From contig NZ_SWKP01000007.1 of the NCBI RefSeq assembly GCF_005871165.1, forward strand, positions 124,001 to 188,000: a stretch of 64,000 nt of DNA, in the 5' to 3' direction. The position numbers and the translations under genes are program-made. This stretch comes from Maricaulis alexandrii (GTDB lineage Bacteria > Pseudomonadota > Alphaproteobacteria > Caulobacterales > Maricaulaceae). Shown here piece by piece: positions 1 through 64,000 of this stretch (the stretch's first letter is position 1; the number at the start of each line of letters is the position of its first letter). The notes under the pieces are model-generated. The model was not told the DNA's origin. It ran no database searches and saw only the letters and a list, made by a program, of their open reading frames with translations.

Positions 1-2
1 AG

Positions 3-1379
3 CCCGGAACCACTGCCCCGGCGGCAACCGGCCCGATGACGGCCCCGGTCCAGGCCAGTGGCGACTCAGCCGCCACGACCCCGTCCGGCCCGGCCATCAC
101 AGGAAACAGCACGGGTACAGCCCCGGTCACGGGCCAAGCCACAACTGACGCTGCCCAGCTGTCCGCCCAGACCGGTCAGGCTGGCGCCACGTCCGACGCC
201 GCGACGACGACAGACAATCCGGCTGCCAAGACGGCCCAATTGCCCGGACACGCCGCCCCCGCTGCCCAATCGGCCACCCAGGACAATGCCAAGGCCGGGA
301 TCAAGTCGAGCGTTCTGGCCAAGCTTCCCACCCAGGCCCGCCCGGCCCAATCCAACCTGCCCCAGCCGACCAGCCTGGCCCCGACGCCGGCCGTGCCGAA
401 CGGGCAGGGAAACCCGGTTGTCACCGGATCACCGGCCCAGCCGCAATCCGTGGCCCAGGCCCAGGCCCTCAATGGCGCTCAAACCTCTGTCACCGCCGCC
501 AGCCAATTGCCGGCTGAGGCCCAGGGCCTGAAAGCGTCCGCCGGTCTGAAAGAGAGCTCCGAGACGCGAGCCATCCTGCAGCCGCGCGGGGCCTCCGCCC
601 TCGCCGCCGGCCAGTCGAGCAGCGCGTCACAAACCAATGCGTCTGCGGTCACAGCGACCGCAACCGCCAAACCGGACACCACGGCCGCCGTGCCCACCAC
701 CACGTCGCCCGGTGCTGAACCGGCCCTGCCGATCCAGCGCGAATTGCCCGCCGGCTTCCAGCCTGCGACCGCACAGCCCGGCGTCGCACCGACCGCCGGT
801 CTGGAGACGGCACCGCTCCTCTCGGGCGGCGAAACCAATGATGGCTCTGCCACGGCGGATATCGATCTGCAGGCCGGCCGCATGCTGGATGCCCGTGTCG
901 CTGGTGACCGCAACGGCGCCCATCTGCCGCGCTTTGCCGCCCACACGACCCAGACCCTGGCCGGGCAGATCACCCGCCAGTTCAACCAGGGCAATCGCGT
1001 CTTTGACATCCGTCTGGACCCGGCCGAACTCGGCAAGGTCGATGTGCGTCTCGAGATGCGGGCCGACAATCGTGTCCACGCAGTACTCACGGCTGAACGC
1101 CCCGACACGCTCATGGAATTGCAGCGCAATGCCCGTGAACTCGAGCGCGCCCTCAATGAGGCGGGCCTCGAGCTGGGCGAAGACGGGCTCGACTTCCAGA
1201 TGCAGGAAGACGGCCAGTCCGCTGCCGAGAATTCTGCCGACGAGTCCGGCGCCTCCATCCCGGTCTTCACCGAGAGCGAGACCGACGAGCTTTCCAGTGT
1301 CGCCATCGAGGCTGACGCCCCCCGTTCCACCTATGGCTTCCTGCTGTCGCGCCGTGAAGGCGTGGATGTGCGGGTCTAG
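3..1379 (+). CDS. fliK: Flagellar hook-length control protein FliK (5' end missing)
   Basis: FliK measures hook length and switches export specificity during flagellar assembly. The frame is open to the left edge with no stop, so the true start lies outside the window; the ATG at 36 is only the first internal Met. The visible N-terminal two thirds is low-complexity, rich in Ala, Pro, Thr and Gln, as usual for this ruler protein. The last ~150 residues carry the conserved Flg_hook domain (around positions 965-1200, with the pattern FDIRLDPAELGKVDVRLE). It lies 11 bp upstream of flgD, so the two are probably co-transcribed. The C-terminal domain makes the call firm. Confidence 0.9.
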   Translation, partial: PGTTAPAATGPMTAPVQASGDSAATTPSGPAITGNSTGTAPVTGQATTDAAQLSAQTGQAGATSDAATTTDNPAAKTAQLPGHAAPAAQSATQDNAKAGIKSSVLAKLPTQARPAQSNLPQPTSLAPTPAVPNGQGNPVVTGSPAQPQSVAQAQALNGAQTSVTAASQLPAEAQGLKASAGLKESSETRAILQPRGASALAAGQSSSASQTNASAVTATATAKPDTTAAVPTTTSPGAEPALPIQRELPAGFQPATAQPGVAPTAGLETAPLLSGGETNDGSATADIDLQAGRMLDARVAGDRNGAHLPRFAAHTTQTLAGQITRQFNQGNRVFDIRLDPAELGKVDVRLEMRADNRVHAVLTAERPDTLMELQRNARELERALNEAGLELGEDGLDFQMQEDGQSAAENSADESGASIPVFTESETDELSSVAIEADAPRSTYGFLLSRREGVDVRV

Positions 1380-1390
1380 GAGCACACCAG

Positions 1391-2080
1391 ATGACCGAGA
1401 TTTCCTCCATTGGAGCTACCAGCCCGGCCCTCGCGAATTCGCAGACCGGACTGGCCGACAATTTCGAGATGTTCCTGACCCTGCTCACCGAGCAGATGAA
1501 AAACCAGGATCCGCTCAACCCGCTCGACTCCACCCAGTTCGTGAACCAGCTGGTGGATTTCTCCAGCGTGGAACAGCAGATCGCCCAGAACCAGAATCTG
1601 GAAAGCCTTTTGCTGCTGCAATCGGCCGCCGCCCAAGCCGACTCAGTGAGCTATATCGGCCGCGTCGCGACCGCGCTGACGCCGGATGCCGTGCTGCAGG
1701 ACAGCCAGGCCGAGTGGGAATACACCCTGCCGTCCGATGCCGCCGAAGTGACGCTCCTGATCAAGGATGGCGAACAGATTGTCGCCCGCGCCGAAGGCGA
1801 GACCACGACGGGCAATCACACCTTCAACTGGGATGGACTCAGCGACTCCGGCTCGCAGCTGGATGACGGTATCTATACCCTTGAAATTATTGCCGAGGAT
1901 GCCGAGGGCGAAGCCCTGCAAACCTCGATCCGGGCCGCGGCGCGCGTCACCGGAGTGGACATGTCCGGCAATGAAGTCAGCGTCCAGATGGGTTCGATCA
2001 GCGTTCCGCTGTCCTCCATCCTGTCTGTGCGCGAAGCCCCCAGCACGGCTCAACCCCCGACGGAAGACGCCACCAGCTGA
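1391..2080 (+). CDS. flgD: Flagellar hook capping protein FlgD
   Basis: FlgD caps the growing hook and promotes FlgE polymerisation outside the cell. The 229-residue product has the conserved N-terminal segment with FLTLLTEQMKNQDPLNPLD and QFVNQLVDFSSVEQQ (about residues 28-65), followed by an FlgD Ig-like/tudor region (NHTFNWDGLSDSG). Length is normal for the family. It sits between fliK and flgE, the standard hook-gene order. A 101 bp gap separates it from flgE. Confidence 0.95.
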   Translation: MTEISSIGATSPALANSQTGLADNFEMFLTLLTEQMKNQDPLNPLDSTQFVNQLVDFSSVEQQIAQNQNLESLLLLQSAAAQADSVSYIGRVATALTPDAVLQDSQAEWEYTLPSDAAEVTLLIKDGEQIVARAEGETTTGNHTFNWDGLSDSGSQLDDGIYTLEIIAEDAEGEALQTSIRAAARVTGVDMSGNEVSVQMGSISVPLSSILSVREAPSTAQPPTEDATS

Positions 2081-2181
2081 CACCCAGGCCCGCCGGCCTG
2101 ACCGATCTGCCAGAAGACGGATCGTGAACCACAACCAGCAGAAAGCTCCGACAAGAACCAAAATCGCAAGGAGCATGCATA

Positions 2182-3570
2182 ATGAGCATCAATTCCGCGC
2201 TTTTGGCCGGCGCCTCCGGCCTGATTTCGAACTCGAGCGCCCTGGCTGCGATCTCGGACAATATCGCGAACGTGAACACGGTCGGCTACAAGCGGGCCAA
2301 TTCCGTCTTCACGCCGCTTTATGATGCCGGCGGCAGCACCTCGACGCGCTATTCCGCGGCCGGTGTCCGTTCCGTCGCCCGCCTCGCCATCGGCGAAAGC
2401 GGCCTGCTGACGGCCGGCACGTCCACCACCGACCTGGCCATTTCCGGCCGTGGTTTCTTCGTGGTCCGCGACACGCCGACCGCTGGCACCAATGACCCGG
2501 TGGCCTTCACCCGCGCCGGCCGCTTCACGGCCGATGATGAAGGCTTCCTGCGCAATGATGCCGGCATGTACCTGTCGGGCTGGCCGGTGGCCGCCGACGG
2601 CACGGTCCCGCAGAACCCGTCGGACCTGAACACGCTGGAAACGATCAACCTGTCCTCCATCGGCGGGGCGGCGGAAGCCACCACCACGATGACGATCAAT
2701 GCCAACCTGCAGTCCAGCCAGACCGTGTCTGCGGCCGAAGCCACCTATGCGGCCGGCACCTCGGCCAACAATATGGCTTCGGGCAATGTAACGCCGGACT
2801 TCCAGCGCTCCGTGCCCTTCTATGACAGTGTCGGTGGCGTTCGTTCGCTCACCATCTCGCTGCTCAAGAGCTCCACGCCAAACCAATGGCATGCGGAAAT
2901 CCACATGGTGCCGCCAGGCGATATCGCCACGGGCGCCGGCCTGGTCGATGGCCAGATGGCGACCGGTACCGTCGCATTCGACGCCCAGGGCCGCCTGGAC
3001 ACGACCAACACAACCCTGCCGACCTCGCTGGACTTCCTGTCCTCGACGAATACGGCCGCGCTGGGTGCCAACCAGTTCCAGTGGGCTGCCGCGACGGGTG
3101 TCGATGCCCAGTCCGTCGAGCTGGACTTCGGCTCGCCGAACGCACCGGGCGGTTTCACCCAGTATGACAGCCCGTCTGCCCTGCTCTCCACGAATGTGAA
3201 CGGCTCGGCCTTTGGCAACTTCGCCAGCGTTGACGTGGACGAGGACGGCTTCGTCTTCGCCAAGTTCACCAACGGCATTGTCCGCAAGATCTACCAGGTG
3301 CCGGTGGCGACCTTCGTCAATCCTGATGGCCTGGAAGCCCAATCGGGCGGTACCTTCACGGTGACGCCGGAATCGGGCGCCTACACGCTCTCGCCTCCGG
3401 GCCTGGGCACGGCCGGCAATATCGCCGCTTCGACGCTGGAAAGCTCCAATGTCGACCTGGCGACCGAGTTCACCAGCCTGATCACGACGCAGCGGGCCTA
3501 CTCCGCCTCGTCCAAGATCATCACCACGGCTGATGAAATGCTCGACGAAGCCATCCGGATGAAGCGCTAA
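2182..3570 (+). CDS. flgE: Flagellar hook protein FlgE
   Basis: FlgE is the structural subunit of the hook, the universal joint between basal body and filament. The 462-residue product has the rod/hook N-terminal signature (SALAAISDNIANVNTVGYKR, residues ~19-38). The matching C-terminal helix (TEFTSLITTQRAYSASSKII) precedes the stop. The middle is a variable FlgE domain. An AAGGAG ribosome-binding site lies ~8 bp upstream of the ATG. A strong intrinsic terminator follows the stop, ending the fliK-flgD-flgE unit. Confidence 0.96.
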   Translation: MSINSALLAGASGLISNSSALAAISDNIANVNTVGYKRANSVFTPLYDAGGSTSTRYSAAGVRSVARLAIGESGLLTAGTSTTDLAISGRGFFVVRDTPTAGTNDPVAFTRAGRFTADDEGFLRNDAGMYLSGWPVAADGTVPQNPSDLNTLETINLSSIGGAAEATTTMTINANLQSSQTVSAAEATYAAGTSANNMASGNVTPDFQRSVPFYDSVGGVRSLTISLLKSSTPNQWHAEIHMVPPGDIATGAGLVDGQMATGTVAFDAQGRLDTTNTTLPTSLDFLSSTNTAALGANQFQWAAATGVDAQSVELDFGSPNAPGGFTQYDSPSALLSTNVNGSAFGNFASVDVDEDGFVFAKFTNGIVRKIYQVPVATFVNPDGLEAQSGGTFTVTPESGAYTLSPPGLGTAGNIAASTLESSNVDLATEFTSLITTQRAYSASSKIITTADEMLDEAIRMKR

Positions 3571-3595
3571 CATCACCCACGCTGATCCGTAATCT

Positions 3596-3626
3596 GGGCC
3601 CTGCCTCTGGCGGGGCCCATTTTTTA
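3596..3626 (+). terminator. Intrinsic terminator after flgE
   Basis: A 10-bp stem (GGGCCCTGCC / GGCGGGGCCC, one G-T pair) with a TCT loop is followed by six T. It ends the hook operon before sciP. Confidence 0.9.
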
Positions 3627-3668
3627 TGACTGCGGTCTGACCCCCACGTGTCGAATTCGCGGCAAATT

Positions 3669-3720
3669 TTAAGGCTGTGTTTAAACTTAAATTTACCCAG
3701 CGGTTTAGGTGGATGTTAAA
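3669..3720 (+). promoter_or_regulatory. TTAA-rich region upstream of sciP, candidate CtrA sites
   Basis: Four TTAA-type half sites occur within 52 bp: TTAA at 3669, 3681, 3687 and 3716. The pair TTAG-N7-TTAA (3705-3719) differs by one base from the CtrA core TTAA-N7-TTAA. TTAA at 3669 and 3681 are spaced by 8 rather than 7. In Caulobacter sciP is a CtrA target, so a CtrA-controlled promoter here is plausible, but none of these is a perfect box. Confidence 0.45.
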
Positions 3721-3769
3721 GCCCGGTGTGTAGGGTCACCCTACAAACAAAAAACACGGGGACACGGAC

Positions 3770-4042
3770 ATGCAGCCGCGCCTTAAAAAAGAAAATTATG
3801 TCATTGGACCGGATGGTAGCCCTCTGACCCTTGCGGATCTTCCGCGCCAAGACACCCAACGCTGGGTGGTTCGGCGCAAGGCGGAAGTCGTCGCAGCGGT
3901 TCGGGGCGGATTGCTTTCTCTTGAAGATGCCTGTGCTCGATACTCGCTGACCGTCGAGGAATTCCTCGGTTGGCAACGCTCGATCGACCGCCATGGTCTG
4001 GCCGGTCTGCGCACCACGCGCCTTCAGCAATATCGCGGCTAA
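3770..4042 (+). CDS. sciP: SciP, small CtrA inhibitory protein (DUF1153)
   Basis: The 90-residue product matches the DUF1153/SciP family: basic N-terminus, then a helix-turn-helix region with LADLPRQDTQRWVVRRKAEV and LSLEDACARYSLTVEEFLGW. In Caulobacter SciP accumulates in G1 and blocks CtrA-dependent transcription, restricting flagellar gene timing. Its position between flgE and fliF is the Caulobacter arrangement. The start is an ATG preceded by a GGGGACACGG stretch. A hairpin follows at 4126-4155. Confidence 0.93.
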   Translation: MQPRLKKENYVIGPDGSPLTLADLPRQDTQRWVVRRKAEVVAAVRGGLLSLEDACARYSLTVEEFLGWQRSIDRHGLAGLRTTRLQQYRG

Positions 4043-4125
4043 AACCGCACTGATTCGCTGAAAAGCGGAGCTGGCCCTGCCCCCGGGCTGAATCCGCTTG
4101 GGAACCACCACCCCTATGCATACAG

Positions 4126-4155
4126 GCGTCCCGCCGGGTTTTTCCGGCGGGATGC
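4126..4155 (+). terminator. Hairpin between sciP and fliF
   Basis: A 12-bp stem with one G-T pair (GCGTCCCGCCGG / CCGGCGGGATGC) closes on a GTTTTT loop. The downstream T-run is weak (ATTTC), so termination is likely but may be partial. It lies between the sciP stop and the fliF promoter region. Confidence 0.6.
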
Positions 4156-4173
4156 ATTTCGTATTCGGCGGCA

Positions 4174-4189
4174 TTAAAGTCTCGTTTAC
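4174..4189 (+). promoter_or_regulatory. CtrA-type box upstream of fliF
   Basis: The sequence reads TTAA-N7-TTTAC and lies 68 bp before the fliF start. It matches eight of the nine specified bases of the CtrA consensus TTAA-N7-TTAAC. fliF operon promoters are classical CtrA (class II) targets in Caulobacter. Three GANTC sites (4052, 4090, 4249) flank the box. Confidence 0.7.
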
Positions 4190-4256
4190 GACACAGGTAG
4201 GAAAATTCTGCCCAGTGCTTCGCTGATGGAGCACGAACAAGCAGGCAGGATTCCTC

Positions 4257-5894
4257 GTGAACGCGATACTCGAACAATTCAGAGCTTTCGGTGCCGGCCG
4301 TCTGACAGCGATCTTCGGTCTGGCTGTCGGCGTCGCCGCCGCGCTCGTGTATTTTTCCGGTGCCGTCAGCGGTGGCAGCCAGGCGCTGCTGTATTCCGGC
4401 CTCGACCCGGCTGAAGCGGCCTCCACGTCGGAAGTGCTGGACCAGGCCAATATTTCCTATGAAATCCGCGAAGGCGGCACCGCCATCTATGTCGACCGTG
4501 AGCAGGTCGACGAAGCCCGTGTGCGCCTCGCCTCTTCCGGCCCGCTGAACGGTGCCTCCGTCGGCTATGAAATCTTCGACCGCCAGGACAGTTTCGGACA
4601 GACCTCCTTCGTCCAGAACATCAATGCCAAGCGCGCCCTGGAAGGCGAGCTGGCCCGCACCATCCAGTCCCTGGCCTTCGTCAATTCGGCCCGGGTCCAC
4701 CTGAACCTGCCGGAACGCCGCCTGTTCACGCGCGACCAACAGGATCCGACCGCAGCCGTCACGATCTCCTCCGGCCAGCGCCTGAACAGCGAACAGGTTC
4801 GTGTGATCCGCAATATCGTCGCCTCCGGCGCCGGCCTCGAGCCGGGCAATATCTCCCTGTCCGATGACCGCGGCCGCGTCCTGGCCAATGCCATGGAAGA
4901 CGGTGCCGCCGGTACCGCCTATATGGATGAGCGCCGTGCCGAGATCGAAACCGCCATGCGCCAGAACATCCTGGACATCGTGGAAGGCGTTGTCGGACCG
5001 GGCGCGGCCCGCGTCCAGGTGACCGCAGACCTGAACCGCCAGAGCGTCACCCAAAGCTCCGAGACTTTCGATCCGGAAGGCTCCGTCCTGCTGTCGCGCG
5101 AACGCTCGGAAGACATCTCCAACGACCAGGACGGCAATCGCAACCGTGTTTCCGCGTCCGAGAACCTGCCCGACGCCGCCGGCGAAGCCGGCAATGAGGG
5201 CCCGTCCAGCGTGTCGACCCGCGAGACCTCCTCGGAAACCGTCAATTATCGCCTGTCCTCCACCACGCGGACCGAAGTGATCGAAGCCGGTGCCGTCGAG
5301 CGCCTGTCCGTGGCCGTCGCCGTCGACGGGATTGTCGACCTGCAGGAAGACGGTTCCACAGTCTGGCGTGAACGTCCGCAGGCCCAGATCGATCAGATCG
5401 AGGCCCTGGTCCGGTCCGCCATGGGCTATGCCGAGAGCCGCGGCGACAGCCTGACCGTCCGCCAGATCGAGTTCGCCCGCGCCGATCCGCTGCTGGGCAC
5501 GCCGGCCACAAGCGGCTTCTCCTTTTCCAAGAATGACCTGATGCGCGTGGCCGAGATCATCGTCCTGTTCGTCACGGCCCTGCTGATCATCTTCCTGGTG
5601 GCCCGTCCGCTGGTGAAAGGTGCCAGTGGCGCGCCGATGCCGCAGGGCCTGGCCCTGGCGGGCGCCGGCGCCGGTGCCCAGCCGGCCGTCGCCGCGGCCC
5701 CACCTCCGGCCGCCCTGCCCGCCGGTGGCGGCGCCGCAGGTGCGCTGCCCGCCGTCGACCAGAACGACTCCATCGATATCGAGAAGATCGACGGTCAGGT
5801 GAAAGCTTCGTCGCTGAAGAAGGTCGCCAACATTGTGGAATCCCACCCGGAGGAATCGATCTCTATCCTCCGCTCCTGGCTGCATGAAGGGTGA
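4257..5894 (+). CDS. fliF: Flagellar MS-ring protein FliF
   Basis: FliF forms the MS ring, the inner-membrane base of the flagellar motor and export gate housing. The 545-residue product has an N-terminal membrane segment (~residues 16-38), YscJ/FliF-type periplasmic domains, a second membrane segment near residues 427-448, and a cytoplasmic tail ending in the FliG-binding region (SLKKVANIVESHPEESISILRSWL). An Ala/Pro-rich linker follows the second membrane segment. The start is a GTG with a weak AGGA upstream. It heads the fliF-fliG-fliH-fliN-flbD-flhA operon. Confidence 0.96.
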   Translation: MNAILEQFRAFGAGRLTAIFGLAVGVAAALVYFSGAVSGGSQALLYSGLDPAEAASTSEVLDQANISYEIREGGTAIYVDREQVDEARVRLASSGPLNGASVGYEIFDRQDSFGQTSFVQNINAKRALEGELARTIQSLAFVNSARVHLNLPERRLFTRDQQDPTAAVTISSGQRLNSEQVRVIRNIVASGAGLEPGNISLSDDRGRVLANAMEDGAAGTAYMDERRAEIETAMRQNILDIVEGVVGPGAARVQVTADLNRQSVTQSSETFDPEGSVLLSRERSEDISNDQDGNRNRVSASENLPDAAGEAGNEGPSSVSTRETSSETVNYRLSSTTRTEVIEAGAVERLSVAVAVDGIVDLQEDGSTVWRERPQAQIDQIEALVRSAMGYAESRGDSLTVRQIEFARADPLLGTPATSGFSFSKNDLMRVAEIIVLFVTALLIIFLVARPLVKGASGAPMPQGLALAGAGAGAQPAVAAAPPPAALPAGGGAAGALPAVDQNDSIDIEKIDGQVKASSLKKVANIVESHPEESISILRSWLHEG

Positions 5895-5902
5895 TGTGAG
5901 AC

Positions 5903-6925
5903 ATGGCTGAGAAACGCGCCATCGACGATCCTGCCCGCCTGTCCGGCCCCGAAAAGGCCGCCGTGATGCTGCTCGCCCTCGGTGATGAGGGTGAATCGCT
6001 CTGGCAGCAGCTGGACGAGGAGGAAATCCGCGAGGTTTCCCAGGCGATGTCCAATCTCGGCACGGTATCGTCCTCTGCCGTGGAGCGTCTGATCGTCGAC
6101 TTTGTCGGGCAGATGTCCTCCACGGGCTCGCTGATGGGCTCGTTCGAGGCCACCCAGCGCCTGCTGACCTCCTTCCTGCCGGGCGACAAGGTCGAATCGA
6201 TCATGGAAGAACTGCGTGGTCCGGCCGGCCGGACCATGTGGGACAAGCTGGGCAATGTGAACGAGGTCGTCCTCGCCAACTATCTGAAGAATGAATACCC
6301 GCAGACCGTGGCCGTGGTCCTGTCCAAGGTGAAGTCCGAGCACGCCTCGCGCGTTCTCGCCGCCCTGCCGGAAGACTTCGCCCTGGAAGTGGTGACCCGC
6401 ATGCTGCGCATGGAGCCGGTCCAGCGCGAGATTCTCGACCGGATCGAAGAAACGCTGCGCACCGAATTCATGTCGAACCTGGCCCGCACCTCCAAGCATG
6501 ACAGCCACGAGATGATGGCCTCGATCTTCAACAATTTCGACCGCCAGACGGAAAACCGTTTCCTGGCAGCCCTGGAAGAGCGCAATCGCGAGAGCGCGGA
6601 GAAGATCCGCTCGCTCATGTTCGTCTTCGAAGACCTGTCCAAGCTGGATCCGGGCGGCATCCAGACGCTGATGCGCGCCATCGACAAGGACCAGATGGCC
6701 CTGGCGCTGAAGGGGGCCTCCGACAGCCTGCGCGACCTGTTCTTCTCCAACATGTCCGAACGCGCCGCCAAGATCATGCGCGAGGACATGAATGCGATGG
6801 GGCCGGTGCGCCTCAAGGACGTCGACCAGTCCCAGCAGGCCATTGTTTCCGTGGCCAAGGACCTGGCTGCCAAGGGCGAGATCATGCTCGCCGACGGCGG
6901 CGCCGACGACGAACTGATTTACTAG
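5903..6925 (+). CDS. fliG: Flagellar motor switch protein FliG
   Basis: FliG couples the MS ring to the C ring and receives torque from the stator. The 340-residue product has the armadillo-like domains, with [12 protein letters not shown] in place of the usual EHPQ motif (~residues 131-142). The C-terminal charged torque helix region is present ([19 protein letters not shown]). It starts 8 bp after fliF. Length and order are normal. Confidence 0.96.
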
Positions 6926-6940
6926 GGATTGGACGAACCG

Positions 6941-7588
6941 ATGACACCGACGAAATTCGATTTCGATACCGAGTTCGACCATAACGGCGAAATCCTGCGG
7001 GAAGGCGAGAGCTACAAGCGCTTCTTCACCCAGGACGATGTCGACGCCGCCCGCATGTGGGGCGTCGAGGAAGGCCGCGAAATGGAGGAAGGCCGCTGCG
7101 CGGAAAACCTCCAGGCCATCGCCTCCCAGATGCAGCTCATACTGGCCCGGCTGGCGCACGAGTCCGATGCCCTGCGACAGGAATCCGCGAGTCTGGCCAT
7201 CGCAGCCGCCCGCAAGATCGCCGGTCACGCACTCAACCAGTATCCGCTCGACACGATCGAGGAATTGGCGCGCGAAGCCGTGCAGGACCTGCGCAATGAA
7301 CCCCGCCTGTCCGTGCGCTGCGCGCCGGACCTGGTGGAATCCCTGTCGGAGCGTCTGGAACAGACCGCCCGCCAGGCCGGTTTCGACGGCGCCATCATGG
7401 TGCGCGGCGAAGACGGCATGCGCAGCGCCGATGTCCGCCTGGAATGGGGCGCCGGCGCGATCCAGCGCAGCACTGAGGAAATCGATCAACGCCTGAATGA
7501 TGTGGTGGCCCGCTGGCTGGACTCCACACCGGACGACGACAGCCAGGACAGCGCCCCGGGACATGAGTCCGGCGCATCTGCTGCTTAA
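6941..7588 (+). CDS. fliH: Flagellar assembly protein FliH (FlbE-type)
   Basis: FliH regulates the FliI ATPase at the export apparatus; the Caulobacter homologue at this position is FlbE. The product is 215 residues and acidic at both ends, with a helical middle (ALRQESASLAIAAARKIAGH) and a FliH-type C-terminal fold. An in-frame TTG four codons upstream (6929) is also possible. The ATG at 6941 is preferred because GGACG lies five bases before it and TTG is rare. The gene follows fliG immediately. Sequence conservation is low in this family, so context carries part of the call. Confidence 0.8.
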   Translation: MTPTKFDFDTEFDHNGEILREGESYKRFFTQDDVDAARMWGVEEGREMEEGRCAENLQAIASQMQLILARLAHESDALRQESASLAIAAARKIAGHALNQYPLDTIEELAREAVQDLRNEPRLSVRCAPDLVESLSERLEQTARQAGFDGAIMVRGEDGMRSADVRLEWGAGAIQRSTEEIDQRLNDVVARWLDSTPDDDSQDSAPGHESGASAA

Positions 7589-7600
7589 GGGAGGCCTTTC

Positions 7601-7966
7601 ATGGCTGACGAAAACAATTTCGACCTGCCGGATCTCGGCAATGAAGGCGGCGAGCAGGTTCCTGTGACCCAGGCGCCGGCGCGTGGCGATTCCATGCTCG
7701 AGGAAGAAGAGAAGGCCGCCGCCGATCTGGCACCGGTTTTCGATGTTCCGGTCAATATCTCGGCCGTTCTGGGCAAGGCCCATATCGACGTGAATTCGCT
7801 GCTGAAACTGACCTCCGGCTCGGTCGTCGAGCTGGACCGGAAAATCGGCGAAGCCATCGACATCTACGTCAATAACCGCCTGGTGGCCCGCGGCGAAGTC
7901 GTCGTCGTGGAAGACCGGCTGGGCGTGACCATGACGGAAATCATCAAGGACGGGGACTCGGCCTGA
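7601..7966 (+). CDS. fliN: Flagellar motor switch protein FliN
   Basis: FliN builds the lower C ring with FliM and binds CheY-P. The 121-residue product has a variable N-terminus and a C-terminal SpoA domain (VPVNISAVLGKAHIDVNSLL through VTMTEIIKDGD, residues ~48-119). A GGGAGG ribosome-binding site lies before the ATG. It is in the fliF operon, 12 bp after fliH. No fliM is present in the window. Confidence 0.95.
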   Translation: MADENNFDLPDLGNEGGEQVPVTQAPARGDSMLEEEEKAAADLAPVFDVPVNISAVLGKAHIDVNSLLKLTSGSVVELDRKIGEAIDIYVNNRLVARGEVVVVEDRLGVTMTEIIKDGDSA

Positions 7967-7992
7967 GTGCCGGGTAAGGACGGAGCAAAACC

Positions 7993-9360
7993 ATGAGAAT
8001 TCTGATTGTAGGCACCTTGGGCGGACAGCTTCATACCGCCACCAAGATCGCCCTGGACCGCGGAGCGAAAGTCTCCCAGGTCGACACGATCGAACAAGCC
8101 ACAGCGCATTTGCGGGCCGGCCGGGGCGCCGACCTGCTCATGGTGGACCTGCATCTGGACGTCCAGTCCCTGATCGCGGCCAATGAGGCCGAGCGGATCT
8201 CGGTTCCGGTTGTGGCCTGCGGCGTCAATGTGCGCCCGGAAGCGGCGGCTGCGGCCATCCGCGCCGGCGCCAAGGAATTCATCCCGATGCCGCCGGATGC
8301 CGACCTGATCGCCGCCGTCCTGGAAGCGATCGCCGACGACGAACGCCCGATGATTGCCCGCGACCCGTCCATGCAGGCAGTCATCGAGCTGGCTGACCGC
8401 ATCTCCGCTTCCGATGCTTCCGTCCTGATCACCGGTGAAAGCGGCTCCGGTAAGGAAGTGATGGCGCGCTACGTCCACTCCAAGTCCAAGCGCGCGGCGG
8501 CTCCCTTCGTCTCCGTCAACTGTGCGGCCATCCCGGAAAACCTGCTGGAATCCGAACTCTTCGGTCACGAGAAGGGCGCCTTCACCGGCGCTGTGGCCCG
8601 CCGGGTCGGTAAGTTCGAAGAGGCCGATGGCGGCACGCTGCTGCTCGACGAAATCTCCGAGATGGATATCCGCCTGCAGGCCAAGCTGCTGCGCGCCATC
8701 CAGGAACGCGAGATCGACCGCGTCGGTGGCACCAAGCCGGTCAAGGTCAATATCCGCATCCTGGCGACGTCGAACCGTGACCTGCGCAAGGCGGTCGCCG
8801 AAGGCATTTTCCGCGAAGACCTGCTGTTCCGCCTGAATGTCGTGAACCTGGCCCTGCCGCCCCTTCGCGAACGTCCGGCCGACATCCTTGCCCTGTCCGA
8901 GCACTTCGCCAAGAAATACGCCGCGGCCAACGGCATCGAAGATCGCCCGATTTCCGATGCTGCCCGCACCCAGCTGCTGGCCCGCGAATGGACCGGCAAT
9001 GTGCGGGAACTGGAAAACGCCATGCACCGCGCCGTGCTGCTGGCTTCCGGCCGCGAGATCACGCCGGATGCGATCCGCATGCCGGACGGTTCGGCCTTCA
9101 CGGGCTCGGGCAATTCCATCGCCCGCCAGGCGGCCGACGCCGCCCAGACGGTCCAGGCCGACATGATCGGCCGCACCGTGGCGGAAGTGGAACAGGACCT
9201 GATCCTGAACACGCTGGACCATTGCCTGGGCAACCGGACCCATGCCGCGAACATTCTCGGCATCTCGATCCGCACCCTGCGCAACAAGCTGAAACTGTAC
9301 TCGGATCAGGGCGTGGACATCCCCGCCCCGAACCAGACCGCTGGCGTCAACGTAGCCTGA
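7993..9360 (+). CDS. flbD: FlbD, sigma-54-dependent flagellar transcription regulator
   Basis: FlbD activates late (sigma-54) flagellar genes and represses the early fliF promoter in Caulobacter. The 455-residue product has a divergent receiver domain (1-115) that lacks the usual N-terminal acidic pair but keeps an Asp in LLMVDLHLD. The AAA+ domain (~125-355) has Walker A GESGSGKE and the sigma-54 contact loop GAFTGA. A C-terminal Fis-type helix-turn-helix (RTHAANILGISIRTLRNKL) completes it. The degenerate receiver fits the family and suggests control by a partner (FliX in Caulobacter) rather than by simple phosphorylation. Confidence 0.93.
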   Translation: MRILIVGTLGGQLHTATKIALDRGAKVSQVDTIEQATAHLRAGRGADLLMVDLHLDVQSLIAANEAERISVPVVACGVNVRPEAAAAAIRAGAKEFIPMPPDADLIAAVLEAIADDERPMIARDPSMQAVIELADRISASDASVLITGESGSGKEVMARYVHSKSKRAAAPFVSVNCAAIPENLLESELFGHEKGAFTGAVARRVGKFEEADGGTLLLDEISEMDIRLQAKLLRAIQEREIDRVGGTKPVKVNIRILATSNRDLRKAVAEGIFREDLLFRLNVVNLALPPLRERPADILALSEHFAKKYAAANGIEDRPISDAARTQLLAREWTGNVRELENAMHRAVLLASGREITPDAIRMPDGSAFTGSGNSIARQAADAAQTVQADMIGRTVAEVEQDLILNTLDHCLGNRTHAANILGISIRTLRNKLKLYSDQGVDIPAPNQTAGVNVA

Positions 9361-9372
9361 TAGGACCCGAAC

Positions 9373-11505
9373 GTGGCCGACACCGCTGCTTCTGAAACCT
9401 CCGCCCCCGCGGCGGGAGGCCTTGATTTCCGCGCCCTGCTGAACCGCGTGATGCGCGGTGATGTGGCCTTGGCCGTGGGCATTCTCGCCATTCTGGTGAT
9501 GCTGCTCCTGCCGATGCCCAGCATGCTGCTGGACTTCTCGCTGGCCATCTCCGTGTCGGTCTCCGTCCTGGTCCTGATGACGGCGCTCTTCATCAAGAAG
9601 CCGCTGGAATTCTCGGCCTTCCCGGCCGTCCTGCTGATCACCACCCTGCTCCGGCTGGGCCTGAACATCGCCTCCACCCGCCTGATCCTGTCGCGCGGGC
9701 ATGAAGGCACGAATGCCGCCGGTGAAGTGATCGAGGCCTTCGGCGCCTTCGTCATGCAGGGCAATGTGGTGATCGGGGTGATCGTGTTCTCGATCCTGGT
9801 GATCGTGAACTTTGTCGTCATCACCAAGGGTTCCGGCCGGATCGCGGAAGTCGCGGCCCGCTTCACCCTGGACGCCATGCCCGGCAAGCAGATGGCCATT
9901 GATGCCGATCTGTCCGCCGGACTGATCACCGAAGACGAGGCCCGCAAGCGCCGCGCCGAACTGGAAGGCGAAAGCAATTTCTTCGGTGCCATGGATGGTG
10001 CCTCCAAATTCGTCCGCGGCGATGCCATGGCCGGCCTGATGATCACGGCGATCAATCTGATCGGCGGCATGGTCATCGGTGTGGCCCAGTCCGGCATGGA
10101 CTTCTCCAGCGCCGCAGCCGCCTATTCCACCCTGACAATCGGTGACGGCCTGGTCTCCCAGATCCCGGCCCTGATCATTTCGGTCGCAGCCGGCCTGCTG
10201 GTCTCCAAGGCCGGTGTCGACGGCGAAGCCGACAAGGCCGTGTTCGGCCAGCTGACGGCCAATCCGCAAGGCCTGGGCCTGGTGTCCGCCGTGGCCTTCA
10301 TGGTCGGCGTCCTGCCCGGCATGCCCTTCCTGCCCTTCGCCCTGATGTCCGCCTGTGCCGGAGCCCTGGCCTGGATGAACCGGGATATCGTCGAGCGAAA
10401 AGCCCAGGAAGCCCTGGAGGCAGAGGCCGAGAAAGTGGCCGAGGAAGCCTCCGGCCAGGCCAATGAAGAAGCGCCGATCGAGGACAGCCTGGCCATCGAC
10501 GAGCTGAAAATCGAGCTGGGCTATGGCCTGCTGCCGCTGATCAATGATGTCGACGGCCGCAAGCTGACCGACCAGATCAAGGCGCTCCGCCGCTCGCTGG
10601 CCGAGGAAATGGGCTTCATCACCCCGGCCGTCCGCATCATCGACAACATGACGCTGGGCAATAACGAGTACACGATCCGCATCAAGGAACTGGAGGCCGG
10701 TCGTGGCCAGCTGCAGCTCCACAAACTCCTGGTCATGGATCCGTCCGGCATGCAGATCGACATGCCCGGTGATCACGTGAAGGAACCGACCTTCGGCCTG
10801 CCGGCCACCTGGATCGAGGAAGGCCTGCGCGAGGAAGCCAGCTTCCGGGGCTATACGATCGTCGAGCCGGCCGCGGTTCTGGTCACCCATATGACCGAAT
10901 TGCTGCGCGAGAACATGGCCGACCTGCTGTCCTATGCCGAGGTCGAGAAGCTGATCGACAAACTGTCCAAGGAACACAAGAAGCTGGTCGACGACATCAC
11001 CCCGTCCCAGATCAGCCGCGCCGGCATCCAGCGCGTCCTGCAGATGCTGATCCGCGAGCGCGTCTCGATCCGCGACCTCCCGACCATCCTGGAAGGCGTC
11101 GCCGAGGCCAGCTCCACGACCCAGAATATCGACGCCATCGTCGAGCATGTCCGCGCCCGCCTGGCCCGCCAGCTGTGCCACGCCAACAAGGCGCATGACG
11201 GCGTCCTGCCGGTGCTGGCCATGGGGCCGCAGTGGGAGCAGGCCTTCATGGAATCCCTGGTAGGAGAAGGCGACCGCCGTCAGCTCGCCCTGGCCCCGTC
11301 CAAACTGCACGACTTCGTTGCGGCGATCAGAAACTCTTTTGAAACCGCATCAACTCAGGGTCATGTACCGGTGCTGCTGACAAGCCCGATGATTCGTCCG
11401 TATGTCCGCTCGCTGGTGGAACGTTTCCGCCCGCAGACTGTGGTGATGTCACAGAACGAGATTCACCCCAGCGCCCGGCTGAAAACCCTGGGTCATGTCG
11501 GCTGA
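9373..11505 (+). CDS. flhA: Flagellar biosynthesis protein FlhA
   Basis: FlhA is the export-gate membrane protein of the flagellar type III system. The 710-residue product has about eight membrane segments in the first ~335 residues. The family signature appears in STRLILSRGHEGTNAAGEVI and DAMPGKQMAIDADLSAG. A large cytoplasmic ring-forming domain follows. Start is GTG, 12 bp after flbD. Full length. Confidence 0.97.
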   Translation: MADTAASETSAPAAGGLDFRALLNRVMRGDVALAVGILAILVMLLLPMPSMLLDFSLAISVSVSVLVLMTALFIKKPLEFSAFPAVLLITTLLRLGLNIASTRLILSRGHEGTNAAGEVIEAFGAFVMQGNVVIGVIVFSILVIVNFVVITKGSGRIAEVAARFTLDAMPGKQMAIDADLSAGLITEDEARKRRAELEGESNFFGAMDGASKFVRGDAMAGLMITAINLIGGMVIGVAQSGMDFSSAAAAYSTLTIGDGLVSQIPALIISVAAGLLVSKAGVDGEADKAVFGQLTANPQGLGLVSAVAFMVGVLPGMPFLPFALMSACAGALAWMNRDIVERKAQEALEAEAEKVAEEASGQANEEAPIEDSLAIDELKIELGYGLLPLINDVDGRKLTDQIKALRRSLAEEMGFITPAVRIIDNMTLGNNEYTIRIKELEAGRGQLQLHKLLVMDPSGMQIDMPGDHVKEPTFGLPATWIEEGLREEASFRGYTIVEPAAVLVTHMTELLRENMADLLSYAEVEKLIDKLSKEHKKLVDDITPSQISRAGIQRVLQMLIRERVSIRDLPTILEGVAEASSTTQNIDAIVEHVRARLARQLCHANKAHDGVLPVLAMGPQWEQAFMESLVGEGDRRQLALAPSKLHDFVAAIRNSFETASTQGHVPVLLTSPMIRPYVRSLVERFRPQTVVMSQNEIHPSARLKTLGHVG

Positions 11506-11540
11506 ACCGGCCCCATGCTCGCCCGCAACTGAACTGAACC

Positions 11541-12533
11541 ATGCGACTTAGAACCTTCTCTGCCCAGTCACTCTCCCAGGCCATGGCCGACGTGCGCCGC
11601 GAAATGGGACCGGAAGCGGTCATCATCGCGACCTCGGACGGCCCGGACGGGGGTGTCCAGGTGCGGGCGGCTGCCGAGGCGACCCAGCTACGCGAACCGG
11701 CCGAACCCGTGCGGGAGCGCGCCGAGCGTCTGAAGGCCGAAGCCGATATCGAGCGCGGCCTGCGTGAGGACAATGATCTGGATCGCGTCATCCGGGCGCT
11801 GGGCTTCCATCGCGCACCGGGTGTGTCGGCCCAGGCGCTGATCCGGTCAGCCCATGACCTGACGGACGGCCAGGCTGTGTCACGCCTCGCCCACGCCATC
11901 GAGGCCCGCTACACCTTCCAGCCCCTGCCCGCGGTTCCCGAGCATCCGGTCCTGTTTGCCGGCACGCCGGGGGTCGGCAAGACGTCCATTCTCGCCAAGA
12001 TCGCCGCTCGCGCCATCACGGCCGGCGCGCGTCCGACGCTGATTTCCTGTGACGGGGAACGGGCCGGCGCTGCGGGCCGGCTGAGCGCCCTGGCCGAACG
12101 CATGGGGGCCGAATTCAAGTCGGTCGATGATCCGCGCGAGATGATCGATGCGGTGGACGGGGTGGAGGGACCTGTCCTGGTGGACAGCCCGGCCATCAAC
12201 CCGTTCGAACTGGACGATCTGGACATGACGCTCGCCTTTGCGGACAGCGCCCAGGCCGAGATTGTCTATGTCTTCGATGCTGGGCTGACACCGGAGGACG
12301 CCGAGGATGGCGCCTCCCTGTTCGCCTCGATCGGTGCCAGCCGCTGCATTCCGGTGAAGCTGGACTGCGCCCGCCGCCTCGGCGCCATTCTCGGCGTCGG
12401 CGAAACCGGTCTGGCCTTTGCCCAGATCTCCTCAACGCCCTTCATCGGTGGCGGCCTGGCTCCGGCCACGCCCCTGCGCCTGGCGCGCGCCCTGATCGAA
12501 GACCGGCTCACCCCTTTTGAAGAGGCGGACTGA
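11541..12533 (+). CDS. flhF: FlhF-like SRP-family GTPase with altered G motifs
   Basis: FlhF GTPases place the flagellum at the cell pole. The 330-residue product starts with the FlhF N-terminus (MRLRTFSAQSLSQAMADVRR) and carries an SRP-type NG domain from ~residue 110. The P-loop is GTPGVGKTS. The usual DTYRxGA is replaced by SCDGERAGA, the DTAG motif by DSPAIN, and TKLD by VKLD. The fold is clear, but GTP hydrolysis may be weakened. It overlaps the following minD-like gene by one base, consistent with a coupled FlhF/FlhG pair. Confidence 0.82.
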   Translation: MRLRTFSAQSLSQAMADVRREMGPEAVIIATSDGPDGGVQVRAAAEATQLREPAEPVRERAERLKAEADIERGLREDNDLDRVIRALGFHRAPGVSAQALIRSAHDLTDGQAVSRLAHAIEARYTFQPLPAVPEHPVLFAGTPGVGKTSILAKIAARAITAGARPTLISCDGERAGAAGRLSALAERMGAEFKSVDDPREMIDAVDGVEGPVLVDSPAINPFELDDLDMTLAFADSAQAEIVYVFDAGLTPEDAEDGASLFASIGASRCIPVKLDCARRLGAILGVGETGLAFAQISSTPFIGGGLAPATPLRLARALIEDRLTPFEEAD

Positions 12534-13333
12534 TGAAGCTCGCATCTGCCCCCCAAGATCGTTCCGCCGGCCGTATCCTGGCCGTGGCCTCCGGCAAGGG
12601 CGGGGTCGGCAAGACGACCTGCTCGATCGGCATGGCCCATGCCTTCTCCAGCCTGGGCGAACGCGTCCTTCTGGTCGATGGCGATCTGGGCATGGCCAAT
12701 ATTGACGTGCAGCTGGGCCTGCAGCCGGTCTCCGACATCTCCAGCGTCCTGAATGGCCGTGTCGAGCTGAAGGATGCCGTCACGCCGGCCCTTGGTGGTG
12801 CCGACGAAAATGGTGGCTTCGATGTCATTTCCGGTCGGTCCGGATCCGGCACCCTGGCCAATCTGTCCGGCCCGGGCCTGACCAAGCTGGCCAGTGGCGT
12901 GGCCGCCCTTTCCCTGTCCTATGACCGGGCCGTCCTGGATCTGGCCGCCGGTGCGGATCGTGCCACGATCCGCCTTGCCCTGACAGCCGATGATGTCGTG
13001 GTCGTGATCAATGACGAACCGACCTCGCTGACCGATGCCTATGCCTTCGTGAAGACCCTGCGTCTGCATGATGACGGGGCTTCGCCGCTCGTCGTGGTCA
13101 ATAATGCTCCGGACGGCAAGACGGCCCGCGAAGCCTTCGCAGCCTTCCGCAAGACCTGCGAGGCCTTCCTCTCCTTCACGCCGACCCTGGCCGGCATCAT
13201 CCGGCGCGATGCCAATGTTCCGGCTGCCATCCGTCAGCAGACCTGCGTCGCCAAGCGCGCACCCGCCTGTGACGCGGCCAAGGATATTCGCGGAATTGCC
13301 GGATCGCTCGCACGTGGTAAAGAAGCGGCGTAG
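12533..13333 (+). CDS. flhG: FlhG/FleN (MinD-like) ATPase
   Basis: FlhG limits flagellar number and antagonises FlhF. The 266-residue product has the deviant Walker A GKGGVGKTT (~residues 22-30) and LLVDGDLGMANIDVQLGL, both typical of MinD/ParA-type FlhG. Switch regions follow. It shares a TGATG junction with the flhF-like gene, indicating translational coupling. Length is near the low end for FlhG. Confidence 0.88.
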   Translation: MKLASAPQDRSAGRILAVASGKGGVGKTTCSIGMAHAFSSLGERVLLVDGDLGMANIDVQLGLQPVSDISSVLNGRVELKDAVTPALGGADENGGFDVISGRSGSGTLANLSGPGLTKLASGVAALSLSYDRAVLDLAAGADRATIRLALTADDVVVVINDEPTSLTDAYAFVKTLRLHDDGASPLVVVNNAPDGKTAREAFAAFRKTCEAFLSFTPTLAGIIRRDANVPAAIRQQTCVAKRAPACDAAKDIRGIAGSLARGKEAA

Positions 13334-13372
13334 AGTGGACTGACGCCATGGGGACGGCGTTCGGGGGGCAAA

Positions 13373-13696
13373 ATGTACGAATCCTGGGGAGACCGGCTGG
13401 CCAATGGCTTCACGCCTTTTGACTGGTGGCTGATCATCGTTCTTTCGCTGGTCGCGGCGCTGATCATGAGGAAATGGCCACAATGGCCGGCTGCGGCAGC
13501 CATCGCCTTCTTTGTCGATGCGGCGGCCCCCTTCTTCTACCGCTGGGCCGTCGGCATTCCTCCGGATTTCGCGCTGGATTTTGCCGTGTCCCGGTTGGAT
13601 GACCGCGGCGGCATCGTAGTCCTGCTGCGCCTCACCTTCTACATGCTGGCGATTGGCGCGATTTACTGGACCAAGCGGCGTTACAGCCGGCACTGA
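13373..13696 (+). CDS. Small membrane protein of unknown function at the end of the flagellar operon
   Basis: The 107-residue product has three likely membrane segments (residues ~18-35, ~41-60, ~84-100) and a basic C-terminal tail (TKRRYSRH). I do not recognise a family. It starts 39 bp after flhG and ends at a strong terminator, so it is probably the last gene of the operon. A flagellar or polar role is only an inference from position. Confidence 0.7.
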   Translation: MYESWGDRLANGFTPFDWWLIIVLSLVAALIMRKWPQWPAAAAIAFFVDAAAPFFYRWAVGIPPDFALDFAVSRLDDRGGIVVLLRLTFYMLAIGAIYWTKRRYSRH

Positions 13697-13699
13697 CAA

Positions 13700-13727
13700 A
13701 AAAGGCGGACCGCAAGGCCCGCCTTTT
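13700..13727. terminator. Bidirectional terminator between the flagellar operon and the lipoprotein gene
   Basis: A 12-bp stem with one mismatch (AAAAGGCGGACC / GGCCCGCCTTTT) and a GCAA tetraloop carries A- and T-runs on the two sides, so it can serve both convergent genes. Confidence 0.85.
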
Positions 13728-13751
13728 CCATGTCTGCCCGGGTTACAGCCG

Positions 13752-14747
13752 CTAGTCGATCACGGTGATCTGGCTGTCCAGATAGGTCTCGGCCTCGGCG
13801 AAGGCCTCATCCACGGTCGCCAGTCCGAACAGGACCCGCTGGCCCGCTTCCAGGACCGGACCGTAAAGCAGCGTGCCTTCGGCATCATCCTCGATATGGA
13901 AACGTTGCGTATTGTCCTCCAGCCAGTCAAAGCGCGCACGGACCAGGGCCCAGTAGTCTTCGGTCGCCGCCCAGTAATCCAGCGCGGCCTGGTCGTTGGA
14001 CAGGTCCGTATTCCGATAAGTGTTCACACCGATCTCGCGCACCAGTTCGTGCGTGGTGCCATCGGCTTCCACCACCAGCTTGGAATTGTCCTGCTCATGG
14101 GTCCAGCCCCAGGACGTGACAGTGTGGCGGTTCACGGCCGCGATGACATCATAGTCGTCCCGGGTCGTGTCATCCCGTCGTGGCAGGGGACGCCAGGAGA
14201 CCGGCGGTTCCCAGGTCGACACGCCGTCTTCGTCATGGGTCCAGGGCGCGACCGCCGCATAACGCGGGCTGTCATCGACCTGATAGACGGTCTGCGACCA
14301 GGCCCCGGCCGCTTCCCCGGCGGACACCGGTTCCACTGTCCAGTCATCATGACCCTGGAAGGCCAGAACGCTGTCCGGCTGGTATTCCCAGTCCTGACGC
14401 CAGTGCTTCACGATGAAGGGATTGTCCTCCTCACCGACGATCAGCAGATGCTGCAGCATGATGAAGTCACCCGTGTCTTCCACCACAACCACGACTTCGC
14501 GGGCCGGCGTGAATTTCGGCTCGGCAAGCTCATAGCCCTCGGCCACCGGCACGGTCTCGCGGAAATCGAAGGTCACGGCATACTCGCCCTGCATGGCCAG
14601 GATCGCCGCCCGGTCCTGCTCATAGGCTGCCTGGCTGTGCGTGGCACTCGGCTCGGCCTGGGGCGCCGTACCAGTCGGCGCCGGTTCCGTCGTGGCGCAG
14701 CCGGTCACTAGAAGCGCGGCCGCGGCGGTGAAGTAAGCGAATTTCAT
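13752..14747 (-). CDS. Lipoprotein, probable DUF6607 family
   Basis: The product begins MKFAYFTAAAALLVTGC, a lipoprotein signal with lipobox LVTGC, so it is anchored to a membrane at Cys17. The mature ~315 residues include FIVKHWRQDWEYQPDSVLAF and several Trp-rich blocks (VSWRPLPRRDD) that I associate with DUF6607. An alternative ATG four codons upstream is possible. It is divergent from a TonB-dependent receptor across a 134 bp gap with an inverted repeat and AT-rich iron-box-like sequence. A role in haem or iron uptake is therefore suggested, not shown. Confidence 0.7.
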   Translation of the reverse strand: MKFAYFTAAAALLVTGCATTEPAPTGTAPQAEPSATHSQAAYEQDRAAILAMQGEYAVTFDFRETVPVAEGYELAEPKFTPAREVVVVVEDTGDFIMLQHLLIVGEEDNPFIVKHWRQDWEYQPDSVLAFQGHDDWTVEPVSAGEAAGAWSQTVYQVDDSPRYAAVAPWTHDEDGVSTWEPPVSWRPLPRRDDTTRDDYDVIAAVNRHTVTSWGWTHEQDNSKLVVEADGTTHELVREIGVNTYRNTDLSNDQAALDYWAATEDYWALVRARFDWLEDNTQRFHIEDDAEGTLLYGPVLEAGQRVLFGLATVDEAFAEAETYLDSQITVID

Positions 14748-14804
14748 AGGAAGCCTCATCCCCGTCAAAGAAACCCCGGAAAGTTTCCGGTGTAAGTCGC
14801 GAAA

Positions 14805-14866
14805 GATTCTCACTTGCATTATCAAAATGCAAGAGCCAGAACTGCAGGCAATGCAAATCATTCTCA
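14805..14866. promoter_or_regulatory. Candidate iron-responsive operator between the divergent lipoprotein and receptor genes
   Basis: A perfect 8-bp inverted repeat (CTTGCATT, five bases, AATGCAAG; 14813-14833) lies between two similar strings, GATTCTCA (14805-14812) and CATTCTCA (14859-14866). The latter resembles half of a Fur-type box (AATCATTCTCA). Together they sit where one operator could control both genes. Fur, Irr or another regulator cannot be distinguished from sequence alone. Confidence 0.4.
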
Positions 14867-14881
14867 AAAGAGGGACGCGTA

Positions 14882-16966
14882 ATGAAATCCGTGTTGTTGA
14901 GTGGCGCTGCAGCGCTGGCACTGGCCACACCCGCCTTGGCGCAGACGCAGGACGAGGACGAAACCATCGACGTGATCGTCGTGGAGACCACGAAGACCCG
15001 GCTGGACGCCTTCGTCTATCCGGGCATGACCGCCACGATCGATGCCGAAGCCCTCGACCTCTATCGCCCCTCCGATCTGGATGATCTCCTGCGCCAATTG
15101 CCCGGACTGGAAGTCAGCGGCGGTCCGCGCCGCACCGGTCAGACCCTGGCCCTGCGCGGCCAGGGCCGCGAGAACACCACTCTCCTGCTCGACGGCGCGC
15201 GCCAGAATTACGGATCGGCCCATGACGGGGTCTTCTTCATCGACCCGGCCCTGCTGGTCAGCGTGGAGGCCGTGCGGGGGCCAGCGTCCGCGCTTTACGG
15301 CTCTGGCGCTTCAGGCGGCGTGGTCGCCTTCCGGACGGCCGGCGCCGATGACCTGCTCGCAGCAGACGAGGATTGGGGCTTCAGCCTCGGGGCCGGATAC
15401 CGCACGGTCGACGAGGAATTGCGTGGATCGGCCAGCGTCTATGGTCGCCACGGCACGTTCGACGCCCTCGCCTCGGTCTCGCGCCGTTCGTCCGGCGACA
15501 TCACGCTGGGATCCGGCGACCATCTGCCGGCCAGTGATGAAAGCCTCTCCACCCTGCTCAAGCTCGGCAATGATTTTGGAGACGGCATGCGGGCCGAATT
15601 GAGCTGGCAACTGTTTGACGGTGAAGCGGTGGAACCGAACAATGCCCAGGGCGTCGCTTCGGTCGGCTCCCTCAACGCCCTCGCCCAGAAAGATATCGAA
15701 TCGGACAATCTGACGCTCAATGCCCGGATCGCGCCGCCCAGCCTGGACTGGCTGAACCTGGACCTCACTGTCTATTCCAACACGTCCGGCGTGGATGAGC
15801 TGGAACTGGAAACGGGCCGGCAATTGCGCCGCGATCTGGAAACCGTCGGTATTCGCGGCGACCAGCGCTTTGAATTCGCGCTCGGGGCCTATGATGCCGC
15901 GCTGGTCGTAGGAGGTGAATACTATGAAGACAGCCAGGACGGCTTTGACAGCGACGACCCGAACGGCACACGCGGCGGCGCCCCGGATGCCGACAGCCAG
16001 TTCGCCGCCGGCTGGACACAGCTGGAGATCGACGGCCCCGCGCCACTGGGCCTGCCAGGCCGACTGATCGTACTGCCGGGCGTGCGCTATGACAGTTTCG
16101 AGACCTCGACCCCGACCAGCGCCGCTGTCACCAGCGATGCCACCTCATCCCGGCTCGGCCTGACCTATGCGCCGACCGAGCGCTTCAATGTCTTCGTCAG
16201 CTGGGGTGAAGCCTTCCGGGCCCCGTCGATCAACGAACTCTATATCGACGGCACTCACTTCTCCCTGCCCCACATCATTCTGGGCGCCCCGGTTTTCATC
16301 ACCAATGAGTTCATCGCCAATCCGGATCTCCTGCCGGAAGAGACGGAAACCCTGGAGATCGGCTTCGGTCTCGACCTCGCCGACCAGATCGGCGTGGACC
16401 GGTTGGATCTGCGGGCCTCGGTGTATGAGACGCAGGCGGATAACCTGATCGACCTCTTCGTCGACTTCGCCTTTGATCCGACCTGTTTCGCCCCGCCCTT
16501 CTTCTCGCCCTGTTCGGCCGGCACCACGCAAAGCCGCAATGTGGGCTCGGCCGAGCTGACCGGGTATGAAGCCCAGATCGGCTTCGCCCAGGGGCCGCTG
16601 GCCATCGATGCCTCACTGACCGGGATTGATGGAGAGGATACGGAAACCGGCGACCCGCTGGGCTCACTGGCTCCGACGCGTCTTTTCGTGGACGCGCGCT
16701 GGCACTTCGAGGATCAGCGCTTCATCCTGGGTAGCCGCATCCAGGCCGCCGACGACTATGACGCCCCGACCGATACGAGCGCGCATCGCCCCGGTTATGT
16801 CGTCGCCGATCTCTATGCCCGCTGGCAGCCGATCGAAGACAATGGCCTGACCTTCAATGCCGGTGTCGAGAATGTGCTGGACCATGATTATGACCGCGTC
16901 TTTGCCGGTGTCAGTGAGCCGGGGCGGTCCTTCCGGTTCGATGTCAGCTGGTCGCAGGCTTTCTAG
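14882..16966 (+). CDS. TonB-dependent outer-membrane receptor, haem/haemoprotein type
   Basis: The 694-residue product has a signal peptide ending TPALAQ, a plug domain (~residues 35-150, with GGPRRTGQTLALRGQGREN and VRGPASALYGSGASGGVV) and a 22-strand-type barrel. The block around residues 440-500 (SWGEAFRAPSINELYIDG, HF, then IANPDLLPEETETLEIG) is typical of haem or haemoglobin receptors. The C-terminus ends in an aromatic beta strand with Phe last. A terminator follows. Substrate is inferred from the family pattern only. Confidence 0.88.
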   Translation: MKSVLLSGAAALALATPALAQTQDEDETIDVIVVETTKTRLDAFVYPGMTATIDAEALDLYRPSDLDDLLRQLPGLEVSGGPRRTGQTLALRGQGRENTTLLLDGARQNYGSAHDGVFFIDPALLVSVEAVRGPASALYGSGASGGVVAFRTAGADDLLAADEDWGFSLGAGYRTVDEELRGSASVYGRHGTFDALASVSRRSSGDITLGSGDHLPASDESLSTLLKLGNDFGDGMRAELSWQLFDGEAVEPNNAQGVASVGSLNALAQKDIESDNLTLNARIAPPSLDWLNLDLTVYSNTSGVDELELETGRQLRRDLETVGIRGDQRFEFALGAYDAALVVGGEYYEDSQDGFDSDDPNGTRGGAPDADSQFAAGWTQLEIDGPAPLGLPGRLIVLPGVRYDSFETSTPTSAAVTSDATSSRLGLTYAPTERFNVFVSWGEAFRAPSINELYIDGTHFSLPHIILGAPVFITNEFIANPDLLPEETETLEIGFGLDLADQIGVDRLDLRASVYETQADNLIDLFVDFAFDPTCFAPPFFSPCSAGTTQSRNVGSAELTGYEAQIGFAQGPLAIDASLTGIDGEDTETGDPLGSLAPTRLFVDARWHFEDQRFILGSRIQAADDYDAPTDTSAHRPGYVVADLYARWQPIEDNGLTFNAGVENVLDHDYDRVFAGVSEPGRSFRFDVSWSQAF

Positions 16967-16984
16967 CCAGCTGACCGACTAGCG

Positions 16985-17032
16985 GGGCGGCGTGTTGTGC
17001 CGCCCTGTCCGGCCGGTCCGTCCGGACCGGCC
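16985..17032 (+). other. Two stacked hairpins after the TonB receptor gene
   Basis: Two stems follow the stop: GGGCGGC/GCCGCCC (16985-17005) and GGCCGGTCC/GGACCGGCC (17011-17032). Neither has a T-run. They precede the true terminator at 17068 and may protect the transcript 3' end. Confidence 0.55.
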
Positions 17033-17067
17033 CATTTCGCAGGTGGGAAACTGTGAGAGCCACTCAG

Positions 17068-17101
17068 CCCGGGCCTTCCCCAGAAGGTCCGGGACTTTTT
17101 T
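17068..17101 (+). terminator. Intrinsic terminator of the TonB receptor gene
   Basis: An 11-bp stem with one G-T pair (CCCGGGCCTTC / GAAGGTCCGGG) closes on a four-base loop, then AC and six T. It faces the end of fliJ on the other strand. Confidence 0.9.
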
Positions 17102-17102
17102 G

Positions 17103-17519
17103 TCAGTGCGGACGGGCGTGACGGATCTGCGCGATCTCGTCCAGCTCGTCCTGTTCGGCCTTGCGGACGGCTTCCTCGATCCGGGCCAGACGGCGCTCTT
17201 CCAGAAGCTCGTACTTTTTCAGTTCCTGGAAGGCTTCCGACAGGCGGGCCCGCAGGGCATCAGCCTGAACCTCGACCTCGTCCAGCGAGAGGCGGATGTT
17301 TTCCTTCCGCTTGATCACGGCCTGGGCATAAGACCCGTAGGCAACAAAGCCTTCCTTGGATTCCGTCGCAGCCGCCTGCTCTTCCGGCACCGAGGCTTCC
17401 AGGCGCTCGATCTGGTCGATCAGGGATTGGCGCGAGCGGTCGAGCTCGGCCATCTGTTTCTGCAATTCTTCAACCTTGAACCGGGCCAGCCGGATCAGGG
17501 GTTCATGTGAGCGGGTCAT
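17103..17519 (-). CDS. fliJ: Flagellar export chaperone FliJ
   Basis: FliJ is the small coiled-coil component of the FliHIJ export ATPase complex. The 138-residue product is almost entirely charged helix with heptad-like Leu spacing ([20 protein letters not shown] and [20 protein letters not shown]). Its start overlaps the fliI stop by four bases. Sequence conservation in FliJ is weak, so the call rests on coiled coil, length and the coupled position after fliI. Confidence 0.85.
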
Positions 17520-18862
17520 GAGCGCTCTCCTTTACCACCACCCAAAATCTCGGCCAGCATGGCGAAGGTCGTCGGAATGTCCGCCGCCTCGTCTTTTTGC
17601 TGCCCGAGGAATGCTTCCAACGGTTCGTTGAGAGCAATCGCCCGGTCCACCACCGGGTTCGATCCCTGGGTGTAAGCTCCCAGTCGGATCAATTCTTCCA
17701 TGTCGGCATAGGACGACAGGTATTTGCGCGCTTCGGCCACCAGCGGACGCTGCTCGGGGTCGAAGACCTCCGGCGCGGTCCGGCTGACCGATTTGAGAAC
17801 ATCAATGGCCGGATAGCGGCCGCGTTCGGCGATCGCCCGGCTCATCACCACGTGGCCATCCAGGATACCGCGCACGGCATCGGCGATCGGTTCATTATGG
17901 TCGTCACCATCGACCAGAACCGTGAACAGGCCGGTGATCGTGCCCGTCTTGCCGCCATCCTGGCGCACGGGACCAGGGCCGGCGCGCTCCAGCAGGCGCG
18001 GCAGTTCGGCAAACACGGACGGAGTGTAACCCCGTGTCGTCGGCGGCTCGCCGGCCGCCAGACCGATCTCGCGCTGGGCGAGCGCAAAACGGGTCACGCT
18101 GTCCATCAGGCAGAGGACATCCAGCCCCTGATCGCGGAAATACTCCGCCGTGGTCAGGGTCAGGTGCGCCGCCTGGCGACGGGCCAGGGCGGGCGCGTCC
18201 GAGGTCTCGGTAATCACGACAGAGCGCTTGCGGCCTTCCGGACCCAGCACATCCTCGACGAACTCACGGGCTTCACGACCCCGTTCACCGATCAGGCCGA
18301 TCACGATGACATCCGCATCACAGGCCCGGGCCAGCATGGACATCAGGACCGACTTGCCGACACCGGAGCCGGCGAAGATGCCCAGGCGCTGGCCGCGGCG
18401 CATCGGAACGAAACCGTTCAGGACACGCACGCCCAGATCCAGGCGGTCGCCCAGACGGGCCCGTCCATGGGCGCTCGGCGGATTGCCTTTCAGCGGATAG
18501 GGGTGATTGCCCTCATGCAGGCTTCCCTGCCCGTCCAGCGGACGGCCGAAACCATCCAGTACCCGGCCGAGCCAAGCCTGCGAGGGGCGCACGCGCGCCG
18601 CTTCCGGCTGCAGATAAACCTTGGCCCCGGGCCGGACACCTTCCAGCGGGCCGAACGGCATCATCAGGGCGGTTTCGCCCCGGAAGCCGACAATTTCACA
18701 TTCGGCAGATCCTTGGGACGTTTCGATTCGGGCATGCGCACCCAGCGAGAGGCCCGCCTTGGGGCCCTCGGCTTCGACGAGCAAACCATTGAGCGCACAC
18801 ACGCGGCCTTCCAGCACGCGGTCGTCCAGGCGCTCAATGCGATTGATCAGGGTCTGCATCAT
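17516..18862 (-). CDS. fliI: Flagellum-specific ATPase FliI
   Basis: FliI is the F1-beta-like ATPase that energises or primes flagellar export. The 448-residue product has Walker [12 protein letters not shown] and the hexamer signature [20 protein letters not shown]. Walker B is [20 protein letters not shown], followed by [20 protein letters not shown]. Length is normal. It is transcribed away from ctrA, with fliJ overlapping its end. Its promoter must lie in the shared 524 bp gap. Confidence 0.97.
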
Positions 18863-18978
18863 TACGGGATGGCCCGCCTCTCAAACGTACGGCGTTGGGT
18901 GCCGGTACGCGCTCACCCTACACCCCAGCCGGTTGCCTTGGTGTAAACACCCGGCATTTTTTGCAGGGGCGGAGTGAC

Positions 18979-19357
18979 GATTCTTCGCAAGCCCCGGATT
19001 CCGATTCTGAAATTGAGTCCCGGCCTCAGGAAATTCAGGTGTGGAAAACCGATTCTGCCGAAATCACGCGTCCCGGCCCCGGATTTCGGCTCAGAATCCG
19101 CCGCTTGGAGACGGAAACTGGCTATACTTTATGCGTGTTATATTTGATCAATCCACAATGATTTGAGTCATTTCCGGCGATCCTGAGCGCGTTAACCCTT
19201 GAATGGTTAACGCGATTTGCGAATCAACTGCTTTCCGGAAATTCGGCTTTCCTGACGATTCCACAACCCAGTCAAGCCGCAGTTAACTTTCGTTAAGGGT
19301 TTCCGCCTAGCGTCCAAATAAGGTTAATCACGAGGTGAGGCCGGGCGGCACTGATTC
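18979..19357. promoter_or_regulatory. ctrA upstream region with ten GANTC methylation sites and TTAA repeats
   Basis: The 524 bp between fliI and ctrA (18863-19386) contains GANTC at 18979, 18997, 19003, 19015, 19051, 19094, 19165, 19221, 19257 and 19353. About 1.5 would be expected by chance in this span. It also holds a perfect 10-bp inverted repeat (CGCGTTAACC, 7 bases, GGTTAACGCG; 19188-19214) and TTAA-N6-TTAA at 19283-19296. In Caulobacter ctrA is controlled by GANTC methylation (CcrM, GcrA) and by CtrA itself, so this is read as the ctrA control region. A GGAGG ribosome-binding site precedes the ctrA ATG. Confidence 0.75.
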
Positions 19358-19386
19358 GTCCGGTAAGGCAAACCGGAGGCGAACCA

Positions 19387-20082
19387 ATGCGGGTTCTTCT
19401 GATTGAGGACGATCGGGCGACGGCCCAGTCCATCGAGCTCATGCTGAAGTCTGACGGCTTCAACATCTACACGACTGATCTGGGCGAAGAGGGTGTCGAT
19501 CTCGGCAAGCTCTACGACTACGACATTATTCTTCTGGACCTGAACCTGCCCGACATGCCGGGCTTCGACGTCCTGAAGACACTTCGCATGTCGAAAATCG
19601 ACACGCCGATCCTGATCCTGACCGGCAATGCCGATATCGACAACAAGGTCCGGGGTCTCGGCTGTGGCGCTGACGACTACATGACCAAGCCCTTCCACAA
19701 GGATGAGATGATCGCGCGCATTCACGCCATCGTCCGTCGCTCCAAGGGCCATTCCCAGTCGATCATCCGCACCGGTTCGATCGCCGTGAACCTCGATGCC
19801 AAGACGGTCGAGGTCGAAGGCCAGCGCGTGCACCTGACCGGCAAGGAATACCAGATGCTGGAGCTGCTCTCCCTGCGCAAGGGGACGACGCTCACCAAGG
19901 AAATGTTCCTGAACCACCTTTATGGCGGCATGGACGAGCCGGAACTGAAGATCATCGACGTCTTCATCTGCAAGCTCCGCAAGAAGCTGGCAGCGGCCAC
20001 CCAGGGCGAACATTTCATCGAAACCGTCTGGGGCCGTGGCTATGTGCTGCGTGACCCGGTTGAGGAAAAAGCCGCCTCCTGA
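19387..20082 (+). CDS. ctrA: Cell-cycle master regulator CtrA
   Basis: CtrA is an OmpR-type response regulator that controls the cell cycle, motility and (in Caulobacter) the replication origin. The 231-residue product has a receiver domain (1-120) with the phosphoacceptor Asp in [13 protein letters not shown] and the conserved Lys in YMTKPF. The winged-helix DNA-binding domain contains [20 protein letters not shown] and [13 protein letters not shown]. The extreme C-terminus ends in Ala-Ala-Ser rather than the Ala-Ala of Caulobacter, though still near the ClpXP-type degron position. A strong terminator follows. Confidence 0.98.
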
Positions 20083-20104
20083 CCGGCCTCACATCTCGAC
20101 CTTG

Positions 20105-20135
20105 AAAAGCCCGGGCGCCTGCGCCCGGGCTTTTT
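20105..20135 (+). terminator. Intrinsic terminator of ctrA
   Basis: A perfect 14-bp stem (AAAAGCCCGGGCGC / GCGCCCGGGCTTTT) with a minimal loop is followed by T's. It works in both orientations. Confidence 0.92.
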
Positions 20136-20219
20136 CATGTCCGTCGGCCTCCCCCGTTCGGGGGTTTGGAACCCCCGGAATTCACCTCTAGTGATGTTTT
20201 GCAATCAAGGGGGAAACCG

Positions 20220-20834
20220 ATGCGCTGGTTTATGTCACTCTGCCTGAGCCTGGGTCTGTCATCATCGGCTTGGGCCGATGAGGTGGACGATGCGGAGACG
20301 ATCGTCGCCGAAATTCTGACACGCCTGGCGGACGTGAGCGGCGTCACCATCGACGACCCCGACCATCTCCGTCGCGTGCTCGCAACGGATCTCCAGCCGT
20401 TTTCAGATGAGGCGGATGCGCGCGGCGTGCAGTGGGCCACCAGCTACCGGATGGATTTCAAGGCCAGCGAAGTCGATCGGCATGATGCGGACGGCACTCC
20501 CATTCCCCTCGACCCAGCCACGCTGGAGGGTGAAGATCTCATGCCGGAACCGGATGACGGCTGCGATCCGGCGATCGCCTACCCGCTTTCGGAAGGCTCG
20601 ACGGCCGATGCAAGCTGGCAACGCTGCGGCTGGTTCGAGGCCGACGAGACCGGTTACTACTTCATCGATTTTTCCGAACTGCTCTACGGCCGGGACGGCA
20701 ATTATCGCTGGCTTCGTTTCGGCATCGCCCTGCACTCGCCCGATGAGGCCTACGTCCAGGAAATGGCGCCAAGCGCCACCGCCCTGCTGAATACGCTCAT
20801 GGACAGTGTGAGGGCCGCATCGGTGGACGACTGA
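20220..20834 (+). CDS. Secreted protein of unknown function
   Basis: The start chosen is the ATG after AAGGGGG, giving 204 residues with a clear signal peptide (MRWFMSLCLSLGLSSSAWA, cleavage before DEVDD). The mature part is acidic, with two Cys (residues ~118 and ~141) that could form a disulfide, and the pattern YYFIDFSELLYGRDGNYRWL. I do not recognise a family. It stands alone between the ctrA terminator and its own terminator, so it is probably monocistronic and periplasmic. Confidence 0.75.
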   Translation: MRWFMSLCLSLGLSSSAWADEVDDAETIVAEILTRLADVSGVTIDDPDHLRRVLATDLQPFSDEADARGVQWATSYRMDFKASEVDRHDADGTPIPLDPATLEGEDLMPEPDDGCDPAIAYPLSEGSTADASWQRCGWFEADETGYYFIDFSELLYGRDGNYRWLRFGIALHSPDEAYVQEMAPSATALLNTLMDSVRAASVDD

Positions 20835-20845
20835 CACAAAGAAAG

Positions 20846-20879
20846 AGGGCGCCGCATCAGTCGATGCAGCGCCCTTTTT
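20846..20879. terminator. Terminator between the secreted-protein gene and cheR
   Basis: A 13-bp stem with one internal mismatch (AGGGCGCCGCATC / GATGCAGCGCCCT), AGTC loop and five T on the + side. The opposite side is also T-rich (CTCTTTCTTT), so it may serve cheR as well. Confidence 0.85.
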
Positions 20880-20901
20880 CTGTCTGGAATGGCCGGTAGC
20901 G

Positions 20902-21738
20902 CTAGGCTGCGGCGGACTTGGCCACACCCGCCTTGCCATAGAGACCGCGACGGCCTTCGACCGGCGCATAGTCCTGGGACAGGCCGACCACGGTTTCCGC
21001 GGCCCCCATGATCAAATAGCCATCCGGTGCCGTCTGGGCCGCCAGGCGCGACAGGACACGCTTCTTGGTGTCGGCATCGAAATAGATCAGCACATTGCGG
21101 CAGAAGATCACGTCAAAGCTGCCCATATTGGAGAAATTCTCCAGCAGGTTCTGTTTCTGGAAATTCACCATGGCGCGGATGTTCGGCTTGATCCGCCACT
21201 GATCGCCCTGCTGTTCGAAATGCTGGACGAGCCGCTGGATCGCGAGGCCGCGCTGGACCTCGAACTGCGAATAGACGCCAGCCTTGGCCTTTTCCAGGAC
21301 GCGCGGCGCCATGTCCGTGGCCACGATCTCGAAACGCAGATTGCCGATACGGGCGCGTTCCTCTTCCAGCATCATGGCCAGGGAATAGGGTTCCTGGCCG
21401 GAGGAGCAGGCGGCGCACCAGATCCGGATCGAACCCGACGCGCCCCGCGCCCGTGACAGCACCGGCAGGATTTCCTGCTTGAACAGGTCAAACGGCGTAT
21501 TGTCCCGGAAGAAGAAGGTCTCGTGCGTCGCCAGGGCTTCGGTGATCTGCCACAGGATGCGGTCATTGGGATCGCGCTTGGCCGCCCCGATCAGCGCTTC
21601 GATGGACGGAAAACCTTCCGCACGGGCCAGTGGCGCCAGACGGCTCTCCAGCAAATAGCCCTTGTCCGTCGACAGCACCAGGCCGGAGCGTTTATAGGCC
21701 TGCTCGGCCACGAATTTGATATCGTCAGTGCTGATCAT
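20902..21738 (-). CDS. cheR: Chemotaxis protein methyltransferase CheR
   Basis: CheR methylates glutamates of chemoreceptors using S-adenosylmethionine, setting adaptation. The 278-residue product has the N-terminal helical domain and the SAM pocket motif WCAACSSGQEPYSLAMML. The FDVIFCRNVLIYF motif is present. It is the last gene of the operon, 2 bp after cheB. No receptor gene lies in the window. Confidence 0.96.
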   Translation of the reverse strand: MISTDDIKFVAEQAYKRSGLVLSTDKGYLLESRLAPLARAEGFPSIEALIGAAKRDPNDRILWQITEALATHETFFFRDNTPFDLFKQEILPVLSRARGASGSIRIWCAACSSGQEPYSLAMMLEEERARIGNLRFEIVATDMAPRVLEKAKAGVYSQFEVQRGLAIQRLVQHFEQQGDQWRIKPNIRAMVNFQKQNLLENFSNMGSFDVIFCRNVLIYFDADTKKRVLSRLAAQTAPDGYLIMGAAETVVGLSQDYAPVEGRRGLYGKAGVAKSAAA

Positions 21739-21740
21739 GG

Positions 21741-22925
21741 CTACATTCCATTCTTCGCGCGCTGGGCAATGCCCGCGCCGATTTTCGCCAGGGGCAGGAT
21801 TTCGTCGGCCAGGCCGGCTTCAGCGACGGCTCCGGGCATGCCCCAGACCACGCTGGTGGCCTCGTCCTGCGCCAGGATGGTACCGCCGGCATTGCGCAGA
21901 TGACGGCAGCCTTCGCGACCGTCATGTCCCATGCCGGTCAGGATGATGCCGAGCGAACGCCCGCCCGTCGCTTCCGCCACCGACTGGAAAAGCGGGTCGA
22001 CGGCGGGACGGCAGAAATTGATCGGCGGCGTCTGGTCCAGCACGGCGTAGTAGCCGGCCGCATCCTTGCGCACCGTCATGTGGAAATCACCCGGCGCGAT
22101 ATAGAGACCGCCACCGGTCAGGCGTTCACCATCCTCGGCTTCCTTGCAGCGCAAGGGGCAGGCCTTGGACAGGTGTTCCGCCAGGATCTTCGTGAACAGG
22201 GCCGGCATGTGCTGGGCAATCACGATTGGTGCCCGCAGGTCCGCCGTGAAAGCGGCCGCGACATCGCGCAGCGCCTGCGGCCCGCCCGTGGACGACCCGA
22301 TGGCAATGATTTCCGGCTTGCAGGCATGTCGCTGTCCGGGCGTGCGCGGCGGCGCCTTGGCGGACGCGGGCATGGGACGGCGCACAGGTGCAGACGGCGC
22401 AGCCGGAGCACTGGCCGGCGGGGCCGAGCGGGCTGCCGGAGCGGCCGGGCTCGCCGGGATGTCACGTTGCGTGGGAACCGGCGGAATCGGACGCGGGGCC
22501 AGGGCTTTCAGCTTGGCCAGAAGGTCGCGCCGGAACTCCTCCGCACCGGCCAGACGGCCGGCCTGGGGTTTCGGGGCATAGTCCGCCGCCCCCATGGACA
22601 GGGCGCGGATCGTCACTTCACCGCCACGGCGGGTCAGGGTCGACGCCATTACGACCTTGGCGGTCGGCACGGTCTTGAGCAAAAGCGGGAGGGCGGCGAG
22701 GCCGTCCATCTTGGGCATTTCGACATCAAGCACGATCAGGTCGGGCTTGAGGTCCTGGGCCTTTTTCAGACCCTGTTCGCCATCGACCGCGGAACCGACA
22801 AGGTGCAGGTCCTTGTCTTCCTCGACCCAACGGGTCATCAGCCCCCGCGCGACGGCGGAGTCGTCAATGACCAGAACTTTGGCGATGGATGTTGCGGGCG
22901 CGCCGTTGGGGGCGAGTTCCGGCAT
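21741..22925 (-). CDS. cheB: Chemotaxis response regulator / methylesterase CheB
   Basis: CheB demethylates or deamidates receptors and is activated by CheA. The 394-residue product has an N-terminal receiver (phosphoacceptor in LIVLDVEMPKMDG), a long Ala/Pro-rich linker (~residues 140-200) and the catalytic domain. The catalytic triad motifs are GSSTGGPQALRDV (Ser), IAQHMPALFT (His) and ILTGMGHDGREG (Asp). The linker is longer than in enteric CheB. Confidence 0.96.
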   Translation of the reverse strand: MPELAPNGAPATSIAKVLVIDDSAVARGLMTRWVEEDKDLHLVGSAVDGEQGLKKAQDLKPDLIVLDVEMPKMDGLAALPLLLKTVPTAKVVMASTLTRRGGEVTIRALSMGAADYAPKPQAGRLAGAEEFRRDLLAKLKALAPRPIPPVPTQRDIPASPAAPAARSAPPASAPAAPSAPVRRPMPASAKAPPRTPGQRHACKPEIIAIGSSTGGPQALRDVAAAFTADLRAPIVIAQHMPALFTKILAEHLSKACPLRCKEAEDGERLTGGGLYIAPGDFHMTVRKDAAGYYAVLDQTPPINFCRPAVDPLFQSVAEATGGRSLGIILTGMGHDGREGCRHLRNAGGTILAQDEATSVVWGMPGAVAEAGLADEILPLAKIGAGIAQRAKNGM

Positions 22926-22935
22926 GGGAAACTCC

Positions 22936-23310
22936 TCAGGAGGCGCGGATCAATCCGGTCTGTTGGAACTTGGATTCGATGATGTCACCGTCGAAAGGCT
23001 TCATGACGTATTCGTCAGCACCGGCCCGCAGGGCTTCGGTGATGTGCGCCATGTCATTCTCGGTCGTGCAGAAGACGACGACAGGGGTATCGCCGCCCTC
23101 TTCACGGCGCAGCGCCTTGACGAAGTCGAGCCCGTTCATGACCGGCATGTTCCAGTCGAGGAGCACGGCATCGGGCATCTGCTTGCGGCAGGCCTCAAGC
23201 GCTTCGGACCCGTCCGCCGCCTCGACACAGTTGAATTCGAGTTCTTCAATGATCTTGCGGGCGACTTTCCGGATGACCCGGGAATCGTCCACGACGAGAC
23301 AGGTTTTCAT
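22936..23310 (-). CDS. cheY: Chemotaxis response regulator CheY
   Basis: CheY-P binds the flagellar switch to change rotation. The product from the ATG at 23310 is 124 residues, a single receiver domain: LVVDDSR, phosphoacceptor in AVLLDWNMPVMNG, Thr in VVFCTTEND and Lys in YVMKPFDG. Longer upstream in-frame extensions are not receiver-like and were not used. It lies between cheW and cheB. Confidence 0.95.
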   Translation of the reverse strand: MKTCLVVDDSRVIRKVARKIIEELEFNCVEAADGSEALEACRKQMPDAVLLDWNMPVMNGLDFVKALRREEGGDTPVVVFCTTENDMAHITEALRAGADEYVMKPFDGDIIESKFQQTGLIRAS

Positions 23311-23324
23311 GCCCTTACCCCTCC

Positions 23325-23810
23325 TCAGGCCGCTTCGTTCTTGCGGGCCGCCGTTCCGATCACGGCCGATACGTCCAGCACGGCGAGCAATTCTTTTTCC
23401 AGCCGGTGAACCCCCTTCACCATGGAACGCCAATTGGCGTCGACATGGGCGGGAACCGGTTCCAGCTCCGACCGCGGACGGCGAAGCACTTCACCGACAC
23501 TGTCCACGATAAGTCCGAAGATTTCATTGCCGCGCTCGACGCCGAGCGCCATGCCGGTTTCGGTTTTCTCGCGCGGCGTCAGGCCCATGCGGCGACGCGC
23601 GTCGATCGCGGTGACAATCCGGCCACGCAGGTTGAGCAGGCCGGCGACCTCATCCGGGGCGCGCGGGACATACGTCACCGATTGCGGCGCGAACACTTCG
23701 CGGATCTGGTCAACCGGGGCGCCGAACAGCTGGTCCCCGATACGGACGGAGACGTATTCATTCATCGCCTCGGCGCTGAGCTCGTTAGAGTGGGTGTGAT
23801 GCTCACTCAT
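23325..23810 (-). CDS. cheW: Chemotaxis coupling protein CheW
   Basis: CheW links receptors to CheA. The 161-residue product is a single CheW domain with VSVRIGDQLFGAPVDQIREV near the start, RAPDEVAGLLNLRGRIVTAI and VDSVGEVL. Its start overlaps the cheA stop by four bases, so the two are translationally coupled. Confidence 0.95.
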   Translation of the reverse strand: MSEHHTHSNELSAEAMNEYVSVRIGDQLFGAPVDQIREVFAPQSVTYVPRAPDEVAGLLNLRGRIVTAIDARRRMGLTPREKTETGMALGVERGNEIFGLIVDSVGEVLRRPRSELEPVPAHVDANWRSMVKGVHRLEKELLAVLDVSAVIGTAARKNEAA

Positions 23811-26602
23811 GCCACTTTCTCCTCTTGGGACACCTCGTCGAGGGCCGCAATCAGGGCACCGCGATCAGACCGCGGCAGAACCATGGTCAGGCCTTCAGCC
23901 TGCGTGTCTTCCGGCCAATCCGTGACGGCCAGGGCCGGCAGGTTGGTCCACAGACCGTCCTTGCGGATACGGTCCAGGGCGCTGGGGTCACCCACAAGCG
24001 CATCGAACTGTTCGCCCGCTTCGGCGATCGCCTTGACTTCATGCATGCCCCCCGACGGGGTCACGTCATAACCGGCCGCAGCCAGCAGCGGGGCGATCAT
24101 GCGGCGCGCAAAGGCGTCGGCATCGACCAGCAGGACCTTGCGGCGGCGCGAGGACGACCGGCGCTGGATGTCGCCGGCGCGCGACTGGTCGAGATACCAG
24201 GCGATGTCGACCACATCCGTGGCCTTGCCCTTGATGATGGCGGAGCCGATGACGCCCTGCTTGTCCGAGGACATCTGCAGGTCGACGCGCTCTTCGACCA
24301 CATCGACGATCTCGTCGACGGCGAGGCCGATGGAGGTGTGGTTCTCGGCAAAAACGAGCACCGGCTGGCGCTGGCCTTCGCGTTCCACCACGTCCGCACC
24401 CAGCGGCACGATCGGCATGAGGCGGCCACGATACTGGACGACCCGGCGGCCATTGGTGTTTTCCAGGGCCGTGAGATCGAACTCTTCCAGACGCGTGACC
24501 AGGGCCAGCGGCACGGCCTTGGGCTCTTCGCCACCGGCGCGCACCAGAAGCAGGCGCTGCGTCTGCTGATCCAGTTCCGTAACGGATGCCGACTGACCTT
24601 CGATGACCACATCCTCTTCCATGGCAGAGATGATTTCGCCCGCCAGGCCGTTCGGATCCAGGATCATGATCACGGAGCCGTCGCCCAGGATGGTTGCTCC
24701 GGAATAGGCCTGCACATTGCGCAGGGATTCCGACAGCGGTTTCACGACGATTTCCTCGGTGTCGAGGACATTGTCGACCACCAGGCCGACATTGCGGCCA
24801 CCGGCGTCCAGCACCACCACGAAAGCGGCCTGATCGTCGCCGGTCTGCGTGGCTTCACCGACACCCAGGACATTGTGCAGGTCGATGATCGGCATCAGGC
24901 GGTCACGCAGGCGCATGACCTGGGCCCCCTGAAGGTTCTCGACGGAATGTTCGGACCCGGCACCGACCCGGACCAGTTCGCGGACAGCGAGCTGCGGGAT
25001 GGCGAAGCGTTCCTCGTCACAACCGACAATCAGGGCCGACACGATGGCCAGGGTCAGCGGAATCTTGATCGAGAAGTGCGATCCGCGGCCCGCCGTGGAG
25101 GACACGTCCACCACGCCACCGATCTGCTCAATATTGGTGCGCACCACATCCATGCCGACGCCCCGGCCGGACAGGTTGGTGACTTTCGCCGCCGTGGAGA
25201 AGCCCGGCGCGAAGATGAAGCGATGGATCTGCGCTTCCGTCATGCGCTCCAGCTCATCATGCGTGGTCAGGCCTTTTTCCAGGGCCTTTTCACCGATGCG
25301 CTGCGTATCCAGACCTTTGCCGTCATCGGCAATGGAGATGATGATGTGACCGCCTTCATGATAGGCGGACAGCTTGATCGTGCCCTTTTCGGACTTGCCC
25401 GCAGCGGCCCGCTCGGCCGGCATCTCGAGGCCGTGGTCGGCCGAGTTGCGGACCATGTGGGTCAGCGGATCCTTGATCAGTTCGAGAACCTGGCGGTCCA
25501 GCTCGGTGTCCTGGCCTTCCATGACCAGTTCGATTTTCTTGCCCAGATCGGTGGACACGTCGCGGATGATCCGCGGCAGTTTGCGCCAGGCATCGCCGAT
25601 CGGCTGCATGCGGGTCTTCATGACGCCGTCCTGCAGCTCGCCGGTCACGGCCGACAGGCGCTGGAGCGGACCCTTCAACTCGTCATCTTCCAGTCCGCGA
25701 ACGGTCTGCATCAGCTGGTTCCGGGTCAGAACGAGTTCCGACACGGTCGTCATCAGGGCTTCCAGGACATCGACGCCCACGCGAACGGTCTGCTGGACCC
25801 GCGGGCCACCTTCGCCATGATTGCCCTCGGTACCACCCTTGAGTTCCGCCATGGCGGACTGCAGGGCTTCTTCCTGGCTCATGTCTTCAGTGATGAAATC
25901 GGATTTGACCGCAACCGGCTGCTCCGGGGCAACGGCAGCTTCGGCTTCAGTATTCTGGAACGCCGCTTCCAGTTCGGCGGCAGACACTTCACCCGGACGC
26001 AGTTCACGACCCAGTTCCGGGTCGAAATCGCCGACACCCAGATGCTCGACCGGTTCGGACGGCGCGGCCTCGGCAGCGGCCGGCTCCATGCCCGGGTCAA
26101 TATCGGCACTCTGGAAAGCCGCTTCCAGATCGGCCAGGGACACTTCACCCGGGCGCAGTTCGCGACCCAGGTCCTCATCCCAATTGTCCGGTTTGGCCGG
26201 CGCTTCCTGTTCGGCGCCTTCCAGCTTGCCCATCGCAGCATCTTCCAGACGGGAGATCAGCGCCGCGTCATCGCCAGCCGGTTCCTGACCCGTGGCTTCG
26301 AGCGATTCCAGCAATTCCTTGATCTGGTCGATCGCCTGGAGAACCAGGGTCACCATCGGCGGCGAAACCTTCAGTTCGCCATCGCGGAACTTGCCCAGAA
26401 GGGTCTCACCGGCATGGGCGACTGCTTCCAGTCGAGGCAGGCCCAGAAAGCCGCACGTCCCTTTGACGGTGTGAAGAAGACGGAAAATGTTGTCGAGAAT
26501 GGCCCGGTCTTCCGGATTGTTCTCGAAACGCACCAGTTCGGAATCGATGACGTCCAGGCTCTCCGCCGTTTCCGTCAGGAATTCACTGATGAGATCGTCC
26601 AT
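23807..26602 (-). CDS. cheA: Hybrid chemotaxis histidine kinase CheA with two CheW-like modules and a terminal receiver
   Basis: CheA is the chemotaxis kinase. The ATG at 26602 gives 931 residues. The order is: HPt domain with His44 in LLHTVKGTCGFLG; an acidic linker with two copies of LGRELRPGEVS-x-A-x-LEAAFQ (residues ~145-164 and ~197-216); dimerisation helices; HATPase with HMVRNSADHGLE and GRGVGMDVVRTNI; a CheW-like domain (~530-670); a second CheW-like stretch (~680-830); and a receiver-like domain (~840-920, KVLLVDADAFARRMIAP). The receiver keeps an Asp in ALVGDPSALD but lacks the usual DxxMPxMDG context. It is much longer than classical CheA. Confidence 0.93.
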   Translation of the reverse strand: MDDLISEFLTETAESLDVIDSELVRFENNPEDRAILDNIFRLLHTVKGTCGFLGLPRLEAVAHAGETLLGKFRDGELKVSPPMVTLVLQAIDQIKELLESLEATGQEPAGDDAALISRLEDAAMGKLEGAEQEAPAKPDNWDEDLGRELRPGEVSLADLEAAFQSADIDPGMEPAAAEAAPSEPVEHLGVGDFDPELGRELRPGEVSAAELEAAFQNTEAEAAVAPEQPVAVKSDFITEDMSQEEALQSAMAELKGGTEGNHGEGGPRVQQTVRVGVDVLEALMTTVSELVLTRNQLMQTVRGLEDDELKGPLQRLSAVTGELQDGVMKTRMQPIGDAWRKLPRIIRDVSTDLGKKIELVMEGQDTELDRQVLELIKDPLTHMVRNSADHGLEMPAERAAAGKSEKGTIKLSAYHEGGHIIISIADDGKGLDTQRIGEKALEKGLTTHDELERMTEAQIHRFIFAPGFSTAAKVTNLSGRGVGMDVVRTNIEQIGGVVDVSSTAGRGSHFSIKIPLTLAIVSALIVGCDEERFAIPQLAVRELVRVGAGSEHSVENLQGAQVMRLRDRLMPIIDLHNVLGVGEATQTGDDQAAFVVVLDAGGRNVGLVVDNVLDTEEIVVKPLSESLRNVQAYSGATILGDGSVIMILDPNGLAGEIISAMEEDVVIEGQSASVTELDQQTQRLLLVRAGGEEPKAVPLALVTRLEEFDLTALENTNGRRVVQYRGRLMPIVPLGADVVEREGQRQPVLVFAENHTSIGLAVDEIVDVVEERVDLQMSSDKQGVIGSAIIKGKATDVVDIAWYLDQSRAGDIQRRSSSRRRKVLLVDADAFARRMIAPLLAAAGYDVTPSGGMHEVKAIAEAGEQFDALVGDPSALDRIRKDGLWTNLPALAVTDWPEDTQAEGLTMVLPRSDRGALIAALDEVSQEEKVA
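25955..26170 (-). repeat. Duplicated LGRELRPGEVS motif inside the cheA linker
   Basis: Two ~20-codon copies at 26111-26170 and 25955-26014 encode nearly the same peptide, 52 residues apart. It lies between the HPt domain and the dimerisation helices, where P2 docking domains sit in other CheA proteins. Confidence 0.8.
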
Positions 26603-26710
26603 AGCATGCCCCGTATACGGTAGTGATTTCACCGCACACTGGCAGGCCTTAGTTAACGGACTCTTGGCCTCAGGGATCGTTGTGTGAATACGATATGAGT
26701 TCGGACAATT

Positions 26711-27382
26711 TTATCCAATCATGCCTTCCACAGGCTTAAGCAGGGCCTGGAACTCGACCCGCTCACCGTCGGCCTGGGCGCTGACACGACCCCCGGCACT
26801 CCGGGCGATCAGCGCCGTGTAGTAGGGCTGGATCGAGCGGCCATCAAAACCGTTCTCCGGCGCTTTGCCCTCCAGGGCGAGAGCCGTTCCCTCTTCCAGA
26901 CGGGCGCGCGGCCCTTCCGTCACGACGCGCAGGCGCGCGCCGCCGGCAGAAGACGTGGCCTCGACCGTGACCGTCCCGCCCCGCGGCGCGGCATCGACAC
27001 CGAGCGAACACAGGTTCAGCAGAAGACGTCCGGCAGATTTTTCCAGACCGGAGGCTTCGACCTTCCAGACGATTTCCGGCTTGAACGCCTTGTACATGTT
27101 TTCCGTCAGGCGCTGCAGCTCGCGGCAATCAAGAACACCGGGCGCCGAGCCGCCACCGCCAAAGGCCAGGCGGGCAAACTCCAGCTTGGCCTGGGCCTGG
27201 CGCGAACTCTCGCGGACCAGTTCCATGGCATCCTCGTGCATGTCCCCAGAGTCCGGATCATCAATCACACTCAGGGCAGCGCCCAGGGCAGACACGGGGC
27301 TGACAAGATCATGACACAGCCGGGAGCACAGGAGTGCAGAGAGCTGTTCGGCGGCGAGTTCGGACGGAAATTCATCAAGCAT
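26711..27382 (-). CDS. chpT: Histidine phosphotransferase ChpT
   Basis: ChpT passes phosphate from the hybrid kinase CckA to CtrA and CpdR. The 223-residue product has the DHp-like N-terminal helices with His in LLCSRLCHDLVSPVSALGAA and a degenerate ATPase-like C-terminal domain, the hallmark of DUF2328/ChpT. It is transcribed in the direction of cheA with a 108 bp gap. GANTC sites lie at 27399 and 27488, just upstream of the start. Its presence 7 kb from ctrA fits the circuit. Confidence 0.92.
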   Translation of the reverse strand: MLDEFPSELAAEQLSALLCSRLCHDLVSPVSALGAALSVIDDPDSGDMHEDAMELVRESSRQAQAKLEFARLAFGGGGSAPGVLDCRELQRLTENMYKAFKPEIVWKVEASGLEKSAGRLLLNLCSLGVDAAPRGGTVTVEATSSAGGARLRVVTEGPRARLEEGTALALEGKAPENGFDGRSIQPYYTALIARSAGGRVSAQADGERVEFQALLKPVEGMIG

Positions 27383-27609
27383 GGGGTAATCGATACACGA
27401 TTCTCGCGTCCGCTCCCGCGTTTTAACAGCGCGCGCTTATGAAACATTCAGCGGAAAGGTCTTGGCAACCGGATCAGTCCAAGACATGATTCGCTCCCGG
27501 TTGGAGGGGGCACTCGAACCGATACGACACACAGGTTTCGGTGCGAGTTTTGCTAGACATCCCGTGTAAGCCACGTGGCGTTAGAAGCTGACCGGAGTTT
27601 GGGCACCTT

Positions 27610-29091
27610 ATGTCCTCATTTGATGTATCCCGCGCCGATGCTCACCGCACCCGCGGCCTTGTCGCTGCTGCCAGTCTGAGCCTGTCTGCCATCCTGCTGT
27701 TTGCCCTGATGACGGGCCATGAACCGCAAAGCGATGCCGCGACACTCGAACGCGAACCGGTGACGGAACCCATCCAGGTCTCCAACGACACGCAAACAAC
27801 GGAAGCCACGACCGTTGCAGAACGGCACAGGGCCACCGAACCGCCCGCCATGAGCCTGGCCTTTCCGTCCGATATCATTGCGTTGAACGACGCCGCCTTT
27901 CTGGACTGCACGCGCTGCGCGACCACGATCCAGGTCGAGCGCGAAGTCCCGCGGGGCGGGACGCTGGCCGGACTGCTCGACGATGCCGGCATTGACCGGG
28001 TCGAGGCCGCCCGCGCCATTTCCGCGCTGAACACTCTTTATGATCTGCGCTATCTGCGCGCAGGTCAGGACATCCGTCTTTATGTCGAAACGACGCCGGG
28101 TCTTGACGGCGAAGCCGCCGAGCTGCGCCTCAACGGCCTGTCCTTCCGCCCCGATGTGGAACGCTCCATCACGGTCGCCCGCACCTGGAACGACGAATAC
28201 CGGGCCCGGGAGACGATCGCCCAATTCGACCGGGAAATGGTCCGATCGACCGGGGAGATCACCACCTCGCTCTATGTCGATGCCCTCAATGCCGGGGCCA
28301 CCGACCGCGTGGTTGTCGAACTGGCCGGCGTGCTCGCCTATGCCATCGACTTCCAGCGCTCCATCCAGCCGGGCGACGGGTTCGACATCGTGTTCGAACG
28401 CTTTGTCGACGAAGAGGGCGACACCGCCCGCACGGGTGACATTCTCTATGCGCGCTATGAAGGCCGCGGCGAGCCCAAGGAATTCTTCCGTTATGAAACG
28501 CCGGACGGGATTGTAGGCTATTACAGTGGTGACGGGGCCAGCGCCCAGCGTCTGCTGATGCTGACGCCGATCAATGGCGCCCGCCTGTCCTCGCACTTCT
28601 CGCGCGCCCGGCGCCACCCGATCCTGGGCTATACCCGCCGCCATAACGGCACCGATTTCGCAGCTCCGCGCGGCACCCCGGTCTATGCGGCCGGCAATGG
28701 CGTCGTGGAACGGGCCAACCGTTATGGCAGTTTCGGCAATTATGTCCGGATCCGCCACGCCAACGGCTTTGAGACGGCCTATGCCCATTTGAACGGGTTT
28801 GCCCGCAATATCCGCGCTGGCACCCGCGTCACCCAGGGCCAGGTGATCGCCTATGTCGGCACGACCGGCCGCTCGACCGGGCCCCACCTGCACTATGAAG
28901 TCCACCACAATGGCACGCCGGTGAACCCGATGACGCTGGACCTGCCCACGGGTCGCCAGCTGAATGAAGACGAGATCCCGTTGTTCGAAGCGGAACGGGA
29001 CCGCATCCTGGCCATCCGCGATGCCGCTGCCAACGCAGCCGGGACATCGGACACGCCGCAAGTCGCCGAAAACGGCTCCGGCGCACAATAG
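27610..29091 (+). CDS. Membrane-anchored M23 (LytM-type) peptidoglycan endopeptidase
   Basis: The 493-residue product has an N-terminal membrane segment (~residues 17-37), a disordered stretch, a helical/OapA-like middle region, and a complete M23 domain. Zinc and catalytic motifs are HNGTDFAAPRGTPVYA (HxxxD) and TGPHLHYEVHHNG (HxH). It should cleave peptide cross-links in the periplasm during growth or division. The start is the ATG at 27610. The gene is alone on its strand, divergent from chpT. Confidence 0.9.
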   Translation: MSSFDVSRADAHRTRGLVAAASLSLSAILLFALMTGHEPQSDAATLEREPVTEPIQVSNDTQTTEATTVAERHRATEPPAMSLAFPSDIIALNDAAFLDCTRCATTIQVEREVPRGGTLAGLLDDAGIDRVEAARAISALNTLYDLRYLRAGQDIRLYVETTPGLDGEAAELRLNGLSFRPDVERSITVARTWNDEYRARETIAQFDREMVRSTGEITTSLYVDALNAGATDRVVVELAGVLAYAIDFQRSIQPGDGFDIVFERFVDEEGDTARTGDILYARYEGRGEPKEFFRYETPDGIVGYYSGDGASAQRLLMLTPINGARLSSHFSRARRHPILGYTRRHNGTDFAAPRGTPVYAAGNGVVERANRYGSFGNYVRIRHANGFETAYAHLNGFARNIRAGTRVTQGQVIAYVGTTGRSTGPHLHYEVHHNGTPVNPMTLDLPTGRQLNEDEIPLFEAERDRILAIRDAAANAAGTSDTPQVAENGSGAQ

Positions 29092-29129
29092 GCCCGAAAA
29101 CACTTCATTGAATGTTGAAATGAAGCCGC

Positions 29130-29164
29130 GTCCGGGTTAGAGGCAAGTCTCCTCTGACCCGGAC
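29130..29164 (+). other. 14-bp hairpin immediately upstream of arsC
   Basis: GTCCGGGTTAGAGG pairs with CCTCTGACCCGGAC (one T-G pair) around a seven-base loop. The 3' arm ends six bases before the ATG and there is no T-run. It could end the upstream transcript or mask arsC translation initiation. Confidence 0.7.
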
Positions 29165-29170
29165 GTTGTC

Positions 29171-29638
29171 ATGTTGAACATCCTCATCCTCTGCACCGGC
29201 AATTCCGCCCGCTCCATCCTGGGCGAAGTCCTGGTCACCGCCCTCGGCCAGGGCCGGTTGCAGGGCTTCTCCGCCGGCTCCCAGCCCAAGGGCCAACCGC
29301 ACCCGATGGCGCTGGAAACCCTGAAAGCCCATGGTCATTCCATCGACGGCGTGCGCTCGAAATCCTGGGATGAATTCGCCACCGGAGCCGCCCCGCGGAT
29401 CAACGCCGTGATCACCGTCTGCGACAGCGCCGCCGCCGAAGTCTGCCCGGTCTGGCCCGGCGCTCCGGTCAAGGCCCATTGGGGCCTGCCCGACCCGGCC
29501 CATATCGAGGATGACGCCGAATGCCGGGCTGCGTTCGAGGCGACGTATGAGGCGCTTGCGGAGCGGATTGGAAGGCTATTGGAGGCGTTGGAGGGAGATG
29601 ATGAGGCGGCTTTGAAGCAGGCTCTCCTCGCAGTCTGA
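29171..29638 (+). CDS. arsC: Arsenate reductase ArsC (low-molecular-weight phosphatase fold)
   Basis: The 155-residue product has the LMW-PTPase P-loop CTGNSARS at residues 9-16 and a VCDSAAAEVCPVWPG block with two Cys. This pattern is typical of thioredoxin-coupled arsenate reductases. It would reduce arsenate to arsenite in the cytoplasm. No arsR or efflux gene is adjacent, so the physiological role is open. The last ~25 codons have a different composition from the rest. A large hairpin covers the region where a ribosome-binding site should be. Confidence 0.85.
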   Translation: MLNILILCTGNSARSILGEVLVTALGQGRLQGFSAGSQPKGQPHPMALETLKAHGHSIDGVRSKSWDEFATGAAPRINAVITVCDSAAAEVCPVWPGAPVKAHWGLPDPAHIEDDAECRAAFEATYEALAERIGRLLEALEGDDEAALKQALLAV

Positions 29639-29647
29639 CATCCAATC

Positions 29648-29815
29648 TTGTCATCCCTGACGGATGGCCTGCGAAAGCAGGCCGCAGATCAGGGACCCAT
29701 TTGAGCGGCAAGCCCTACGCTCCTGCCCTGCATCCCCACCCAGCGAACCCGGACGGCCCATGGGTCCCGGACTTCCGCCCGGCTCGAGGCCGGGCCTCCA
29801 TCCGGGATGACAAAT
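29648..29815. repeat. Inverted pair of REP-like palindromic units
   Basis: Unit 1 (29648-29700) runs TTGTCATCCC...GGGACCCAT around the stem GGCCTGC/GCAGGCC. Unit 2 (29759-29815) is the same element inverted, with stem GCCCGGC/GCCGGGC. The gap 29639-30020 holds nothing else I can support. Open frames here are repeat artefacts. Confidence 0.85.
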
Positions 29816-30020
29816 GTGACGTGGTCACGTCCCGATTGACCCGCACGCGCCCAGGCGCTAAACGCCACGCACGGTTCAGGAGATACCGGCCGCCCGCAGG
29901 CGCAAGCCATGGTGAAATCTCTTTCAAGACTGATCTTTGCCACAGCGATTATCGTGCGGCGAGATGGCAAGGCGGGCCCCATCGAGAAGACCGCATGCTG
30001 ATTGCATGAGGCTGAAGACC

Positions 30021-30455
30021 ATGTCGAATACCCCCCTACCCCCGCTTGCGGCCCTGAAGGCCCAGGCCAAACGCTTGCGCAAATCCCTCGAAGCCGAGGG
30101 CAATTTCTTGACGCATTCCGAAACGCTGGAACTCGTCGCCAGCCAATACGGCTATCGCGACTGGAACACGCTGCACGCGGCAGCCGGCAATCGTCCGGCC
30201 GAGCCCTTGTTCGTGGGCGCCAAAGTGTCCGGCACCTATCTGGGCCAGACCTTCACGGGCGAGGTCAAATCCCTCTCCCGGCTCAATGATGGCGCCCGCT
30301 ACCGGCTCACGCTCGATCTCGACGAGGCTGTCGATGTGGTGACGTTCGAGAGTTTCTCGGCCTTCCGGAAACGGATCAATGGCACCATCAACCGCGATGG
30401 CCGCTCCGCGTCGAAGACCTCGAACGGACGGCCGCATCTGGAGCTGGCGCTCTAG
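30021..30455 (+). CDS. Glyoxalase-superfamily-associated small protein
   Basis: From the ATG at 30021 the product is 144 residues. The N-terminal ~55 residues (LKAQAKRLRKSLEAEGNFLT, then GYRDWNTLHAAAG) match a short helical domain found in proteins annotated as glyoxalase superfamily. The rest is a small beta-rich domain. No metal-binding site is visible, so catalysis is doubtful. It is convergent with clpB across a shared terminator. Confidence 0.75.
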   Translation: MSNTPLPPLAALKAQAKRLRKSLEAEGNFLTHSETLELVASQYGYRDWNTLHAAAGNRPAEPLFVGAKVSGTYLGQTFTGEVKSLSRLNDGARYRLTLDLDEAVDVVTFESFSAFRKRINGTINRDGRSASKTSNGRPHLELAL

Positions 30456-30463
30456 CGGACATG

Positions 30464-30492
30464 AAAAGGGGCGGACCTTGAAGGTCCGCCCC
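30464..30492 (-). terminator. Intrinsic terminator of clpB
   Basis: A 10-bp perfect stem (GGGGCGGACC / GGTCCGCCCC) with a TTGAA loop is followed on the minus strand by TTTT. It starts just after the clpB stop. Confidence 0.88.
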
Positions 30493-30498
30493 GTCTCA

Positions 30499-33111
<2,613 letters not shown>

Positions 33112-33266
33112 GTCGATCTCCCGATTGTGGCGAGATAACGTGCCGGAAACCGCCTTCATCAAGCACGGCCAGCACGGCGTCTGACAGGCATGTAGGTGTG
33201 GCCTGCATGTCACACAAGTGGGCCAGCCGCGACATTCTGACCTGAGTTCGAGATTTATCCATACCC

Positions 33267-34025
33267 ATGCCCCAGCTTACCGCCATTCACCGCTTCCCCG
33301 TCAAAGGCCTTGGCCCCGATCGCCTCGACTTCATTGAGGTTTCTGCCGGTCAGACCCTGCCGCATGACCGGGCCTGGGCGATCGAGAACGGACCTTCGCC
33401 CTTCGACCCGCAAGCCCCGGGCCATGTGAAGAAAAAGCACTTCCTGATGCTGGCCGGACAGGCGGAACTGGCGCGCGTGGCCTGCGCATTCGATGCGCAT
33501 TCCTGTGAATTTCGCTGCAACTTCCCGGAAGGCAAGGCGATTTCCGTCACGCTGGACCGACCGGAGACGCACGCCCCGCTCTTCGCCCATCTGGAAGACC
33601 TGCTCGGCGAGCAGGTCCGCGGCCCGCTGCGGATGGTCCATGCCCCCGGCCAGGCCATGACGGACATTCCGCAAAAACAGATATCCCTCATCAATCTCGC
33701 CTCGGTGCGGGACCTGGAAGCAAAGACCGGCCACGCCATCGATCCGCTGCGCTTTCGCGGCAACCTCCTGATCGACGGCCTGCCGGCCTGGTCCGAAATT
33801 GCTTGGGTCGGACAGACGATCCGCGTCGGCGAGATCCGGATGCGGGCCGAAAGCCGGATCGGGCGGTGCGCCGCAACCAGCGTTAATCTGGACACCGGAG
33901 AACGCGACATCGATCTGCCCAAGGCATTGTTCGAGCATTACGGTCACACGCAGTGCGGTGTCTATCTGACCGTGCTGGACGCGGGTGAATTGCGCTGCGG
34001 CGACCCGGTTTCGCTTGACGCATGA
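33267..34025 (+). CDS. MOSC-domain protein
   Basis: The 252-residue product has an N-terminal MOSC beta-barrel ([20 protein letters not shown]; [12 protein letters not shown]) and a C-terminal MOSC domain with [16 protein letters not shown] and [16 protein letters not shown]. The conserved Cys sits in the RCAATSVN loop, where it usually binds molybdenum cofactor sulfur. Related proteins (YcbX, mARC) reduce N-hydroxylated compounds. The partner and substrate here are unknown. Confidence 0.9.
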
Positions 34026-34216
34026 GCGTTCCGGACCTAACCCGAACGCATGGGCTCCAGGGTGCCCGCCTCTCGCAGACATCTGTCCGGTGAAACCCGA
34101 AATTCCCGAATTGAAGAATTTCTGCACGGGCCACGGCAATGCGAGCCCCGTTTTCCGGTCCGTCGTGCAGATCGAACCGCCACCGGCCCCGCCGGTGCGA
34201 AATGTGGACGACTGAC

Positions 34217-35599
34217 ATGACACAGACCGACGGCCGGATGGCCGACTATACCCATGCGCCCATTGTGCCGCTTTTCTTCAAGACCGCCCTGCCCATCGTC
34301 TTCCTGATGAGTGTGAACGGGCTTTTCACTGTGGTGGACGCCATCTTCCTGGGCCTGTTCGTGGGCCCCGAAGCACTCGCCGGCGTGACGTTGATGTTCC
34401 CGCTGGTGATGATGTGTGTGGCCCTGGCCACCCTCGTTGCCAACGGGATGGCCAGCGTTCTGGCCCGTCAGCTGGGAGCAGGCGACCTGGCCGGGGCCCG
34501 CAAAAGCTTTGCGGGCGCCCACGGGCTGAGCGTACTGACCTGCCTGATCCTGGTCGCCCTCTTCCTGGCCGGGGGGCGTCCCCTCGTCGCACTGGCCGCC
34601 GACGGGTCCGAGGTACTGGCCCGCTACGGTTATCTGTATCTGATGATCACGGTGTTCACCGCGCCACTGGCCTTTGCCATCAGCCTGCAGACCACAGCGC
34701 TTCGGGTGGAGGGCTGGATCGGCTTCATGGCCGCGATGGGCGTGCTGGTCACCCTGGCCAACATGGCGCTCAACTATGTCCTGATCGGGCTTCTGGGCTG
34801 GGGCGTGGCCGGCTCCGCCATTGGCAGCGCCATTGCCCAGGCCATTGGTCTGGTTGTCATTCTGGGGCATCGCGCCCGCGGCCGGACCGATCTGCCCGCC
34901 TTCGCCCTGCCCTGGTCGGCCTGGCGGACAGGCTGGCCGTCCTTTCTCGCCCTGGGCGCACCGCAAAGCCTGTCCTTTCTGGGTTTGTCGCTGGGATCGG
35001 GCACGATCATCATCATGATCCAGACCACGGCAGGCGAGAATTACGACGTGGTCATTGCAGCCTACGGAATAGCCACGCGCCTGCTCTCCTTCAGCTTTCT
35101 GGGCATGATGGGAATGGCCCAGGCGCTTCAGGCCATTATCGGAAATAATTTCGGGGCCGGCCGTTATGACCGCGTTGCCGCCGCCCTGCGGCTGGGCGTC
35201 ATCTGCGGTCTGGTCTATGCCGCAGGTGCCGAGCTGCTCTTCCATTACGGCGCCGCGATCCTGGCCGGACTGTTTGTCGATGATCCGGCCGTGATTGGCG
35301 AAGTGGCGCGCATCCTGCCCGTCATCGTGGCGGCCTATTTCCTGGCCGGTCCCGCAGTGATGATCTCGACGCATTTCCAGGCCATCGGTGATGCCCCGCG
35401 GGCCGCCATTCTCAGCCTGTCCCGGACCTATCTCTTCGCCATTCCCCTGACCTTCACCTTGCCCCTGATATTGGGCGAGTGGGGCGTGTGGTGGGCGGGT
35501 CCGACCGCCGAGATCCTGCTGGCCGGACTGGTTTTGCTGGTGCTGGCACAGACGGCCCGGCGCCGCGGCTACCGCTACGGACTGATCCCGGCCGGCTAG
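34217..35599 (+). CDS. MATE-family multidrug efflux transporter
   Basis: The chosen ATG at 34217 gives 460 residues with ~12 membrane segments in two homologous halves. The early segment FKTALPIVFLMSVNGLFTVV is the usual MATE entry. It should export organic cations or toxins using a Na+ or H+ gradient. The 191 bp upstream of the start has no other recognisable feature. A strong terminator follows. Confidence 0.9.
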   Translation: MTQTDGRMADYTHAPIVPLFFKTALPIVFLMSVNGLFTVVDAIFLGLFVGPEALAGVTLMFPLVMMCVALATLVANGMASVLARQLGAGDLAGARKSFAGAHGLSVLTCLILVALFLAGGRPLVALAADGSEVLARYGYLYLMITVFTAPLAFAISLQTTALRVEGWIGFMAAMGVLVTLANMALNYVLIGLLGWGVAGSAIGSAIAQAIGLVVILGHRARGRTDLPAFALPWSAWRTGWPSFLALGAPQSLSFLGLSLGSGTIIIMIQTTAGENYDVVIAAYGIATRLLSFSFLGMMGMAQALQAIIGNNFGAGRYDRVAAALRLGVICGLVYAAGAELLFHYGAAILAGLFVDDPAVIGEVARILPVIVAAYFLAGPAVMISTHFQAIGDAPRAAILSLSRTYLFAIPLTFTLPLILGEWGVWWAGPTAEILLAGLVLLVLAQTARRRGYRYGLIPAG

Positions 35600-35603
35600 A
35601 CAC

Positions 35604-35643
35604 AAAAAAGGGACGGCGGGCTGAGCCGGCCGTCCCTGTTTTT
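35604..35643. terminator. Bidirectional terminator between the MATE and DUF4167 genes
   Basis: A 14-bp stem with one mismatch (AGGGACGGCGGGCT / AGCCGGCCGTCCCT), preceded by six A and followed by GTTTTT, so it functions on both strands. Confidence 0.88.
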
Positions 35644-35663
35644 GCCCATCCGGAGCGAAACGG

Positions 35664-36335
35664 TCAGGCCGCTTCGCTGTCGGAGTCGGACTTGCTGTCG
35701 CCGTCCTCGGAGGAACCGGCATTCTCCAGCGCGGCCTCGGCCGCAGCCTTGTCGGCGGCAATCTCCGCCTTGGTGCGGCGCGGACGGCGGGTCCGGCGGC
35801 GCGGCGCGTCCTCGTCGGAGCCCTCGGAGGCGCTCTCGGACGCATTGTCAGAGCTGGGCGCATCGCCCTCCGGCGTCACCACGCCGAGCGGATCTTCCTT
35901 GTCGGCATCCTGATTGCGCGGCTGGCGGCTTCGACCCCGGCCACGCTCGCCCCGGTCACCGCGGTCACCGCGGTCACCGCGATCATTGCGGTCCCGGCCA
36001 CGACGGCCATTGCCCTGATTGTCACCGGAATTGTCTTCAGACGTCGTATCGCCGTCTTCATTCTCGCCGTTGGAATCAGCGTTTTCGCCATCATCCTGGT
36101 TCGGATCACGCTTGGGCTGATTGGCCTGGACGATCCGGTAATAGTGCTCGGCGTGCTGGTAGAGATTCTCTGCCCGCACCCGGTCACCGGCCGACGACGC
36201 ATCGCGCGCCAGCTGCAGGTATTTGTCGTAAATCTGGGAGGCATTGCCCCGGATTTTCACTTCCGGACCATTGCTCTCATAGCTGCGATTAGCCGAATTC
36301 CCGGACTTACGCCCTCGACCGCGTTGACGCTTCAT
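35664..36335 (-). CDS. DUF4167 domain protein with disordered RGD/RGR-rich tail
   Basis: The first ~70 residues are the DUF4167 domain (NGPEVKIRGNASQIYDKYLQ and RVRAENLYQHAEHYYRIVQA), a conserved alphaproteobacterial helical module. The remaining ~150 residues are disordered: acidic, then Arg/Gly-rich with three GDR repeats encoded by a 9-bp tandem repeat, then Ser/Asp/Glu-rich. RNA binding is plausible from the RG-rich tail. Function is not established. In many alphaproteobacteria it sits next to prfA-prmC, as here. Confidence 0.88.
   Translation of the reverse strand: MKRQRGRGRKSGNSANRSYESNGPEVKIRGNASQIYDKYLQLARDASSAGDRVRAENLYQHAEHYYRIVQANQPKRDPNQDDGENADSNGENEDGDTTSEDNSGDNQGNGRRGRDRNDRGDRGDRGDRGERGRGRSRQPRNQDADKEDPLGVVTPEGDAPSSDNASESASEGSDEDAPRRRTRRPRRTKAEIAADKAAAEAALENAGSSEDGDSKSDSDSEAA
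35953..35979. repeat. Three tandem 9-bp repeats (CGGTCACCG)
   Basis: Three identical copies inside the DUF4167 gene encode the Gly-Asp-Arg repeat of its disordered tail. Copy number could vary by slippage. Confidence 0.8.
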
Positions 36336-36548
36336 ATCGCTATCCCTGTTTAAGCGATGCCTTGCTCAAAGCCATAGCCTTGCTGTGCATTGGCAGGTGC
36401 TAGCCTGTGCGCCTTGTACTTACGGGGATCATCAAATTGGCCGGATACGGACAGGTGGATTATCCGGCTGCGCGAGACCCCCGTGCTGGCGCGAACCACC
36501 TGTCTTGATGGGGACCCTAGACTCCCGCGCCGCGCATTCCAAGCCCTT

Positions 36549-37499
36549 TTAACTGTTGTATCCAATGACTACCCGGTCCTGCCCGGCCAGGTCGGCCATG
36601 ACGCTCACCCCGTCCAGCCCTGTCTCACGCGCCAGGGCGGAAACCGCCTCGCCCTGGTCATAGCCGATTTCGCAGGCGAACAGCCCGCCCGGCCGCAAGA
36701 GGCGCATCAGGTCGGCGAGGATTTCGCGGTAGGCATCCAGCCCGCCCGCCCCGCCATCCAGCGCCAGGGCCGGTTCGAAATCGCGCACTTCCGGATCCAG
36801 GGTCTTCATGACTTCCGAGACGATATAGGGCGGGTTGGAGACCACGATATCAAAGCCCTGATCGGCCAGACCGCCGCCCCAGCGCCCTTCGGCAAATTGC
36901 GCCCGTCCGGTCAGGCCGCAGGCCTCGCCATTGCGGCGGGCCACGTCGAGCGCCGCCGGGGACAGGTCCACGCCGACCCCGCGCCAGTCCGGCCGCTCGC
37001 TCAGCAGCGCCAGCAGGATGGCGCCGGAACCGGTGCCCAGATCCAGCACGTCCAGCGCCCCGTCCGGCCGTGCCTTCAGGACGGCTTCAACCAGGGTTTC
37101 CGTATCGGCCCGCGGCGTCAGGACATCGCCGGTCACCTGAAGATCCAGCGTCCAGAAGGGCTGACTGCCCAGGACCTGGCTCAGGGGTTTGCGCGTCAGG
37201 CGCGCCCAGGCGAGATCGGCCAGATGGGCGATGCGCTGCCAGGACACCAGGGCCGGATTGGCCAGGGCCTGGCCCAGCGTCGCCGGCGCCAGGACATGGG
37301 TCAGGAGATGCCGGGTCTCGATCTCGGCTTCCTCAATGCCCGCCGCGCGCAGGCGCTGGACGAGATCGGTCCGGATCGCCGGCAGGTCGAGGCCGAGCCA
37401 GGCTTCACGCAGGGGCTTGCTCTCGGCATGGTCGAATTCCGCCCGGGCATCCCCGACCAGCTTGTCGAAAGGCCCCGTGCTGTCTGACGGCCCGGTCAC
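36549..37499 (-). CDS. prmC: Release factor glutamine methyltransferase PrmC
   Basis: PrmC methylates the GGQ glutamine of release factors. The 316-residue product has a helical N-domain and a Rossmann methyltransferase with VLDLGTGSGAILLALL and the diagnostic NPPY in FDIVVSNPPYI. It starts with GTG six bases after prfA, its substrate gene. A 213 bp gap to DUF4167 holds no other gene. Confidence 0.95.
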   Translation of the reverse strand: MTGPSDSTGPFDKLVGDARAEFDHAESKPLREAWLGLDLPAIRTDLVQRLRAAGIEEAEIETRHLLTHVLAPATLGQALANPALVSWQRIAHLADLAWARLTRKPLSQVLGSQPFWTLDLQVTGDVLTPRADTETLVEAVLKARPDGALDVLDLGTGSGAILLALLSERPDWRGVGVDLSPAALDVARRNGEACGLTGRAQFAEGRWGGGLADQGFDIVVSNPPYIVSEVMKTLDPEVRDFEPALALDGGAGGLDAYREILADLMRLLRPGGLFACEIGYDQGEAVSALARETGLDGVSVMADLAGQDRVVIGYNS

Positions 37500-37505
37500 G
37501 ATGGA

Positions 37506-38576
37506 TCACGCGTCTTCCAGCGCCGCCAGGCGGGCCGCCTGGTCTTCCGCGATCAGGGCCTGGATCACCTCGTCCAGCTCATCCCCGGCCACGATCTTGT
37601 CGAGATTGTAGAGGGTGAGATTGATGCGGTGATCGGAGACCCGGCCCTGCGGGTAATTATAGGTGCGGATGCGCTCGGACCGGTCGCCGGAGCCGATCTG
37701 GCCCTTGCGCTCGGCGGCGCGTTCGGCGGCCTCGGCCTCACGCTTCATGTCATAGAGCTTGGCCTTGAGGAGTTCCTGGGCGCGGGCGCGGTTCTGGTGC
37801 TGGGACTTTTCCGCACACACCACCATGATCCCGGTCGGCAGGTGCGTCATGCGCACGGCCGATTCCGTCTTGTTGACGTGCTGGCCACCGGCCCCGGAGG
37901 CGCGCATCGTGTCCACCCGGACCTCGCCCATGTCGAGATCGAAATCGACCTCTTCCGGCTGCGGCATGATCGCGACCGTGGCAGCAGAGGTATGGATGCG
38001 GCCTTGGCTTTCCGTCGCCGGAACGCGCTGCACCCGGTGCACGCCGCTTTCAAACTTCAAACGGCCGAACACGCCATTGCCCGACACGGCGGCGATGACT
38101 TCCTTGTATCCGCCATGCTCCCCCTCGGAGGCGGAGACCAGTTCCCAGCTCCAGCCCTGCAGCTGGGCATAGCGCTGATACATGCCATAGAGATCGCCCG
38201 CGAACAGGGCGGCCTCGTCCCCGCCGGTTCCGGCGCGGATCTCGACCAGGGCGTTGGCGCTGTCATCCTTGTCCTTGGGCAGGAGAAGGAGCGACATTTC
38301 GTGCTCGAGGTCCGGCAGGCGTTCCTTGAGCGCGTAATATTCCTCGCGCGCCATGTCCGCCATTTCGGCGTCACCGCCCTCCATCATCTCGGCGAGATCC
38401 TCCAGCTCCTGGCGCGCGGCTTTCAGCTCATTGGCCTTTTCGGCCACGGGCTTCAGCTCCGCGTGTTCCTTGGAGAGTTTGACGATTTCATCGGGATCGC
38501 CAGCGGCGCCCAGGCGGGCTTCCACCTGTTCGAACCGGTCGATGACCTGGGAGAGTCGGGCTTCGGGTGCGTGCAT
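37506..38576 (-). CDS. prfA: Peptide chain release factor 1 (RF1)
   Basis: RF1 terminates translation at UAA and UAG. The 356-residue product has the catalytic GGQ in [17 protein letters not shown] and upstream recognition-domain sequence. Length is standard. It is coupled with prmC, the methylase of its GGQ. Confidence 0.97.
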
Positions 38577-38624
38577 GGGCTTCGGTTAGCACCAAGCGGG
38601 AGCGAAGAAAATCCTGACGGGCTG

Positions 38625-39041
38625 TTACAGCAGCGCCAGACCGTTGCGCACGGCCATCACGATCAGCACGACCGAGCCCAACATGAAGACCAGAAAGCGC
38701 ACCGGCACGAAGTTCCACAAGGCCTGGATCAGGGAGTGGGCAATCCGCAGGCCGACATAGGCCCAGGCCAGCATCACCATCAGCCCGTCGCCGACACCCA
38801 CGAGATGGGAATAGACGCACAGCGCATAGAAGATCACCGGCTGTTCGTGCAGGTGATTGTAATTGTCCGCGATCCGCTTGACCTCGATGGGCAGCCCGTC
38901 GAGCTCGCCCTTCTGCTGGATCTTGGTCGCATCAATGCCCGCCTTCTGCATCGCCGGCAGGCGCGTGGCATACATCCACAGCCACATCACCAGCGTCCAG
39001 CCGACCATCGCCAGAACCGGCGTCATCACGGATTGAAACAT
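38625..39041 (-). CDS. MAPEG-family membrane protein
   Basis: From the ATG at 39041, preceded by GGGGAG, the product has 138 residues and four membrane segments. The MAPEG pattern is visible in HLHEQPVIFYALCVYSHLVG and ALWNFVPVRFLVFMLGSVVL. Relatives include glutathione transferases and leukotriene-type enzymes of the membrane. Bacterial versions of this size have no fixed role. A second MAPEG gene lies at 42997. Confidence 0.85.
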   Translation of the reverse strand: MFQSVMTPVLAMVGWTLVMWLWMYATRLPAMQKAGIDATKIQQKGELDGLPIEVKRIADNYNHLHEQPVIFYALCVYSHLVGVGDGLMVMLAWAYVGLRIAHSLIQALWNFVPVRFLVFMLGSVVLIVMAVRNGLALL

Positions 39042-39117
39042 CTTGATCTCCCCTTTTGGCGGGAGATTAGAGGGGTTTGACGAAGAGAGGAATGGCTCAT
39101 GGCGCGGGGCGTCTGTC

Positions 39118-39245
39118 TTCCCCATGGAATGGGGAAGTGGGCCGGTGCGCAGCGCCGGGTCGAAGGGGCAGCGCGAAGCGCCGAATGACCGGCTCCGCCG
39201 GCCCCTCCGTCCCTGCGGGACACCTCCCCATGCAATGGGGAGAAA
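39118..39245. repeat. Dispersed ~130-bp repeat with palindromic ends, copy 1
   Basis: It begins CTTCCCCATGGAATGGGGAAG and ends CACCTCCCCATGCAATGGGG; the middle has GTCGAAGGGGC and CCGTCCCTGCGGGACA. Copy 2 is at 59566-59700. The stretch 39042-39854 has no supported gene and is made of repeats. Confidence 0.85.
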
Positions 39246-39292
39246 AAGGGAAACACCCCTCCTCGCCGACAAGGCCCTAGAACAGGACAAGC

Positions 39293-39440
39293 TTGTCATC
39301 CCGGCCACCCGCTTTCGCGGGCGCAGGCTTTCGCCCCGCGAAAGCGGGGCATAGAGCCGGGACCTATCGTGCCACTGGGCGAAAATGGGTCCCTGATCTG
39401 CGCCCGGCTCAAGGCCGGGCATCCGTCAGGGATGACAAGG
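39293..39440. repeat. Second inverted pair of REP-like units
   Basis: Unit 3 (39293-39366) begins TTGTCATCCCGG and carries two stems. Unit 4 (39385-39440), inverted, matches the unit at 29648 in its flanks (TTGTCATCCCTGACGGATG and CGCAGATCAGGGACCCAT), but its central stem is CCCGGC/GCCGGG instead of GCCTGC/GCAGGC. Confidence 0.85.
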
Positions 39441-39454
39441 AGAATCAGATGAGC

Positions 39455-39720
39455 AGCCTCCTTCCCCTTGATGGGGAAGGTGCCCGGCGCATGCCGGGCG
39501 GAAGGGGTGAAAGCGCAAAGCGCTTCCTCACTCTTTGAGAGTTCCCACTCCACCGCGCATCAAGGGCGAGGAGAAGAAATCCTTCTCCCCGGGGTGAAGG
39601 TGCCCCGAAGGGGCGGATGAGGGGGGACGGCGAGGTCTTCGCGATTGCCGGCGAGCACCGGGATTTCCCCCTCTCCCGGCGCTTACGCGCCACCCTCTCC
39701 CCGAGGGAGAGGGAGTGGAC
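39455..39720. repeat. Cluster of further short palindromic repeats
   Basis: Several imperfect palindromes follow one another: CTTCCCCTTGATGGGGAAG (39467-39485), CCGGCGCATGCCGG, CTTCTCCCCGGGGTGAAG, GGTGCCCCGAAGGGGC and CCCTCTCC...GGGAGAGGG near 39669-39715. They resemble the ends of the 130-bp repeat. No coding sequence is supported. Confidence 0.65.
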
Positions 39721-39854
39721 GCTGGCCCCAGCCCACGCGAACGCACCCCCAAACGCCCCAATTCCGCCTTCCTGCATCCGAAATGACACCAAACTCTGCC
39801 CCTAGCCTCTTGAAGCTGGGCCGTCAGCGTGCGTAAGTGGGAGATAATTCGAGC

Positions 39855-41063
39855 ATGCCGGATCAAACGATGGAATTTCACCGCACCAAGCGCCTGCCGC
39901 CCTACGTTTTCGAAGAAGTGAACCGCCTGAAGGCCGAATTGCGGGCTGATGGGGCGGACATCATTGATTTCGGCATGGGCAATCCGGACCTGCCGACGCC
40001 GCAGCACATCCTGGACAAGCTCAAGGACACGACGGACAAGCCGCGCACCAATGGCTATTCCGCCTCGCGCGGCATTCCCGGACTGCGCCGCGCCCAGTCG
40101 CGCTATTACAAGCGCCGCTTTGATGTCGAACTGGACCCGGACAGCGAAGTCATTGTCACGCTGGGCTCCAAGGAAGGCTTTGCCAATCTGGCCCAGGCCA
40201 TCACCGCGCCGGGCGATGTCATTCTGGCGCCCTCGCCCTCCTACCCGATCCACACTTTCGGCTTCCTGATTGCCGGCGGCACGATCCGCCATGTCGCGGC
40301 ACCCTCGCCGGAGGAATATCTGCGCGGACTGGAATATGCGGTGCGCCACACCGTGCCCAAACCGATCGCGGTCGTGGTCTGCTATCCCTCCAATCCGACG
40401 GCACAGACGGCGACGCTGGACTATTACAAAAAGGTCGTCGCCTTCGCGGAAGCGCATGATCTCCTGATCCTGTCGGACCTGGCCTATTCGGAAATCTATT
40501 TCGGCGACGAGCCGACCCCGTCCATGCTGCAGGTCGAGGGTGCCAAGGACCGCACGATCGAGTTCACCTCGATGTCCAAGACCTATTCCATGGCCGGCTT
40601 CCGGGTCGGCTTTGCCTGCGGTTCCCCCAAACTGGTCAGCGCACTGGCCCGGGTGAAATCCTATCTCGACTACGGCGCCTACACGCCGGTCCAGGTGGCC
40701 GCCTGTGCGGCGCTGGACGGTCCGCAGGACTGTGTCGACGAGACCCGCCGCATCTACAAGCACCGCCGCGATGTCCTGGTGGAAAGCTTCGGTCGTGCCG
40801 GCTGGGAAATTCCCTCGCCGGAAGCCTCCATGTTCGCCTGGGCGCCGCTGCCGGAAGGCTGCGAGGAAATGGGTTCGCTGGAATTCTCGATCCAGCTGAT
40901 GAAGGAGGCCGGCGTCGCGGTCGCTCCGGGCATCGGTTTTGGCGAGCATGGCGAGGGCTTTGTCCGTCTCGCCCTGGTGGAGAATGAGCAGCGCATCCGC
41001 CAGGCCGCCCGCGGCGTGGCGGATTTCCTGAAATCCCGCCGGCCCGCCCTGCGCGCGGTCTGA
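39855..41063 (+). CDS. PLP-dependent class I/II aminotransferase (AlaC / LL-DAP aminotransferase type)
   Basis: The ATG at 39855 is preferred over an in-frame GTG six codons upstream because GGGAG lies before it; the product is 402 residues. The PLP lysine is in SMSKTYSMAGFRVGF, with YPSNPTAQTA and LSDLAYSEIYFG around the cofactor site. This subgroup (GMGNPDLPTPQHIL near the N-terminus) covers glutamate-pyruvate aminotransferases and LL-diaminopimelate aminotransferase-like enzymes. The exact substrate cannot be fixed from sequence. Confidence 0.88.
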   Translation: MPDQTMEFHRTKRLPPYVFEEVNRLKAELRADGADIIDFGMGNPDLPTPQHILDKLKDTTDKPRTNGYSASRGIPGLRRAQSRYYKRRFDVELDPDSEVIVTLGSKEGFANLAQAITAPGDVILAPSPSYPIHTFGFLIAGGTIRHVAAPSPEEYLRGLEYAVRHTVPKPIAVVVCYPSNPTAQTATLDYYKKVVAFAEAHDLLILSDLAYSEIYFGDEPTPSMLQVEGAKDRTIEFTSMSKTYSMAGFRVGFACGSPKLVSALARVKSYLDYGAYTPVQVAACAALDGPQDCVDETRRIYKHRRDVLVESFGRAGWEIPSPEASMFAWAPLPEGCEEMGSLEFSIQLMKEAGVAVAPGIGFGEHGEGFVRLALVENEQRIRQAARGVADFLKSRRPALRAV

Positions 41064-41107
41064 GCAAGTCGGCATTCCGGGCCACCATCCCTCCGGCCCA
41101 AAGCAAG

Positions 41108-41144
41108 GCGCCTCCCCGGTTTCCCGGAGAGGCGCTTTTCTTTT
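41108..41144 (+). terminator. Terminator of the aminotransferase gene
   Basis: A 12-bp stem with one mismatch (GCGCCTCCCCGG / CCGGAGAGGCGC) and TTTC loop, followed by TTTTCTTTT. Confidence 0.85.
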
Positions 41145-41162
41145 CGGCTCTGGATGTCCGCC

Positions 41163-41735
41163 CTAGAAATAGTGGCGGATCGTGGTCGAGTGCGGCCATT
41201 TCGCGCCGGCCTTGGAGCGCAGACGGCGGCGGCGCATGCGGGACTGCATGACATTGCGCGCCTCATCCAGGCTCGGCAGATCGGCGGCCGGCTCGGACTT
41301 CAGCTCTTCGCGGTGCGCCACGAAGTCGGCATAGGCTTCCAGTTCCGCGGACAGGCTGGCGGCGACGAGATCGATCATGATCGCGTCATCGACATAGCCC
41401 AGCACCGGAGTGTGGTCCGGGATCAGATCTTCCGGGTCGGCGAAATAGGCCAGGGCATCGATCACCGATTTGCGGTCATCGCCTTCCAGCTTCCAGTCCT
41501 TGTCTTCCAGCATGCCCAGCATCGGGCCGAGCTGGTCGAGACGCTTGGTGACGAAAGCCGGCGGATTGGATTTGCGGGCCTTCTCCAGCATGTCCGCGAC
41601 ACCGGCCAGAATCCGGCTTTCATCCGCCGCTCCCAGGGATTCGCGCGCCTCGTCGAGACGAGTGCGGAAGAAGTCGAGATCAGCTTCGGACAGCTCGAAT
41701 TCGACTTTCAGGGTCGGTTGGTTGGTCGTGGTCAT
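41163..41735 (-). CDS. YkvA/DUF1232-like protein
   Basis: The 190-residue product contains the DUF1232 signature AYFADPEDLIPDHTPVLGYV-DD at ~residues 96-118, flanked by charged helices. Unlike short membrane-bound YkvA proteins it has a long acidic N-terminus and a basic C-terminus (MRRRRLRSKAGAK). Function is unknown. It is convergent with the aminotransferase gene. Confidence 0.8.
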   Translation of the reverse strand: MTTTNQPTLKVEFELSEADLDFFRTRLDEARESLGAADESRILAGVADMLEKARKSNPPAFVTKRLDQLGPMLGMLEDKDWKLEGDDRKSVIDALAYFADPEDLIPDHTPVLGYVDDAIMIDLVAASLSAELEAYADFVAHREELKSEPAADLPSLDEARNVMQSRMRRRRLRSKAGAKWPHSTTIRHYF

Positions 41736-41939
41736 TTTGGATCAGGCACCTTCATTGGCCGTTGAACAATGATGACTGTGTCCCACACCCGCCGGTCAGC
41801 CGGTAGCGGGAACAGGATCGGGCCGGTCCCGGGGGACAGGCCCCGGACGGGTTCCGGTCTGGTTGTCCGGTAAGAGGAGCTTAACCCTTCGCGCAACTTC
41901 CTCTCACGCGCAAGCCTCACGCGCGATAACCTCCGCGCC

Positions 41940-42158
41940 ATGAATGTCGCTTTCAACACCGCTGCGAACAGCATGATTGCCGCTCAGAACCAGGCCCATG
42001 AGGCCGGGGCTCAGATGGTGCGTCATGCCGCCCAGGGCCAGGATATCATCCAGCCCGCCGTGGCCATCATCAAGGCCGAGAAGACGCATGCCGCGTCGGC
42101 AGCCGTGATGCAGACGGTCAGCGACATGACGGACAGGCTGCTGGACATCAAGGTCTAG
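41940..42158 (+). CDS. Small flagellar-rod-like protein
   Basis: The 72-residue product (MNVAFNTAANSMIAAQNQAH... VMQTVSDMTDRLLDIKV) resembles the terminal helices of rod/hook proteins such as FlgC, with an N-terminal AANSM-type helix and a C-terminal LLDI ending. Short proteins of this kind occur in many alphaproteobacteria. The ribosome-binding site is weak. It may be a cytoplasmic or exported helper of flagellar assembly, but that is inference. An inverted repeat follows. Confidence 0.65.
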   Translation: MNVAFNTAANSMIAAQNQAHEAGAQMVRHAAQGQDIIQPAVAIIKAEKTHAASAAVMQTVSDMTDRLLDIKV

Positions 42159-42190
42159 CCCTACCGAACGGTCGGTGGATGGCCGGTGGG

Positions 42191-42246
42191 CGTCATCCCC
42201 CAGTCGATGTCTCCATTGGCGTGTTGAAGCGACATGGGGGATGACG
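42191..42246. repeat. REP-like inverted repeat
   Basis: CGTCATCCCCCA (42191-42202) and TGGGGGATGACG (42235-42246) are a perfect 12-bp inverted pair. The GTCATCCC core matches the REP units at 29648 and 39293. It covers an upstream in-frame ATG (42234) of the next gene. Confidence 0.75.
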
Positions 42247-42299
42247 ATCCCGCCACCGACCCCCTCGCTTTTGACCCCGAATGGGCTTACCTGAAGCCC

Positions 42300-42971
42300 A
42301 TGTCTGATAAGATTTCCGTTGATATCGTCGCCGATCTGGTCTGCCCCTGGTGCTGGCTCGGCAAGCGCAATTGGGACCAGGCCGTGGCGCAAGTGCCCGA
42401 GGTCAAGGTGGAGACCGTCTGGCGGCCCTACCAGCTGGACCCGACCATTGCCCGCACCGGCCAGCCCTATTCCGATTACATGAAAGCCAAATTCTCCGGC
42501 GAGGCGACCGAGCGCTGGAAACAGATGCGCGCCTATCTGGAAGAGGCCGCCCCCGGCGCCGGCATCCAGTTCAATTTCGACGCCATTCCCGTCCGCCCCA
42601 ACACGCTCAATGCGCACCGTGTGATGAAATGGGCCGGCGGCCAGGGCCAGGCGGATGCCGCCGCAGAGGCGCTGTTCAAGGCCTTTTTCCAGGACAGCCG
42701 CGATATCGGCGATCCGGCCGTGCTCACCGAGATCGCCGGTGAAGCCGGGCTCGACACGGCCATTGTCGGCGACCTGCTCGCCTCCGACCGGGACGAGAAA
42801 GCCGTTTGGGAGGAAGAGGTTTTCTTCCGCAAGCTCGGCGTTTCCGGCGTTCCGACCTATATTTTCAACGGACGCTTTGCCGTATCGGGCGCCCAGGAAC
42901 CGGCCGTGCTCGCCGATGCCATCCGCCAGGCCGTCCAGGAACCGGCCGAGGCGGACGACAAGGACGCCTGA
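42300..42971 (+). CDS. DsbA-family oxidoreductase (FrnE-like)
   Basis: The product from the ATG at 42300 is 223 residues. It has a thioredoxin fold with active site CPWC in VDIVADLVCPWCWLGKRNWD and the cis-Pro loop GVSGVPTYIFNG. This matches cytoplasmic FrnE/HCCA-isomerase-type DsbA proteins, with no signal peptide. A longer start at 42234 is possible but lies inside a REP-like palindrome. It probably handles thiol exchange or a glutathione-dependent reaction. Confidence 0.88.
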   Translation: MSDKISVDIVADLVCPWCWLGKRNWDQAVAQVPEVKVETVWRPYQLDPTIARTGQPYSDYMKAKFSGEATERWKQMRAYLEEAAPGAGIQFNFDAIPVRPNTLNAHRVMKWAGGQGQADAAAEALFKAFFQDSRDIGDPAVLTEIAGEAGLDTAIVGDLLASDRDEKAVWEEEVFFRKLGVSGVPTYIFNGRFAVSGAQEPAVLADAIRQAVQEPAEADDKDA

Positions 42972-42996
42972 TCATCTGCCCGTGAAAGGGGACATC

Positions 42997-43389
42997 ATGA
43001 CTGCAATGCAAGCTGTCGCGCTCTATGCCGGCCTCAACACACTGCTCCTGCTGGGCCTCGCCCTCAATGTGTCCCGCATTCGCCGGCGCGAGAAGATCAG
43101 CCTGGGCACGGGCAGTCACACCCTGCTGGAGCGCGCCGTGCGCGCACATGCCAACGGCATCGAGAATGTCGCTCTCGGCCTGGTCTGTCTCTGGCTGCTG
43201 GCAACCCTGGGACTGGAGCCGATCTGGGTCCATGTGCTCGGCTTCGCCCTCACCTTCGGACGCGTCTTCTACAGCTATGGCCTGCTGACCAAGCCGGGCC
43301 CCAGTTTCGGCCGCATTACCGGCACGGGCCTGACCTGGGCCATGCTGCTGGCCAGCGCACTGCTTCTGATTGCCCGCGCCTTCACCTGA
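42997..43389 (+). CDS. MAPEG-family membrane protein (second copy)
   Basis: The ATG at 42997 follows AAAGGGG and gives 130 residues with four membrane segments. Family features: RAVRAHANGIENVALGLVCL and LTFGRVFYSYGLL. It starts 25 bp after the DsbA-family gene and may be co-transcribed. This is the eukaryote-like MAPEG subgroup with the RxxxNxxE-type motif (RAHANGIENV), which supports glutathione-dependent activity. Confidence 0.87.
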   Translation: MTAMQAVALYAGLNTLLLLGLALNVSRIRRREKISLGTGSHTLLERAVRAHANGIENVALGLVCLWLLATLGLEPIWVHVLGFALTFGRVFYSYGLLTKPGPSFGRITGTGLTWAMLLASALLLIARAFT

Positions 43390-43429
43390 ATGATTGCCCC
43401 GGTGCGGGCCGCAACGCTATAGCCATGCC

Positions 43430-44791
43430 ATGACCCAAGCCCAATCCGCACCCGATTCCGCCCGCCTGCAAGAGATTGCCGGCGACCTGATCCAGCGCGC
43501 CATCAAGGCCGGTGCCGATGCCGCCGAGGCCTCGGTCGGCGAGTCCCGCCAGACCGAGCTGTCGGTGCGCGACGGCAATCTGGAGGATATCGAGCGCTCG
43601 GAGAGCCTGGATGCCGGGGTCCGCGTGTTTGTCGGCCAGCGCCAGGCCGGTGTTGCCTTCTCCGACCTGTCAGACCAGGGCCGCCAATTCACCATCGAGC
43701 GCGCCGTCGCGATGGCCAAGGCGGCGCCGGAAGATCCCTATGCCGCCCTCGCCGACCCGGCCCGCATGTGCCAGGACCCGCCGGTGCTGAACCTGTTCGA
43801 GGCGGTGGAGTGGACCCCGGAAGAACTGGAAGCCAAGGCGATCGCCGTCGAGAAGGCCGCCCGGGCGATCGAAGGCGTGACCATGACGGACACGGCCTTC
43901 GCCTCCTACGGCCAGGGCGCCGCCGCCTATGCCACCACGACCGGTTTCAATGCCGGCTGGCGCAAGAGCTATTTCGGCTATGGCGCCAGCGTGATCGCCG
44001 GCAAGGACGGCGCCATGGAGCGCGATTATGCCGCCACCGCTGCGCGCCGGACGGCTGATCTGAAATCCATTGACGAGATCGGCACCGAGGCCGGCGAACG
44101 CACGGCCCGCCGCGTCGGTCCCCAGAAAATCGCCAGCGGCACCATGCCGGTCATCTTCGACCGCCGCGTCTCGACCGCCTTCCTGAGCGCGCTCAGCGGC
44201 GCGATCAGCGGCCCGGCCGTGGCGCGCGGCGTCTCTTTCCTGCGCGACAAGATGGGTGAGAAAGTCTTCGCCGACGGCATCACCATCCTGGACGATCCGC
44301 ACCGCGACTGGGGCCATGCCTCCTGCCCGTTTGATGGCGAGGGCACGGTCAACCAGGCCCGCGAGATCATTTCCGACGGTCGTCTGACCAGCTGGTTCCT
44401 CAACTCCTCCGCCGCCCGGCAGCTGGATCTGGAACCGACCGGCCATGCCCGCCGCAATATGGGCGGACCGCCCGGCGCCGGCCCGACCAATCTGCACCTC
44501 GCCGCCGGCACGGTCAGCCGCGACGACCTGATTTCCGGCGCGGGTGAAGGCTTGCTGGTGACGGAAATGTTCGGCCCCTCCCTCAACGCCAATACCGGCG
44601 ACTGGTCGGTCGGCGTGTCCGGCTACCGGATCACGGGCGGAAAAATCGACCATCCGGTCAGCGAGGTCACCGTGGCCGGAAACCTGATCGATATTTTTGC
44701 AAAACTTGTCCCGGCGAGCGATCTGGAGTTTAGAGGCGCCGTTAACGCCCCCAGCGTATGCGTTGACGCGATTTCGGTTGGCGGTCTGTAA
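43430..44791 (+). CDS. pmbA: TldE/PmbA, modulator subunit of the TldD-TldE metalloprotease
   Basis: TldD/TldE processes small peptides. The 453-residue product has the PmbA N-domain (AEASVGESRQTELSVRDG), FLSALSGAISGPAVARGVSF in the middle, and GDWSVGVSGYRITGG with DLEFRGAVNAPSVCV at the C-terminus. It lacks the HExxxH zinc motif of TldD, as TldE does. No tldD is in the window. It precedes DUF4170, an arrangement I recall from other alphaproteobacteria. Confidence 0.93.
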   Translation: MTQAQSAPDSARLQEIAGDLIQRAIKAGADAAEASVGESRQTELSVRDGNLEDIERSESLDAGVRVFVGQRQAGVAFSDLSDQGRQFTIERAVAMAKAAPEDPYAALADPARMCQDPPVLNLFEAVEWTPEELEAKAIAVEKAARAIEGVTMTDTAFASYGQGAAAYATTTGFNAGWRKSYFGYGASVIAGKDGAMERDYAATAARRTADLKSIDEIGTEAGERTARRVGPQKIASGTMPVIFDRRVSTAFLSALSGAISGPAVARGVSFLRDKMGEKVFADGITILDDPHRDWGHASCPFDGEGTVNQAREIISDGRLTSWFLNSSAARQLDLEPTGHARRNMGGPPGAGPTNLHLAAGTVSRDDLISGAGEGLLVTEMFGPSLNANTGDWSVGVSGYRITGGKIDHPVSEVTVAGNLIDIFAKLVPASDLEFRGAVNAPSVCVDAISVGGL

Positions 44792-44820
44792 CCGGACCCC
44801 ATTGCTGCAGGAAGACTGAC

Positions 44821-45075
44821 ATGAGCGATAGCACCACCCATATCAACAACCAGCTCCTCCACCTCGTCATCGGTGGCGAACTGGTCTGTGTTGACCCGAA
44901 GAATTGCGAGTTCAAGGACCTCAAGGCGGTCGATTTCGTCGGCGCCTACGGCACCTATGAAGACGCCCGCAAGGCCTGGAAGAATGCGGCCCAGCGCACG
45001 GTCGACAACGCCCATATGCGCTATTTCATCATCCACGCACACAAACTGCTCGATCCGTCCGCGGACAAGCACTAG
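44821..45075 (+). CDS. DUF4170 protein
   Basis: The 84-residue product carries the DUF4170 pattern: LLHLVIGGELV at the start, GAYGTYEDARKAWKNAAQ, then TVDNAHMRYFIIHAHKLL. Function is unknown; the family usually lies beside lipid A genes in alphaproteobacteria. Its TAG stop is in the same frame as the following ABC transporter. Confidence 0.88.
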   Translation: MSDSTTHINNQLLHLVIGGELVCVDPKNCEFKDLKAVDFVGAYGTYEDARKAWKNAAQRTVDNAHMRYFIIHAHKLLDPSADKH

Positions 45076-45195
45076 GCCAGTCTCCTGAGTTCGGACACCC
45101 CCTCTTCCTCAACCTGGCAGCTGGGCCGTCGGCTGTGGCGCGACGGCCTGTCCCGGCATCGCGGCCTGGTCGGTCTGGCCGTACTCCTGTCGGCG

Positions 45196-46842
45196 GTGAC
45201 GGCAGGGGCCGCGGCCTCCTATGTGGGCGTGGTCGGCCATGTGTTCGACACGCTGGAAGGCGGGATGGAAACCTTCTCCTGGGTCGGGCCGCTGGCGATT
45301 GTCGCCCTGGCCCTGATCCGCTCGGCCAGCCTCTACCTGCAGACGGTCCAGACCAACCGGCTCGCCCTGACGGTGATGCAGGACCTGCAGAACGCCATGT
45401 TCGCCAAACTGGTCCGCGCCGACTTCACCCGGCTGCAGAACGAGGCGGTCGGCTCACTGGTCTCCCGCTTCACCAATGACATCACGCTTCTGCGTGAAAC
45501 CCTGATCCGCCTGACCAACAATCTCCTGCGGGACATTCTCCAGGTGATCGCCACGATTGGCTGGATGCTGTGGCTGGACTGGATGCTGACCCTGCTCATC
45601 CTGGTCGTCTATCCGGTCGCCGCCTGGCCCGTGATCCGCATCGGCCAGCGCCTGCGCAAGACCTCCAACAAGGCCCAGTCGCAAATGGGCGAAGTGACCA
45701 GCCAGCTGGAAGAGAGCTTCTCCGGCACGCGCATGATCAAGACCTACGGTCTGGAAGCGTTCGAGACCCGTCGTGCCGGGAAGGCCTTTGCCGACCGGTT
45801 CGCCTTCCTCTTCCGCATTGCCGAGAACAAGGCCCGCGTCGATCCGATCCTGGAAGCCGTGGGCGGGCTGGCCCTGTCCATTCTCATCCTGGTCGCCGGC
45901 TGGCGCCTGATGGCGGGCGAAAGCTCGATCGGTGACCTGATGGGCGTGCTCACCGGTGTCGCCCTTCTGGCCTCCCCGATCCGCGCCATCGGCACGCTCA
46001 ACGCGGTCGTGCAGGAAGGCTTTGCGGTCCTGGAACGCGTGTTTGCGGTGCTCGACGAACCGGACACGATCACAGCGGCGCTCGACGCGCCCGATCTCCA
46101 GGTGTCTCAGGGTGCGGTCGTCTTCGACCAGGTGGGTTTCGCCTATCCGGACGGCACGGCCGCCCTGAAAACCGTGTCACTGGAAGTGCAGCCGGGCCAG
46201 ACCGTGGCCCTGGTCGGCCCGTCCGGCTCGGGCAAGTCGACCATCCTCAATCTCCTGCCACGCCTCTACGACCCGCAATCGGGGTCGGTCACGATCGATG
46301 GGCAGGATATTCGCAGCGTCTCCATCGCCTCCCTGCGCCGCGCCATGGCCTTGGTCAGCCAGGATGTCACCCTGTTCGATGACACGGTGCGCGCCAATAT
46401 CGGATTCGGCGATCTGGAGGCCGATGAGGCCGCCATCATCGCGGCGGCCAAGGCAGCCGATGCGCACGACTTCATCATGAAACTGCCCGGTGGCTATGAC
46501 GCCCCGGTCGGACCGCGCGGCAGCAATTTGTCCGGTGGCCAGCGCCAGCGCCTCTCCATCGCCCGCGCCATTCTCAAGAATGCGCCTGTCCTTCTGCTCG
46601 ATGAAGCGACCTCCGCCCTCGACACAGAGAGCGAACGCCGGGTGCAAGCTGCCCTGGAACGCCTGTCGGAAGGCCGCACCTGTCTGGTGATCGCCCACCG
46701 TCTCTCCACCGTGCGCAATGCCGACTGGATCTATGTGCTCGAAGACGGTCAGGTCCGCGAGCAGGGGCGTCATGATGATCTGGTCGCCGAGGACGGGCTC
46801 TATGCCCGGCTCTGCCGCATGCAGTTCGGCGCGGAAGGCTGA
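45196..46842 (+). CDS. ABC transporter, MsbA-like fused permease/ATPase
   Basis: From the GTG at 45196 the product has 548 residues: six membrane segments then an ATPase with Walker A GPSGSGKST, signature LSGGQRQRLSIARA and Walker B PVLLLDEATSALD. It is likely a lipid or lipid A flippase, given its position. The reading frame stays open back to the DUF4170 stop (45073), and the upstream codons encode WQLGRRLWRDGLSRHRGLVG, which completes the first membrane segment. No ATG, GTG or TTG lies in that stretch. A CTG at 45085 may be the true start. Confidence 0.9.
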   Translation: MTAGAAASYVGVVGHVFDTLEGGMETFSWVGPLAIVALALIRSASLYLQTVQTNRLALTVMQDLQNAMFAKLVRADFTRLQNEAVGSLVSRFTNDITLLRETLIRLTNNLLRDILQVIATIGWMLWLDWMLTLLILVVYPVAAWPVIRIGQRLRKTSNKAQSQMGEVTSQLEESFSGTRMIKTYGLEAFETRRAGKAFADRFAFLFRIAENKARVDPILEAVGGLALSILILVAGWRLMAGESSIGDLMGVLTGVALLASPIRAIGTLNAVVQEGFAVLERVFAVLDEPDTITAALDAPDLQVSQGAVVFDQVGFAYPDGTAALKTVSLEVQPGQTVALVGPSGSGKSTILNLLPRLYDPQSGSVTIDGQDIRSVSIASLRRAMALVSQDVTLFDDTVRANIGFGDLEADEAAIIAAAKAADAHDFIMKLPGGYDAPVGPRGSNLSGGQRQRLSIARAILKNAPVLLLDEATSALDTESERRVQAALERLSEGRTCLVIAHRLSTVRNADWIYVLEDGQVREQGRHDDLVAEDGLYARLCRMQFGAEG

Positions 46843-46947
46843 GCCATTCTCCCATCCGGCTGGACCCGGGGTCCGAGCTGTCGCAAACTGCCACAACAAG
46901 CTCAACAAGACTGGCTCCGGCCGATCCCCAATCCAGATCCGCAGACG

Positions 46948-48852
46948 ATGAATTCGACGACATCCGATTTCGAACTCTTTTTCGAAACCGCCCCCGACCT
47001 TCTCTGTATCATGGCGCCCGACATGACATTCCAGCGGGTCAATCAGGCCTGGACGACCACGCTCGGCTGGAACCGCGAGGACCTGGAGGGAAAGCTCTAC
47101 ACGGACTTTCTTCACCCCGATGATGTCAATGAGACCAGGAGCGCGTCTGCAGAACTGGAAGAGGGCCAGAACCGGATCACCGTCACCAATCGATACCGGA
47201 CCCGGGCCGGCGGTTATGCCACACTGGCCTGGAGTTCAGCCTCCAAGCAATCGGACGGTCGGATCTATGCCATTGCCCGTGACGTAACTCGCGACCGGGT
47301 GAATGCCCGCGAGCTTGAGGATATTCTAACCGGCACCAATGCCGGCACCTGGCGTTGGAATGTCGCCACCGGCGAAACCGTCTTCAACGAGCGTTGGGCC
47401 GAGATTATCGGCTATTCGCTGGAGGAGATCAGCCCGACCACGATCGACACCTGGATGAGCTTCGCACATCCCGATGACCTGGCGGAAAGCGAGCGCCGTT
47501 TGACTGCGCATTTCTCCGGAGACAGCCCCTTCTACGAATGTGAAGCCCGCATGAAACACAAGGACGGGCATTGGGTCTGGGTGCTGGACCTGGGGCGCGT
47601 GGCGACCTGGCTGCCGGATGGTTCACCGGAATGGGTCTCGGGCACCCATATTGATATCACGGCCCGAAAAATGGCCGAACAGGCGCTCGAGGAGGCCCGC
47701 GAGGCCGCGGATTCCGCCAACCGCGCCAAATCCCAGTTCCTGGCCAATATGAGCCACGAAATCCGGACCCCGATCAATGGCGTACTCGGTATGGCCCATC
47801 TGCTCGGTCACACCGCGCTGGATAGCAAACAACGCCAGTATCTCGACATCCTCCAAGTGTCCGGGAAATCCCTGCTCGACATTATCGAGGACGTGCTGGA
47901 TGTCTCGCGCATCGAAGCCGGATTGCTCAAACTCACCCCTCGCCCCTTCAGGCCCCGCGATCTGTTCGACCGGGCCGTGGGAGCGGTTCAGGGCGCGGCG
48001 CAGGCCAAGGGTCTGGCCCTGACCCAAGAGATCGACTTCAACGCCATGCCGGACTGGGTCCTGGGTGATGAAGTCCGGCTGCGCCAGATTGTCGTGAATC
48101 TGCTGGGGAATGCCGTGAAGTTCACGCCAGCTGGTGACGTCCGCCTGACCGCGCGCTGGTCAGACAATCGTTTGCGTGTGGATGTCACGGATACCGGCCC
48201 CGGTGTTCCGGAAGAAAAACGAGACAGTATCTTCGACCGCTTCAGCCAGGCTTCGGAAGGGATCACGAAACAGGTTGAGGGAAGCGGTCTGGGCCTGGCC
48301 ATCTGCAAGGACATTGCCGCACTGTCTGGCGGCGATGTCGGACTGGCAGATCCGCAACCGGCCCAGGGGGCTCACTTCTGGATGGACATCGCCCTGCCAG
48401 CCTCAACGGAAGCGGGAGACGAAGACGGGTTATCCTTCGCCGGCCGGCCGGCGGATCTGTCGGGCCTGAAGCTTCTGGTCGTCGAGGACAACACGGTCAA
48501 TCGGCGCGTTTTCACAACCTCACTGGCCGCCGCAGGCGCCTCTGTCAGCGAGGTCGAAGACGGCAAGCAGGCCCTGAAAGCGCTGTCCGCGGGGCGAGAG
48601 TTTGATGCCGTGGTCATGGACCTTCACATGCCGGAACTGTCGGGTGTGGACGTTCTGGAGGCCCTGCCGGAAACGCTGGGGGATCTGGCCGACCGCCTGC
48701 CCGTCATCATGGTCACCGCGGATGTAACCGCTGATGCACGCACCGCACTCATGGACCGCGGTGCGTACTGCGTCCTGACCAAGCCGATTGATCCGGACGC
48801 CTTGTCGAACACGGTGAGAAAAGCCGTCGCCGCCCGCCACGCCGCGACTTGA
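46948..48852 (+). CDS. Hybrid sensor histidine kinase (PAS-PAS-HisKA-HATPase-REC)
   Basis: The 634-residue product has no membrane segment. Two PAS domains (~10-120 and ~125-240) precede the HisKA helix with His in FLANMSHEIRTPINGV. HATPase boxes are VVNLLGNAVKFTPAG, DTGPGVPEEKR and GSGLGLAICKDIA. The C-terminal receiver has its Asp in AVVMDLHMPELSG and Lys in VLTKPID. A cytosolic redox, light or ligand sensor is likely. It ends 1 bp from the stop of another kinase on the opposite strand. Confidence 0.94.
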   Translation: MNSTTSDFELFFETAPDLLCIMAPDMTFQRVNQAWTTTLGWNREDLEGKLYTDFLHPDDVNETRSASAELEEGQNRITVTNRYRTRAGGYATLAWSSASKQSDGRIYAIARDVTRDRVNARELEDILTGTNAGTWRWNVATGETVFNERWAEIIGYSLEEISPTTIDTWMSFAHPDDLAESERRLTAHFSGDSPFYECEARMKHKDGHWVWVLDLGRVATWLPDGSPEWVSGTHIDITARKMAEQALEEAREAADSANRAKSQFLANMSHEIRTPINGVLGMAHLLGHTALDSKQRQYLDILQVSGKSLLDIIEDVLDVSRIEAGLLKLTPRPFRPRDLFDRAVGAVQGAAQAKGLALTQEIDFNAMPDWVLGDEVRLRQIVVNLLGNAVKFTPAGDVRLTARWSDNRLRVDVTDTGPGVPEEKRDSIFDRFSQASEGITKQVEGSGLGLAICKDIAALSGGDVGLADPQPAQGAHFWMDIALPASTEAGDEDGLSFAGRPADLSGLKLLVVEDNTVNRRVFTTSLAAAGASVSEVEDGKQALKALSAGREFDAVVMDLHMPELSGVDVLEALPETLGDLADRLPVIMVTADVTADARTALMDRGAYCVLTKPIDPDALSNTVRKAVAARHAAT

Positions 48853-48853
48853 T

Positions 48854-50452
48854 CTATTCTGCAGCGATCTCCGCTGCGCGGGCATCCGCCGGCAGGGTCA
48901 CAGAGAATATGGCGCCCGCTCCCGGGGCACTTTCGACCCCGATTTCACCGCCCATCAACTCGGTCAGCTTGTGCGCCAGGGCCAGCCCCAAACCAGTCCC
49001 GCCGCATTTGCGCTGCAACACGGCTTCGGCCTGACTGAAGGGCATGAAGGCTTTGGCGATCATGTCCTGGTCCATGCCGATCCCTGTATCGGACACTTCG
49101 AACACCAGGGCACGGGACCCATCCGCCTGCTGGCGCGCCAGACAGCGCACCCGCACATCGCCGCGATCGGTGAACTTCACCGCATTGGACAACAGATTGG
49201 ACAGGATCTGGCGAACCCGCATCGGGTCCCCGTAAGCCGTCATGTCGGCACACGGGTCCACATCAATATGGAATTGCAGCCCTTTCTCGATGGCCTTCAT
49301 CCGGTAGGGACCGGCCACCGTGCGCACGATCTCGGAAGGATTGAACTCGCCGGTCTCGATCTCGAACCGGCCGGACTCGACATTGGCCAGGTCGAGAATA
49401 TCGTTCAGGATGTCCAGCAAGGCCTGGCCCGAGGCCTCGATCAGCCCGACCATTTCGCGCTGGGACTCTTCCAGCTCGGTGGCCTGCAACAGGCTGGACA
49501 TGCCCAGCACACCATTCAGCGGCGTGCGGACTTCATGGCTCATCGTCGCCAGGAATTTCGACTTGGCCCGGCTGGCCTCGGTGGCCTGCTGCCGCGCCTC
49601 CACCAAGTCATGGATATCGGTCAGCGCCCCGACAACCCGGGTCGCATCACCGTCCGGCGAGCGGACGGCTTCGCCGCGCAGGCGGAACCAGCGGTGCTGG
49701 CCGCCCACAATCCGCAGCCGGACGGTCAGGTCCAAGGGTCGCCCGCTCTTGAAATGCGTGGTGAGAGAGGCGGTGAAGCGGCCCTTGTCGTCATCATGGA
49801 TGAGCGCCAGGAAATGGCTGGACGGCGCCGTGAAATCGCGCGGCTGATAGCCCAGCAATTCGCGTCCGCGGGGTGAGACATAGATCTGGTCGGTTTCGAG
49901 GCACCAGTCGATGATGCCGTCGGACGTCCCCTTCACGGCCAGCGCCGCGCGGTCGCCGGATTCCAGGGCCAGGATCTCGCCGGTCAGGCGGCGGCGGTAA
50001 TGATTGAACACGCCCAGCAATTCATCGCCGATATTGACCGGCCGGTTGAAGGTCGCGCCGACAATGCCGACGGTCTGGGCGCCGTTGAACAGGGGCAGGC
50101 CGACATAAGCTTCCACGCCGGCTTCGGACAGGATGAAATCCTTGGAGAAGCGCGCCGAGAGATTGCTCTCATGGATCGTCGCGCCATTCTCGATCGTCTC
50201 GCCGCAGGGCGTGCCGCGAAGGTCATAGCTGTAGTTTTCGGCGACAACGCCATTGGAGGACACACGCAGGGTGCGGATCCGGGAATTGGTGGCGTCGATC
50301 CGTCCGATGAAGACGCTGTCAGCGGCAAAAATCTCGGCCGTATGTTTCACGAAAGCCTGGAGAAAGGCCGGACCGCACTCGCGCGACAACAGGAAATTGA
50401 GACGGTTCAACCGCTCCTGTGTGACATCGGCTCGAATGGCGAGATCCGGCAT
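48854..50452 (-). CDS. GAF-PAS sensor histidine kinase
   Basis: The 532-residue product has an N-terminal GAF domain (~30-165), a PAS domain (~170-290), HisKA with His in FLATMSHEVRTPLNGV, and HATPase boxes ILSNLLSNAVKFTDRG and GGTGLGLALAHKL. There is no receiver and no membrane segment. It is tail-to-tail with the hybrid kinase at 46948. Upstream are TTAA-N6-TTAA and four GANTC sites, suggesting cell-cycle-linked expression. Its response regulator is not adjacent, unless the facing hybrid kinase's receiver serves. Confidence 0.93.
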   Translation of the reverse strand: MPDLAIRADVTQERLNRLNFLLSRECGPAFLQAFVKHTAEIFAADSVFIGRIDATNSRIRTLRVSSNGVVAENYSYDLRGTPCGETIENGATIHESNLSARFSKDFILSEAGVEAYVGLPLFNGAQTVGIVGATFNRPVNIGDELLGVFNHYRRRLTGEILALESGDRAALAVKGTSDGIIDWCLETDQIYVSPRGRELLGYQPRDFTAPSSHFLALIHDDDKGRFTASLTTHFKSGRPLDLTVRLRIVGGQHRWFRLRGEAVRSPDGDATRVVGALTDIHDLVEARQQATEASRAKSKFLATMSHEVRTPLNGVLGMSSLLQATELEESQREMVGLIEASGQALLDILNDILDLANVESGRFEIETGEFNPSEIVRTVAGPYRMKAIEKGLQFHIDVDPCADMTAYGDPMRVRQILSNLLSNAVKFTDRGDVRVRCLARQQADGSRALVFEVSDTGIGMDQDMIAKAFMPFSQAEAVLQRKCGGTGLGLALAHKLTELMGGEIGVESAPGAGAIFSVTLPADARAAEIAAE

Positions 50453-50497
50453 ATTCCCCTCCAGCGCTCAACCGGTCCGCCCGGTCTTCCAACGTGG

Positions 50498-50582
50498 TTA
50501 ACGGGTCTTAATGTGCCGCAAAGCTGTGGACAGAGTCGTCATATCTGATGAATCCCCGCGGATTCACTGCTCATAAAGAATC
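50498..50582 (-). promoter_or_regulatory. GANTC cluster and TTAA pair upstream of the GAF-PAS kinase gene
   Basis: TTAA-N6-TTAA (50498-50511), the same spacing as at 19283 before ctrA, is followed by GANTC at 50533, 50550, 50561 and 50578. Four sites in 50 bp is well above chance. Confidence 0.5.
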
Positions 50583-50591
50583 AGGCGCGCG

Positions 50592-51257
50592 CTATTCCCG
50601 GCGCAGCACGCGCTCGGTCAGGAAGCTGCCCCACCAGCTCGCCATGAAGGAGGCCTGGACGGCCTCGCGGTCGTAGACGGTCTCCACCCAGTCCATGAAT
50701 CCGATCGGCGTGGTTTCATTGTACTGGCGATAGGTCTCGAAGAAGTGGTCCAGCACGCCGGTCTTGCCGGCTTTCACATGGAGATATTTCAGGGAGAGGT
50801 GCCGGATCGCCTCTTCATAGGGAAGGCCCAGCTTGGTCAGGGCATACAAGACCGAGATGATCCCGGCCCGGTCCGCGCCGGACTTGCAATGGATCAGGGC
50901 CGGATAGGCGATCTCGTCGAAAATCTTCACTGCCCGCTGCATGCGGTCGACATGGGGGGCCTCACGCGAGCCAAAGGGCATGTCGATCATCACCAGACCC
51001 AGACGCTCGCAGGCATCCTTTTCCAGATCGTAATAACAGACGCCCGGCTGGGTGCCGCGAATGTTGAGGATCGTCTTGAACCCCTGTTCCGCCAGCGCTT
51101 CAAGGCGCTGCGGCGAGGGCTGGTTCGACCGCCACATGCCGCCGCCGACCTCGTGCATGTTGTGGAATTTCTGGCGCAGGATGCCATGGTCCTTCCACAG
51201 GAAATCCTGCCAGGCACGTTCGCGGTCTTTGGGGTCATTCAGATCGTAGGGCATCAT
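50592..51257 (-). CDS. Tyrosine/dual-specificity phosphatase family protein
   Basis: The 221-residue product has the CX5R phosphatase loop in LIHCKSGADRAGII (~residues 116-129). A conserved upstream block (GGGMWRSNQPSPQRLEALAE, GFKTILNIRG) precedes it. These match cytoplasmic DSP/PTP proteins. The C-terminal ~70 residues are aromatic and basic. Divergent from the acyltransferase-waaA-lpxK genes, so a lipid or sugar phosphate substrate is possible but unproven. A start one codon later is equally likely. Confidence 0.87.
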   Translation of the reverse strand: MMPYDLNDPKDRERAWQDFLWKDHGILRQKFHNMHEVGGGMWRSNQPSPQRLEALAEQGFKTILNIRGTQPGVCYYDLEKDACERLGLVMIDMPFGSREAPHVDRMQRAVKIFDEIAYPALIHCKSGADRAGIISVLYALTKLGLPYEEAIRHLSLKYLHVKAGKTGVLDHFFETYRQYNETTPIGFMDWVETVYDREAVQASFMASWWGSFLTERVLRRE

Positions 51258-51357
51258 CAGGCTTTCTGGTTCGTGGGCGCATTTAGGCTGACCAGCCGTT
51301 CAAAGCAACCGCGCCCCATGCTTGACCTTTTTGCCTGTGGAGGCGAGCAAGTCATTC

Positions 51358-52122
51358 ATGTTGAAACGCCTGCTCTCCCGGCCCTGGGCCCAGGAAGTCG
51401 TTGCCTTCCTCGTCCTCCTCTATGTCGAGGGGGTCCGCCGCTCGATCCGCTGGGAGGTGCGCAATGGCCATCACGTCCAGAATGTCTGGGACAATCGCCT
51501 GCCCCTGATCGGCTGTATCTGGCATGGCCGGGTGCTGATGGCGCTGGAAGCCTGGAACCAGCAATATGACCGCATGGTCGCCCTTGCCTCCCGCTCCCGC
51601 GAAGGCGAGATCGGGGCCCGGTTTGCGCGCTGGTACAAGGTCGGCCTGGTGCGCGGCTCCTCGCACAACCCCGCCAAGCCGGAAAAGAACAAGGGTGGCC
51701 AGACCGCCTACCGGACCATGCTGCGCCATCTGGAAGGCGGCGGGTGCGGCGCCATCACGCCGGATGGTCCGCGCGGTCCGAACATGCGCGCCGGGTCCGG
51801 TGCCGTCCGGCTGGCGCGGGATACCGGTGTGCCGGTCTATCCGGTGACCTGGTCGACCCGCGGCAAGTGGATCCTGAACCGGGCCTGGGACAAGCACTGC
51901 CTGCCGCATTTCTTCACCCGCGGCGTCATCATCTGGGGCGAGCCCATCCATGTCGCGCCCGATGCCGGTCCGGAAGAGATCGAAGCGGCGCGGGCACAGC
52001 TGGAAGCCGAGCTCAACCGTATCACGCGCGAAGCCGATGAAGCCGTCGGCGCCGAGGTCATCCTGCCGGACGAGAAGCATCGCCCCGGCACCGGCCCGGG
52101 GTCGGCCGGAGATGCGGCGTGA
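51358..52122 (+). CDS. DUF374 lysophospholipid acyltransferase family protein
   Basis: The 254-residue product has an N-terminal hydrophobic helix, the acyltransferase pattern IGCIWHGRVLMAL, and AITPDGPRGPNMRAGSGAVR characteristic of DUF374. Homologues sit beside waaA in alphaproteobacteria and are thought to acylate lipid A or a related lipid. The ATG at 51358 follows GGAGG at 14-base spacing; TTG 51322 or GTG 51337 are alternatives. It overlaps waaA by four bases. Confidence 0.88.
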   Translation: MLKRLLSRPWAQEVVAFLVLLYVEGVRRSIRWEVRNGHHVQNVWDNRLPLIGCIWHGRVLMALEAWNQQYDRMVALASRSREGEIGARFARWYKVGLVRGSSHNPAKPEKNKGGQTAYRTMLRHLEGGGCGAITPDGPRGPNMRAGSGAVRLARDTGVPVYPVTWSTRGKWILNRAWDKHCLPHFFTRGVIIWGEPIHVAPDAGPEEIEAARAQLEAELNRITREADEAVGAEVILPDEKHRPGTGPGSAGDAA

Positions 52123-53408
52123 GCCTGCCACCGGCTCTGACCTGGTATCGTGGCCTGACCCGCCTGGCCGCGCCCGTCGCGCCTGCCCTGCTCCAAAAAC
52201 GCGCCCGCAAGGGCAAGGAAGATCCCGACCGCCGTCATGAGCGCCTGGGCCAGCCCGCGCGCGAACGGCCACAGGGCCGTCTGATCTGGCTGCACGGGGC
52301 CAGTGTCGGCGAAAGCCTGGTCCTGGCCAGCCTGGTGGATGCGCTGGCCGCGCGGCATGAAGACCTCCACTTCATGGTCACCACCGGAACGGTGACGTCT
52401 GCGCGCATGCTCGCCGAACGCCTGCCGGAGCGGGCTTTCCACCAATTCATTCCCGTCGACACGCCCGCTGCCGTGCGCCGCTTCCTGGATCACTGGCGGC
52501 CGGACCTGGCCGTGTTTGCCGAAAGCGAGCTCTGGCCGAACCTGATCGTGGAGACCTCACGTCGCGGCACCCCGCTGGCGCTGATCAATGCCCGCATGAA
52601 TGAGCGCTCGATCCGCTCCTGGCGCCGCCGTCCCGATACGGCCCGCTGGCTGCTTGGCCAATTCGCCTGGATCGGGGCTGCCGACACCCGCACCCGCGAC
52701 GGGCTGGAAGATCTCACCGGCTATCATGTGACCCTGGCCGGAAACCTGAAACTGGAAGCCCGCCGGGCCGCTCCCGATCCGGACCAACTCGCCCGGTTCC
52801 AAGCGGCGCTGGATGGCCGGCCGGTCTGGCTGGCCGCCTCCACCCACCCGGGTGAGGACGAGATCGTGCTGGATGCCCATGCGCGCCTGCTCGAACAATC
52901 CCCCGGCGCATTGCTGATCCTCGCCCCACGGCACCCGGAACGGGCCGGCAAGATCGTCCGCCTGATCGAAGCTCGTGGCCTGTCGGTTTGGCAGCGCTCG
53001 AAGGACGCGAACGCGCCGGACAACGACTGCCAGGTCTGGCTGACCGACACGCTGGGCGAGATGGGTTTCTGGTTTGCGCTCGCCCCGGCCTCGCTGATCG
53101 CCGGCTCGCTGGTGCCGGATATCGGCGGTCACAACCCGGTGGAAGCCAGCCAGGCCGGTTCCAGCGTCATTTCAGGTCCGTTCCGATCCAGTTTTGATGA
53201 CCTTTATACCGCCTACCAGGCCCATTCTGCCCTCATCGAGGTTGAAAACGAGTCCGGTCTCAGTGCGGCCGTGATGCAGATCTGGTCCGGTCAGGGACCG
53301 GATCCGTCCGCATCGCAGGCTGCCCTCGCCGCAGCCTCCGGCGGCGCGATGGCAAAAACGATCACCGCCCTGGAAACCCTGCTGCACAGCGCGGAGGCGA
53401 CCTCATGA
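52119..53408 (+). CDS. waaA: 3-deoxy-D-manno-octulosonic acid (Kdo) transferase WaaA
   Basis: WaaA adds Kdo to lipid IVA at the inner membrane. The 429-residue GT-B enzyme has the N-terminal KdtA region with LIWLHGASVGESLVLASL and FAESELWPNLI. The donor-site region is SLVPDIGGHNPVEASQAGS. The GTG start overlaps the preceding stop (GTGA), and the stop overlaps lpxK (ATGA), so three genes are coupled. Confidence 0.96.
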   Translation: MSLPPALTWYRGLTRLAAPVAPALLQKRARKGKEDPDRRHERLGQPARERPQGRLIWLHGASVGESLVLASLVDALAARHEDLHFMVTTGTVTSARMLAERLPERAFHQFIPVDTPAAVRRFLDHWRPDLAVFAESELWPNLIVETSRRGTPLALINARMNERSIRSWRRRPDTARWLLGQFAWIGAADTRTRDGLEDLTGYHVTLAGNLKLEARRAAPDPDQLARFQAALDGRPVWLAASTHPGEDEIVLDAHARLLEQSPGALLILAPRHPERAGKIVRLIEARGLSVWQRSKDANAPDNDCQVWLTDTLGEMGFWFALAPASLIAGSLVPDIGGHNPVEASQAGSSVISGPFRSSFDDLYTAYQAHSALIEVENESGLSAAVMQIWSGQGPDPSASQAALAAASGGAMAKTITALETLLHSAEATS

Positions 53409-54415
53409 GGGAGCCGGTCTTCTGGCGCACCGATGCTGGCCGGTCTTCCGGCGCGATGGTGCGGGCCCTGCTGAGCCCGCTGGGTCATCTCTATGCCTGG
53501 ACCGTGGCCCGCCGCATCCGGACTACCGTGCCGGAAAAGGTCGGAATTCCCGTTATTTGCGTCGGCAATCTCACTGTGGGCGGGGTTGGCAAGACGCCGA
53601 TTGTCCTCACCCTGCTGCAGCGCCTGACCGAGATGGGCCAGAGCCCGGCTGCCCTGTCGCGTGGCTATGGTGGCAAGCTGGCCGGACCGGTCCGCGTCGA
53701 TCCGGATATCCATACAGCTGCCGAGTGCGGTGACGAACCGCTTCTCCTGACCGGCAAGGCCCCAGCCTGGATCAGCCGTGACCGCCCCGCCGGGGCCAGA
53801 GCGGCTGAGGAATCAGGGGCTTCCGTCATCGTCATGGATGATGGCCACCAGAATCCCAGCCTCGGCAAGGACGCCTCCATCATCGTGGTGGACGGCCGCG
53901 CCGGCTGGGGTCCGGGCACGCTTTTCCCCGCCGGACCCTTGCGGGAACCGGTCGCGACCGGGCTGGCCCGCGCCGATGCGGTCATCGTGATGATGCCGGA
54001 CGGGGAAACTCCGCCGGATTACAGGGCTTTGGGTCTGGAGGATCTGGAAATCCCGGTCTTCCATGCCTGGCTCGCTCCGACCGCCCCGCCGCCCGAGGGC
54101 AAACTGGTCGCCTTTGCCGGGATCGGCCGGCCGCAGAAATTCTTCGACGCCCTGATCGCCAAAGGCGCGGATCTGGCAGAAGTCGCAGATTTTCCTGACC
54201 ATCACCCCTGGAGCCCAGGCGATCTGCAGCGCCTGGAAGCGCTGGCCGCCGCCCATGATGCGCGCCTGGTCACCACGGAAAAGGACTGGGTCCGCCTGCC
54301 CGCCGAAGCCCGTTCCTCCATCTTGTCCTGGCCTGTCGAAGCCCGTTTCGCCAACCCAGCCGCCCTGGACGGTCTATTGCGGGACATCATGGACGCCGCC
54401 CGGGAAGCCCGGTAA
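53405..54415 (+). CDS. lpxK: Tetraacyldisaccharide 4'-kinase LpxK
   Basis: LpxK phosphorylates the 4' position of the lipid A precursor. The 336-residue product has the P-loop VGNLTVGGVGKTPIVLTLL (~residues 48-66), SRGYGGKLAGP, and the catalytic-site region VIVMDDGHQNPSL. An N-terminal hydrophobic stretch attaches it to the membrane. It follows waaA with a four-base overlap. Confidence 0.96.
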   Translation: MREPVFWRTDAGRSSGAMVRALLSPLGHLYAWTVARRIRTTVPEKVGIPVICVGNLTVGGVGKTPIVLTLLQRLTEMGQSPAALSRGYGGKLAGPVRVDPDIHTAAECGDEPLLLTGKAPAWISRDRPAGARAAEESGASVIVMDDGHQNPSLGKDASIIVVDGRAGWGPGTLFPAGPLREPVATGLARADAVIVMMPDGETPPDYRALGLEDLEIPVFHAWLAPTAPPPEGKLVAFAGIGRPQKFFDALIAKGADLAEVADFPDHHPWSPGDLQRLEALAAAHDARLVTTEKDWVRLPAEARSSILSWPVEARFANPAALDGLLRDIMDAAREAR

Positions 54416-54424
54416 ATCGCGTTC

Positions 54425-55345
54425 ATGATCGAGGCCCAACGCAATGCATCCTTCCTGACCCGGCTGGGCTGGCGGCTCGAAGCCACGGCCTGGGACGCCT
54501 ATACCGCCTGGTACAAGGTGAAGGGGATCGACAAGGCCTCCGATGCGGCCGGTGCGCTTCTGCGCAAGCTCGGCCCGATGATGCCGACCCACCAGATTGC
54601 CCGGATCAACATGCAGCGCTGTTTCCCCGAAGCCGCCGATGTCGAGATCGACCGACTGCTGGGCGCGATGTGGGAGAATTTCGGCCGGCTTGCCGGCGAG
54701 ATGCCGCATCTGGGCGTGTTCGCCGGCCCGGAATTCGAGGAACGCGTTGAATTCATTGGCCGCGAACGGCTGGAGCAGGCGCGGGACCAGGGCCAGCCCC
54801 TGGTCATCATCGCGATGCACCAGGCCAATTGGGAGATCGCGGCGGCCGCGATCAGCCAGACCGGCCTGCCCTGCCGCATCACCTATCGTCCGGCCAATAA
54901 TGTCCTGATCGACCAGCGCATTTCGGACATGCGCGAGGGCTATGGCGTGAAGGCGCTGACGGCCAAGGGCGGCGATGGCGCCAAACAGCTCATGCAGGCG
55001 CTCAAGGCCGGCGAGAGCGTGGCCCTGATGAACGATCAGAAGATGAATGACGGGGTGGAAGCACCCTTCTTCGGCCATCCGGCGATGACGGCGCCCGGCC
55101 CCACGCGCCTCGCCATGCGCCATGGCTGCCCGCTGGTGCCGCTCTCCGTGCGTCGCATGGGCGGGGCCCGTTTCCGGGTCGAGATCCATGACCCGATCGA
55201 GCTGTCCACCAATCCGGACAAGTCCGCCGCGATCGTCGAGACCGTGACCCGGATCAATCAATGGGTGGAAAGCGAAATCCGCAAGGCCCCGGAACAATGG
55301 TTCTGGGTGCACCGCCGCTGGGCGAAGGACGTCTACAAGGGCTGA
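54425..55345 (+). CDS. Lipid A late acyltransferase (LpxL/HtrB family)
   Basis: The 306-residue product has the acyltransferase HX4[DE] motif in IAMHQANWEIAAAAI (~residues 132-137). It also has the family's VKALTAKGGDGAKQLMQALK and the C-terminal PEQWFWVHRRW. It would add a secondary acyl chain to Kdo2-lipid A. It begins 9 bp after lpxK and ends 3 bp from the convergent M23 gene with no terminator between. Confidence 0.92.
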   Translation: MIEAQRNASFLTRLGWRLEATAWDAYTAWYKVKGIDKASDAAGALLRKLGPMMPTHQIARINMQRCFPEAADVEIDRLLGAMWENFGRLAGEMPHLGVFAGPEFEERVEFIGRERLEQARDQGQPLVIIAMHQANWEIAAAAISQTGLPCRITYRPANNVLIDQRISDMREGYGVKALTAKGGDGAKQLMQALKAGESVALMNDQKMNDGVEAPFFGHPAMTAPGPTRLAMRHGCPLVPLSVRRMGGARFRVEIHDPIELSTNPDKSAAIVETVTRINQWVESEIRKAPEQWFWVHRRWAKDVYKG

Positions 55346-55348
55346 AAG

Positions 55349-56224
55349 TCAGTCCTGAAGGGATGACAGGTCCAGCTCCAGCATCATCGCCGGGTCGACA
55401 TAGAAGGTGTCATTGATCTTCACGCGCCAGTCCAGGTGCGGTCCCGTGGCGCGGCCACCGGCTCCGATCTCACCGATCAGATCGCCCTGTTCCACCATCT
55501 CGCCTTCGCTGACATGCACGGCGCTCATGTGCAGGAACATGCTGACCAGGCCCTGGCCGTGGTCGAGGAAGACCAGACCGCCTTCGTAATACATGTCGTC
55601 TTCGGCCAGGATGATACGGCCACTCGCCGGAGCCACGACCGGCGTGCCGGTCTCATTGGCCCAGTCCAGCCCCCAGTGGGGATTGCCTTCATGGCCGTTA
55701 TTGTAGACGCGGGCCGAGCCATAGACACCCGTCGTGATGCCTTCGGACGGACGGATGAAACCGTCCAGGAAGCCCTGACCGTCCCAGCGCGTGGCCAGCG
55801 AGGCCCGCTTCTGCGCGTATTCGCGCTGACGGCGCGGCAGCGTGCTCTCGTCCGGCGTCACGGTGGCCTGGGGCACACCATCGACATGCTGCAGCCGGTA
55901 TTCGCGCTGTTCGATCGACCAGTCCTCGAAAACATGCCCGGCCTGATCAGGCGCGGTGACGGAGAAGGTCAGCGTTTCGGGGGCATCCCGGACAATACCC
56001 AGCACGGCGAACCCGTCAGCATCCGCCGTGGTCGTCAGCTCACCCAGCCGGATTTCCGAACCCGGGGCATAGCGGCAAATCAAAAGCGCGCCTTCACGAC
56101 GCTCGCCGACACACCCCTCGACCGGCGCAGGTGCCGTCGTTTCGCTGGCCTGGATCAGATCCCCGATCGGGTCCGCCGTTTCACCGACCGATTGCAGGGC
56201 GAGAGCGAGGGCCAGCGCGATCAT
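55349..56224 (-). CDS. Secreted M23 family metallopeptidase with an HLD variant motif
   Basis: The 291-residue product has a short signal-like N-terminus (MIALALALALQSVGETA) and a C-terminal M23 domain. The first metal motif HWGLDWANETGTPV is intact (HxxxD). The second reads GPHLDWRV, with Asp where most M23 enzymes have the second His of HxH. I have seen this form in a proteobacterial subgroup, so Asp probably serves as ligand. Its start overlaps the DUF2093 stop by four bases. Confidence 0.9.
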   Translation of the reverse strand: MIALALALALQSVGETADPIGDLIQASETTAPAPVEGCVGERREGALLICRYAPGSEIRLGELTTTADADGFAVLGIVRDAPETLTFSVTAPDQAGHVFEDWSIEQREYRLQHVDGVPQATVTPDESTLPRRQREYAQKRASLATRWDGQGFLDGFIRPSEGITTGVYGSARVYNNGHEGNPHWGLDWANETGTPVVAPASGRIILAEDDMYYEGGLVFLDHGQGLVSMFLHMSAVHVSEGEMVEQGDLIGEIGAGGRATGPHLDWRVKINDTFYVDPAMMLELDLSSLQD

Positions 56225-56451
56225 TGGCCCGGACCTGCATTCAGATCGAGCCAGCGCTGCTTGGCGGCCAGAGCATCGCGATAGGCTTCCTGCTCATCCA
56301 CATTCCAGTAGCGCAGCTCGGCCAGGCCGATCTTGTCGCCCGTCACGGCGCAGGTCACATAGGCCCCGCCCTTGAGGATGATGAAATCGCTATCGCCATA
56401 CTCGAGTATGGCCTCGCCCTGGAACTCTTTGTCGAAGGTGAAATCACTCAT
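56221..56451 (-). CDS. DUF2093 protein
   Basis: The 76-residue product matches DUF2093: AILEYGDSDFIILKGGAYVT, then CAVTGDKIGLAELRYWNVDEQEA with the conserved YWN. A small cytoplasmic protein of unknown function, regularly found between xseA and lipid A genes in alphaproteobacteria. It lies 58 bp after xseA. Confidence 0.9.
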   Translation of the reverse strand: MSDFTFDKEFQGEAILEYGDSDFIILKGGAYVTCAVTGDKIGLAELRYWNVDEQEAYRDALAAKQRWLDLNAGPGQ

Positions 56452-56509
56452 GAGGCCGATCTAGCATGACCCCGGCCAAAGGGGGAGGCCCTGCCTGATC
56501 AAATCCCGG

Positions 56510-57973
56510 TCAGAACAGGGTGCCCTGTCCGGCGGGCGGGGATTTCGGTTTGGCCCTGGGCTTCGGCTTGGGCTTCGACTTGACTGCCGGGCTTGCGGCG
56601 GCCGGGGCCGGGCCCGTCTCTGACGGCGTGCCGTCGATCACGGCCTGGCGGCGGGCATCGGCAAATTCCAGTTCGACCGCGCTGCCCGCAGCCAATCCGC
56701 TGCCGGCCCGGACAATCGCCCCGTCACTGTCACGCACGACAGCAAATCCGCGCTCCAGGATCTTGGAATAATTGAAGCTCTCGATCCGCCCGGCCAGCGT
56801 ATCCAACCAGCGGCGCTGATCGCGCATGGAGCGTTGCAGGGCCGGCACCAGCCGGGACGAGCGATCCGCCACCCGTTCCCGGCGCTGACGGATATCCCGG
56901 CGCAGGGCTTCCGGCTTCAGGCCCGCTTGCAGGACGAGCAGCCGGGCACGCTTTTCGGCGGCATTGTTCAACAGGGCGGAATCCAGCTTGTCCGCAATCA
57001 TGTCGAAGCGCTGGCGTTTCAGGTCCAGCAGGGCCTGCGGCTTCGGCATGGCCCGGACCACACCGCGCAGCTCGGTCCTTCGGCGTTCGATATGGCGCGA
57101 CAGGCCGGACACCAGGCGCGCAGCCAGCGCATCAATGTCGCCCTTGAGCTCGGCCCGGACCGGCACCGCCATTTCCGCCGCGCCGGTCGGCGTCGGGGCC
57201 CGGCGATCCGAAACAAAGTCAATCAGCGTGGTATCGGTTTCATGGCCCACGGCGGAGATCAGCGGGATATCGCTGTCAGCGGCGGCCCGGACGACGATCT
57301 CCTCGTTGAAGCCCCACAAATCCTCGATGGAGCCGCCACCGCGCGCCACGATCAGCACATCCGGCCGCGGCACCGGCCCGTCCGGCGACAGGGCGTTGAA
57401 CCCGCGGATGGCCTCGGCGATCTGCTCAGCGGCCTTCTCGCCCTGGACGAGGACCGGCCAGAGCAGGACATGGCGCGGGAAGCGGTCCTGCAGGCGATGC
57501 AGGATGTCGCGGATGACGGCCCCGGTCGGCGAGGTCACCACACCAATGGTTTTCGGCAGGAAGGGGATGGATTTCTTGCGGGCCGGATCAAACAGGCCCT
57601 CGGCCGCGAACTGGCGCTTGCGCTCTTCCAGCAGCGCCATCAGCGCGCCGGCGCCGGCCGGTTCCATGCTCTCGACGATCAACTGGTATTGCGACCGACC
57701 CGGATAGGTGGAGAGCTTGCCCTCGATGATGACTTCCAGCCCTTCTTCCGGGCGGAAGCGGAACCGCGCGGCCGTGCCCTTCCAGGCAATCGAGGCAATG
57801 ACGGCCCGCTCATCCTTAATGTCGAAATAGACATGGCCGGACTTGGCCACCACGACCCGTCCCAGCTCCCCGCGGACCCGGACATGCCCGAAGGCGTCTT
57901 CCACCGTCCGCTTGAGCGATCCGGCCAGTTCGGAGACGGAGAATTCGTGGAGGTTTCCGGCGGGCTGTTCCAT
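56510..57973 (-). CDS. xseA: Exodeoxyribonuclease VII large subunit
   Basis: XseA with XseB degrades single-stranded DNA. The ATG at 57973 gives 487 residues, with the OB-fold N-domain (FSVSELAGSLKRTVEDAFGH, VRGELGRVVVAKSGHVYFDI), the catalytic core GVVTSPTGAVIRDIL and VLIVARGGGSIEDLW, and a coiled-coil C-terminus. The last ~50 residues are a Lys/Pro-rich tail ending QGTLF. No xseB is in the window. Confidence 0.95.
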   Translation of the reverse strand: MEQPAGNLHEFSVSELAGSLKRTVEDAFGHVRVRGELGRVVVAKSGHVYFDIKDERAVIASIAWKGTAARFRFRPEEGLEVIIEGKLSTYPGRSQYQLIVESMEPAGAGALMALLEERKRQFAAEGLFDPARKKSIPFLPKTIGVVTSPTGAVIRDILHRLQDRFPRHVLLWPVLVQGEKAAEQIAEAIRGFNALSPDGPVPRPDVLIVARGGGSIEDLWGFNEEIVVRAAADSDIPLISAVGHETDTTLIDFVSDRRAPTPTGAAEMAVPVRAELKGDIDALAARLVSGLSRHIERRRTELRGVVRAMPKPQALLDLKRQRFDMIADKLDSALLNNAAEKRARLLVLQAGLKPEALRRDIRQRRERVADRSSRLVPALQRSMRDQRRWLDTLAGRIESFNYSKILERGFAVVRDSDGAIVRAGSGLAAGSAVELEFADARRQAVIDGTPSETGPAPAAASPAVKSKPKPKPRAKPKSPPAGQGTLF

Positions 57974-58076
57974 ACCGTCTCTGGTAGGATGCTTCCCGCC
58001 TCTCCGCAACGGCCCGGCAGACTCGCGATTGGTGCAGGATTGGGTTAGGCAGGGCTGACGAACTCAAGAGGGTGAC

Positions 58077-59354
58077 ATGAAGGTACTCGTTGTCGGGTCT
58101 GGCGGGCGCGAACACGCGCTGGTGTGGAAGATTTCGCAAAGCCCGCTTCTGACGGCGCTGCATGCCGCTCCGGGAAGCCCCGCCATCAGCGAGCTGGCGA
58201 CCTGTCACGACCTTTCGGTCGCCGATCTGGAAGGCCTGGTCGAGCTCGCCAAGCGCGAATCAATCGACCTCGTCTTGGTCGGTCCGGAAAACCCGCTGTG
58301 CGATGGTCTGGCCGACCGGCTGCGCCAGATCGGCATCGCGACTTTCGGTCCGTCGAAAGGGGCGGCCCGGCTGGAGGCGTCCAAGGCCTTTGCCAAGGAT
58401 TTCTACGCCCGGCACCACGTGCCCAGCGCCCGCTATGGCACTTTCTCCGATGCCGCCGAGGCCAAGGCCTTCCTCGACCAGTTCGAGCCGCCCTATGTGC
58501 TCAAGGCCGATGGCCTGGCCGCCGGCAAGGGTGTGGTCATCCTGTCGGACCGTGCCGAAGCGGAAGCGGAGATCGACGCCTTCCTGTCCGGCAAGTTCGG
58601 CGAAGCCTCGAAAACCCTCGTCATCGAGGAATTCATGCATGGCGAGGAAGTGTCGATCTTTGCCCTGTGTGACGGCAAGGACGTGCTGTTCTGCGGCGCG
58701 GCCCAGGATCACAAGCGTGTCGGTGAAGGCGATACCGGTCTGAACACGGGCGGCATGGGTGCCTATTCCCCCGCCCCGATCGCGACGCCCGCCCTGATCG
58801 AAACCGCGATGAAGACGATCATCGAACCGGTCGCCAAGGGTCTGGCCGCCGAGGGCCACCCTTTCCAGGGCGTGCTGTTCGCCGGCCTGATGGTCGACAA
58901 GAATGGGCCCCGCACGGTCGAGTTCAACATCCGTTTCGGCGATCCGGAATGCCAGGTCCTCATGTTCCGCATTGCCGATGACATCCTGCCCTACCTTCGC
59001 GCCACGGCCGAGGGGACGCTGGGCGAGATGGAGCCGCTGCAGTGGACGCCGGAACCGGCCATCACGGTCGTCATGGCCGCGAACGGCTATCCGGGCGATT
59101 ACAAGAAGGGCACGCTGATCGAGGGGGTCGACGCGGCCAACAAGATGGAAGGCGTGCAGGTCTTCGAGGCCGGCACCTCCCGCGACAGCCAGGGCCGCCG
59201 GACTGCTGCCGGTGGCCGCGTGCTCAATGTCACCGCCTCCGGCGAAAGCCTCCACTATGCCGTCGACCGGGCCTATGCCGCCGTCGACCAGATCAATTGG
59301 CCGGACGGATTCTGCCGCCGCGACATCGCCTGGCGGGCGCTCAAGACGCATTAG
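58077..59354 (+). CDS. purD: Phosphoribosylamine-glycine ligase PurD
   Basis: PurD makes glycinamide ribonucleotide in purine synthesis. The 425-residue ATP-grasp product starts MKVLVVGSGGREHALVWKI and has NTGGMGAYSPAP and PRTVEFNIRFGDPECQVLM. The C-terminus ends FCRRDIAWRALKTH. A diverged copy of this last segment occurs 3 kb downstream (62325-62366), so the 3' end marks the left edge of an island. Confidence 0.97.
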   Translation: MKVLVVGSGGREHALVWKISQSPLLTALHAAPGSPAISELATCHDLSVADLEGLVELAKRESIDLVLVGPENPLCDGLADRLRQIGIATFGPSKGAARLEASKAFAKDFYARHHVPSARYGTFSDAAEAKAFLDQFEPPYVLKADGLAAGKGVVILSDRAEAEAEIDAFLSGKFGEASKTLVIEEFMHGEEVSIFALCDGKDVLFCGAAQDHKRVGEGDTGLNTGGMGAYSPAPIATPALIETAMKTIIEPVAKGLAAEGHPFQGVLFAGLMVDKNGPRTVEFNIRFGDPECQVLMFRIADDILPYLRATAEGTLGEMEPLQWTPEPAITVVMAANGYPGDYKKGTLIEGVDAANKMEGVQVFEAGTSRDSQGRRTAAGGRVLNVTASGESLHYAVDRAYAAVDQINWPDGFCRRDIAWRALKTH

Positions 59355-59565
59355 GCTGTGAGCCTGTCCGGACGCTGTAGCGACCGGGAAGATGGGTGAT
59401 CTGGGATGAGGCGCGCCGAAGCCTTGCGAGCGTCCCTGCGGGGGCGCAGGGTGAATGGTGTGTGTCCCTGTTTTTTCCTCCGATGAGGATGCGGCTCATT
59501 CGGTCGGCCCTGGACCTTCGTCCGGGGAAAGTGCGTGTGTGTGGGGCATGGGGTCATCTGGGTTT

Positions 59566-59700
59566 CTTCCCCATTTCATGGGGAAGTGGCCGAGCGGAGC
59601 GAGGTCGAAGGGGCGGCGCGTCAGCGCCGATTTCCGCCTCCGCTTCGCTCCGCCGGCCCATCCGTCCCTGTGGGACACCTCCCCATGGAATGGGGAGGAA
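59566..59700. repeat. Dispersed ~130-bp repeat with palindromic ends, copy 2
   Basis: Begins CTTCCCCATTTCATGGGGAA and ends CACCTCCCCATGGAATGGGG; shares GTGG, GTCGAAGGGGC and CCGTCCCTG-GGGACACCTCCCC with copy 1 at 39118-39245. The middle has its own hairpin arms (GCGGAGCGA / TCGCTCCGC). Confidence 0.85.
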
Positions 59701-59744
59701 AGACGTTCAGCGCCACGGCGTTTCCGCCTGGCGGTATGAGAGGT

Positions 59745-59808
59745 GTGCGGGAGACCTGACGGGTCGGATTTAGCTATGAGTGTGAGTGACCTGACCGGTC
59801 TCCCGCAC
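59745..59808. repeat. 12-bp perfect inverted repeat
   Basis: GTGCGGGAGACC (59745-59756) and GGTCTCCCGCAC (59797-59808) are separated by 40 bp. No T-run follows. Function unknown. Confidence 0.65.
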
Positions 59809-60057
59809 GCGGAGATTTGATCGTCTTCCCTTGCGGGCGACGCACCGAAACCGCCTGGGTGCCAGCACGGTCGTGACCTTGTGCCGTGTGGCCCGGGCGA
59901 TGGCCCTGCCGGAGCTCAGGCTGTCACCCCCTCGCGCGGACAGGCTCCGCACACTTCCGGGCACAAGGGACTGAGCTCGCGCCTCTCTTCCCGGAAGTCA
60001 CAGGAAGTGTCCCACAGGTTATGTGGGTGGGGATAAGTTGGGCGCGCTGCGAGGGAC

Positions 60058-60246
60058 ATGTCCCTCTGTTTTCCGAATTCCGGGGCGCCGGATGGGCTCG
60101 GCGCGGACGAGAAAGCGCGGCTGGGCTATTTCACGGAGACCGGCTTCCCCATGGGCGCGGACGCAAGGCTCGCTGGACGGGAAACCAAATCCGGCCGACG
60201 ATTGCGTCCAAGACCACGCGGCCGACCGAGGTCGGGAGCGGGATAA
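60058..60246 (+). pseudogene. C-terminal fragment of a REP-associated tyrosine transposase
   Basis: The 62-codon frame reads ...GYFTETGFPMGADARLA... then ETKSGRRLRPRPRGRPR and stops. The GxPxGxDAxL and GRRLRPxxRGRP patterns match the C-terminal end of RAYT/Y1-type transposases. The catalytic HUH/Tyr part is absent. A terminal motif follows the stop by two bases. The same arrangement recurs on the minus strand at 62040-62255. Confidence 0.6.
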
Positions 60247-60272
60247 ATGGTGTGTGTCCCCGTTTTTTTTAG

Positions 60273-60512
60273 ACAGCCAGGAGATGGGGTACAACTTTCA
60301 ACAACGACGAAGGTCTACTCCCCACCGAAATCAACGGAAATCGAGTGACTTACACCGAGCACCGCGTTGATGCTCGCGCTTTTGAACAGGAAGGCGGTGG
60401 AACTCACCGCATTGTCGTGGGCGAGACGACGACGGGTCGACACTACTTCTATACAACCACTCACTACGGTACAGATGGGACCGCGCGGCGGGCGTTTTGG
60501 AGGGTCAGATGA
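60273..60512 (+). pseudogene. C-terminal part of an RNase Sa/barnase-type toxin
   Basis: The open frame from 60273 to the TGA at 60510-60512 has no upstream start and encodes ~79 residues. Its pattern FNNDEGLLPT, then YTEHRV, THRIVVGE and YTTTHYGT matches the microbial guanyl-specific RNase family (RNase Sa, barnase). It keeps the catalytic Glu, Arg and His in order. The first ~30 residues of such a domain are missing. The stop overlaps the ATG of the next gene (ATGA), as in toxin-immunity pairs. It is either a broken toxin or a stored orphan tip. Confidence 0.65.
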
Positions 60513-60928
60513 GTACTCACGTTGACTACGGTGATTTGGAGACGGAATTCCTTGATCCGGCTCTGAACCCGGATATCCGCATTGTGCATCTGGACTTCCG
60601 CGATGGAGCAAGTGTGGAAAAGGTTATGGTCGCCCTGGCGGCTGAGTTCCCGACGGATGAATATCCAAAGCTGACCTTTCGCGATACGCCATTGTTTCGA
60701 GATATTGTCTCCGAGTGGATGCTTGAGAACTGGGACAACATGCTCCATGTGGAGCTCTTGTTTCGAGAGCAAGATTGCCGTGACCAGATTGAGCTGCTCC
60801 ACGACGTCGCCGCTGCGTTTACCCACTCAGTCGAAAGCGCTCAATTCGAGCGCATGCGTCTGGAGCAATATGGCGGCGTAGCGCATGCCCATGGTCGGTT
60901 CGTGCTGCGTATGTTTGTGTTTGAATAG
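60509..60928 (+). CDS. Probable immunity protein for the RNase-type toxin
   Basis: The ATG at 60509 follows GGAGGG and gives 139 residues, acidic overall (many Asp/Glu, pattern DIVSEWMLENWDNMLHVELL). It has no signal peptide or membrane segment, so it is cytoplasmic. I do not recognise the family; it is not barstar. Immunity function is inferred from overlap with the RNase-type toxin frame and from acidity, which suits an inhibitor of a basic RNase. Codon use is more AT-tolerant than neighbouring housekeeping genes, consistent with transfer. Confidence 0.65.
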   Translation: MSTHVDYGDLETEFLDPALNPDIRIVHLDFRDGASVEKVMVALAAEFPTDEYPKLTFRDTPLFRDIVSEWMLENWDNMLHVELLFREQDCRDQIELLHDVAAAFTHSVESAQFERMRLEQYGGVAHAHGRFVLRMFVFE

Positions 60929-61041
60929 GTGCAGATATTTATTGGAGACAGGGAAATAGACGGTGACAGGCACCAATTAGTGCTTTGAAAACAGGACAGT
61001 TTCTCCTGGAGCCCGGTGGCGATGGCCGGGATCAGCGCCGG

Positions 61042-61348
61042 CTTGGCGGGCGAACCCACCTGCAGCGAGTCGCGGTTGATGACGGCCAGGCCCGCACGGT
61101 GAATTATCGCACCGGCGCGTAGGGTCGGCTCATCAGCCGGGTGCAGGGCAATGGCCTGCCGGGAACGGACAATAAGCGTCACTACAAGGTCCCCGTCGAG
61201 GCCCCTGCCGGGGCCTTCTGCGCCTGAAATCAATCCCCCGGATCGATTTCCCGGCTGACGCCGACCGGCTCCGACGGGCACCGTTTCGGTGGCCAGAAGA
61301 TGGGTTATGTGTCGAACAATTCCTCGACCGATATTGACGACGTGTGGC
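61042..61348 (+). pseudogene. Degenerate coding remnant, possibly a YD-repeat/Rhs-type toxin chassis
   Basis: One frame reads VNYRTGA-stop-GRLISRVQGNG, then KRHYKVPVEAPAGAF and later GHRFGGQKMGYVSNNSSTDI. It is interrupted by TAG at 61120-61122 and TGA at 61225-61227. The VxY...GRL...R pattern and the FGGQ-x-GYVSNN-type block resemble YD-repeat (Rhs-like) proteins. It lies after the immunity gene and ends at a terminal motif (61349). Identity is tentative. The rest of 60929-61399 shows no other coding signal. Confidence 0.35.
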
Positions 61349-61399
61349 AACCGGGGACACGTACCTTTTTTAGTCATGGGTTACTGTAGGTAGAAATTT

Positions 61400-62019
61400 G
61401 TGACAGGATGGCCTCAACCGAACATCGCAATAGTTAAGGATATTGTTGCGCTGATGGAGAGGTTGTCATGGTGTCGTCTGACGTTAGAGCGGCGTCGGGA
61501 GCATTGGCTTCGCTGGAAGCGTGGGGAAACGCTGGCGGAGATTGGCGCGGTGCTCGGCGGCTCGACGCCGAACGTGTTCCAGATACTGAAGGCCGCCGGC
61601 GGGATCGCGCCGCGCGAACGCCGGGTGCGGCCGGGCAGTCTTGACCTTGACGAGCGGGAGGAGATTTCACGCGAACTGGCCGCGGGGCTGTCGTTGCGGG
61701 CGATTGGCCGCCGGTTGGGACGCGCGCCGTCCACGGTGAGCCGCGAGGTCGATCATGACGGGGGACGTCAGGCCTACCGGGCGCTGGCAGCCCAGGCCGG
61801 GGCGGTCCGCGGTGTGCCCGCCGGCCCAAGGCCTGCTTGCCGGCCTTGGGTCCGGAGCTGCGCGATCAGGTGGCAGCCCGACTTGAGCAGAAGTGGTCGC
61901 CGCAGCAGATTGCTGGCTGGCTGAAGCGCGCCTACCAGTCTTCGGAGGCCATACGAGTGTCCCACGAGACGATCTACAAAAGCCTGTTCATTCAAGCCCG
62001 CGGTGTCCTGCGGCGCGAA
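61400..62019 (+). pseudogene. IS30-family transposase, frameshifted and truncated
   Basis: The first part (to ~61800) has the IS30 N-terminal helix-turn-helix: ISRELAAGLSLRAIGRRLGR then APSTVSREV. The frame shifts near 61805-61815; the continuation reads LGPELRDQVAARLEQKWSPQ, IAGWLKRAYQ and VSHETIYKSLF. It stops abruptly at RGVLRRE, where a 17-bp motif begins (62020). The DDE catalytic core is missing, so it is inactive. The same 17-bp motif lies just upstream at 61349. Confidence 0.85.
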
Positions 62020-62039
62020 AACCGGGGACACGTACCGAT

Positions 62040-62255
62040 TTAATCATCCGGCGGCTTTCCGCTCCGCCGTTTCGGGCGTCCGGATTGGCCCGGTCTGAGT
62101 CGGCGGCCTGATTTGGTTTCCAGCGCATCGATCCAGGCGTCCGATCCCAGCGGGTATCCCGACTGTGCGAAATCGCCCAGCAGGGCCTCCTGCCTCGCGC
62201 TTGTGCCCTCGGCCAGATAGCGCGGCCAGTCGGCGATCCCGAAAAACAGGGACAC
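62040..62255 (-). pseudogene. C-terminal fragment of a second REP-associated tyrosine transposase
   Basis: The 71-codon minus-strand frame reads DWPRYLAEGTSARQEALLGD, then FAQSGYPLGSDAWIDALETK, then SGRRLRPGQSGRPKRR and stops. This is the RAYT C-terminal pattern (GxPLGSxxWxxxLExxxGRxLxPxxxGRPK). It is flanked on both sides by the same terminal motif in one orientation (62242-62260 and 62020-62036). The catalytic part is absent. Confidence 0.7.
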
Positions 62256-62324
62256 ACACCAATTTCCCTCGCCGCCTTACGCCCACACATCGCAATTTTC
62301 TCGGAAGCCCCCAATCTGCGGGTA

Positions 62325-62366
62325 TGCTGCCGCAACATCGCTTGGCGCGCACTGAAAACACACTAG
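62325..62366 (+). pseudogene. Second, diverged copy of the purD 3' end
   Basis: The 42 bp encode CCRNIAWRALKTH-stop, against CRRDIAWRALKTH-stop for purD at 59313-59354. Thirty-three of 42 bases match, and seven of the nine differences are synonymous. The similarity stops upstream of the Cys codon and at the stop codon. It looks like the displaced end of an older purD allele. Confidence 0.7.
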
Positions 62367-62456
62367 CGTTCAAGCGCGTTAGCCGTCACGGCCATTTGAC
62401 TTCCCGGTAGGCATGATCAAGCTTCCCTCCACGTATTTTCTGGGGAGAGAGACGTC

Positions 62457-63755
62457 ATGCTCAAATCTGCCATTTCCGCCCTGGCCCTGATGGCCGCCAC
62501 GGGCCTGGCCCAGGCTCAGGATGCCGCCGACGAGGCGCCGCTGACCGTCATCCATGCTGGCTGGCTGCTGGCGGTTCCGGGTGAAGCGCCGCTTGAGGAC
62601 CAGTCCATCCTGGTGCGTGGCGAGCGTATCGAAAGCGTGGAAGCCGGCTTTGTCAGCCCGGACGGCGCGACCATTGTCGACCTGTCCGATGATTATGTGA
62701 TGCCCGGCTTCATCGACAGCCATGTCCACCTGCAATCGGAACTCGGACCGGGCCGGCGCTTCAACGCCTTTACCCATTCCGCCTCCGATCTCGCCTTTGA
62801 CGGCGCCGCCAATGCCCGCACCACACTGCTGGCCGGCTTCACCACCGTGCAGGATGTCGGCGGCAATTTCGAGGCCAGTCTGGCCCTGCGCGACGCGATC
62901 GATGATGGCGATGTGGCCGGTCCGCGCCTGCGCGTCGCCGGCAGTGCCGTGACTCCGACGGGTGGGCATGCCGACGTCAACGGGTTCTCGCTCGACGTGC
63001 TGCACATGTTCGCCTCGGAAACCGCCTGCAACGGTCCGGCCCAGTGCCGCGAAGCCGTGCGCACCCTGATCCGCGGCGGCGCCGATGTGATCAAGATCAC
63101 CGCAACGGGCGGCGTCCTGTCCGACACGGCTGCCGGTGTGGAACAGCAATTCTTTGATGACGAGCTGGAGTCCATTGTCGAAGCCGCGCACATGATGGGC
63201 CGCCGCGTCACCGCGCACGCCCACGGCGTGACGGGTATCAACTCCTTCCTGGAAGCCGGTGGCGACTCCATCGAGCACGGCACCTATCTGGACCGCGACT
63301 CCATCCGTCTGATGCGCCGCAATGGCGCCTACCTCGTCCCGACCGTCCTGGCCGGTGTCACGGTGGCGGAACTGGCCGAGACGGCCGACTTCATGACGGA
63401 CAATCAGCGGGCCAAGTCCCGCGAGGTCGGCCCGCTCATGCTGGAAATGGCCCGCCGCGCCCATGAGGGCGGTGTCACGATTGCCTTCGGCACCGATAGC
63501 GGCGTCTCGCAGCACGGGCTGAATGCCCGCGAATTCGAGCTCCTCGTCGAGGCCGGCCTGACCCCGATGGAAGCCATTGTGACCGCGACGATCAATGCCT
63601 CCCGCCACGTCCAGATGGAGGATGTCATCGGCACGATCGAAGCTGGCAAGTTCGCCGACATCGTCGCCGTTGACGGGGATCCGCTGGCGAATATTTCCGA
63701 GCTTCGCGACATTGATTTCGTGATGAAGGGCGGCGAGGTTTATCTGAGCGAATGA
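62457..63755 (+). CDS. Secreted amidohydrolase-family metal-dependent hydrolase
   Basis: The 432-residue product has a signal peptide ([20 protein letters not shown]) and an amidohydrolase TIM barrel. Metal-site motifs: [12 protein letters not shown] (HxH), a carboxylatable Lys in [12 protein letters not shown], His in RVTAHAHG and in SIEHGTYL, and Asp in IAFGTDSGV. The subgroup resembles imidazolonepropionase-like/prolidase-type (Xaa-Pro, Sgx9260) enzymes, so a periplasmic dipeptide or N-acyl amino acid is a likely substrate. Its stop overlaps the next start (ATGA). Confidence 0.9.
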
Positions 63756-64000
63756 GCGAGATTGACGACCAGTTCTCCGGCACCAAACAGGTTGCCGATG
63801 CCCTCGCCTTCGATGAAGGCGCCCTTGCCGCCTGGATGACGGAGCATGTGGACGGCTATGCCGGTCCGCTCAGTGTCTCCCAGTTCAAGGGCGGGCAGTC
63901 CAATCCGACCTACAAGCTGACCACGCCCGAAAAGGGCTATGTCCTGCGGCGCAAGCCGCCGGGCAAACTCCTGCCCTCGGCCCATGCCGTGGACCGCGAG
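63752..64000 (+). CDS. Phosphotransferase-family (APH/ACAD10-like) protein, 3' end missing
   Basis: The 83 visible codons read ...[17 protein letters not shown]... then [20 protein letters not shown] and run off the right edge. GGQSNPTY-L and [20 protein letters not shown] mark the aminoglycoside-phosphotransferase-like family related to the kinase domain of ACAD10/11, linked to hydroxyacyl-CoA metabolism. It is coupled to the amidohydrolase gene. Confidence 0.88.

Follow-up and report, generated by a model that had tools for sequence, protein, structure and literature searches.

Ten GANTC sites upstream of ctrA in Maricaulis alexandrii: an extreme case among alphaproteobacterial ctrA promoters and its probable control by CcrM and GcrA

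The control of ctrA is a textbook example of replication-coupled epigenetic regulation, and it has been worked out in a species with two GANTC sites. In the window, i.e. the whole stretch of 64,000 nucleotides of Maricaulis alexandrii DNA analysed in this study, ctrA (19387..20082, plus strand) encodes a response regulator of 231 aa with the Response_reg and Trans_reg_C domains, and starts with the ATG at 19387. The far boundary of the gap upstream of it is formed by a divergent flagellar ATPase gene (17516..18862, minus strand; domains ATP-synt_ab and T3SS_ATPase_C), for which we keep the name fliI that the initial annotation had given it. The gap, running from the fliI start at 18862 on the minus strand to the ctrA ATG, is 524 bp long with a GC content of 54%, and contains all ten GANTC sites, which start at 18979, 18997, 19003, 19015, 19051, 19094, 19165, 19221, 19257 and 19353, the last one ending at 19357. 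The initial annotation had reported ten sites in 379 bp between fliI and ctrA, two of them six bases apart; each of the ten was found at its position, and the starts of 18997 and 19003 are six bases apart. Why does a ctrA upstream region hold so many targets of CcrM? We favour the reading that this is a ctrA control region selected to hold many CcrM targets, i.e. a CcrM/GcrA-controlled promoter with a lineage-specific extension, to which we would assign, on sequence evidence, a probability of about two in three. We see in it an extreme case of the known alphaproteobacterial coupling of gene activity to DNA replication, rather than a novel type of switch.

Enrichment of GANTC over chance and over the genome

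The density of the sites had been put at several times the random expectation, and this is borne out by shuffling. Dinucleotide-preserving shuffles of the 524-bp gap gave a mean of 2.1 GANTC and a maximum of 8, with none of 5,000 reaching 10, and shuffles of the 379-bp stretch alone gave a mean of 2.4, with 10 reached once in 5,000. The window as a whole contains 92 GANTC versus 326 expected from shuffles, i.e. ~3.5-fold fewer. As a genomic background we used the window and 25 stretches of 20 kb, together 564 kb or 17% of the 3.35-Mb genome (G000; 12 contigs), two tiny contigs of 1,173 and 636 bases being left out; the intergenic set is an approximation, genes having been called by a custom script based on codon scores. 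In this sample, GANTC occurs at 1.06/kb within called genes and at 2.38/kb in the remaining sequence. Six is the highest number of sites in any other 379-bp stretch, and the Poisson chance of 10 sites in 379 bp at the sampled intergenic rate is 4e-8, uncorrected for the number of places examined. Two stretches with six GANTC in 379 bp were set aside, one (L082) lying inside an open reading frame (ORF) and the other (L083) inside a stretch of 43% GC. A ranking by density of the called gaps between 150 and 1,200 bp (108 in number), from which smaller and larger gaps were dropped, put the ctrA gap first with 19/kb; those in second and third place had 14/kb (three sites, 213 bp) and 10/kb (two sites, 202 bp). 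An intergenic density equal to that of this region, which the initial annotation had named as a result that would speak against its reading, was thus not found in the sampled 17%, the figures being 2.3-2.4/kb versus 19/kb at ctrA.

Seven palindromes that match GANTC in base composition were used as controls, and they occur 0, 2, 0, 1, 0, 3 and 3 times in the ctrA gap, versus ten times for GANTC. The corresponding gaps of two sister genomes contain 10 GANTC versus 0-3 of the controls (G026), and 7 versus 0-5 (G009). Over the 59 genomes of the family, the 400-bp regions before ctrA contain 223 GANTC versus 38-88 for the controls, and the ctrA coding sequences of the same genomes 23 versus 36-143; the counts at 80 named alphaproteobacterial loci (see below) are 320 versus 76-130 upstream of ctrA, and 30 versus 40-209 in its coding sequence. 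In the other called gaps of this genome (up to 1,200 bp), the density of GANTC (2.26/kb) falls inside the control range of 1.45-4.54/kb, hence gaps here are not rich in GANTC on average. An excess over chance near the ctrA promoter, as looked for in a promoter controlled by CcrM and GcrA, is therefore present.

The same counts bear on the likeliest alternative, according to which most of the sites would be products of relaxed drift, accumulated in a long, AT-richer gap (54% GC versus 64% in the window) while GANTC was selected against in coding sequence, with only two or three proximal sites of any importance. Dinucleotide-preserving shuffles, the scarcity of the control palindromes in the gap and the ceiling of six sites in other sampled 379-bp stretches all argue against it, as do the ten and seven sites in the gaps of G026 and G009. 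It gains, on the other hand, from two other sampled gaps with four sites in ~50 bp. One of them is the 139-bp gap 50453-50591 of the window, with 4 GANTC within 50 bp at 50533-50582; the other is a 220-bp gap of a second sampled stretch (L081, 15976-16195), with 4 GANTC in 52 bp at 15981-16032. The tightest group of four at ctrA spans 41 bp. These groups elsewhere lowered our confidence in the reading of an array under CcrM and GcrA: both gaps approach that of ctrA in density but not in number of sites, so tight groups of GANTC occur elsewhere too, and within the sample it is only the total of ten in a single gap that sets ctrA apart. Taken together with the conservation data given below, we regard drift as an unlikely account of most of the sites.

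As to the surroundings of these two groups, the first gap lies upstream of an ORF at 48854-50452 on the minus strand that, judged by its sequence, is histidine-kinase-like; the next ORF, 50592-51257, lies on the same strand, and the interval 50533-50701 contains five GANTC in 169 bp. The gap in L081 precedes an ORF on the plus strand that begins at 16196; its 220 bp are what is left of a larger called gap (1,076 bp, seven sites) after removal of an uncalled ORF that lies in it.

Conservation of the sites and their association with ctrA

A ctrA gene, ~84-100% identical, was matched in all 59 genomes of the family (partial in G019, at a contig end), and all the upstream regions were read. They contain 1-10 GANTC in 400 bp, with a median of 3, the sister G026 having 10. 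The present genome has five in 300 bp and nine in 400 bp, the tenth being at 408 bp; five or more within 300 bp were found in 16 of the 59 genomes, this one included. A GATTCG within 80 bp of the ctrA ATG is present in 54 of the 59 genomes (as TGATTCG on either strand in 48), and in 9 of the 80 named loci; the GATTCG site in the leader is a family trait.

The named alphaproteobacterial loci are the best 80 of at least 585 confirmed ones, chosen by closeness to this CtrA; many are from Rhizobiales, and four come from genomes also among the 59. Their 400-bp upstream regions contain 0-11 GANTC (median 4; 78 of the 80 have 1-11), and 76 of these best 80 have at least one within 300 bp. High counts are seen in a metagenome-assembled genome labelled Caulobacter (11), another such genome (8) and four Roseibium loci (6-9); at four other Caulobacter-labelled loci the count is 1-3. 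A published survey reports, in the part available, up to five or six GANTC in 300 bp in Sphingomonadales and Caulobacterales, and finds one in just half (50%) of the Rhizobiales ctrA promoters (PMC8116508). Ten GANTC at ctrA are therefore extreme, not unique, and the statement that they far exceed the one or two of Caulobacter holds for C. crescentus and fails as a general one, given the ranges of 1-10 in the family and 1-11 in 78 of the 80 named loci. Maricaulis maris is listed among seven species scanned for conserved promoter GANTC, and ctrA among the genes carrying them (PMC3708114, PMC3973325, as excerpted). Among the titles and abstract openings listed for Maricaulis, and for GcrA together with several or grouped GANTC, none describes this locus.

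Spacings between sites of 5, 9, 11, 12, 13 and 18 bp exceeded a random-placement null in 135 ctrA upstream regions (e.g. 26 at 9 bp versus ~5 in the null); these rows are related by descent, so no conclusion is drawn from them. Four named loci from family genomes already counted (L094, L097, L098 and L099) were dropped from this set of spacings and positions and retained in the 80. An abutting pair, GACTCGATTC, lies ~135 bp upstream of ctrA beside the CtrA box in genera 5, 8, 13, 14 and 15 (L024-L041), often with a GAGTC ~8 bp further on. The pair is absent from the present ctrA upstream region, in which site 19257 lies near its position.

Individual sites differ in their conservation. Three of the ten are kept in at least five of the six genus members: 19221..19225, 166 bp 5' of the ATG and reading TGATTCG on the minus strand (5/6); 19257..19261 (CGATTCC; 130 bp 5' of the ATG; 6/6); and 19353..19357 (TGATTCG; 34 bp 5' of the ATG, within what is presumed to be the 5' leader; 6/6). 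In the genus alignment, conservation extends over much of the ~115 bp next to the ATG. Between these and the distal sites, 19094..19098 (GAATC) is absent from both sisters, and 19165..19169 (GAGTC) is common to G026. For the five distal sites (18979-19051), the distance to the downstream ATG is 336-408 bp: 18979..18983 (GATTC), the most distal one, is common to G009; 18997..19001 (GATTC) is kept in both sisters, where it reads GACTC; 19003..19007 (GATTC) and 19015..19019 (GAGTC) are common to both; and 19051..19055 (GATTC) is without a match in strict pairwise alignment, G026 having a GAATC at almost the same distance from fliI. In a third genus member, G038, a GACTC is aligned with 18997. Pairwise alignment shows seven of the ten to be retained in G026 and likewise seven in G009, so that the lack of conservation in sister species, which the initial annotation had also named as contrary evidence, was not observed.

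This pattern cuts both ways for drift. The retention of only three sites across the genus and the turnover between close sisters are in its favour, and the first site of the distal triplet, 18997, varies only at the free base, so that the motif stays, which is against it. In G009, retention in the distal part is 4 of 6 sites versus 10 of 109 same-shape non-site positions (Fisher P = 0.002, indicative only, as the windows overlap); in G026 it is 3 of 6 versus 30 of 109 (P = 0.35), not above background. The distal array, being kept mainly in these two genomes, is lineage-specific.

Only 117-193 bp separate the distal sites from the start of fliI, which raises the question of which gene owns them. 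A fliI was matched in 41 of the 59 genomes, and 30 fliI loci were listed and read. Of the 17 listed loci without ctrA in the fetched stretch, 11 have no GANTC in the 350 bp upstream of fliI, and the range is 0-3; the 13 with fliI beside ctrA have 2-7, the stretch then including the ctrA control region. Because fliI copies without ctrA are mostly site-free, the GANTC signal goes with ctrA. The suggestion that the distal sites serve a divergent fliI promoter and tie flagellar expression to replication, to which their closeness to fliI and the occurrence of the array in three genus members with fliI adjoining ctrA lend some colour, is made very improbable by these site-poor copies. In the genus, fliI directly adjoins ctrA in the present genome, G026 and G009, the only members with the full distal array, and lies 2.1-2.2 kb away in G046, G056 and G038.

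Promoter anatomy and candidate mechanism

The genome encodes an ortholog of CcrM, with N6_N4_Mtase and RAMA domains and an almost full-length match to the solved CcrM chain 6pbd (E = 5e-173), as well as an ortholog of GcrA (PF07750; E = 1e-49 to 7ye1). With both in the same genome, the ctrA promoter is most naturally read as methylation-sensitive. Two more matches to the N6_N4_Mtase family are present in the genome (L169 and L170).

A DnaA-box-like motif, TGTGGAAAA, lies at 19040..19048 on the minus strand (read there as TTTTCCACA). It is found in all six genus members, and a match lies within 500 bp in 16 of the 59 family genomes. An inverted repeat at 19188..19214, CGCGTTAACC-CTTGAAT-GGTTAACGCG, is partly kept in the genus and contains two TTAA half-sites, 11 bp apart versus the usual 6-7 of a CtrA box. 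A CtrA-like box, TTAA-N6-TTAA, is located at 19283..19296 on the plus strand within the conserved part of the genus alignment and immediately downstream of site 19257, and is presumed, by analogy with C. crescentus, to be the core of the main ctrA promoter. Its spacing differs from the full TTAA-N7-TTAA of the C. crescentus-type P2; a full CtrA motif with N6 is listed for podJ, and the C. crescentus box is placed at -39 of P2 (both in the available text of PMC4287350). By this analogy, the main ctrA start would be near 19322, with site 19353 in the leader. The promoter scan matched no sigma-70-type promoter, so no start site was placed by it, and the terminator scan was also empty.

The proximity of these elements to the GANTC sites suggests another alternative, in which bound CtrA, MucR or DnaA would shield sites from CcrM and leave them stably non-methylated. 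Sites do lie beside the TTAA boxes and the DnaA-like box. Furthermore, MucR is reported to occlude GANTC in C. crescentus, where one MucR-target promoter has four, and CtrA to do so on a synthetic promoter (PMC5172544, in excerpt). However, none of the ten sites overlaps the CtrA-like box, and such competition seems to us quite improbable as the reason for the array.

For GcrA, an extended motif TGATTCG / YGAKTCK has been reported, and its regulation of ctrA is predicted with high probability in almost all of a set of 23 species (PMC7987155), which speaks for the CcrM/GcrA reading. TGATTCG occurs at 19353 (plus strand) and 19221 (minus strand), and YGAKTCK matches also at 18979, 19003 and 19051, the other five sites being without a match. 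Under the reading of a CcrM/GcrA-controlled promoter, CcrM would maintain full methylation of the GANTC sites of ctrA towards the end of the cell cycle, and passage of the replication fork would leave them half-methylated. GcrA would read the methylated promoter-near sites, chiefly 19353 and 19221, which carry TGATTCG, and 19257 on the promoter side, and would help RNA polymerase to start ctrA transcription after the locus has been copied, CtrA then working through the TTAA boxes. The proximal sites probably do the regulatory work, and the distal array 18979-19051 may be an extension of the same signal, probably providing redundancy or local GcrA occupancy and not a separate mechanism. Joint action of the sites is a more doubtful proposition: ctrA output might be set by the number of half-methylated sites, or GcrA might bind cooperatively across the proximal and distal arrays, giving a sharper or stronger replication-coupled onset than one or two sites allow. 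That the number of sites by itself would make a switch with several sites or an extended CcrM/GcrA loading zone, as the initial annotation suggested, is likewise a hypothesis. Hints of multi-site action come from C. crescentus, where the preferred GcrA target CCNA_00697, which carries three sites, was bound better than the other probes (Kd 4 uM versus 6.5 for ctrA P1), and where binding at ctrA P1 is described as methylation-dependent, with cooperative interactions raised on fully methylated P1 (PMC3667746, in part). Hemimethylation has been linked with ctrA P1 (PMC8116508).

Several observations are counted against this CcrM/GcrA reading. A ctrA promoter that cannot be methylated is reported to cause no abnormal phenotype in C. 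crescentus (PMC3973325, citing earlier work, and likewise PMC3708114), and a GANTC in the preceding 50 bp is reported for only 31% of the GcrA-enriched cell-cycle start sites of that species (PMC4287350). Over 13 species, regulation of ctrA by GcrA is predicted only in Caulobacterales and Sphingomonadales (PMC7987155, in the sections available); unlike this prediction, most of the listed Rhizobiales loci have GANTC before ctrA as well. Further contrary points are the distal retention in G026, which does not exceed background, the leader GATTCG being a trait of the family (9 of the 80 named loci have it), and the paucity of GANTC in the 400 bp upstream of other genes in this genome, i.e. mipZ (L201; 0), ccrM (L168; 0), gcrA (L001; 1) and ftsZ (L203; 0-1), whose start codons were guessed; dnaA was dropped from this comparison as its start could not be placed.

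Comparison with known systems

A relative with ten sites, together with family members with four to seven, forms a natural series in which one may ask if the switch varies in strength or timing with how many sites there are and where they lie. The closest model is the ctrA P1/P2 region of C. crescentus, which the present locus resembles in its upstream GANTC, its TTAA boxes, a GANTC 3' of the (here presumed) P2 start, and the presence of CcrM and GcrA in the genome. It differs in having ten sites instead of one in P1 and one past the P2 start (PMC3667746, as excerpted), in its distal array 336-408 bp upstream, and in that its start is inferred by analogy. Among alphaproteobacterial ctrA promoters with multiple GANTC, the five sites within 300 bp are in line with the reported five or six, whereas the five beyond 300 bp fall outside the count of that survey (PMC8116508, in part). 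The repABC-Ch2/ori2 region of Agrobacterium likewise has GANTC triplets at a replication-linked promoter, placed under GcrA control in the published model; it concerns, however, another gene and another replicon, and single sites were changed there, while the present case is read from sequence (PMC11514494, in the text available).
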